A stretch of DNA of 35,186 nt from positions 83,722-118,907 of the forward strand of contig JAGVMA010000044.1 of NCBI GenBank assembly GCA_020054095.1, in the 5' to 3' direction. Below are positions 1 to 35,186 of this stretch, one piece after another; position 1 is the first letter of the stretch, and every line of letters begins with the position of its first letter. Below the pieces are notes generated by a model. That model had not been told where the DNA came from, did no database searches, and was given only the letters and a program-made list of their open reading frames with translations. The DNA is from Bacteroidia bacterium. Its GTDB lineage: Bacteria > Bacteroidota > Bacteroidia > JADZBD01. A program made the translations under genes and the position numbers.

Positions 1-2176
1 TATTTATTGGCGACCAAATAATGGCAGCATCAAAATTATTCCCGAATGGGTTGTTATAATCTATAATCGCAGGCTGTTGCACATAACTGTTTAAGTTTTC
101 TACTCCCAAATACGTCTCAATCCACTTAAATCGTTTAGTGATTTGTGCGTTCATAACAATGTAAGGATTAGAATATGCCGGCAAAACAAACTGCTGCGGG
201 TTGCTTTTAGTAGAGGGCAGGCGTGTGCTACTGAACCATTTAAAAGTAAAATCGAATTTCCATTTATTGTAAGGTGTTGCATAAGCCAGATTTAAAAACA
301 CACGGTGGTTTGGCAAAAGTGGCTTGGCAAGCAAAACACTGTCGTAAGTTATTTTCACATCATAATATTTGTAAGCTGTTTTAATATCGAATCGTTCAAG
401 CGGACTAAATGAAAAATCCATCTGCATAGCATTGGAGTATGATTTTCCGTTCAGGTTGTAAAATGCAATCACATCCGGATTTTCTAAATCTACCACCACT
501 TGGTTTATAAAATCGGTACGGAAATAATCAGCATTAAAAGCGGCATCGTGGTTAAATAGTTTAAAATTTGTGATGAAGCTTAGTCCGTAATTCAAGGCGT
601 TTTCTGGCAATAGATTTTCGCGCACCTCAAGCTTACGCGATGATGCAAATACTCCCATGTTTTCGGTAAAAATATTTGCAACTCGCATTCCTTTACCGGC
701 CGATAAGCGTATGGCAACACCTTCTTTAATGATGTATTTATAATGTATGCGGGGATTAAAAAACAGGCCAAACAAATTATGATTATCAGCACGCAGACCC
801 ACAACAAGCGAGTGCCTTGCCGTATCGTTATAACTGTATTCGGCAAAAACGCCCGGCACTAATTCTGTGCGTACAAAAGCTGAATCATTAAATTTCTGAT
901 TAAACACATCGGTCATTAAACTTGCTCCGGTTTTTAGTTTGTGATACGTGTTGCCAATTATTCCTTCGTGAATAATATTCATGAGACCATATAGTTGTTC
1001 GCCATTATAGGTTTGCCTACCGAAATACGAATCGTGCTTGTGATATTTAAGCGCAGTTTGCACGCCTATTGATTTATAGGGTCGTGAAGGAAATAAGAAT
1101 CCGTTTTTTGAAAACAGTTCGGCCATAGTTGTTTTTGTCCCTATTCGGTAGCGCATTGTGTCGCTTGCCTGATAAGTTTGTGATGCCGAAGTTTGTCCGC
1201 TCATTTTATCTTCAACCATTATTTTTATCCCCAATTTGCCCTCGTAGTTTTTCCCATTATTAAAATCCCATTTATTAAGAACATTAATTTGTTTTGCCAA
1301 TGGGTCATCTATAAAATTGTCGTTATTATCATCGTGCTGCATTTGCATTTGTGCTGCATGAACAAATAGCATACTTGCCACCCGCTCTTTTTTTATTTTT
1401 TTGGCTAAGTGCAAATTGGCTTCTATCCGAGTGTGTTGATTAAAGTAAACATTGGCAAATAATTTTTCTGCTTCAAAAGGGCTTAAAAGTTCAATCTGTA
1501 TTTGCCCGGATATGCTTTCATAACCATTTACCACACTGCCCGTTCCCTTTGTGATATAAATATTATTTACCCATGTTCCGGGTGTATAGTTTAGACCATA
1601 AATAGAAGAAAGCCCACGCGTAAGTGGAATGTTTTCGGATAATATTTGCGTGTAAATTCCGTCAAGGCCAAGCATTTGAATTTGCTTTGCTCCTGAAACG
1701 GCATCGGTATAGCTTACATCAACCGATGCATTGGTTTCAAAACTCTCTGATAAATTGCAGCAAGCGGCTTTTAATAATTCGTGCCGAGTAATTGTTTGCA
1801 CATTAATGGGCGTGAAAATTGAATAGCTGTCGGATTGCCGTTTCCCTATTATTTCTACACCTTTAATGTAAGCCATGTTTTGCAAGTAAAATAAAACCTT
1901 GGCGTTTTCTTTTTTACTTACGAATATGGTATCGGGCTGCATGCCTACAAAACTCGCTACCAATTTTGCCGGCATACTATCCGGATAGCTAATTTTAAAA
2001 TTGCCGTTTACATCAGCAACGGTGCCCATTTTTGTGCCTGCCCAATAAACACTTGAAAAAGGCAGTGGCGTTTTTTTACTGTTGATGTCTATTTCTGAAA
2101 CACTACCCGTAATCTCTTGCGAAAAAATTGGATTACCGAAAAGTGTAACAGTTAATACCACTAATAATTGTTTCAT
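1..2176 (-). CDS. TonB-dependent outer-membrane receptor with carboxypeptidase-like N-terminal domain (3' end outside window)
   Basis: The reading frame opens at an ATG at 2176 and stays open to the left edge, giving about 725 visible residues. The C-terminal barrel strands and stop lie outside the window. The protein starts with a signal peptide (MKQLLVVLTVTLFGNPIFSQ). A CarboxypepD_reg-like beta-sandwich follows (about 20-105), then a plug domain containing AACCNLSESFE and GLSSIYGLNY, and then many amphipathic strands of a 22-stranded barrel. The plug Cys pair and these motifs match a Bacteroidota receptor subgroup that usually neighbours small Cys-rich HYC_CC_PP proteins and heavy-metal genes, so the ligand is probably a metal ion or chelate; that is inference. 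It sits 57 bp downstream of such a gene and is probably co-transcribed with it. Receptor identity is secure; the substrate is not. Confidence 0.9.
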   Translation of the reverse strand, partial: MKQLLVVLTVTLFGNPIFSQEITGSVSEIDINSKKTPLPFSSVYWAGTKMGTVADVNGNFKISYPDSMPAKLVASFVGMQPDTIFVSKKENAKVLFYLQNMAYIKGVEIIGKRQSDSYSIFTPINVQTITRHELLKAACCNLSESFETNASVDVSYTDAVSGAKQIQMLGLDGIYTQILSENIPLTRGLSSIYGLNYTPGTWVNNIYITKGTGSVVNGYESISGQIQIELLSPFEAEKLFANVYFNQHTRIEANLHLAKKIKKERVASMLFVHAAQMQMQHDDNNDNFIDDPLAKQINVLNKWDFNNGKNYEGKLGIKIMVEDKMSGQTSASQTYQASDTMRYRIGTKTTMAELFSKNGFLFPSRPYKSIGVQTALKYHKHDSYFGRQTYNGEQLYGLMNIIHEGIIGNTYHKLKTGASLMTDVFNQKFNDSAFVRTELVPGVFAEYSYNDTARHSLVVGLRADNHNLFGLFFNPRIHYKYIIKEGVAIRLSAGKGMRVANIFTENMGVFASSRKLEVRENLLPENALNYGLSFITNFKLFNHDAAFNADYFRTDFINQVVVDLENPDVIAFYNLNGKSYSNAMQMDFSFSPLERFDIKTAYKYYDVKITYDSVLLAKPLLPNHRVFLNLAYATPYNKWKFDFTFKWFSSTRLPSTKSNPQQFVLPAYSNPYIVMNAQITKRFKWIETYLGVENLNSYVQQPAIIDYNNPFGNNFDAAIIWSPIN

Positions 2177-2233
2177 GAAAATTACTGTTTAGAAAATAAA
2201 AATCGAATAATTAACTGCTTTAGTTTTCAGTTT

Positions 2234-2644
2234 CTAAATAGTAATGCGACTAATAAGGTATAAAAGGGTTTTCCCGAATGGCTTGACAAACGAATCGGGC
2301 GGATGTAAATTTATAATCGGAAGCGGGAAGCGGAAAAACGGACTTTGAGTTGCAGCAGGGTTTTCAGAAATTGGATTATCGTTTTCCTGTTTGGTCTCTT
2401 TTTTAAACGATGAAGCAGTGTAGTCATCAATCGAAAAATTTGTTTTATTTATATCGCAGCAATTACTTTCAACCTCTTCACAATCGGCTTCCTCCCCCTT
2501 GCAACACTCATCTTCATTGCCAATAGAAATAGTGGTTTTGCCCGATTTTAGGCAAAGCATGGTAGAAACTGCTATGCCCGAACTCCCGAAAACGATTAGC
2601 ATCGAAAGGAGTGTGGCAGAAAAATATTTTAATAGTTTTTTCAT
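2234..2644 (-). CDS. Small Cys-rich exported protein, HYC_CC_PP family-like
   Basis: This 136-residue protein starts with a signal peptide or membrane segment (about 5-28). A cysteine follows in STMLCLKSG, then ECC, DCEEV and a second CC (SNCCDIN), and near the C-terminus a PP motif in NLHPPDSF. This order, one Cys in a HYC-like position, a CC pair and then PP, is the hallmark of the Bacteroidota HYC_CC_PP family. Here the HYC tripeptide reads MLC, so the His/Tyr part is degenerate. Family members typically sit beside TonB receptors and metal-handling genes, as this one does (receptor 57 bp downstream on the same strand). The clustered Cys and acidic residues suggest periplasmic metal binding or sensing, but the function is not established. 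A promoter-like TAGCTTTG lies just upstream (2656-2663), leaving a very short leader. Confidence 0.75.
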   Translation of the reverse strand: MKKLLKYFSATLLSMLIVFGSSGIAVSTMLCLKSGKTTISIGNEDECCKGEEADCEEVESNCCDINKTNFSIDDYTASSFKKETKQENDNPISENPAATQSPFFRFPLPIINLHPPDSFVKPFGKTLLYLISRITI

Positions 2645-2655
2645 TATTGCTTAAA

Positions 2656-2684
2656 CAAAGCTACAAAAACCGTGCGGCACCAAA
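2656..2684 (-). promoter_or_regulatory. Bacteroidota-type promoter for the Cys-rich protein/TonB receptor operon
   Basis: Read on the minus strand, TTTG (2684-2681) is followed after 17 nt by TAGCTTTG (2663-2656). This matches the Bacteroidota -33/-7 consensus TTTG/TAnnTTTG. The ATG of the downstream gene lies 11 nt past the -7 box, so the leader would be only a few nucleotides long. Confidence 0.5.
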
Positions 2685-2696
2685 AACAAAAAAATG

Positions 2697-4265
2697 TTAA
2701 AATTTAGTACTTGGGTAATCAATATTATAGTGGAGACCAATACTGTTTTTCCTCTGCATGGCGGCTTTTATAATAATATATGCTGCTTTAATGATATTAC
2801 GCAACTCACATAATTTTGGCGAAATTGTGGTGCGCTCATATAGGTTTTCGGTTTCGTTATGTAAAATCAGCAATCGGTCAAACGCCCTTTTTAAACGTAA
2901 GTTAGAGCGAACAATGCCCACATAGTTTGTCATTATTGAGTGTACTTCGCGCAAGCTTTCGGTTAACAAAACCATCTCTTCGGGCGAAGCAGTTCCTTCC
3001 GCATTCCAGTCAGGAATTTTTTCGCAATGGCTAATTGCGCTGAAATTTTTAATTGATTTTACTGCTGCTCGGTGCGAATAAACTACAGCTTCTAATAATG
3101 AATTAGATGCTAATCGGTTAGCTCCGTGCAAACCTGTGCTGGAGCATTCACCTATTGCAAAAAGATTTTTAATGCTGCTTTGCCCACTTGTGTTCACTTT
3201 AATTCCGCCACAGATGTAGTGTGCGGCCGGAACCACAGGTATTGGTTGCTTTGTAAAATCTATACCTAATTGCTTACACTTATTATAAATATTTGGGAAG
3301 TGTTTTATTAATTCATCTGTATTAAGATGTGTGCAATCGAGATGAACAAAATTATCGCCACGCGTTTTCATTTCATGGTCAATGGCGCGTGCTACAATAT
3401 CTCGCGGTGCAAGCGATGCACGTTTGTCATACTTGTGCATAAATTCATTCCCATCTACCGTTTTTAAAATTCCTCCAAAACCACGCATGGCTTCGGTAAT
3501 TAAAAAAGCCGGTCGTTCGCCCGGATTGTATAATGCAGTGGGATGAAATTGCACAAACTCCATTCCCTCTAATTTCCCTTTTGCACGATACACCATTGCG
3601 TAACCATCGCCTGTTGCAATAAGTGGATTAGTGGTGCTGCCATACACATGGCCTGCACCACCGGTTGCCATCACTGTAATCTTAGCAAGTATCTGTTCTA
3701 TTTTTTGCGTTCGGATATTGAGCGCATATGCGCCATAACATTCAACGCCTTCGGTTTTACTGTTTACATATTTTCCCAAATGGTGTTGCGTTAAAACTTC
3801 AAGTGCAAAATGGTGGTCGAGAATTTCTATATTTTGATTACTGTGTACTTGTTCCAAAAGTGCGCGTTCAATTTCAAAACCCGTATTGTCTTTATGATGT
3901 AAAATTCTGTTTTCGGAATGCCCGCCTTCTTTTCCTAAGTCAAATTCGCCACTTGCATTTTTATCAAATTGTGCACCCCATTTAATAAGTTCATTAATTC
4001 TGTCGGTAGATTCCTCCACAACCATTCGCACTATTTTTTCATCGCACAAACCATCACCGGCAATCAATGTATCATTAATATGCTTTTCATAAGTATCAGG
4101 TTGGTGCATAACAGCTGCAATTCCGCCTTGTGCATATTTAGTGTTGCTTTCGTCTTCGTTGGCTTTGGTAATCATGCACACAGTACCATGTTTTGCTACT
4201 TTAAGCGCGTAACTTAATCCGGCAATACCCGAACCAATAATTAAAAAATCTACTTTGCGTTTCAA
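2697..4265 (-). CDS. nadB: L-aspartate oxidase
   Basis: NadB oxidises L-aspartate to iminoaspartate with FAD, the first step of de novo NAD synthesis; iminoaspartate is then used by quinolinate synthase NadA. The 522-residue protein has the dinucleotide-binding GSGIAG at residues 11-16, the succinate dehydrogenase/fumarate reductase flavoprotein core (KYAQGGIAAV, EGGHSENRILH, ATGGAGHVYGSTTNP, EFVQFHPTAL, GLHGANRLASNSLLE) and a C-terminal helical domain. These motifs and the length fit NadB better than SdhA/FrdA. The start codon is TTG at 4265: an in-frame TAA lies two codons upstream and the next in-frame ATG falls beyond the FAD motif. It is divergent from the NifU-like gene, a plausible pairing because NadA needs a 4Fe-4S cluster; nadA itself is not in the window. 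Confidence 0.96.
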   Translation of the reverse strand: MKRKVDFLIIGSGIAGLSYALKVAKHGTVCMITKANEDESNTKYAQGGIAAVMHQPDTYEKHINDTLIAGDGLCDEKIVRMVVEESTDRINELIKWGAQFDKNASGEFDLGKEGGHSENRILHHKDNTGFEIERALLEQVHSNQNIEILDHHFALEVLTQHHLGKYVNSKTEGVECYGAYALNIRTQKIEQILAKITVMATGGAGHVYGSTTNPLIATGDGYAMVYRAKGKLEGMEFVQFHPTALYNPGERPAFLITEAMRGFGGILKTVDGNEFMHKYDKRASLAPRDIVARAIDHEMKTRGDNFVHLDCTHLNTDELIKHFPNIYNKCKQLGIDFTKQPIPVVPAAHYICGGIKVNTSGQSSIKNLFAIGECSSTGLHGANRLASNSLLEAVVYSHRAAVKSIKNFSAISHCEKIPDWNAEGTASPEEMVLLTESLREVHSIMTNYVGIVRSNLRLKRAFDRLLILHNETENLYERTTISPKLCELRNIIKAAYIIIKAAMQRKNSIGLHYNIDYPSTKF

Positions 4266-4269
4266 TGCT

Positions 4270-4292
4270 TAATTTTGTTGCTCACAAAAGTA
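4270..4292. promoter_or_regulatory. Back-to-back -7 elements between nadB and the NifU-like gene
   Basis: The 40-bp gap between the divergent genes holds two exact TAnnTTTG matches. TAATTTTG on the plus strand (4270-4277) faces the NifU-like gene. TACTTTTG on the minus strand (4292-4285) faces nadB, 19 nt before its TTG start. No clear -33 TTTG at standard spacing was found for either, so the promoters are tentative. The two -7 boxes are only 7 nt apart, so polymerase binding at one should exclude the other. Confidence 0.4.
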
Positions 4293-4305
4293 GCTAATAA
4301 TTAAA

Positions 4306-4923
4306 ATGGAAAATAAAGCACTAATAACAGTTCATGCCGAGAGCACTCCAAATCCTTCGGCTATGAAATTTGTTGCCGATATACTTTTAGTAAAAGGTGG
4401 CGCCACTGCCGAATATAAAAACCCGGCTGATGCGAGCGGCTCTCCTCTTGCAATAGAATTGTTTAAGTTACCGTATGTAAGTGCTGTTTTCTTCGCGTAT
4501 AATTATGTAACAGTTTTAAAAAACGAAGTTTCGGATTGGCACGAAGTGCAAAGCATTCTGCGAAATATTATCAGTAAATTTTTAAATGATGGCGGAGAAG
4601 CCGTTACCGAATTGCCAATGGCCACTGTGCACACCGATAGCCGAATGGATGAAACAACTACTGTTTTTACCGAGCATGCTGCACCACAAAACGAAACAGA
4701 GCATAAAATTGTGGAAGTGCTTGAGGAATATGTTCGTCCGGCAGTAGAAAACGATGGAGGATTAATTACGTTTAAGTCGTTTGTGGATGGTAAAGTTACA
4801 GTGCAGTTAAAGGGTTCGTGTAGCGGATGCCCATCGTCTACCATAACATTAAAAGCAGGAATAGAAGCATTGCTAAAGCGCATGGTGCCTGGCGTTAACG
4901 AGGTAGTTGCAGAAGCACTATAA
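4306..4923 (+). CDS. NifU/NfuA-like Fe-S cluster carrier
   Basis: This 205-residue protein has an N-terminal Nfu/NifU_N scaffold domain (about 7-100; note ESTPNPSAMKF and the run around NDGGEAV). A variable acidic linker follows, then a C-terminal NifU domain (about 133-203) with VENDGGLITF and the cluster-binding pair C172-x-x-C175 in GSCSGCPSS. Proteins of this layout assemble or carry 4Fe-4S clusters for apo-targets in the cytosol. The gene is divergent from nadB, and NAD synthesis depends on the Fe-S enzyme NadA, so the two may be linked functionally; that is inference. The ATG start follows an AT-rich leader. A GC-rich palindrome begins 2 nt after the stop. Confidence 0.93.
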   Translation: MENKALITVHAESTPNPSAMKFVADILLVKGGATAEYKNPADASGSPLAIELFKLPYVSAVFFAYNYVTVLKNEVSDWHEVQSILRNIISKFLNDGGEAVTELPMATVHTDSRMDETTTVFTEHAAPQNETEHKIVEVLEEYVRPAVENDGGLITFKSFVDGKVTVQLKGSCSGCPSSTITLKAGIEALLKRMVPGVNEVVAEAL

Positions 4924-4924
4924 C

Positions 4925-4957
4925 GCACTCGGGCGCGCCTTTGGCGCGCCCGAGTGC
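4925..4957. terminator. Perfect GC-rich 15-bp inverted repeat between convergent genes (likely bidirectional terminator or REP-like element)
   Basis: The arm at 4925-4939 (gcactcgggcgcgcc) pairs perfectly with 4943-4957 across a TTT loop. The hairpin begins 2 nt after the stop of the NifU-like gene and ends 22 nt before the stop of the convergent T9SS cargo gene. Neither strand has a T-run after the stem, so it is not a classical intrinsic terminator. Its GC content is far above its surroundings. Confidence 0.6.
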
Positions 4958-4979
4958 AAGCTCAGAAGATATTAACAGT

Positions 4980-5798
4980 TTATTCTTTTATAATTTTTTT
5001 GGTGCTCAATCCATTTTTATTTCGCACCTCAATAAAATAAATACCTGCGTTAAAAGCAGATAAATCAATTGAATTTGTGTTTAGCGAGTTGCTTAATTTC
5101 AAAACTACTTCGCCCAGCGTGTTTACTATGGTTATAGTTTGATTTTCAGCTTCAGTATTTTTCACCGTTATTGCTGTGTTCACCGGATTAGGGAAAACAT
5201 CAAAAGAAATTTCAGATGAATTTAACTCGCTTGTGGATGTAGGCGGAAATGGCGAAAGACAACAGTTACCACCAGACGAGACATTGTATGTTCCGGTGAA
5301 ACAACCGTACTGCGTTAAGTGATAACGCATAGTTCCGTTAAATTTAGTTACAAAATAATGTACCACTTGGTTAGTAGTGTTGCATCCACCTTGATTTCCG
5401 TTGCTGCATCCGGTAGCACAAACCATATTGGCATCGCCATTAGGGTCGTTTAAAGTAACGGCCGGATAAATTAAAATTGAATCAACAGAGTTAGCTACAC
5501 CCGAAATAGAAGTTGTGTAAGGTGCTTGTAAATTGCAATTATTGTTGTTGCCATCGTATCCGGCATACCACACCTTTGTAACATTAGATGCAAAAGTGCC
5601 GGTGATAGTAACTTTAACAAATTCATAACTGCAAATTCCAATCATCAAGTTCGGAATGTTTTGGTCAACATTAATCGTAAACTGGCCACCATCGTAGCAA
5701 GAGTAGATGGCAATGTTGCCTGTTTGGTCGCAGATGGGCTGTGCTACAGCAAATAGCGAACTAATTGTAAACATTAAACTAAAGTAGATTTTTTTCAT
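4980..5798 (-). CDS. Secreted protein with T9SS type A (Por) C-terminal sorting domain
   Basis: This 272-residue protein starts with a signal peptide (MKKIYFSLMFTISSLFAVAQ). The Cys-rich middle section (about 22-190; CATGCSNGNQGGCN, GNCCLSP) has no domain I recognise. After a Ser/Thr-rich linker comes a typical Por_Secre_tail (about 199-272), with VFPNPVNTAITV, IVNTLGEVV, IDLSAFNAGIYFIEV and a basic end KKIIKE. Family knowledge says such tails direct export through the type IX system and are cleaved or anchored at the surface. It is the last gene after the type B protein and PorP/SprF, with 27 bp between its start and the porP stop. The passenger function is unknown. Confidence 0.88.
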   Translation of the reverse strand: MKKIYFSLMFTISSLFAVAQPICDQTGNIAIYSCYDGGQFTINVDQNIPNLMIGICSYEFVKVTITGTFASNVTKVWYAGYDGNNNNCNLQAPYTTSISGVANSVDSILIYPAVTLNDPNGDANMVCATGCSNGNQGGCNTTNQVVHYFVTKFNGTMRYHLTQYGCFTGTYNVSSGGNCCLSPFPPTSTSELNSSEISFDVFPNPVNTAITVKNTEAENQTITIVNTLGEVVLKLSNSLNTNSIDLSAFNAGIYFIEVRNKNGLSTKKIIKE

Positions 5799-5825
5799 GG
5801 GTTTTGTTTTTGGGGTTTATAATTG

Positions 5826-6854
5826 TTACTTATTAAATTTAGTGGAGTTTTTTTGTCCACCAAACGGATTGGGATTTACAAACTTTAATGAAATCTCAAA
5901 TCCGCCTCGGCCAGCAGTAGCATTCGTTAAGCCCGATGTGTTTACATCATAGCTAAATCCTAATGCATACTTATCAAATTCAATTAATGAAGTAATTATC
6001 AGCGCGTCTTTATTTCTGTAAAAGCATCCTATCGAAATTGCCGATCCCTTTACAAAGCCCGTGTATTTGGATTCTTCTTTTAGGAGGTATTTTATACTTG
6101 TTCCGGCAATTAATTCCTTTTGTGAACCCTGCGAGAAGAAGTACGCTCCCGGTGCAAAACTTAGTGGAGTGCTTTTTATTCCGATTACTGCATCGGCATG
6201 AAAAGTATATTTTAAAAATAATTTTTCGGATGAGCCCACAAACGAATAGTTCGGCTGGTTAATATGGTCAACAGAAAAACCGGCATTAATTTGCAGGTTG
6301 TCGTTTGAGGTCATGTACATATCGTTTTTTTTATACGACCATAATAACCCTGCACCACCATCAATAATAAATATGCTAGCGCTGCCTTGTTGCTCGCCAC
6401 TGGCAAGGCTGCTGTTATAGTTAAGCCCATCAAACTGCGATGACCATTTAAGGGATGATAAGTTAATGCTTCGCTGCCCAAGTCCTGCTGCAATTCCAAT
6501 CCCGATTTTATTTTTTTCGTTCAGCTTTAAATGATAGGATGTCATAAAATCAGCAAATAAAAAAGACAGATTGCCATCGCCCGATTTGTCGCTAAAAACA
6601 TTTATTCCAAAGCCCCAAGCTCCTGCTTTATTTTTCTTTATCAGCATATCAAAAGAAAAATTAATTGTTTTATATGCATTAGGAATGGTGTTCCATTGTG
6701 CTTTGTAATTAGCAAGTGCAAGCATGCTATGCCCCGATGCTACAAAACCGGGATTTATTAAAAGCGGAGTTTGAGTGAGTTGAGAGAAGTGAACGTCTTG
6801 CGCAATAGAATTTAGTGCAATCAAAATAAATATTATTGGTAGGTTTTTTTTCAT
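5826..6854 (-). CDS. PorP/SprF family T9SS outer-membrane protein
   Basis: This 342-residue protein starts with a signal peptide (MKKNLPIIFILIALNSIAQ) followed directly by DVHFSQLTQTPLLINPGFV, the highly conserved start of PorP/SprF proteins. The rest is beta-rich and ends in a barrel-like section (GFSYDVNTSGLTNATAGRGGFEISLKF). F. johnsoniae SprF is needed for secretion of the type B adhesin SprB, and paralogues are usually encoded next to their type B clients. Here the start codon directly abuts the stop of the type B gene upstream (0 nt gap), so translation is probably coupled. The usual job is to be the dedicated outer-membrane partner of that adhesin. The family is secure; the pairing is inferred from position. 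Confidence 0.93.
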   Translation of the reverse strand: MKKNLPIIFILIALNSIAQDVHFSQLTQTPLLINPGFVASGHSMLALANYKAQWNTIPNAYKTINFSFDMLIKKNKAGAWGFGINVFSDKSGDGNLSFLFADFMTSYHLKLNEKNKIGIGIAAGLGQRSINLSSLKWSSQFDGLNYNSSLASGEQQGSASIFIIDGGAGLLWSYKKNDMYMTSNDNLQINAGFSVDHINQPNYSFVGSSEKLFLKYTFHADAVIGIKSTPLSFAPGAYFFSQGSQKELIAGTSIKYLLKEESKYTGFVKGSAISIGCFYRNKDALIITSLIEFDKYALGFSYDVNTSGLTNATAGRGGFEISLKFVNPNPFGGQKNSTKFNK

Positions 6855-8444
6855 TTATCGTATCAGCGATATATTCCCTTTTTGATTTACCACCTCTCCG
6901 GTAACAAGTGCAGCTTTTAGGTGATAAACAAAAACGCCTGAGTTGAGTTCTTTGTTCTTGTATTTGCCATCCCAGCAGATTGTTTTGTCGGATGATGCAA
7001 AAACTTTATTTCCCCATCGGTCGTATATTTCAAACACTATTTCGGTAACACAATTACCCATAACGCACACAAAATCGTTTGTACCACTATTGTCGGGAGA
7101 AAATGCTGTGGGCACAAAAACTTCGCCACACAAATATTCTACAACAATTGTAATAGAATCGGCAGATGTGCATCCATTGTTATCTGTTACAATAAGTGTG
7201 TAGGTAGTAGTAGCAGATGGCGAAGCAACGGGATTTTGACAATTAGTACAATTTAATTCTGTTCCCGGAGCCCAACTATACGTGTTTCCGCCCAAACCAC
7301 TTAGTGTAATAGTTTGCCCATAGGTAATTGTCGCCCCGTTGCCCGCATCTGCAATTGGGGAATTATTAACTAAAACTGTAACCGAATCAATTGATGTACA
7401 AAGTCCGTTAGAAACGATAACAGTGTATGTTGTAGTGCTAGTGGGCGAGGCCAGAGGATTAGCAGAATTATTTGACGATAATCCCGCTGATGGCGACCAC
7501 GAATAATTTGTTCCTCCAGAAGCATTTAATGTTACAGTATTACCCGAGCAAATTGTTTGATCTGCACCGGCATTGGCAATCGGGGTATTACTGAAAGTAA
7601 CATTGATTGTATCGGTTTTGCTGCCACATGAATCGGAAACGGTAACATAATAAATTCCACTTGTGGTTATATTTATATTTTGCGATGTTGCACCGGTTGA
7701 CCACAAGTAATTGCCTCCACTACTGCTGGCATTTAGTTGAAAATTAACTGCACCGCACAGTGTAGTATCGGCTCCTAAATTTATAGTTGGCAGCGCACAT
7801 CCTTGCGAAATCCCAAACATGGGTCGTGCAGTAGTAGCAGTAGCTGTTAAGCCATTAGGCACCGGAGTGTATTGCGTTATGGGAATACCACCATTATCAG
7901 CATAGTGCCCCACAATGCCCTGCGATGATCCACTAAATTCAATTTGCACGGCAAGGTTGTCGGTATAATTGTAGTTAAACGGATTTGTTAAAACAATATA
8001 CGTCCAGTTATTAGCCGGCACATTCCATGCGCCAATTAACGGAGTGTAAGTTAAAAGGGGAGTATTTAAAGTAACAACAGGAGCTCCCACGTTAAAATTA
8101 GCAGCAAAGGTTGCTACCGGTTGTGCAAGTGTGGAGTGCCCCATTGTGATTACTAAATTGGTTAAATCAGTAAATGCATTTGACGAGCCACCCCCGTGCC
8201 TAAACCAAATAGTATCAATTGTAATCGGCCCTGTTACCGGATTAGTCATAACAGCTATTTCGGCTTGCGAGTAAATGAATAGGAATTTTTTTACTGCACT
8301 TGTGTGAAAAAACAAATTGTTAACCCCTGCATTGGGCGGGTTGTGAGAAAAGTGTGGAGGAGTTGTTTGTGCAATAGCAATCGGGCTGCCTACCAGCATC
8401 AAACAAACAAAAGATATTTTACATACTTGGTGCATAATATGCAT
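6855..8444 (-). CDS. T9SS type B adhesin-like protein with PKD-like repeats and gliding-associated C-terminal domain
   Basis: The ATG at 8444 is used here; a second ATG at 8435 gives the better signal peptide (MHQVCKISFVCLMLVGSPIAIAQ). The N-terminal half is a beta-rich domain of unknown role. Next come about three PKD/Ig-like repeats of roughly 75 residues, each with Gly-Asn/Thr-x-Tyr-x-Trp and an ASPTSTTTYTVIV-type strand. The last 90 residues are a CHU_C/gliding motility-associated domain (VFVPTAFSPDNSGTNDF, FEIYDRWGNKVF, WDGKYKNKELNSGVFVYHL), the signal for type B export through T9SS. It is first in a three-gene cassette with PorP/SprF and a type A protein. A -7-like TATATTTG lies at 8528-8521 on the minus strand. 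It is probably a surface adhesin. Confidence 0.9.
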   Translation of the reverse strand: MHIMHQVCKISFVCLMLVGSPIAIAQTTPPHFSHNPPNAGVNNLFFHTSAVKKFLFIYSQAEIAVMTNPVTGPITIDTIWFRHGGGSSNAFTDLTNLVITMGHSTLAQPVATFAANFNVGAPVVTLNTPLLTYTPLIGAWNVPANNWTYIVLTNPFNYNYTDNLAVQIEFSGSSQGIVGHYADNGGIPITQYTPVPNGLTATATTARPMFGISQGCALPTINLGADTTLCGAVNFQLNASSSGGNYLWSTGATSQNINITTSGIYYVTVSDSCGSKTDTINVTFSNTPIANAGADQTICSGNTVTLNASGGTNYSWSPSAGLSSNNSANPLASPTSTTTYTVIVSNGLCTSIDSVTVLVNNSPIADAGNGATITYGQTITLSGLGGNTYSWAPGTELNCTNCQNPVASPSATTTYTLIVTDNNGCTSADSITIVVEYLCGEVFVPTAFSPDNSGTNDFVCVMGNCVTEIVFEIYDRWGNKVFASSDKTICWDGKYKNKELNSGVFVYHLKAALVTGEVVNQKGNISLIR

Positions 8445-8590
8445 CAAAATAACAGCAAATGCTTTGCCAACACAAAAAAATATTTCATCATTATTCGGCT
8501 GTTAAAACACCATTTTTTCACAAATATACTCGTATAGTATAGAAAACATTGAATATTTTGTATTATTGCTTTAAGTATTATGCTATTTAT

Positions 8591-10117
8591 ATGATTCCAT
8601 CCGAAACTTTGTTTTATCTTATTCACTCGCTCGATAAAACAGAAAAAATTCATTTTAAACGTTATGTGGGCAGGGGCGATAAGCTTTACTTGTGGTTATT
8701 TGATTTCATTAAAAAACAAAAACTGTATGACGAAGAAAAAGTAAAAGCCAGATTTAAGAATAATAGTATCGCTAAAAGATTGCCAGCAGTAAAAAATTAT
8801 TTATACCATTTAGTTCTGTATTCGTTGCTCGATTTATATTCTGATAAAAACAGTTATAACTATTGTGATGAACTAATAAGTAAATCAAAAATCTTAATTC
8901 ATAAAGGAATGAATAAAGAGGCGCTTAAATTTCTCGCAAAAGCGCAAGCAATTGCAACAGAAAATGAGTTTTTTTTACACTTACTCGACACATTAGCACT
9001 CGTAAAAAAAATTTATAGAAGCCTTGTAAATACTACAAACGACAATAGATTGTTGAAAATACGATTGCTTGAAGACGATTATTTAAGAAAGTATGACGAA
9101 CTCTCACAGTACTTGAATTTAGATAATGAAATTTTTATTTACCGAAAAAGTATTGTTGTTCCGCGCAATGCAGTTGAAAGAAATATTATTACTCGTAAAC
9201 TTAAAAATCGTCTTTTAAAACGTAAAATTCCTCCACAATCATTTGAAACAAAATTTATTTACTTCAGGTTAAATGGAATTTGCCACAGCTTACTGGGTAA
9301 CGAATCAAAAAGTTTACATTATAGAAAACTACAGATAAACCTATTTGATAACAGTTTAGTAAACTCGCCCGAACGCCTGCACAAATATTCGGGGGCGTTA
9401 TATGAATACGCCACCTCTTTAATTTCACAAAAAAATTATGATGAGGCATTAAAGCAGGCGCAAAAAATATTTTTGATTGCCGATAAATATAAGACGCTGA
9501 GCAACGAGAAAAGTCGTTCTATTTTCTTTAAACGTGGCGTAATAATCGAAACCGATGTTTATATCAGCTCGGCAAATTTTGAAAAAGGAATATCAAGAGT
9601 AAAATATATTCAAGCAGAGCTGAAAAAATTTGGAGATAAAATAGATAAAGACTTGGAGATGATTATTCACTATAATATATCCATTCTCTATTTTCTATCA
9701 GGAGATTATAAGAAATCGCTATTGTGGCTCAATAAAATTATTAACGATAATGACGAATCGTTTGCCTTGGATTTACAATGCTTTTCGCGAATTATTAATC
9801 TTATTTTGCATATTGAAATTGGTAACCACGAGTTGATGGAATATATTGGGAAATCTACTTTGCGCTATTTGGAAAAACGAAAACGACTTTACAGGGCCGA
9901 GCATTTAATTTTAAAATTTATAAAACAATACTTTTCTCCAAAAACAAATTCTGTTGAATTGGTTTACAAAGCAATGCTCAAAGAATTTGAAATACTTGCA
10001 AAGGACAATTTTGAAAAAACAGCATTCAATTATTTTGATTTTATCTCTTGGATTGAAAGTAAAATCACCGGTACAACCATGGCATATATCATTAAACAAA
10101 AGCCACTACAGCATTGA
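8591..10117 (+). CDS. Conserved alpha-helical (TPR-like) Bacteroidota protein of unknown function
   Basis: I chose the ATG at 8591 (MIPSETLFYLIHSLDKTEKIHFKRYV), giving 508 residues; an upstream TTG at 8549 would add an unlikely hydrophobic stretch. There is no signal peptide or membrane segment, so it is probably cytosolic. The sequence is strongly charged and helical, with helix pairs typical of TPR-like solenoids (EALKFLAKAQAIATENEF, YDEALKQAQKIFLIADKY, YNISILYFLSGDYKKSLLWLNKI). The N-terminal block, with 'LFxLIHSLxKxEKxxFKRY' and later 'VKNYLYHLVLYSL', resembles a recurrent Bacteroidota family that I know only as uncharacterised. It ends 45 bp before the histidine kinase start, which has its own promoter. 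No function is claimed. Confidence 0.8.
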   Translation: MIPSETLFYLIHSLDKTEKIHFKRYVGRGDKLYLWLFDFIKKQKLYDEEKVKARFKNNSIAKRLPAVKNYLYHLVLYSLLDLYSDKNSYNYCDELISKSKILIHKGMNKEALKFLAKAQAIATENEFFLHLLDTLALVKKIYRSLVNTTNDNRLLKIRLLEDDYLRKYDELSQYLNLDNEIFIYRKSIVVPRNAVERNIITRKLKNRLLKRKIPPQSFETKFIYFRLNGICHSLLGNESKSLHYRKLQINLFDNSLVNSPERLHKYSGALYEYATSLISQKNYDEALKQAQKIFLIADKYKTLSNEKSRSIFFKRGVIIETDVYISSANFEKGISRVKYIQAELKKFGDKIDKDLEMIIHYNISILYFLSGDYKKSLLWLNKIINDNDESFALDLQCFSRIINLILHIEIGNHELMEYIGKSTLRYLEKRKRLYRAEHLILKFIKQYFSPKTNSVELVYKAMLKEFEILAKDNFEKTAFNYFDFISWIESKITGTTMAYIIKQKPLQH

Positions 10118-10144
10118 TATGCTTATTGGAAAAAGGTATATTTG
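10114..10144 (+). promoter_or_regulatory. Promoter of the histidine kinase gene
   Basis: TTG at 10114-10116, a 20-nt spacer and TATATTTG at 10137-10144 match the Bacteroidota consensus. The GTG start at 10163 lies 18 nt past the -7 box, giving a leader of roughly a dozen nucleotides. An upstream in-frame TTG at 10142 overlaps the -7 box and so cannot be the start of this transcript. Confidence 0.55.
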
Positions 10145-10162
10145 CACGGTAAAAATCAGAAA

Positions 10163-11665
10163 GTGAATTTATACTCACAAAAACAACGTTGGAAACGGCT
10201 GCTCTTCATTGCAGCAATAGTTATCGTTGCCATTTCTATGTGGTACACTAATTCGCTGGTGAAAAAAATAGCTGCCGAAGAACGCGATAAAGTAGCCTTG
10301 TGGGCAGAGGCAATTCAGCGTAAAGCAAATTTGGTAAAATACACCAATGCTCTGTTCGAGGGAATACAAAAAGAAGAGCGAAAAAAAATTGAATTGTGGT
10401 CGCTCGCTAATAAAGAAATTACAAAAGATTATAACGATTACACGTTCATTTTTGAGGTGATAAGAAACAATACAACTATTCCGGTTATTGCCACAGATAA
10501 CAATGGAAATATCACTTTGCACAAAAATTTTGATTCTGCAATGTCGAAAGACAAAAGCTATTTGCAAGCGCAATTAGATACTATGAAGCAACAGCACGAG
10601 CCGATAAAAATAGAAGTATATAGAGGTACAAAAAATTTTATCTATTACCGGGATTCAAAAATATTTGATGATATACGCACAGCATTTAACGGATTGATTC
10701 AAAATTTTATTACCGAAGTGGCAGTAAACAGCGCATCGGTGCCGGTAGTTTATACCGATTCAACAAAGAAAAATATTATCGCATACGGCAAGTTAGATAC
10801 CGCAAAATTATCTGACGAAGGTTACATCAATAAAACAATTGAGAAAATGGCATCGCACAATGCGCCCATAGAAATTGATTTAGGAAACGGTGTGCGCAAT
10901 TATATTTTTTATGAAGAATCATTTTTGCTCACGCAGTTAAAATACTACCCGTTTGTTCAGTTTGGCGTAATCGGCATTTTTTTGATTATCGCTTATATTT
11001 TATTCAGCACATCGCGTAAAGCAGAGCAAAACCAAGTGTGGGTGGGTATGGCAAAGGAAACGGCACATCAATTGGGCACTCCACTTTCATCGTTAATTGC
11101 ATGGATAGAAGTGTTGAAAATGAAAAACGTGGATGAACAAACGATTGCAGAAATGCGAAAAGACATGGGGAGATTGGAAACAATAACAGAACGCTTTTCT
11201 AAAATTGGTTCTATGCCTTTGCTCGACAGGCAAAATATTATTTTGGTGATGAACAATGCCATTGATTATTTTAAAGCACGCTCGTCACAAAACGTAAAAT
11301 ACAATATTGAATACAGCACAAGCCATGTCCTTAATGCACAAGTTAATGTTCCGCTTTTTGATTGGGTGATTGAAAATGTTTGTAAAAATGCAGTTGACGC
11401 GATGGATGGCGTGGGTACAATTACGGTAAACATTATTGACCAAACCCAATTTGTTTACATTGATATTGCTGATACCGGAAAAGGAATAGCAAAATCAAAA
11501 TATAAAACAGTTTTTCAGCCCGGATACACTACAAAAGAGCGTGGCTGGGGTTTGGGGCTTTCTCTAACCAAGCGTATAATCGAGAACTATCATAGCGGAA
11601 AAATTTTTGTAAAGCAATCAGAAACAAATAAAGGAACCACTTTCAGGATAGTTCTTAATAAATAA
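10163..11665 (+). CDS. Membrane sensor histidine kinase with duplicated periplasmic sensor region
   Basis: The start is GTG at 10163 (reads MNLYSQKQRWK), giving 500 residues; this beginning fits related Bacteroidota kinases. TM1 is about residues 14-32 and TM2 about 264-285. The region between contains a coiled-coil-like stretch and two similar halves: IPVIATDNNGNI...NFIYYRDS and VPVVYTDSTKKN...NYIFYEES. The cytosolic part has an H-box with the phospho-acceptor H302 (KETAHQLGTPLSS). The ATPase boxes follow: N (NVCKNAVDAMDG), G1 (DTGKGIA) and G2 (GWGLGLSLTKRII). It autophosphorylates and passes phosphate to a response regulator, but none is encoded nearby, so it is an orphan. It overlaps hemW by one base (TAATG), suggesting coupled translation. 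The signal is unknown. Confidence 0.92.
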   Translation: MNLYSQKQRWKRLLFIAAIVIVAISMWYTNSLVKKIAAEERDKVALWAEAIQRKANLVKYTNALFEGIQKEERKKIELWSLANKEITKDYNDYTFIFEVIRNNTTIPVIATDNNGNITLHKNFDSAMSKDKSYLQAQLDTMKQQHEPIKIEVYRGTKNFIYYRDSKIFDDIRTAFNGLIQNFITEVAVNSASVPVVYTDSTKKNIIAYGKLDTAKLSDEGYINKTIEKMASHNAPIEIDLGNGVRNYIFYEESFLLTQLKYYPFVQFGVIGIFLIIAYILFSTSRKAEQNQVWVGMAKETAHQLGTPLSSLIAWIEVLKMKNVDEQTIAEMRKDMGRLETITERFSKIGSMPLLDRQNIILVMNNAIDYFKARSSQNVKYNIEYSTSHVLNAQVNVPLFDWVIENVCKNAVDAMDGVGTITVNIIDQTQFVYIDIADTGKGIAKSKYKTVFQPGYTTKERGWGLGLSLTKRIIENYHSGKIFVKQSETNKGTTFRIVLNK

Positions 11666-12792
11666 TGGCCGGAATTTATATACACATTCCTTTTTGTAAA
11701 CAAGCCTGCCATTATTGCGATTTTCACTTTTCAACTACACTACATAATAAATCCGATTTAATTAAAGCACTTATTCGCGAAATTGAATTGAGGAAAAAAT
11801 ACTTACAAGGCCCAAAAATTGAAACTATTTATTTTGGTGGCGGCACACCAAGCATTTTATCCGAAAGCGAATTGGATCAAATCTTCGAATCAGTTTATTC
11901 TTCATATGAAGTTAATAACGATGCGGAAATTACACTAGAAGCCAACCCCGATGATTTAACACTTCATAAAATTAAAGAACTGAAAAAATCTCCGTTTAAT
12001 AGATTAAGTATTGGCGTTCAGAGTTTTTATGACGAAGATTTAAAATGGATGAATAGGGCTCACAATCAATCGCAATCGGAACGAGCCATTAAAGAATCGC
12101 AAGATTGCGGATTCGAAAACATCACCGTTGATTTAATTTATGGATTACCGAATTTAACGGATAATAATTGGGAACAAAATCTAAATAAAGCATTTGCAAT
12201 GGATGTTCAGCATATATCAGCATATTGCTTAACCATAGAACCACGAACGGCACTTGCTGATTTTGTTAAAAAGGGAAAGGTATCGAATGCGGACGAAGAA
12301 AAAAATGCCAATCAATTTTTAATAATGACCTCGCTTATGAGGGAAAACGATTTTCTGCAATACGAAATTTCTAATTTTTGCAAAAACGAAATGTATTCGA
12401 AACACAATAGCAATTATTGGAAGGGAGAACATTACATCGGCATTGGTCCATCGGCCCATTCATTTGATGGAAGCTCACGACAGTGGAATGTTAAAAACAA
12501 TAACAGATATATTAAATCGGCTAACGAAAACAAAATTGATGCAGATATAGAGCAGCTAACCGATAAACAAAAATACAATGAGTATATATTGACCTCGCTT
12601 CGTACTATTTGGGGAGTTGATACTGAGCGAGTAAATGAAAAATTTGGCGCAACAATCCACAGTCATTTCTTGCATGAGCTTAGCCGCTATAAAGACTCAG
12701 ATTACATTGTTAAAAAAGAAAATAACATAACTTTAACCGATAGCGGTAAATTGATTGCCGATAAAATAGCATCAGATTTGTTTGTCATGTAA
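11665..12792 (+). CDS. hemW: Radical SAM protein HemW (heme chaperone, coproporphyrinogen III oxidase-like)
   Basis: The 375-residue protein has the radical-SAM cluster motif C11-x3-C15-x2-C18 followed by DF, then GGGTPS (SAM binding), LEANPDD, LSIGVQSF and DLIYGLP, all typical of HemW/HemN-like proteins. The HNSNYW motif (about residue 248) is the HNxxYW heme-binding signature that separates HemW from true HemN. HemW transfers heme to target proteins rather than oxidising coproporphyrinogen, although older annotations call it oxygen-independent coproporphyrinogen oxidase. The ATG overlaps the kinase stop by one base. The cyclase-family gene starts 16 nt after the hemW stop, so the three genes probably form one operon. 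Length and motifs are complete. Confidence 0.95.
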   Translation: MAGIYIHIPFCKQACHYCDFHFSTTLHNKSDLIKALIREIELRKKYLQGPKIETIYFGGGTPSILSESELDQIFESVYSSYEVNNDAEITLEANPDDLTLHKIKELKKSPFNRLSIGVQSFYDEDLKWMNRAHNQSQSERAIKESQDCGFENITVDLIYGLPNLTDNNWEQNLNKAFAMDVQHISAYCLTIEPRTALADFVKKGKVSNADEEKNANQFLIMTSLMRENDFLQYEISNFCKNEMYSKHNSNYWKGEHYIGIGPSAHSFDGSSRQWNVKNNNRYIKSANENKIDADIEQLTDKQKYNEYILTSLRTIWGVDTERVNEKFGATIHSHFLHELSRYKDSDYIVKKENNITLTDSGKLIADKIASDLFVM

Positions 12793-12808
12793 CCTAATTC
12801 CAACATTT

Positions 12809-13555
12809 ATGTTGTCAGAAATAAAAGTGAATAACAAAACGGTTAAAGTTGATTTGTCAAAACCAATTGATATTTCCATAGCCATCAAATCATCTAAGGA
12901 AAATTTAAGTGCTTGGTATGTACAGCCACCGCTTTTTGAACCGGTGAAAATGGGTGATTGGGTAGGTGATGTTAATCAGGGCGGTTCAGTAAATTTCAGA
13001 GATATTTTTTTTAACCCACACGGGCATGGCACACATACCGAATGTGTGGGGCACATCAGCAAAGAAAAAATTTCGATAAACGATTGCTTAAAAGAGTTTT
13101 TCTTTTTTGCTAAACTAATCACAGTGAATCCCGAAAAAATAAATGGTGACGAAGTGATCACTTTGGATGAAGTAAAAAAGGAATTAAATAACTGCGATGC
13201 AACAGCTTTGGTTATAAGGACAAGCCCTAATGAGGCATCAAAATTATCGCGCAAGTATTCTAACACCAACCCTCCGTACATTCATCACGATGCGGTGAAG
13301 TACATAACCTCGCTTGGCATCAATCACTTGCTTATTGATTTGCCATCTGTTGACAAAGAAATGGACGGTGGCACATTGCTTTCGCATCATGTTTTTTGGG
13401 AATACCCTGCAAATACTAAACTGCACCGCACAATTACAGAGTTGATTTTTATTTCCAATGAAATTCCAGATGGAGATTATCTGCTTAATTTACAAATAGC
13501 AAGTTTTGAAAATGACGCCACACCGAGTAAGCCGATTTTGTATAAAGTGAATTAG
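12809..13555 (+). CDS. Cyclase-family metal-dependent hydrolase (kynurenine formamidase-like fold)
   Basis: The ATG at 12809 (MLSEIKVNNKTVKV) gives 248 residues; an upstream TTG would overlap hemW. The metal-binding motif sits at residues 71-78: H71-G-H73-G-T-H76-T-E78. In most members of the cyclase family (PF04199; kynurenine formamidase, isatin hydrolase) the motif is HxGTHxD, so Glu replaces Asp here. Later features include ATALVIRTSPNE, NPPYIHHDAVKYI, LLIDLPSVD and a C-terminal GDYLLNLQI strand, all consistent with the fold. The substrate cannot be read from sequence: no other tryptophan-degradation genes are nearby, so kynurenine formamidase activity should not be assumed. It is the last gene of the presumed kinase-hemW operon. 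Confidence 0.85.
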   Translation: MLSEIKVNNKTVKVDLSKPIDISIAIKSSKENLSAWYVQPPLFEPVKMGDWVGDVNQGGSVNFRDIFFNPHGHGTHTECVGHISKEKISINDCLKEFFFFAKLITVNPEKINGDEVITLDEVKKELNNCDATALVIRTSPNEASKLSRKYSNTNPPYIHHDAVKYITSLGINHLLIDLPSVDKEMDGGTLLSHHVFWEYPANTKLHRTITELIFISNEIPDGDYLLNLQIASFENDATPSKPILYKVN

Positions 13556-13653
13556 TATAGCCCAATCGGGAATCAAATAGTTTTATTTTTTTGAAGCTTA
13601 TTTATTTTACATGGAAGTTTATCCAATTTATTTTAGCGTAAATACATTTTAAT

Positions 13654-14377
13654 ATGAAAAAAACGCTGTCCCTTATTTTCTGCTTGTTGCAGATTGCGTT
13701 TTTATCTGCACAAAATAATTTTTTAACCATTTACGAAAAAGCAAACGTTACAACCGTAAACTATCCTATGCAAATAGCAAGGCCATTTATTAAAAGCGAA
13801 ATACAAAATTTTCCGCAAGCGATTGTAAATGGAATTCCCGTTAGCACACAAGCAGATGTGAAACAGTGGTACAGTGATGGTAGCGTAGAGCACGCCATCA
13901 TTAGTTTTTTTATTCCGCAGCTTGCTGCCAACGATTCGGTTCTGGTTAGTTTTCAAAATCAAAATACAGGTAATAATAATGGCGCTTTGTCGCAGCAGCA
14001 AATGCTCGTAACCACGGTAATAATAATGTGGGAATGACAAATAATTTTAGTTTATATCCTTTATATGAATTTTTTCCTGTGAACACAGTAAATCCGCGCT
14101 GTTCTGACTGGCTAATTGATTGTGGCGCACTTGAAACATGTATCGTTTCAGAAGAAGAAAATTTGAACGGACAAATAAACATTACACTACTCCCCCATGA
14201 GATACATTGCAGTAAAATAGCTACCTAATTGAGCTTTTTGATGCAACAGGGAAAAACATATTACGAGTAAAAAATACCAACACACTAAAATTTACTTTAA
14301 CCACTAATGGTGTTTATATTATTAAAGTAACTAAAGGCGAGAACGAACAATTTTTGAAAATTGTTTCGGTTAATTAG
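13654..14377 (+). pseudogene. Decayed T9SS cargo gene (N-terminal domain and sorting tail remain, in different frames)
   Basis: Three pieces in three frames look like one broken gene. The first (13654-14037, 127 aa) has a signal peptide (MKKTLSLIFCLLQIAFLSAQ) and a beta-rich domain with VSTQADVKQWYSDGSVEHAIISF. This resembles the N-terminal RIFT-barrel domain of PcRGLX/YetA-like proteins. The second (about 14028-14228) has no recognisable motif. The third (14222-14377) reads YLIELFDATGKNILRV, LTTNGVYIIKV and ends FLKIVSVN, which is the second half of a T9SS type A sorting tail without its FPNP start or any start codon. The best reading is internal deletion plus frameshifts in a secreted, surface-targeted protein. 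Sequencing error alone would not remove the middle. Domain assignment of the first piece is moderate. Confidence 0.72.
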
Positions 14378-14398
14378 TTTTTTTCAGAATCAAAAAAT

Positions 14399-14406
14399 TA
14401 TCTTTA
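14399..14406 (+). promoter_or_regulatory. Possible -7 element for rnc
   Basis: TATCTTTA differs from TAnnTTTG at the last position and ends 19 nt before the rnc GTG start, the usual position. No clear -33 TTTG was found, so this is weak. Confidence 0.3.
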
Positions 14407-14425
14407 CAAATCAATTATTTGATTT

Positions 14426-15145
14426 GTGAAATTAATTCCCTCGCAACTAAAGCAACTATTCTCCAGCGATAAAGTATTCAGTAAATCGCTGAAAAATATT
14501 TTAGGTTTTTACCCCGATAATATTTTGCTTTACAAGCAAGCATTTAGACACAGTTCAATAGCGCAAGAGATAAAGCAAGGTGTGCGCGATAGTAATGAGC
14601 GACTTGAATTTTTAGGCGATGCAGTTTTGGGAGCTGTGGTAGCAGAATATTTGTTTAAAATGTTTCCTTACAAAGACGAAGGTTTTTTAACTAAGATGCG
14701 CTCGAAAATGGTGAGTCGCGCACAGCTTAATCAGCTATCGGCCAAATTGGGCATTGATAAATTTATAGAATCGTCCTTAGAAAAAGGCAGTAACAGCAGC
14801 GCCATAAAAGGCGATGCTTTTGAAGCTTTATTAGGTGCAGTTTATCTTGACAAAGGTTACGATTCGGCACGTGATTTTATTTTAAACAGAATTATTAAAT
14901 CGCATGTTGATATTAACGAAATAGAAACACGTGAAGATTATAAAAGCAAGTTGATAGAGTGGGCGCAAAAAGAAAAAAAGGAATTACGATTTAATATGTT
15001 AGAAGAAGCGAATACTAAAAACGATAAACTTTTTTTAATAGAAGTGGCTGTAGCTGCCGAACCGAAAGGGCGAGGACAACACCATTCGAAAAGAAGGGCA
15101 GAGCAAATAGCTGCTGAGGCCGCTTGCCAGTCGCTTAATATTTAA
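14426..15145 (+). CDS. rnc: Ribonuclease III
   Basis: RNase III cuts double-stranded RNA during rRNA maturation and mRNA turnover. The 239-residue protein has the catalytic signature NERLEFLGD at residues 57-65 with the acidic residues E61 and D65, and a second acidic site in GDAFEALLGAVYLDKG. A C-terminal dsRNA-binding domain (about 165-239) ends in a KRRAEQIAAEAAC helix. Domain order and length are normal. The start is GTG at 14426. The gene follows the decayed cargo gene by 48 bp. Its stop is only 5 bp from the stop of the convergent TlpA-like gene, with no terminator between them, so antisense overlap of transcripts is likely; RNase III itself degrades such duplexes. Confidence 0.96.
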   Translation: MKLIPSQLKQLFSSDKVFSKSLKNILGFYPDNILLYKQAFRHSSIAQEIKQGVRDSNERLEFLGDAVLGAVVAEYLFKMFPYKDEGFLTKMRSKMVSRAQLNQLSAKLGIDKFIESSLEKGSNSSAIKGDAFEALLGAVYLDKGYDSARDFILNRIIKSHVDINEIETREDYKSKLIEWAQKEKKELRFNMLEEANTKNDKLFLIEVAVAAEPKGRGQHHSKRRAEQIAAEAACQSLNI

Positions 15146-15150
15146 ATGGT

Positions 15151-16431
15151 TTACTCATTAAGTAGCTTTTCAATAAAGTTCAGATTATCTTCCGTCCATT
15201 TCTCATAATATTCGCCTGTGCCAGGTCCATTAAAGCCGGTGTGTATTTTTCGCACAACGCCATTTTTATCAATGTAAATAGTGGTTGGAAAAGACATGAT
15301 AGCATTTAGCATTGGCAGCACATTTGAAGCTTGGTCTTTTCCTGTTTTTTGAGTTAACAAAATATCATATTGCACATCAAACTTTTTTTTGAGTCGTTCG
15401 CAATTGTATTTTGCTTTTTCAAATGCAGTGTCTTTTTCAAAAGCAAGTGCAATAATTTCTATACCTTTTGATTTGTACTTTTTGTAAAATTCAGATAAAT
15501 ATCTTGTTTCATCCATGCAATTGGGACACCACGAGCCCATCACTTGCACTATAATAACTTTGTTTTTGTATTTCTCATCAGTAAGCGAAATGGTTTTTCC
15601 TTCAAGATTTTTAAAAGAAAAATTTATTTTTTCAGTTCCATTTTTCAGATACGTTAATGAATCGGGGTTGGTTAGTTGGTAATCATCATTTTTTTTTGCA
15701 ACCCACTTTTCATGCCAATGCGCACCTGAATAAAAATCTCCGGCAATTGTTCCATCCTTTAATTTCTTCCCTTTAAATACAAAAGCGTGTGAGCCATCAA
15801 AGCATTGCAATGTTATAAAGGTATCAACGGGTAAATTTTTTAGTTTGTTTTCGTGTGTTATTTCTGGTGTGCCACACAGATAGCGATAGTCTCCCGTTTC
15901 GGTTAAAAAAGTTCCGTACATAAAATCCCAGCAATTTGGCGTGGCGAAAATACCTAATGCCTTATACTCGTTTTCTTTGTCTCCGGGACTAAATGTGGTT
16001 TCCCATTTACCTTCAAAAAAACTACAACCGTAGCATGATGCTGCGGTTTTGTAAATAAATTCCTTAGCTGAAAACGGGATAATGTTTTTTGTTTTACGGG
16101 CATGGTTTATCCACACGCCTGAAATGGAATCGTTTCTTTCAAATTTGCTTTGCCACTTGCACCTGAACTCCGAATCGAAGACAGGCATTTTAAAGTATAT
16201 AGAATCTGCTGTAATTTTTATTTCTGTAACAGTAATTACTTCTCCGGCATTATAAATGTAAATCTCGGGCTTAGGTCGTGTTACCATTTTAAAGTAAAAA
16301 CTCAAGCTAATAGAATCGTTTAGTTTCAATTTCGCATTCCAAGCATGGCCGCCTCCAGCAAAGTGGCAATCCATTTTTGTTTGAGCATGACCTAAAGCCG
16401 AAATAAATAGGAAAAGAAAATATTTTTTCAT
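15151..16431 (-). CDS. Exported TlpA-like thioredoxin-fold protein with unknown N-terminal domain
   Basis: The ATG at 16431 gives a clean signal peptide (MKKYFLFLFISALGHAQ) and 426 residues; an ATG at 16467 would add 12 unlikely residues. The first 270 residues are beta-rich with ASCYGCSFFEGKWETTF and a Cys in GHAWN..CHFAGGGH. They resemble the DUF-type N-terminal region common in Bacteroidota TlpA proteins, without an assigned role. The C-terminal 150 residues are a TlpA/AhpC-type thioredoxin fold: GKTISLTDEKYKNKVIIVQVMGSWC, active site W301-C-P-N-C305, and the cis-Pro region FPTTIYIDKNGVV. It probably acts as a periplasmic thiol-disulfide reductase. It is convergent with rnc and divergent from the next small secreted protein. 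The substrate is unknown. Confidence 0.88.
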   Translation of the reverse strand: MKKYFLFLFISALGHAQTKMDCHFAGGGHAWNAKLKLNDSISLSFYFKMVTRPKPEIYIYNAGEVITVTEIKITADSIYFKMPVFDSEFRCKWQSKFERNDSISGVWINHARKTKNIIPFSAKEFIYKTAASCYGCSFFEGKWETTFSPGDKENEYKALGIFATPNCWDFMYGTFLTETGDYRYLCGTPEITHENKLKNLPVDTFITLQCFDGSHAFVFKGKKLKDGTIAGDFYSGAHWHEKWVAKKNDDYQLTNPDSLTYLKNGTEKINFSFKNLEGKTISLTDEKYKNKVIIVQVMGSWCPNCMDETRYLSEFYKKYKSKGIEIIALAFEKDTAFEKAKYNCERLKKKFDVQYDILLTQKTGKDQASNVLPMLNAIMSFPTTIYIDKNGVVRKIHTGFNGPGTGEYYEKWTEDNLNFIEKLLNE

Positions 16432-16478
16432 TAGCACTAATTTATGGAAATTGGTGGTATAATTCATCGGTTATATAA

Positions 16479-17096
16479 ATGACACTAAAAATGAAACTTA
16501 TTTTCTGTATTCTATTTTGCGGTTTTACGCATATTTCAATGGCAACAAATAAAGTAAATATTGATTCGCTTGTTAAACTTGGCAGAGATTCACTGATAAA
16601 AATTGCTGCTAAAAAAATTAACGATGAAAAATTTAACTCCGATAACTACGACAGAATAACAGTAAAATACAACAACACCGATTTAATTGTGGAATTTCAA
16701 TTAGCAGTTACCGTTAAAGGCGGAAACGATTGCTATTACGATGCAGTATCAGTATCGGTAGTTAAAGGTCTTACAAGTAAAAGTATTATAGGTGATTGCG
16801 ATGAACCAAAATTTTACACAGCTCCTAAATCGGATAAAAAAACGATACAATTTGTTTTTGATGCAATTAATAAAAGTGACGAAGTGGGTGATATCAAAGA
16901 CAATAAATTATCGCCCGGCAATACAATGGAAATTTCGGAGCACGCTACATATTACTATGTGGAAGTAAGCAGTTGGTCAACCTATTCGCATTACAAAGTG
17001 CATAAAATAACGGGTAAAATTACCGATGCAAATCATAAGCATTATGCCCGCAATTCAAAGGAAGAGAATGAGTGGAAGTTTTTAGGAGCTGACTAA
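16479..17096 (+). CDS. Small exported protein of unknown function
   Basis: I do not recognise this 205-residue protein. It starts with a signal peptide (MKLIFCILFCGFTHISMA); the ATG at 16491 gives the tighter version and the ATG at 16479 adds four residues. The mature part is mixed alpha/beta, with one Cys pair (NDCYYD and GDCDEP), many Tyr residues near the C-terminus (HATYYYVEVSSWSTYSHYKVHK) and no lipobox or T9SS tail, so it is probably periplasmic. It is divergent from the TlpA-like gene, and its product contains two cysteines that a thiol-disulfide protein could act on; this link is only positional. Its stop codon overlaps the stop of the convergent dehydrogenase gene. Confidence 0.75.
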   Translation: MTLKMKLIFCILFCGFTHISMATNKVNIDSLVKLGRDSLIKIAAKKINDEKFNSDNYDRITVKYNNTDLIVEFQLAVTVKGGNDCYYDAVSVSVVKGLTSKSIIGDCDEPKFYTAPKSDKKTIQFVFDAINKSDEVGDIKDNKLSPGNTMEISEHATYYYVEVSSWSTYSHYKVHKITGKITDANHKHYARNSKEENEWKFLGAD

Positions 17097-18649
17097 AAAT
17101 CGAATTTAATTCCCTGCGCAAGCGGAAGTTTGGTAGAATAATTTATGGTATTCGTTTGTCTGCGCATATAAACTTTCCAAGCATCGCTGCCACTTTCGCG
17201 ACCACCGCCCGTTTCTTTTTCGCCACCAAATGCGCCACCTATTTCAGCACCACTTGTGCCTATGTTTACGTTTGCTATTCCGCAATCGCTTCCTTCGTGC
17301 GATAAAAATGTTTCCATCTCGCGCATGTTAGTTGTAAAAATAGATGACGATAAACCTTGCGGCACACCATTTTGCATCGCAATCGCTTCTTCTATTTTTT
17401 TGTATTTCATTACATATAATATAGGCGCAAAAGTTTCTTCTTGCACAATATGAAATTCGTTTTTCGCTTCAATAATGCATGGTATTACATAACAGCCGCT
17501 TTCGTGGCCATCGCCACTAAGCACACCGCCATCTACAATTATTTTTCCACCTTCTTTTTTAGCGCGCTCTATTGCTGCTAAATAATCTTCGGTAGCTTTT
17601 TTATCAATAAGCGGCCCCACATGATTTTTTTCATCAAGCGGATTTCCAATGCTCAATTGATTATATGCGTTTTTCAATACATTAATTGTTTTGTCATACA
17701 CGCTTTCGTGAACAATTAACCTGCGTGTGGAGGTGCAACGCTGGCCGGCTGTGCCCACAGCACCAAAAACAGCACCTACTAAAACCATATTCAAATCTGC
17801 ATGTTCAGAAACTATAATTGCATTATTGCCACCTAATTCTAAAATTGTTTTGCCAAATCTTTCGGCTACCATTGCAGATACGCGCTTACCTATGCGAGTA
17901 GATCCTGTAAACGAAATTAACGGAACACGTTTATCGGCATTCATCATATCGCCCACAGCATTGCCTATTAGTAGGCAGCTTACACCTTCGGGCACATTGT
18001 TTTTTTTCAGCACTGTTGAAATAATATTTTGACACGCTACTGCACAAAGCGGAGTTTTTGAGGATGGTTTCCACACGCACACATCGCCACACACCCAAGC
18101 TAAGGCCGTGTTCCAGCACCAAACGGCAACCGGAAAATTAAATGCTGAAATAATCCCAACTACACCAAGCGGGTGCCATTGCTCGTACATGCGGTGTAAT
18201 GGGCGCTCGCTGTGCATGGTTAATCCGTAAAGCTGGCGCGAAAGGCCTACTGCAAAATCACAGATGTCAATCATTTCTTGCACTTCGCCTAATCCTTCTT
18301 GGTAGCTTTTGCCCATTTCATACGAAACAAGTTTGCCGAGCGCCTCTTTATTTGCACGCAACTCATCGCCTATTTGTCTAACTATTTCTCCGCGCTTAGG
18401 TGCCGGCATCATGCGCCATGTTTTAAATGCACTTTCAGCAGCTTGCATCACTTTTTCATAATCTTCGGCAGTGGCGGCATTAATGCTACCTATTAATTCT
18501 CCATCCACTGGCGAAACCGAATCTATTTTATTGCCTTTGGTTTGCCAATGATTGGTTCCGGTAGATGCTCCGTAATTTAAAGATGTTATTCCTAATTTTT
18601 TTAGTACTCCAGAAATGTCGGTTGCGGATAAGCTGGTAACTGTTGCCAT
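17093..18649 (-). CDS. Aldehyde dehydrogenase, ALDH7 type (alpha-aminoadipic semialdehyde/piperideine-6-carboxylate dehydrogenase-like)
   Basis: The 518-residue protein has all ALDH catalytic elements: N171 in SAFNFPVAVWCWN, the cofactor segment VWKPSSKTPLCA, FTGSTRIGKRV, the general base E271 in LELGGNN, and the nucleophile C305 in TAGQRCTSTRR. The 'GxNNAIIV', 'GQRCTSTRRLIVH' and C-terminal 'GAEIGGAFGGEKETGGGRESGSDAWK' blocks are characteristic of the antiquitin (ALDH7A1) branch. That branch oxidises alpha-aminoadipic semialdehyde in lysine degradation with NAD+. No other lysine-catabolic gene is nearby, so the physiological substrate is inferred from family alone. It is transcribed alone. 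Its TAG stop overlaps the TAA of the convergent small secreted gene. A TAAATTCG -7-like motif lies at 18723-18716. Confidence 0.93.
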   Translation of the reverse strand: MATVTSLSATDISGVLKKLGITSLNYGASTGTNHWQTKGNKIDSVSPVDGELIGSINAATAEDYEKVMQAAESAFKTWRMMPAPKRGEIVRQIGDELRANKEALGKLVSYEMGKSYQEGLGEVQEMIDICDFAVGLSRQLYGLTMHSERPLHRMYEQWHPLGVVGIISAFNFPVAVWCWNTALAWVCGDVCVWKPSSKTPLCAVACQNIISTVLKKNNVPEGVSCLLIGNAVGDMMNADKRVPLISFTGSTRIGKRVSAMVAERFGKTILELGGNNAIIVSEHADLNMVLVGAVFGAVGTAGQRCTSTRRLIVHESVYDKTINVLKNAYNQLSIGNPLDEKNHVGPLIDKKATEDYLAAIERAKKEGGKIIVDGGVLSGDGHESGCYVIPCIIEAKNEFHIVQEETFAPILYVMKYKKIEEAIAMQNGVPQGLSSSIFTTNMREMETFLSHEGSDCGIANVNIGTSGAEIGGAFGGEKETGGGRESGSDAWKVYMRRQTNTINYSTKLPLAQGIKFDF

Positions 18650-18754
18650 ATTAATTATGTTATTTTTTCGATTTTAAATGTAATGATTAGACGTGCCTTT
18701 TTTGTTAAAGGGTTGCGAATTTAGACAAACAAATGGAATTGGAAGACAAAAAAA

Positions 18755-20053
18755 CTACCTTCTTAACCAATCGGTATTAGCATAAACCATTAGCGCCAAA
18801 AGCAAGAACATCCCAGCATATTGGGCATATTCCATAAACTTTTCATTCGGTTTTCTGCGCGTAACCATTTCGTAAAGTAAGAAAACCACATGGCCTCCAT
18901 CTAATGCCGGAATGGGCAGTAAATTCATAAACGCTAAAACAATGGAAAGAAATGCCGTGAAAGTCCAAAACGATTGCCAATCCCATTCGGGGCTATAGGC
19001 CTGTGCAATGGAATAAAAACCGCCAAGCGATTTATGTGCTCCGCTAACCGAAAACATTACACTAAATGTTTTTACTTGCATTTCTATTTTTTCCCAGCCC
19101 TCTCTCATCCCGGCAGGTATTGACTCTACAAAACCAAAACTTTCTTTTTTGATGGTTAAAAACTTATCGAGATTTTGAGGATAAAATCCTATCCCGCCCT
19201 CAGCCGGTACATTACAGGTTATTGTTGAGGTATCGGTGCCGCGCAAAACGGTAATCGTAGCCGCTTTACTCTTGTTCAGGAAAAGTGATTTTTGTACATC
19301 GTTATGATACGGTGTGGGTGTATCATTAATGGCAATAATTTTGTCGCCCTTTTGTAGGCCGCTTTTTTCGGCATTCATGCCTGCAATTAATGAATCTACC
19401 ACGCTTGGAAAGCGTGGTGTGATAAAGCTTTTTTTAGAGCCAAGCATCATGCCTAAGTCTTCTTCCGTTATCGGGAATTCAAGTTTTTGGCCATCGCGTT
19501 CTACTTGTATAGTTTTTGCTTGGTCGAGAATGATAACTGCCGGCACTTTATTAATGCTGGTTACATATTGGTTATCTACCGAAAGTATTTTATCGCCATC
19601 GCGTAAACCAATTTTTAATGCTAACGAATCGCAGGCAACACCATGGGTTGCATTTTCATTAGGCAAATATTCTTTGCCCCACGCAAACAAAACCATGGCA
19701 TATATTAAAACGCCCAATATTACGTTTACCGTAACACCGCCTACCATAATAATTAAGCGCTGCCAAGCCGGTTTGCTTCTAAATTCCCATGGCTGCGGAG
19801 GTTGTTTCATTTGCTCTTTATCCATGCTTTCGTCAATCATGCCTGCAATTTTCACATAGCCGCCAAGCGGTAACCAACCAATGCCATATTCAGTTTCGCC
19901 ACGTTTTACTTTAAATAACGAAAACCAGGGATCGAAAAAAAGGTAAAATTTTTCAACTTTGGTTTTAAATAATTTGGCAGGAATAAAATGCCCCAATTCG
20001 TGCAGCACAATAAGGATAGAAAGTGATAATAATAATTGTAATGCCTGAGTCAT
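18755..20053 (-). CDS. rseP: Site-2 intramembrane metalloprotease RseP
   Basis: The 432-residue inner-membrane protein has the zinc motif H18-E-L-G-H22 in the first TM helix. Periplasmic PDZ domains follow (including GMNAEKSGLQKGDKIIAIND). The conserved LLPIPALDGGHVVFLLYE helix provides the third metal ligand, and a terminal TM helix ends the protein (GMFLLLALMVYANTDWL). RseP cuts transmembrane anti-sigma factors and leftover signal peptides inside the membrane. It is downstream of dxr on the same strand with a 62-bp gap. The dxr-rseP order is common in Bacteroidota, and the gene is probably in the M23-dxr-rseP operon. A weak TACCTTTA motif at 20089-20082 could provide a secondary promoter. 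The clients here are unknown. Confidence 0.95.
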   Translation of the reverse strand: MTQALQLLLSLSILIVLHELGHFIPAKLFKTKVEKFYLFFDPWFSLFKVKRGETEYGIGWLPLGGYVKIAGMIDESMDKEQMKQPPQPWEFRSKPAWQRLIIMVGGVTVNVILGVLIYAMVLFAWGKEYLPNENATHGVACDSLALKIGLRDGDKILSVDNQYVTSINKVPAVIILDQAKTIQVERDGQKLEFPITEEDLGMMLGSKKSFITPRFPSVVDSLIAGMNAEKSGLQKGDKIIAINDTPTPYHNDVQKSLFLNKSKAATITVLRGTDTSTITCNVPAEGGIGFYPQNLDKFLTIKKESFGFVESIPAGMREGWEKIEMQVKTFSVMFSVSGAHKSLGGFYSIAQAYSPEWDWQSFWTFTAFLSIVLAFMNLLPIPALDGGHVVFLLYEMVTRRKPNEKFMEYAQYAGMFLLLALMVYANTDWLRR

Positions 20054-20115
20054 TTTTAGCTGTTGGTGTTTTTTAGGATGCTAAAGGTATAAATATTATG
20101 GAAAGAAAACTCACA

Positions 20116-21270
20116 CTAAATCAAACTCGAAGCAATTCCCCTTGCTTCATTATCTGTGCTTACAAAATCGTTATAACTTGGTTTTGCTATATGTGTAGCT
20201 TTAGTAATAGTTTGCTCTATCACATTCGGTATCTGTGTAAATCCAATTTTATCTTTTAAAAATGCATCCACGGCAATTTCGTTAGCGGCATTTAACATGC
20301 AACAAGTGTTGCCGCCTTTTTTTAATGCTTGGTAAGCCAATGCGAGGCAGCGGAAATTATCGGCATCGGGTTTTTCAAAACTAAGATTAGGATAGTTTAA
20401 AAAATTAAAGCGTTCGAAATTTGATTTTATGCGGTGCGGAAACCCAAGTGCATATTGTATCGGCAAGCGCATATCGGGCAAACCCATTTGCGCTTTCATG
20501 CTGCCATCTTCAAACTGTACAATGCTGTGTATAATACTTTGCGGATGAACAATTACATCTATTTGTTCGGCTTTTAAATTAAACAGCCATTTTGCTTCTA
20601 TCACCTCCAGCCCTTTATTCATAAGCGTAGCCGAATCAATAGTGATTTTTGCTCCCATCACCCAGTTAGGATGTTTTAGCGCCTGCTCTTTTTTCACGGT
20701 TTGTAAAAAAGTGGCATCGTGCCCTCGGAATGGCCCACCCGAAGCGGTGAGGTAAATTTTTTCAATAGGGTTTTGCCATTCTCCGGCAAGGCACTGAAAA
20801 ATTGCCGAGTGCTCGGAGTCAACGGGATAAATATTTACACCTTTTTCTTTTGCAAGTTTTGTTACCAATTCGCCCGCCACCACAAGTGTTTCTTTATTTG
20901 CCAATGCAATTTGTTTGCCTGCATTTACAGCAGCCAATGTTGATTTTAGTCCTGCATAGCCAACTATTGCTGCTAAAGCAATATCAATGCTTTCCATTTC
21001 TACAACTTGAACTATTGCATTTTCACCTGCATATACTTTAATGTCGTGCGCATTTAGTGCCTCTTTTACTTTTTGATATTGTTTTTCATCGCCTATTACA
21101 ACACAGTTGGGATTAAACTCAATGGCTTGCTTTATTAATAAATCGGCATTACTGTTTGCTGTTAAAACTTCGGCAACAAAAATTTCGGGATGTTGTTTTA
21201 TTACCTCTAATGCCTGTGTGCCAATAGAGCCCGTGCTTCCTAAAATTGCTATGTGTTTTTTGTTTCCCAG
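20116..21270 (-). CDS. dxr: 1-deoxy-D-xylulose 5-phosphate reductoisomerase, apparent CTG start
   Basis: Dxr converts DXP to 2-C-methyl-D-erythritol 4-phosphate with NADPH, the committed step of the MEP isoprenoid pathway. The full frame runs from 21270: (M)GNKKHIAILGSTGSIGTQALEVI, with the NADPH motif GSTGSIG, then ALANKETLVVAGE, PVDSEHSAIFQ, LTASGGPF, the MGAKITIDSATLMNKGLEVIEA metal/substrate site and VHPQSIIHSIVQF. This gives 384 residues, normal for the family. Between the first in-frame ATG (20997, inside the NADPH domain) and the coding region upstream there is no ATG, GTG or TTG. The best start is CTG at 21270-21268, 11 nt after the M23 peptidase stop. The residue usually Met before KK is Asn here. 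Start-codon mutation or sequence error are alternatives. Confidence 0.9.
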   Translation of the reverse strand: MGNKKHIAILGSTGSIGTQALEVIKQHPEIFVAEVLTANSNADLLIKQAIEFNPNCVVIGDEKQYQKVKEALNAHDIKVYAGENAIVQVVEMESIDIALAAIVGYAGLKSTLAAVNAGKQIALANKETLVVAGELVTKLAKEKGVNIYPVDSEHSAIFQCLAGEWQNPIEKIYLTASGGPFRGHDATFLQTVKKEQALKHPNWVMGAKITIDSATLMNKGLEVIEAKWLFNLKAEQIDVIVHPQSIIHSIVQFEDGSMKAQMGLPDMRLPIQYALGFPHRIKSNFERFNFLNYPNLSFEKPDADNFRCLALAYQALKKGGNTCCMLNAANEIAVDAFLKDKIGFTQIPNVIEQTITKATHIAKPSYNDFVSTDNEARGIASSLI

Positions 21271-21281
21271 AAAAAATAAAA

Positions 21282-22157
21282 TTAAAATGCCATATAATCT
21301 TGCGGATCTACAGCTTTGCCGTTATACCATAATTCAAAATGCAAATGTGTACCAGTGCTTTGTTCGCCCGTGTTGCCAATAATTGCAATTACATCGCCCG
21401 CTTTCACATATTGCCCTTGTTTTTTCATGAGTTTACTATTGTGCTTATAAATAGAAATTAAATTATTGTTGTGTTGCAAATGAACAACGTGTCCGGTTTC
21501 GGCACTCCAGCCGGTAAAAATAACAGTGCCATCTAAAGTAGCTTTTATGGCTTCGTTTTCCGGGGCAGCCACATCCACACCAAAATGTTCTTTTTTATTA
21601 TCGAACGATGAGGTGATAGTGCCTTTTACCGGTGTGAAAAAGAAAAAACTGCTTATGCCCGTTTTATTTTGCTTGCCATCGTTAAATGCAAGCGAATATT
21701 TTCCTTGTGATTCTACCTCGTTTCTTAAAACAGAATCTTCTTTTGAAGGGTTGAGGTTTACATTGTTGTAGTTTTTTTCGTTATTAGGTTTATTCAAAAG
21801 CGTGTCGGCTAAAATTTCGCCACTTATTACGCGCTTAAAATTTTCGTAAAACTGTGCATTTTGTTTGGTTACTTGCTCAAGCGAATCGGTTCGTTCGGCT
21901 AATTCAATAAGCTGTTTTTTTACCTGATAATCATTGCCATAGCCCGGAATATAGTTACGCAGTGGAGTAAAAGCCACAATGCTTATAACAAGCACAATCA
22001 TAAAAATACTGATGGCAGTTATAATAATGGTAAGCCCAAGCGGTGTGGAGCGCAGCGATAGTTTTTCTTCAAACGTATCGTCATTCATCACCACTAACCT
22101 GTAGCGGTTGCGCATGCGCTGCATTAAAACCTTAAATCGTTTCTTTTTTTCGGGCAT
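21282..22157 (-). CDS. M23 family metallopeptidase (membrane-anchored LytM-type)
   Basis: The 291-residue protein has a basic cytosolic N-terminus, one TM helix (about 42-63), a coiled-coil-like periplasmic linker (LIELAERTDSLEQVTKQNAQFYENF) and a C-terminal LytM/M23 domain. The zinc ligands are visible as H191-x3-D195 (HFGVDVAAP) and H271-L-H273 (GTHLHFELW). Peptidases of this type cut peptidoglycan cross-bridges or peptide stems. All ligands are present, so it is probably active rather than a regulatory LytM protein. It is the first gene of an envelope operon with dxr and rseP; dxr begins only 11 nt after its stop, which suggests reinitiation coupling. It is divergent from sprE. The start is a clear ATG. 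Confidence 0.92.
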   Translation of the reverse strand: MPEKKKRFKVLMQRMRNRYRLVVMNDDTFEEKLSLRSTPLGLTIIITAISIFMIVLVISIVAFTPLRNYIPGYGNDYQVKKQLIELAERTDSLEQVTKQNAQFYENFKRVISGEILADTLLNKPNNEKNYNNVNLNPSKEDSVLRNEVESQGKYSLAFNDGKQNKTGISSFFFFTPVKGTITSSFDNKKEHFGVDVAAPENEAIKATLDGTVIFTGWSAETGHVVHLQHNNNLISIYKHNSKLMKKQGQYVKAGDVIAIIGNTGEQSTGTHLHFELWYNGKAVDPQDYMAF

Positions 22158-22246
22158 AGGGCTGTAAATATCGTAAAATTTACACTATTGACTGGCTTTT
22201 TAAGCCATATATAGCCATAAAGTAGCATTAAATTAGCCCACATTGC

Positions 22247-22279
22247 TTGTAAAAAATACCGAAAAATGCAATATTTTTG
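22247..22279 (+). promoter_or_regulatory. Promoter of sprE
   Basis: TATTTTTG at 22272-22279 is an exact TAnnTTTG match, with TTG at 22247-22249 22 nt upstream. The TTG at 22277 lies inside the -7 box, so the transcript should start beyond it. This favours the TTG at 22304 as the sprE start codon. Confidence 0.5.
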
Positions 22280-22303
22280 CCATCCTTACGTTATAGTAGA
22301 GAT

Positions 22304-24913
22304 TTGAAACCAAGAAATAGAATAGTACTCGTTTTAGCAATCATTGTGTTTTTTGCGATAAGCTGTTCGCAGAAAAAAAACACGTATGTAAATCGCACGT
22401 TTCATAATGTTACATCGCACTATAATGGTTACTACTGGGCTCGCGAAAATATAAAAGAGGGTGTAGATAAAATTAGGCGCTCGTATAACGAAGACTACAG
22501 CAAACTGCTTCCGCTTTTTGTTTATGGTGATGAGAAACAGGTAAAATCTAATTCAGGAAATTTTGATAAAGCGATTGAAAAAATTTCGCGCGTAATTGCA
22601 TATCACTCTATGCTTATTAAAGGCAAGGAGTATGTAAAATGGATTGACGAAAATTATTTAGTGCTTGGCCAGGCTCATTTTTATAAGAAAGATTATTATG
22701 CCGCTATCGAAGTATTTGAATACATAGTGAGGCAATATCCGCTAACGCCTACAAAATACCAGGCGCTGATGTGGCTTATAAAAACCTACAATGCTCAAAA
22801 CAGCGTTATAAATACACAAGCCACCATTGATTTACTGCAAAACGATAAAAAGTTTCCTGAAAAATTTGCAGGCGAGTTTGCCATTTTACAAGCCGAGCAT
22901 TATATAATGATGGAAAACTACGACAAGGCAATTTTCCAGCTCACGAAAGGAATAGGACTTACCAAAAAGAAAAAAGATAAAGCACGTTATTATTTTATTT
23001 TGGCCCAGTTGTATGAATTGAAGGGCGATAACAAAAAAGCATCTATTAACTATGCTAACTGCTACCGATTAAATCCGCACTACGAATTATATTTTAATGC
23101 TAAAATCAAACGAGCGCTCACCACCAATACAAGCGCCTTAAAAGACATAAAAAAGGAATTGACTAAAATGCTGAAGGACGATAAAAACATAGAGTACCGC
23201 GACCAGATATATTTTACGTTAGCTGAAATTGCCATCAAAGAGAAAGATACAACAGTTGCACTTAAGTATTATCAAGCATCGGCACAGTCATCGTTAAAAA
23301 ATGTAAAACAAAAAGGGCAGAGCTATCTTAAAGCAGCCGATATTTTCTTTGAGCAAACCGAGTATAGAATAGCACAAGCCTATTACGATAGTGCTGTAAC
23401 TTTTTTACCCAAAGAATACAAAGACTATAATTTTATAGTGAATAAAAAAAATAGCTTAACCGGATTGGTAAAAAATTTGGATATAATTATTGCCGAAGAC
23501 AGTTTGCAGCGCATTGCAAAAATGGATAGCGTGAAACGCAACAAACTCATTAGAAAGATTATTGACCAGTTAATTGCTGACGAAAAAAAGAAAGAAGAAG
23601 AAAAACAAAATCAGCAAAACAACAATCAGTTTAATGTGGGTAACAACAACAATAATAATAACGGGAATAACCAAAACTTGGGCGGCACATGGTATTTTTA
23701 TAACCCATCGCAAGTGAGTTTTGGCTTTTCGGATTTTATAAAAAAATGGGGACCACGCGAAAATGAAGATAATTGGAGAAGAGGTAACCGCGAAGTGTTT
23801 ATTGACCCAAATGCAAATAACGGAAACGATAACCCGAAAGATACCGGCAAGAAAACAACAACCATTGCCGACAATAAAAAAATAGAATACTATTTAAAAA
23901 ATTTACCCTTAACAGAAGAACAGAAGCAAAAGTCGAGAGACAAAATAATTGAAGGATACTACAATTCAGGTTCTATTTATAAAGAGCAATTAAAAGATTA
24001 CCCAAAAGCGATAGCCCAATTTGAAGAGCTAAACAAGCGTTTTCCGGAAAATAAATATTTGTTACAAAACTATTATCAGCTTTACAGAATTAATCTTGTT
24101 ATAAAAGATAATAAGCGTGCGGAGTACTATAAAAATATTTTTCTGACGAAATATCCTGATACCGAATATGCTAAAATCATAAAAAATCCGGCATATAGTT
24201 CAGAACTAATGGCGAGCAAAAACGAAGTAGAAAATTTTTATAATGTTACTTATGCTTCGTATGTAGCAGGCAAATATGTCGATGTATTACAAAACGTAAA
24301 AAGAGCAGATTCTATTTATGCAAAAAGCGAACTGATGCCAAAGTTTGCATTGCTTGGCGCTTATGCAGCAGGCAAATCAATTGGAATTAGCGAATACGAA
24401 AGTGCGCTTACAAAAATTGTAGTTACATATCCTAAAGATCCGGTTAAACAAAAGGCACAAGAGTTGCTCGATCAATTAAAAAAATACAAATCGAAAGGTG
24501 GCGATTCATTAAGTACTTTAAAACCCGATACAGTAAAACCGCTTTTTACATACACTAATGCCACCGAGCATTATTGCATGATTATTTTCCCGAACGAAAA
24601 AAACAACTTAACAAATGTGAAAATTAAATTAGCCGACTTTAACACCCAGTATTTTCCGTTGGTTAATTTATCAATGCCAAGTGTGCTGCTTGATGCAACT
24701 ACTAATGTGATTACAATACGCAGCTTTGCCGATGGTAAAAAAGCGATGGATTACTATTCATTACTGAATAGTGATTTAAAAGTTTTTGAAGGAATTGAAA
24801 TGAGCAAAGTAATAGTTGTTGTGATTTCTGCCGACAACTACACCACTTTTTACAAAGGCAAAAAAGTAACGGAGTACAAAAAGTTTTTTCAGGAAAGCTA
24901 TAAATACAAATAG
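22304..24913 (+). CDS. sprE: T9SS lipoprotein SprE/PorW (TPR-containing)
   Basis: I chose the TTG at 22304, giving 869 residues with a lipoprotein signal (MKPRNRIVLVLAIIVFFAISC) and lipid anchor at C21; no in-frame ATG exists upstream. The mature start, CSQKKNTYVNRTFHNVTSHYNGYYWARENIKEG, is the recognisable beginning of SprE/PorW. An array of TPR helices (about 80-400) is followed by a low-complexity Lys/Glu then Gln/Asn-rich linker with a run of Asn (near 23590-23680), a WYFYNPSQVSFG segment, more TPRs and a C-terminal alpha/beta region. In Flavobacterium and Porphyromonas this protein is required for T9SS function, bridging the inner-membrane motor and outer-membrane translocon. It is transcribed alone, divergent from the M23 gene, and ends 6 bp from the stop of the convergent TMTC-like gene. 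Confidence 0.92.
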   Translation: MKPRNRIVLVLAIIVFFAISCSQKKNTYVNRTFHNVTSHYNGYYWARENIKEGVDKIRRSYNEDYSKLLPLFVYGDEKQVKSNSGNFDKAIEKISRVIAYHSMLIKGKEYVKWIDENYLVLGQAHFYKKDYYAAIEVFEYIVRQYPLTPTKYQALMWLIKTYNAQNSVINTQATIDLLQNDKKFPEKFAGEFAILQAEHYIMMENYDKAIFQLTKGIGLTKKKKDKARYYFILAQLYELKGDNKKASINYANCYRLNPHYELYFNAKIKRALTTNTSALKDIKKELTKMLKDDKNIEYRDQIYFTLAEIAIKEKDTTVALKYYQASAQSSLKNVKQKGQSYLKAADIFFEQTEYRIAQAYYDSAVTFLPKEYKDYNFIVNKKNSLTGLVKNLDIIIAEDSLQRIAKMDSVKRNKLIRKIIDQLIADEKKKEEEKQNQQNNNQFNVGNNNNNNNGNNQNLGGTWYFYNPSQVSFGFSDFIKKWGPRENEDNWRRGNREVFIDPNANNGNDNPKDTGKKTTTIADNKKIEYYLKNLPLTEEQKQKSRDKIIEGYYNSGSIYKEQLKDYPKAIAQFEELNKRFPENKYLLQNYYQLYRINLVIKDNKRAEYYKNIFLTKYPDTEYAKIIKNPAYSSELMASKNEVENFYNVTYASYVAGKYVDVLQNVKRADSIYAKSELMPKFALLGAYAAGKSIGISEYESALTKIVVTYPKDPVKQKAQELLDQLKKYKSKGGDSLSTLKPDTVKPLFTYTNATEHYCMIIFPNEKNNLTNVKIKLADFNTQYFPLVNLSMPSVLLDATTNVITIRSFADGKKAMDYYSLLNSDLKVFEGIEMSKVIVVVISADNYTTFYKGKKVTEYKKFFQESYKYK

Positions 24914-24919
24914 TCGTTA

Positions 24920-26929
24920 TTATATTTTCGACTGCAACTCTGTTAAATATTCTTGCGTGATTTGATACCCGTTTTTTTGCGCTTGCAATGCAGCATCTAA
25001 TGCAGGTTTAAACATCCCGCTTTTGTTATACGATACCGATAAATTATACCACGCATTACCATTTGCCGGATTTAATTGCGTTGCTTTTTGCAAATCTTGT
25101 ATTGCTTCTGCAAGTTTGTTGGAATTTACATAAGCCGTACCGCGATAAAAAATCATATTCGCTTCATTGGGGTTGCGCTGCAAAACATAGTTGCAATCAT
25201 CAATACAACCCCGGTAATTACCAATGGTTAAATAAGTGTAAGCACGATTTACATATATTTTTTCGATAGTAGGATTAATTTTTATTGCAGCCGAATAATC
25301 TGCAATTGCTTTATCATATTGTTGCATCATGCTATAAGTAATTCCTCTGTTTAAATACGACTCTACTCCTTCAGGTTTTAGATTAATGGCTTTTGAATAA
25401 GCATCGAGCGCTTTTGTAAATTCTTTTTTTAGGCCGTGTAAATTCCCCATGTTGCTATACACTCCTGCATCTTTGGTTTGTGCACGCACAAGTATTTCAT
25501 AATCGGCATAAGCTTTATCAAGCAATCCTTTATCAGCATAATAGTTTCCTCTGTTTTTATGCGCTGTTTCAACACCGGCAGTTTTCACTTGCACCACATT
25601 GCCGGTTTGCACAATATCATACGGAAATTTTTCTATCACATCCGTCCATAGTGTTTCGTTGTCGTTCCAAACTTTAACGCGCTCGAAACATAAATACGAA
25701 AACACTAAACCAGCGCCAACTAAAATTGTAAGCACAAGTGTTTTGCTTCGCTGCATCCAATCATCAGCCAGAACAGCAATTATAAAAGCCGCGCCTATGT
25801 AAGGCAAATAAGAATATCTATCTGCCATGATAGCAGCGCCTACTGAAATAAATTGCAAAACAAGTGCTACCGTTACTGCAAAAAAGCCGATACCAAAAAA
25901 GGTGAGCTTAAAATAGTTTGGATTTTTTTTATAAGTGTACCACAGTGGTAAAACAATAAGCACAAATGTTAAAATAGGAGCTAAATAAAAAATGCTGCCA
26001 ACTCCACCGCTTTCGTTTAAAGTTGGGTAAGGATAAAATGCAGATAGCTGAAACGGAAAAAATAATTTTATCCAATACATCAGGTATCCATACGATGCAA
26101 ACATGAAACGCTGCGCTAAAGTAAACACTTGAAAATCGGCAATGGCCCCAGATGACTGTATGTGAGTGGCGGTGTATCCGAAATAGACTGAGATTAAAAA
26201 GAAAGGAATTTTTTCAATAATAGCTGTGCCGCTTACTTTTCTTGATTTATAAAAATCAATGAGCAGTAACACCACCGGAAGCACCACCGCCATAGCTTTG
26301 CTTAAACACGATAAAACAAAAAACAAAAATGTGTAGAGCAAAAAAAGTTTTTTGTTAGTATCCAGATACTTTATATGGGTGATGCACGATAGCAAAAAGA
26401 AAAAACAATAGAGCACATCTTTGCGTTCAGATATCCATGCTACACTTTCAGCGTGCATGGGATGCAAACCAAAAAGCGCAGCCGCAATAGCGCCCACCAT
26501 AAATCTTTTCCCTGATAGCAAATACAAAAAGTAAAACACTAAAAACGTATTAAGTAAATGAATAATAATATTTGTAAAAAAATAAGCATGCGGTTTTAAC
26601 TCGCTGTATTTATAGTTGTAAGCCAGCGACAGCATAGTAATTGGGTGGTAATTAAGCGAAACATGGTTTTCGGGCTTAAACATTTTTTTTATGTTTTCGC
26701 CATCGGTACTTTTTATTATCGGTTGCTCGGTTACGTAAGTAGGGTCGTCCCAGTTGGTAAATTCTTTTTTATCGGATAGGGCAGGAGAATAGCAAACATA
26801 GGTGAGCAGCAGAACGGCCACCATAACAAACAACTGTGTTTTGTTTTGATGCCATTTAACTGCAGCATCCGTTTTCTTTTGTTTTTGTTGCGGTGTTGCG
26901 TTTTGCTTTTGCTTAAGCTTTTGAGCCAT
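24920..26929 (-). CDS. TMTC-like membrane glycosyltransferase (GT-C) with C-terminal TPR domain
   Basis: The 669-residue protein begins with a basic Gln/Lys-rich cytosolic tail (about 1-28). A multi-spanning membrane domain (about 30-400, roughly ten TM helices) follows. The first periplasmic loop carries FTNWDDPTYV, the acidic Asp pair typical of GT-C enzymes of the PMT/TMTC class. HPMHAESVAWISERKDVLY is a second conserved family block. The last 220 residues are TPRs (GNYYADKGLLDKAYADYEILV, SNMGNLHGLKKEFTKALDAYSKAINLKPE and more). Eukaryotic TMTC proteins transfer mannose to folded beta-sandwich domains; the bacterial role is unknown. It is the last gene of the leuS operon, 17 bp after the DUF3108 gene. 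Adhesins with Ig/PKD folds in this genome are possible substrates, but that is speculation. Confidence 0.88.
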   Translation of the reverse strand: MAQKLKQKQNATPQQKQKKTDAAVKWHQNKTQLFVMVAVLLLTYVCYSPALSDKKEFTNWDDPTYVTEQPIIKSTDGENIKKMFKPENHVSLNYHPITMLSLAYNYKYSELKPHAYFFTNIIIHLLNTFLVFYFLYLLSGKRFMVGAIAAALFGLHPMHAESVAWISERKDVLYCFFFLLSCITHIKYLDTNKKLFLLYTFLFFVLSCLSKAMAVVLPVVLLLIDFYKSRKVSGTAIIEKIPFFLISVYFGYTATHIQSSGAIADFQVFTLAQRFMFASYGYLMYWIKLFFPFQLSAFYPYPTLNESGGVGSIFYLAPILTFVLIVLPLWYTYKKNPNYFKLTFFGIGFFAVTVALVLQFISVGAAIMADRYSYLPYIGAAFIIAVLADDWMQRSKTLVLTILVGAGLVFSYLCFERVKVWNDNETLWTDVIEKFPYDIVQTGNVVQVKTAGVETAHKNRGNYYADKGLLDKAYADYEILVRAQTKDAGVYSNMGNLHGLKKEFTKALDAYSKAINLKPEGVESYLNRGITYSMMQQYDKAIADYSAAIKINPTIEKIYVNRAYTYLTIGNYRGCIDDCNYVLQRNPNEANMIFYRGTAYVNSNKLAEAIQDLQKATQLNPANGNAWYNLSVSYNKSGMFKPALDAALQAQKNGYQITQEYLTELQSKI

Positions 26930-26946
26930 GAAGCAAAGCTAAAAAA

Positions 26947-27798
26947 TTACTTAGTAAAACTAATAGTGTTAGCCAATCCGGTGTAACCAATTAAATCCAT
27001 TTTAATAGAGCCCACATAAATTTTTGCTTGTGCGCGTATCGGAATTTTATTTTTGTCATCGGTAATCCACACGGCCAAATCTTCTTCTTTTTTAAAGATA
27101 CGGCCCGTTTGCACCACAGGGTTAAATTTCATGCAAAGTATTTTTCCAAATTCAGTTTTAATCGTTTCACGTCCTATAAATTTAATTTTAAGTTCGTATT
27201 CTTTTTCATCCACATAGCTTGGTACGGTAAAAATGTCGCCTTTTTTTGCTTTAGAGAAATCAATGGTACGCGCGTAGTAAAATGCCGAAATCATATCTTG
27301 CGGATTATCTTGTGTTGTCAATATTTTTCCATCGGCATCTACCGTATTTTTTTTGTGATTGAATACATAGTTTTGACTTTGTGTGTAGCCGCCTTCGTTT
27401 ACCCTGCGAATAAAAATCCAAGGTAAAATAGCTTGCTCATCAATATACGATTCGTATTTATCGCGCACTTTAAAAAACCAATCGAAGCTGCCTTTTGAAT
27501 ATCCAATTCCTATTACGTGAAAAGTATTGCGCCCGCCAATTTGTTTGTTTTCGTTGGTAACTTGCACTATTGCTTCACCGGCATCTATCACACCATAGTG
27601 AATGCGGTATTTTAATATTTCGCCACGTTTAAAACTTTCGTTGGTAATTGTGCGCAGCGGCTCCACATCATCATTGGTAACTTGCGGCTCGGTGGCTTCA
27701 AAACTTACCGATGCAACTATTATCACCATCACTATTTTAGAAACCCGCTTTAACATAAAAGGTAATTTATGTAATCTGTTTTTCAAATCCTGTGCCAT
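26947..27798 (-). CDS. DUF3108 domain exported protein
   Basis: The 283-residue protein has a hydrophobic N-terminal segment (MLKRVSKIVMVIIVASVSF from the ATG at 27756, which may be the true start; the ATG at 27798 adds 14 residues). The mature part matches the DUF3108 pattern: GEILKYRIHYGVIDAGEAIVQV, GIGYSKGSFDWFFKVRDKYESYID, PWIFIRRVNEGGYTQSQNYVFNHKKN, DMISAFYYARTIDF, and a C-terminal VWITDDKNKIPIRAQAKIYVGSIKMDLIGY. This is a lipocalin/DUF4292-like beta-barrel fold seen in periplasmic or outer-membrane-linked proteins; biochemical function is not established. It lies between leuS (25 bp upstream) and the TMTC-like gene (17 bp downstream), all on the minus strand. Confidence 0.85.
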   Translation of the reverse strand: MAQDLKNRLHKLPFMLKRVSKIVMVIIVASVSFEATEPQVTNDDVEPLRTITNESFKRGEILKYRIHYGVIDAGEAIVQVTNENKQIGGRNTFHVIGIGYSKGSFDWFFKVRDKYESYIDEQAILPWIFIRRVNEGGYTQSQNYVFNHKKNTVDADGKILTTQDNPQDMISAFYYARTIDFSKAKKGDIFTVPSYVDEKEYELKIKFIGRETIKTEFGKILCMKFNPVVQTGRIFKKEEDLAVWITDDKNKIPIRAQAKIYVGSIKMDLIGYTGLANTISFTK

Positions 27799-27823
27799 TT
27801 ATACAGATGTGGTAATTAGCATG

Positions 27824-30727
27824 TTACACTACTATATTTACTATTTTATTGGGTACTATTATCAGTTTTTTGGGAGTTTTGCCTTCTAATAATTTTTGGG
27901 TTTGCTCCAGCGCCATCACTTCTTTTTCAATTTCTTCTTTGCTGAGCGTTAGTGCAAGCTCGTGAAAAAATTTTGTTTTTCCGTTTACCGAAACCGGATA
28001 ATTAAATGCCGACTCAGTGGTGTGTGCTTCAATATATGTTGGCCACGATGCATAAGTGATACTTTCGTTATGTCCCATTTTTTGCCAAAGTTCTTCGCAA
28101 ATATGTGGTGCATAGGGTGCAATTAAAATAATGAGTGGCTCTAAAATTTCGCGCTTGTTACATTTTAATTCGGTGAGCTCATTTACACAAATCATAAAAT
28201 TGCTTACCGATGTGTTAAACGAAAAGCGCTCAATATCATCGGTTATTTTTTTTATCGTTTTGTGCAGCGATTTTAATTCGGGTTTGGTTGCAGCATCGTT
28301 ACTGATGCCATTTTCGAATAAGCGCCATAGCTTTTTAAGGAAACCACTAACACCGGTTATTCCATTGGTATTCCATGGTTTGCTAAGTTCAAGCGGACCT
28401 AAAAACATTTCGTATAAGCGCAAGCAATCGGCACCGTGTTGTTTGCAAATATCATCAGGGCTAACTACATTCCATTTTGATTTTGACATTTTCTCGACTT
28501 CCCAACCACAGATATATGTTTGATCGTCTTCAAATATGAATACATCTTTTATTTCATTTTTCTCATTAAACTTATTTGTGTCTAAAACATCATTATCAAC
28601 TAATAGAATATTAACACGTTCGGGAATAACTTTACAATGATCTATTTGTAAACCATTGTATTCTGATATGGGACGAACACCCAAGTCTATCATTTTCTGT
28701 TTTGCTTTCTCTTGACCAAGAGACTCCCACTCGCTAATTTTTTCTTTAGAAACGTAAAGACTCGGCTCCCCTAAATTATTAACCCTATAAATAAAGTTGC
28801 TTCTACCCTGTATCATCCCTTGGTTAATTAATTTTTTGGCGGGTTCATCCACATTAATAAATCCTAAATCTTTAAGGGCCTTGGTCCAAAAGCGCACATA
28901 TAGCAAATGCCCCGTTGCATGTTCGCTGCCGCCAATGTATAAATCTATGTTTTGCCAATAATCGGCTGCTGCTTTTGATACAAATTTGTTTTTGTTTGTG
29001 GCATCCATGTAACGCAAAAAGTACCAACTGCTGCCTGCCCAACCAGGCATAGTGCTTAATTCGTATTCATATTCGTTTTTGTATTTCCACTCAATAGCTC
29101 TGCCCAAAGGTGGTTCACCGGTTTCGGTGGGCAAATATTTATCTACTTCGGGCAACACAATTGGTAAATCCTTTTCATCTACCGCACACGGAATTAATTC
29201 TACCTCTCCTTCGGAGAGGGCTGGGGAGAGGCGTTTGTAATAAATAGGAATGGGTTCGCCCCAATAACGCTGCCTGCCAAATACGGCATCGCGCAGGCGA
29301 TAATTGGTTTTGCCTTTTCCAAAATTTTGTTTTTCTATTTCTTCAATTGCTTTTTTGATGGCAGCTTTTACTTCTAAGCCGTTTAAAAAATCGGAATTAA
29401 CGAGCGTGCCTGTTTTTTCGTCCCACGAATTTTTTTCAAAATCATGCTCCACATTAGGTGTAATAACCTGTGGTTTTGGCAAACCAAAATGGTTGGCGAA
29501 TTTAAAATCTCGCTCATCGTGAGCGGGCACCGCCATCACCGCTCCTGTGCCGTATCCGGCAAGTACATAATCGCCCGCCCATATTGGTATTTGCTTTCCG
29601 CTGAACGGATGAATGGCATAAGCACCTGTAAATACTCCACTTATTTTATTTACATCAGCTTGTCGTTCGCGCTCACTGCGGTTTTTTGCGATGGTAATAT
29701 ATTCTTCCACTGCTTTTTTCCGTTCGGCAGTGGTAATTTGTGCTACCAATTCGTGTTCGGGCGCAAGCGTTAAAAACGATACTCCAAAAATAGTATCGGG
29801 TCTTGTTGTGAATACCTCTATGGTGCTTTTTGAATTTTCAATTTTAAATTTAAGTGAAGTTCCTTCACTTTTCCCTATCCAATTGCGCTGCGATTCCTTT
29901 AATGATTCTGTCCAATCAATTTCGTTTAATCCATTTAATAATCGCTCGGCATAAGCTGTTATGCGCATGTTCCACTGTTTCATTAATTTGCGCTCCACAG
30001 GGTAGCCGCCACGTTCGCTCACGCCATCTTTCACTTCATCATTAGCAAGCACGGTGCCTAATTGCGGACACCAATTTACATACGCTTCGCCCAAATAAGC
30101 AATGCGGTAATCCATCAGCAAATCGCTTTGTTCTTTTTCAGTAAGTTCATCCCAATGCTTATCAATACCATCAATTGTAAATTTTAAATTGCCAATTTTA
30201 AATTGATTAATGAGTGTATCAATGGGTTCTGCTTTATCGCTTTTAGGATTGTACCACGAGTTAAACAATTGAATAAAAATCCATTGTGTCCATTTATAAT
30301 ATTCAGGATCGGATGTGCGTACTTCGCGCTCCCAATCAAACGAAAACCCTATTTTATCTAACTGCTTGCGGTAGCGTTTTATATTTTGTTCGGTAGTTAT
30401 TTTCGGGTGCTGGCCCGTTTGTATCGCATATTGTTCGGCAGGCAGGCCAAACGAATCGTAGCCCATGGGGTGCATTACATTAAAACCACACAAGCGCTTG
30501 TAACGCGCCACTATATCGCTTGCAATATAACCCAGCGGATGCCCCACATGCAAGCCCGCACCACTCGGATACGGAAACATATCTAACACATAATAAGGCG
30601 CCCCTCCCTTCCTCCCCGAAGGGGAGGAGCTAAATTCGGGCTCATCCGGATTAAAGGTTTTAAATGTTTTGTTATCAGCCCAATATTTTTGCCATTTGGC
30701 TTCTATATCTTTGAAATGATATTCCAT
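27824..30727 (-). CDS. leuS: Leucyl-tRNA synthetase with two palindrome-derived insertions
   Basis: LeuS charges tRNA-Leu with leucine. The 967-residue class I synthetase has the HIGH motif as H60-V-G-H63 ([15 protein letters not shown]), a full CP1 editing domain ([27 protein letters not shown]), the KMSKS loop ([17 protein letters not shown]) and the C-terminal anticodon-binding and tail domains. It is complete and looks functional. Two segments are unusual. Residues 33-43 ([11 protein letters not shown]), just before the catalytic [12 protein letters not shown] strand, and residues 499-510 ([12 protein letters not shown]) are encoded by GC-rich palindromic elements that keep the frame. It heads an operon with the DUF3108 and TMTC-like genes. 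TTG-N18-TAAATTCG lies directly upstream, and a 21-bp-period inverted-repeat array lies beyond that. Confidence 0.97.
29203..29231 (+). repeat. Palindromic repeat element inside leuS (copy A)
   Basis: CCTCTCC (29203-29209), loop TTC, GGAGAGG (29213-29219) form a 7-bp hairpin, followed by a third related arm ending GGGGAGAGG at 29231. On the leuS strand it encodes the LSPALSEGE segment. It shares architecture and TTC loop with the element at 30601-30630 but lies in the opposite orientation. I recall similar GC-rich palindromes as dispersed repeats in Bacteroidota genomes. Confidence 0.7.
30601..30630 (-). repeat. Palindromic repeat element inside leuS (copy B)
   Basis: On the leuS strand TCCTCCCC, loop TTC and GGGGAGGA (30628-30610) form a perfect 8-bp hairpin, followed by the third arm AGGGAGGGG. 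The layout arm-TTC-arm-third arm equals that of the element at 29203-29231. It encodes residues 33-43, directly in front of the LeuS catalytic domain, without breaking the frame. Confidence 0.7.
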
Positions 30728-30735
30728 GTTGGCTG

Positions 30736-30764
30736 CGAATTTAGGGAAAAGGATTTACTGCCAA
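30736..30764 (-). promoter_or_regulatory. Promoter of the leuS operon
   Basis: On the minus strand TTG (30764-30762), an 18-nt spacer and TAAATTCG (30743-30736) fit the Bacteroidota pattern with one mismatch in the -7 box. It ends 8 nt before the leuS ATG. The same TAAATTCG sequence lies upstream of the ALDH gene. The inverted-repeat array starts 30 bp further upstream of this site. Confidence 0.45.
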
Positions 30765-30793
30765 TTATTTTACTTTTTTATCAGCTTTAACCT

Positions 30794-31020
30794 CTAAACT
30801 TTAAGTTTAATTTTTCTCACTTTAGGGATAAAGCTTTCTACTTTTTGTAGAATAAATTGTCGTTTAGGTAGAATATTTTCTACTCAAAGTAGAACATTTG
30901 GTGCTTTTTGCACCAAGCATGGTGTATTTTACACGAGCGTTGGTGTTATTTACACGAAACTTGGTGTATTTTACACGAAAGATTGTGTTATTATCACAAT
31001 ATATTGTGGTTTTTCCACAA
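30794..31020. repeat. Array of 17-nt inverted repeats with exact 21-bp period
   Basis: This fills the only gene-free stretch above 300 bp (30728-31077). Units of 17 nt (6-nt arm, 5-nt T-rich centre, 6-nt arm) start at 30836, 30857, 30878, 30899, 30920, 30941, 30962, 30983 and 31004, each followed by exactly 4 nt. Perfect examples are ttctac-ttttt-gtagaa (30836), ttctac-tcaaa-gtagaa (30878), tggtgc-ttttt-gcacca (30899) and ttgtgg-ttttt-ccacaa (31004). Units at 30920, 30941 and 30962 read tggtgt...acacga with one mismatched pair, and 30983 reads ttgtgt...tcacaa. The unit at 30857 is degenerate. Two further in-phase units are palindromic with one mismatch (30794: ctaaac-tttaa-gtttaa) or degenerate (30815). 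The arm sequences differ between units but stay complementary. The spacers do not resemble one another. Confidence 0.9.
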
Positions 31021-31077
31021 AAATTTACTTAATAGCTTGGTTATCAATGAAAATTTGGCGATGGGAGATTTTACATG

Positions 31078-31302
31078 CTAAAAATCGAACAAATCTTTTG
31101 GGCTAACATCGAGTGCTGAGGCGATACCTATAATATTGCTTACGCTGGTGTTTATTTTTCCCATTTCAATGCGCCCAATTTGTTCGCGCGATATTCCAAC
31201 TTCAAAAGCGAGCTGGCTCTGCGAAATACCTTGCTTAGTTCTAATGTTTTTTATTTTTTTTCCAAGCTGAACTAATGCTTTTTCTTGCCGGTAGTATTTC
31301 AC
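31078..31302 (-). CDS. Short XRE-family (Cro/C1-type) HTH regulator
   Basis: The 74-residue protein is almost only a helix-turn-helix domain. After a basic N-terminus (MKYYRQEKALVQLGKKIKNIRTKQG) come SQSQLAFEVGISREQIGRIEMGK (helices 2 and 3 of the HTH) and the closing helix VSNIIGIASALDVSPKDLFDF. There is no extra sensor or dimerisation domain. The start is GTG at 31302; an in-frame TAG lies upstream. It is divergent from the large T9SS gene. A perfect 18-bp palindrome at 31335-31352, 32 bp before its start, is a plausible autoregulatory operator. The 21-bp-period array begins 57 bp after its stop. Stand-alone XRE proteins may regulate neighbours or mobile elements; the target here is unknown. 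Confidence 0.9.
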   Translation of the reverse strand: MKYYRQEKALVQLGKKIKNIRTKQGISQSQLAFEVGISREQIGRIEMGKINTSVSNIIGIASALDVSPKDLFDF

Positions 31303-31334
31303 TTCCGAAATTTCACTCGGACAAAAAAACTAAA

Positions 31335-31352
31335 TGAGATAAATTTATCTCA
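31335..31352. promoter_or_regulatory. Perfect 18-bp palindrome upstream of the XRE gene
   Basis: TGAGATAAA is followed directly by its reverse complement TTTATCTCA. It lies 32 bp upstream of the XRE GTG, where a promoter would be expected, which suits a dimer-binding operator and autoregulation. This is inferred from symmetry and position only. Confidence 0.5.
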
Positions 31353-31416
31353 CCGTAAATTTATTTTACTATATTCGCATTACATCCTGATTAAATTTTT
31401 TTAAAAAAATCAATAG

Positions 31417-31438
31417 TTATTTCTGTATACAGAAATAA
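31417..31438. promoter_or_regulatory. Perfect 22-bp palindrome upstream of the large T9SS gene
   Basis: The half-site TTATTTCTGTA (31417-31427) is followed directly by its reverse complement. It ends 29 bp before the ATG at 31468. It has no loop, so it is more likely a protein-binding site than an RNA hairpin. Its sequence differs from that of the palindrome at 31335-31352. A -7-like TATATTCG sits upstream at 31370-31377. Confidence 0.5.
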
Positions 31439-31467
31439 TTTTTTAACAAAAACAAAACTTTCTTAAC

Positions 31468-32046
31468 ATGAAAAAACTAATCACCTTATTTTTTGCTGCG
31501 CTGCTGGCGCTAAATGTAAATGCACAAAACACTTGTGCGAGTGCAAGAATATTAATTTCATCTGTTTGCAAACAAAATGAAGTATACTCTACTGACGATA
31601 TTTGGTACAAATTCATCGCAGATACAGCTTACCTTAGCGTAGAAATTACAAACAACAGCACTTATCCACAAAGTTTTGTGAAATCTGTTTACATATATAA
31701 TGGAAATTGTGCGACCATGAATTTATTAGACAGCACTAACATAACGGGAGTGTACGATAAGTTAAATACAACATCTTCATCATTAAATGTTGGAGATACA
31801 ATTTTCATAAGAGTGGTAAATAAAATATATGTGGTTAACGGCTCTGCGATTCCGGTTGATTTTAATATTTGTATTAATGTTACACAAAATATAGTTTGTA
31901 ATTCGACCGTGTGTCCTTTAAATAACCCAACATGCGATTGGATATGTAACGGTGACTTTGAATATTTTACAACATGTCCATTTGACTTAGTGCAGTTGCT
32001 AATGCCACACCAAGTAATATATGTGTTGGTCAAAGTAGTACATTAA
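31468..32046 (+). CDS. N-terminal fragment of a large T9SS-secreted protein (frameshifted)
   Basis: The ATG at 31468 begins a signal peptide (MKKLITLFFAALLALNVNAQ). A beta-sandwich follows, with DIWYKFIADTAYLSVEI and VGDTIFIRVVN (pre-peptidase C-terminal-like pattern). Then comes CDWICNGDFEYFTTCP, the beginning of an 'NGDFE' domain common in Bacteroidota surface proteins. That domain stops after about 16 residues and the frame ends at 32046 in nonsense sequence. From about 31986 the -1 frame continues with PKD-like repeats of the same protein type. The best reading is one gene disrupted by an internal deletion or small indel. No slippery heptamer is present in the overlap 31986-32046, so programmed frameshifting is unlikely. 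Confidence 0.8.
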   Translation: MKKLITLFFAALLALNVNAQNTCASARILISSVCKQNEVYSTDDIWYKFIADTAYLSVEITNNSTYPQSFVKSVYIYNGNCATMNLLDSTNITGVYDKLNTTSSSLNVGDTIFIRVVNKIYVVNGSAIPVDFNICINVTQNIVCNSTVCPLNNPTCDWICNGDFEYFTTCPFDLVQLLMPHQVIYVLVKVVH

Positions 32047-35000
32047 CAGCAAGCGGTGGTAATAACTATTCTTGGGCGCCCGCCCTTGGTTTGAATACAA
32101 CCACTGGAAATACAGTAATAGCATCACCAAGTGCAACCACAACTTATACGGTTTTTTCATCTTCGCAATATGGCTGCTCACAATCTGCAACCGTTACAGT
32201 TATGGTCAATCCCTTGCCTAACGCTTCCATATTGCCATCAAATGCTCTTATATGTGTCGGGCAATCTATACAATTAAATGCAACCGGAGGAGCATCATAC
32301 TCTTGGACTCCCTTCACTGCGCTAAACAATGCAAGTATCGCAAATCCGATAGCGTCACCTTCAATCACTACAGTGTACACCGTTTATGTAACTAATAGTA
32401 ATGGCTGCAGCTCATCTGCAATTACAACTATAAATGTCCACCCTTTTGTTCCCACCCCCATCATTGCAGGTGGTTTTAATAACGATTGTAATTTGAATGT
32501 GGCATCTACCTATTCTATTTCAAATGCATCGCCTAATTATAGTTATGCTTGGCAAATTACTAACGGCACACCTGCAAATGCAACAGGAACAAGCGTGCCT
32601 ATTAGTTGGACGGCAAGCGGAGGCAGCATTTTTGTGGTTGCCACTGATAACAGCACAGGTTGCACAGCCACAGCCACTTTCACCATTGAGCCCTGTTGCG
32701 GACCGGCATTCAGCACATCGTGTGTGTTTAACGATAATAACCCAAGTACTTTTATTTTTGTGGATAATGTAACCAACAGCGTTAGCGCACTTGCCCTGCC
32801 ACCTGTTGTGAGTAATCAAGTGATAGTGGTGAGCGGTACATTTATTATTAACCAAAATATCACATTTGACAAATGCCATTTTTTAATTGCACCTAACGAA
32901 AAAATAATTGTAAACAGCGGTGTTACATTAACGCTGCTTAACCGAACAGCCATGGAAGCCGGATGTTGCAAAATGTGGGACGGTATTTATTTAACCGACC
33001 AAACATCTGCGCTCATAATAAATGGAAATGCAGGCACGCTGTTTATTGAAGATGCTAAAAATGCAATTGTATCAAACCTGGGTGGTGTGTACACTATTAA
33101 TAATTGTGTTTTCAATAATAATTTAAAAGGGATAGTAGTAAATCCGTTTCCGGGTAACCATGCCGGCACGGTGCGTAACAGTGTGTTTAGCTCGGCACCA
33201 TCTAATTTTAGCGGCACATCGGCCACTTTGCTGCCGCCCTTTGCCGGACAAAAAGCATTAGTAGGTATTGAAATTACCGATGTGTTGGGCGCTATAGCTA
33301 TAGGTAGCAGTGCAAGCGTACCCGACAAAAATATTTTTAATAATTTGCTTTATGGCATTAGTGCTTACCGCAGCAATGTGATTATACGCAATAACGAGTT
33401 TAAAAATATTACAACAACAAGCTTGGCGCCACCACCATATATTTGTTCGTTTGGCACAGCAGTGTGCGCACGGGGCTTTAAAAACACCACTTACACTGTA
33501 ACAGTGGGCGGCCCTGCCAATTTGCACAAAAACATATTTACTAATTGTGCCATTGGCATTAACTGTTTCGATTATTTAAATGTAACAGCCGAAAACAATG
33601 ATATAGATTTGAATTACACATTCCCTAATTTAGGATTAGGCATATTTGTAACCAACTGCCCGGGCAATACCATTACGGTTAAAAATAACCGCATACGCAA
33701 GTTTAATTTGGCGGGCATTAGCATATCGCACGTTACACAAGCCACCGTTAATGTATTTGGCAATGTGCTTACCAATGGCGGCAATAACAGTAATACTGCA
33801 CGCGGCACAGGTATTTACATTGCCTCGGTAGATTTTTTGGTAATAACCCAGCCCACCATCAATGTGTATAACAACCAAGTGTTGGGCATGCAAACCGGTA
33901 TTAACACCATTAATGCAGCACCTGTAAATATTTACAATAACATTATTGGTTTTACCAATGCATTGCTTAGCGGCACTTACTATGGCATACGTGCCCAAAA
34001 CACATTTGGCACCATAGGACCTAATAATAATATTAATAAAAGCGGAGCCATACCCAATGCCGCCTTGCAAAACAAAGTGCTGGGCATAAGTGCCGAACTT
34101 AGCCCCGGCATTACCATTATAGAAAACAACATGGATAAAACCGGAACCGGCATACGATGCTTTGGAAGCATGCCTAATTCTGTTTTGCAATGTAACCACA
34201 TGGATAAAACGTACCGTGGGGTGTGGCTTGATAACTGCGATATTGGACAACAAGGAAGTGTAGGGTTTCCGAGCGATAATACCTGGAAGAATAATGTAGG
34301 GCCATATAAGATAGAAGGAATATCAAATATTACAAGCAGTTGGTATTACCGTAACACAAGTGCAGGCAATTACTCTGCTGCTAATTTTAATTTATTTCCT
34401 TATGACCCACCACAAGCGTTGGTGGCTATAATAAATAACGGAAATTATACTTGTTCATCGGGTACACCTTGCCCTAATTGCAGAGCAGCGGTGTTTTCGC
34501 AAATAGTACAAGAACAAAATCCGTTTGATAGTATCAGTATAGACGAAAAATTTATCAAAAAACAACAAGTGTTTCGATATTTGAAAAAAGATAGCAGTAT
34601 TATGTATTTGAATACAACCAACGATATAGTATTGCAGAATTTTAAAACCACTGCCGAACCAACTGCTACCGGTAAGTTCGAAAACGTAAGGAAAGAAATA
34701 GGTATGCAAAATTATGTAACAGCAATTACAGAGAATAATCAAGCAACTGCGAATTGTGTTCAGGAGCTAAATCACAAAGAAGTGTATGCAATTTACCTCA
34801 ATACGTTTGCAAATGATGTATTTGCATTCGATTCTGTCCAATACAGCACACTTTTAAATATCGCATCAATGAATCCTTATTATGGAGGATTGGCGGTTTA
34901 CGATGCACGTGCTATGCTCAATATTAATCAGGATGATTTTTTAAGTGAAAACAACCGATACAAATTAGAAGAAGAGTTAATGGTTAGTGAAAAAACCCCC

Positions 35001-35186
35001 GAATTTCTACTTTTCCCTAATCCCAACAACGGTAAGTTTTATTTACAGCATAATTTGCAAAATGCAAATACCGATGCTACGCTTAATATATATGATGCAA
35101 CAGGGCGCGTAATAAAAAATATGAGCTTAAAATTAAGCGATAGCATTACCGAAATTGACATTACAAATATTACAAACGGAACTTAC
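31986..35186 (+). CDS. C-terminal part of the same large T9SS protein: PKD-like repeats, beta-helix, type A sorting domain (runs off the window)
   Basis: The frame is open from just after a TGA at 31983-31985 to the right edge, about 1067 codons, with no proper start of its own. It begins with two PKD/Ig-like repeats (ICVGQSSTLTASGG...TYTV; ICVGQSIQLNATGG...VYTV) and a third beta domain ending in EPCCGP. A long right-handed beta-helix region (about 32790-34390) has many short strands such as NNVIIRNNEF, VTVKNNRI and VNIYNNIIG. A helical stretch follows, then LLFPNPNNGKFYLQ...LNIYDATGRVI...DITNITNGTY, a T9SS type A tail cut by the window end a few residues before its finish. It is probably a surface adhesin or polysaccharide-binding protein in its intact form. 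Confidence 0.82.

Follow-up and report, generated by a model that had tools for sequence, protein, structure and literature searches.

What holds a row of short inverted repeats in strict helical register between a small XRE-type gene and leuS, and to which neighbour does it belong? In the window, meaning the whole 35,186-nucleotide stretch of DNA analysed here, the order on the minus strand is the XRE gene (74 aa, HTH_3), 58 bp, the array and then leuS. Here we report that this array belongs to a wider set of two-helical-turn arrays lying beside genes for small DNA-binding regulators in Bacteroidia. From sequence comparison, we suggest that the two-turn arrays of Bacteroidia most likely act as rows of predicted protein docking sites, a regulator-centred reading in place of a leuS-centred one.

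An array in exact 21-bp register

The preliminary description of this locus reported nine 6-5-6 units in strict 21-bp phase, and our statistics bear this out. Core units start at 30836 + 21k for k = 0-8 (the last at 31004), each consisting of a 6-5-6 inverted repeat and a 4-nt spacer (Table 1). Arm complementarity in units 1 to 9 is 6, 3, 6, 6, 5, 5, 5, 5 and 6 of 6, unit 2 (30857) being degenerate; 200 first-order Markov shuffles of the complete window never exceed 33 pairs, and the lag-21 self-match compares with a best value of 63 over lags 12-69 in 200 shuffles. The array is real and is no chance expansion. The two weaker units said to carry the phase on to 30794 are uneven, the outer one pairing at 5/6 arm positions and the one at 30815 at only 2/6.

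The arms had also been described as co-varying, and in the window they are, since with right arms permuted between units about 34 pairs form in place of 47 (P about 0.0001). Covariation over the whole array is strong largely because the array is a mixture of two motif types. Inside units 4-9 alone it is modest (P 0.003-0.008), in the second copy of the array in this genome it is borderline (P 0.016-0.07), and in two homologous arrays of another genome (L004 and L010) it is absent (P about 0.9 and 1.0); it is therefore not a general property of arrays. The proposal that symmetry and spacing are selected over sequence survives in its spacing half, the 21/22-bp period being conserved, and fails as a rule for symmetry because many homologous arrays are direct repeats with no palindrome.

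The suggested tie to leuS did not hold, and leuS is incidental. Neither an array nor an XRE gene is found upstream of leuS in 12 relatives, one of them of the same family, and a leuS-linked element was rejected on these grounds; in the same-family genome (G001) the gene upstream of leuS is a divergent FtsX-like gene. By eye, three relatives show counterparts of the putative leuS -7 element TAAATTCG, which resembles the Bacteroidota consensus TAnnTTTG; the array was thus probably added upstream of a leuS promoter that was intact. Absence from relatives of the same gene order, proposed earlier as a sign of chance expansion, is thus seen at the leuS locus only, since in other places it is helix-turn-helix genes with which the arrays keep a conserved association. 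On the far side of the XRE gene, the divergent secreted-protein gene seems split into two frames (31468-32046 and 32091-35186) near 32046-32091, which may be a frameshift or an assembly error.

Table 1. Positions of the array, its neighbours and related elements (window numbering unless a locus is named)
Feature	Position	Strand	Remarks
Core array, nine 17-bp inverted-repeat units in exact 21-bp register	30836..31020	.	47/54 arm pairs; lag-21 match 83/126
Units 1-3, TTCTAC-N5-GTAGAA type	30836..30894	.	motif as in the L004/G059:C71 array, upstream of an HTH-LZ gene in a distant relative
Units 4-9, (T/G)GTG-N7-CAC(A/C) type	30899..31020	.	82% identity over 129 bp to the C73 (L009) array
Weak in-phase extension	30794..30835	.	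arm pairs 5/6 at 30794, 2/6 at 30815
Small XRE gene, HTH_3, 74 aa	31078..31302	-	HTH_3 E 8.6e-16; one of 21 paralogs in the genome
leuS	27824..30727	-	first gene past the array in the XRE direction
Putative leuS -7 element TAAATTCG, TAnnTTTG-like	30736..30743	-	array lies upstream of it; counterparts in relatives
Perfect palindrome TGAGATAAATTTATCTCA	31335..31352	.	just 5' of the XRE start; unlike the array motif
Palindrome ATTTCTGTATACAGAAAT	31419..31436	.	leader of divergent secreted-protein gene; in 7/8 array-bearing XRE loci of this genome
Secreted (probably type IX-sorted) protein gene, 5' part	31468..32046	+	divergent from XRE
Other copies of ATTTCTGTATACAGAAAT	L003:4055-4072, L167:1378-1395, L172:1255-1272, L166:1251-1268, L180:1291-1308, L181:2393-2410		
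Members of the family of about 160-180 aa	L003:4681-5157, L004:1661-2179, L010:760-1269, L166:148-690, L180:194-715		

HTH-LZ genes and their upstream arrays

A DNA search of the whole genome found one further copy of the array (C73:5223-5395), and these two GTGT-type arrays show no homology outside the array edges. Two bases separate the last C73 unit from the ATG of the gene for P0001, a 103-aa protein that combines a Cro/C1-type HTH with a leucine zipper, a class referred to here as HTH-LZ. The AlphaFold2 model of P0001 predicts five short helices (the HTH) and one 34-residue helix (pLDDT 88), and in fold and profile searches the nearest solved relatives are C.BclI, SinR, HigA/HipB and the 434 repressor, the tail resembling dimeric coiled coils. 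Pfam matches to HTH_26 and HTH_3 both lie below their cut-offs, and P0001 passes no curated NCBIfam cut-off. An apparent pseudogene is present at L040:2030-2265 (G000:C70, minus strand), an HTH-LZ copy 80% identical to P0001 that lacks the first ~17 residues, a start and any array.

The window array has the exact 21-bp phasing of the HTH-LZ promoter arrays over nine units and differs from them in having leuS, not an HTH-LZ gene, directly downstream. Sensitive tblastn found no HTH-LZ gene or remnant within the window, and a decayed HTH-LZ gene beside the array was rejected. Isolated GGTGTN5ACAC sites in the genome number 30, compared with 37 for the reversed control; they are not enriched, so no dispersed regulon is visible and that candidate was likewise discarded. 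One further exact match to the GTGT motif stands alone at C13, with nothing remarkable in the sequence around it.

Starting from the C73 copy, HTH-LZ homologs were gathered from about 400 Bacteroidia genomes, with loci chosen by homology, and the set analysed comprised 91 distinct genes with at least 500 bp of upstream sequence. At an array-calling threshold set within this analysis, 21 of the 91 carry a clear array within 500 bp upstream. They come from eight genomes of five families: seven genes from G059, four from G132, three each from G158 and G064, and one each from this genome, G054, G270 and G180. Nineteen of these arrays have a 21-bp (or 42-bp) period and two (L149 and L158) a period of 22 bp, and lengths reach about 16-20 units. 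Unit sequence differs from nearly every array to the next, with TCCAGA-N5-TCTGGA in L010, AGGTTTAAAACCT in L145 and L147, and TCCGTGAACC... in L131. When all loci fetched were scanned at lags 15-63, 26 of 29 strong repeat arrays fell at 21, 42 or 63, two at 44 (22 x 2) and one at 15.

Significant palindromes were confined, among the arrays tested, to the window, C73, C71 and C66, the others being direct or mixed repeats; symmetry and covariation tests on homologous arrays led us to reject both a universal palindrome and universal arm covariation. Two motif blocks within one array occur in the window and in L043. In several cases a Bacteroidota -7 box lies near the gene-proximal array end (for example TATATTTG in L077 and L013, and TAAATTTG in L131). 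Higher-order 42- or 63-bp repeats of 21-bp units are present at L172:418-783 (G000:C12), L042:1616-1867 and L078:1860-2073, as if two or three unit types alternated.

The spacing extends to family members that lack long arrays. In the proximal 170 bp of these 70 genes, lags 22 and 21 rank as the top two of 62 (robust z 5.9 and 5.0); two-turn repeated operators therefore look family-wide, with the arrays as expansions of them. Each of the close-homolog pairs L149/L158 and L145/L147 has a common motif, and when every pair is compared, motif similarity is correlated with identity in the HTH (Mantel r 0.24, p 0.001; r 0.15, p 0.04 after one member of each of those two pairs was removed). Motif similarity showed no correlation with zipper identity (p 0.14), and the motif none with recognition-helix residues alone (p 0.22).

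The density of arrays was estimated from 396 kb of genome sampled regardless of HTH genes, in which no more than two non-coding 21-bp arrays were present; a LuxR-type gene lies downstream of one. Few HTH-LZ members were found in a phylum-wide sample with a strict cut-off, and viral contigs contributed two distant homologs only, one of which (L080) has no array in its upstream region. Arrays of 21 and 42 bp also lie beside LytTR-type and winged-HTH genes (L200:322-616 in G132:C5 and L201:2960-3210 in G064:C31), which suggests that the array habit reaches beyond Cro/C1-type regulators. Phrase searches of the literature returned no description of 21-bp arrays with XRE genes, nor of an HTH-LZ array class.

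Predicted operator rows and competing readings

The array, its phase, and its association with HTH genes both genome-wide and across genomes are direct observations. HTH-LZ operator rows are favoured because the units are diverse, their two-turn spacing is constant, the arrays are placed at HTH promoters, the zipper is of a dimerising kind and motif correlates with protein. On balance we lean towards a helically phased operator array bound cooperatively by HTH-LZ or similar dimers, which agrees with the cooperative protein array put forward in the preliminary description, although we infer the binding itself. One dimer, with its C-terminal leucine zipper, would occupy each 21-bp unit; at two DNA turns per unit all dimers would sit on one face of the DNA, so that neighbours would touch, fill the array cooperatively and build a short nucleoprotein row. 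In the presumed ancestral layout the array would lie directly upstream of, or overlap, the HTH-LZ promoter or start and serve autoregulation, and each paralog would have its own array motif.

The window copy is an orphan: no HTH-LZ gene adjoins it, it has two motif types, and it is placed between a small XRE gene, which it follows, and the leuS core promoter, which comes shortly after it. The C73-encoded P0001 would most likely bind units 4-9 in trans; the genome search turned up a single further copy of the window motif, and this copy sits against the start codon of an HTH-LZ gene. Units 1-3, with the motif of the homologous G059:C71 locus, may be older units. A bound row might act on leuS, on the XRE gene or on neither. 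Since arrays are also found 3' of small XRE genes and next to genes of the LuxR, LytTR and winged-HTH types, proteins other than HTH-LZ may be the binders in some cases.

That the adjacent small XRE protein binds the array as a second, 3' operator block, with HTH-LZ proteins playing no part at this locus, seems to us rather unlikely, even though the neighbourhood of the array with XRE-type genes is no accident. The window XRE has 20 paralogs in this genome (21 in all), and in eight of the 21 (window, C67, C82, C12, C65, C73, C79 and C16) a 21-bp array lies 3' of the stop of the gene, which together with the 21 HTH-LZ genes of eight genomes bears out the association with XRE-type genes noted earlier. 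The array lies within about 400 bp in five of the eight and, in C73, C79 and C16, beyond an intervening P158-type gene of about 160-180 aa; none of the 21 has an array directly upstream. In the window about 58 bp separate the XRE stop from the array, which is placed about 40-280 nt after that stop, and L203 in a distant relative has the identical XRE-array order. Yet 13 of the 21 XRE paralogs are without an array, and the array that shares the window motif belongs to an HTH-LZ gene. Moreover, most XRE promoters examined carry a private palindrome, unlike the array and mostly differing between paralogs (in the window, TGAGATAAATTTATCTCA compared with TGGTGT-N5-ACACGA in the array), which argues that each XRE protein controls its own gene at that palindrome rather than serving as the chief binder of the array; TGAGATAAATTTATCTCA is the probable private operator predicted for the window XRE.

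A mobile or neutral minisatellite, expanded by slippage and without a regulatory role, would account for the intergenic position and variable number of the repeats, for the 42- and 63-bp higher-order repeats as unit duplications, and for the presence of the leuS-adjacent array in this genome only when compared with 12 relatives. We regard it as distinctly unlikely, since almost every array has a different unit sequence at an unchanged period of 21 (or 22), placement follows HTH genes, the two GTGT-type arrays share no flanks, and HTH-LZ genes without long arrays keep the same periodicity. The nearest model is the BrickBuilt MITE minisatellite of Porphyromonas gingivalis, with intergenic 23-nt tandem repeats and one copy upstream of argS (PMC4596501). 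Like the arrays here it is an intergenic element of Bacteroidota with a period of about two helical turns, and, like the window array, it has a copy beside a tRNA-synthetase gene; unlike the arrays here it is one repeat family with terminal inverted repeats resembling those of IS5 elements, whereas here each array has its own motif and placement goes with HTH genes. Shared leader and tail terminal inverted repeats at several loci, as in such elements, were not found; the GTGT-type homology ends at the array edges.

The array lies 3' of the XRE stop, shuffled sequences fold much less well than either of its strands (z -5.9 and -6.1) and its innermost arm pair co-varies, all of which would suit a row of RNA hairpins at the XRE transcript 3' end or in the leader of the next gene, acting as terminator, decoy or protein-binding RNA. 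This is improbable given that hairpin phase is missing from many homologous arrays, which are direct repeats, that spacing comes in whole DNA turns (21, 22, 42, 44), and that L004 and L010 lack covariation. There is no Rfam match, and a known RNA family was rejected; neither palindrome nor covariation is general enough for an intrinsic terminator or structured RNA. Scarcely credible is a coding role in which 21 bp stand for seven codons of a heptad-repeat peptide: heptad-repeat frames are open in several arrays (e.g., L043, L172 and L203), and across the window core one plus frame is open and one minus frame nearly so, but the open-frame strand varies between arrays, stops interrupt five of the six frames of the window core, and the two 22-bp-period arrays (L149 and L158) led us to reject coding heptads. 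As a set, the arrays are explained less well by the RNA-hairpin, coding and simple-satellite readings than by operator arrays.

Relation to known systems

XRE repressors of the HipB, HigA, SinR and C-protein type bind palindromes near their own promoters as Cro/C1 HTH dimers, at one to a few operators. They are the closest solved folds to HTH-LZ, and differ in having no such C-terminal zipper and no long phased arrays with a motif for each paralog. BldC binds direct repeats cooperatively, head to tail (PMC5859096), like the row of repeated sites proposed to be filled by small HTH-LZ proteins. Unlike HTH-LZ, it has a MerR-like fold with no coiled coil, and we know of no motif diversification for it. 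KfrA autoregulators of broad-host-range plasmids share with HTH-LZ an HTH followed by a long alpha-helical coiled coil and a repetitive operator overlapping their own promoter (PMC7783346), a layout found in the predicted HTH-LZ arrangement, the window array being an orphan. However, the KfrA operator of RA3 has five 9-bp repeats in mixed orientation (PMC7783346), compared with an exact 21- or 22-bp period kept over as many as about 16-20 units in the present arrays. HTH-LZ proteins have a Cro/C1-type HTH, their main matches being HTH_26/HTH_3 with no KfrA family among the matches, and the one member searched against plasmid or phage records (L131) had no match. TAACTGA heptamer direct repeats, many of which lie just upstream of start codons in one host and which also occur in a few Bacteroidetes (PMC4679880), differ in their 7-bp unit and one fixed sequence.

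If the HTH-LZ operator reading is true, these genomes hold a natural library of small HTH proteins, each with its own multi-copy, exactly phased target array. Such a library would aid the study of DNA-recognition specificity through co-evolution and of compact, cooperative filament-like repression, and would offer orthogonal regulators; the 21-bp arrays would also account for odd heptad-repeat ORFs in annotations of such genomes. A broader picture is possible but doubtful, in which many Bacteroidia maintain self-addressed regulator/array pairs, each small HTH protein recognising a private motif repeated 5-20 times at exactly two turns, giving mutually orthogonal nucleoprotein rows that evolve by rapid co-divergence and array capture; the window would then be a captured array in the middle of a motif switch, bringing leuS or the surface-protein/XRE module under control.

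Several further features of the XRE loci were observed. The neighbour is of the secreted-protein type at five of them (window, L166, L167, L168 and L172), and ATTTCTGTATACAGAAAT, with much of the surrounding secreted-gene leader, hardly varies among seven of this genome's XRE loci; it is possibly a shared operator, a leader hairpin, or a recombination site through which variable secreted-protein genes become linked to XRE modules. A protein family of about 160-180 aa with no Pfam match and the motif NLTxxERxxLxxMGNxRYxF recurs between XRE gene and array or between array and the other neighbour. At L167:1763-1972 (G000:C67), nine near-identical 21-bp units around TGTGCGCACA directly follow the XRE gene, and from its sequence this array looks recently homogenised.
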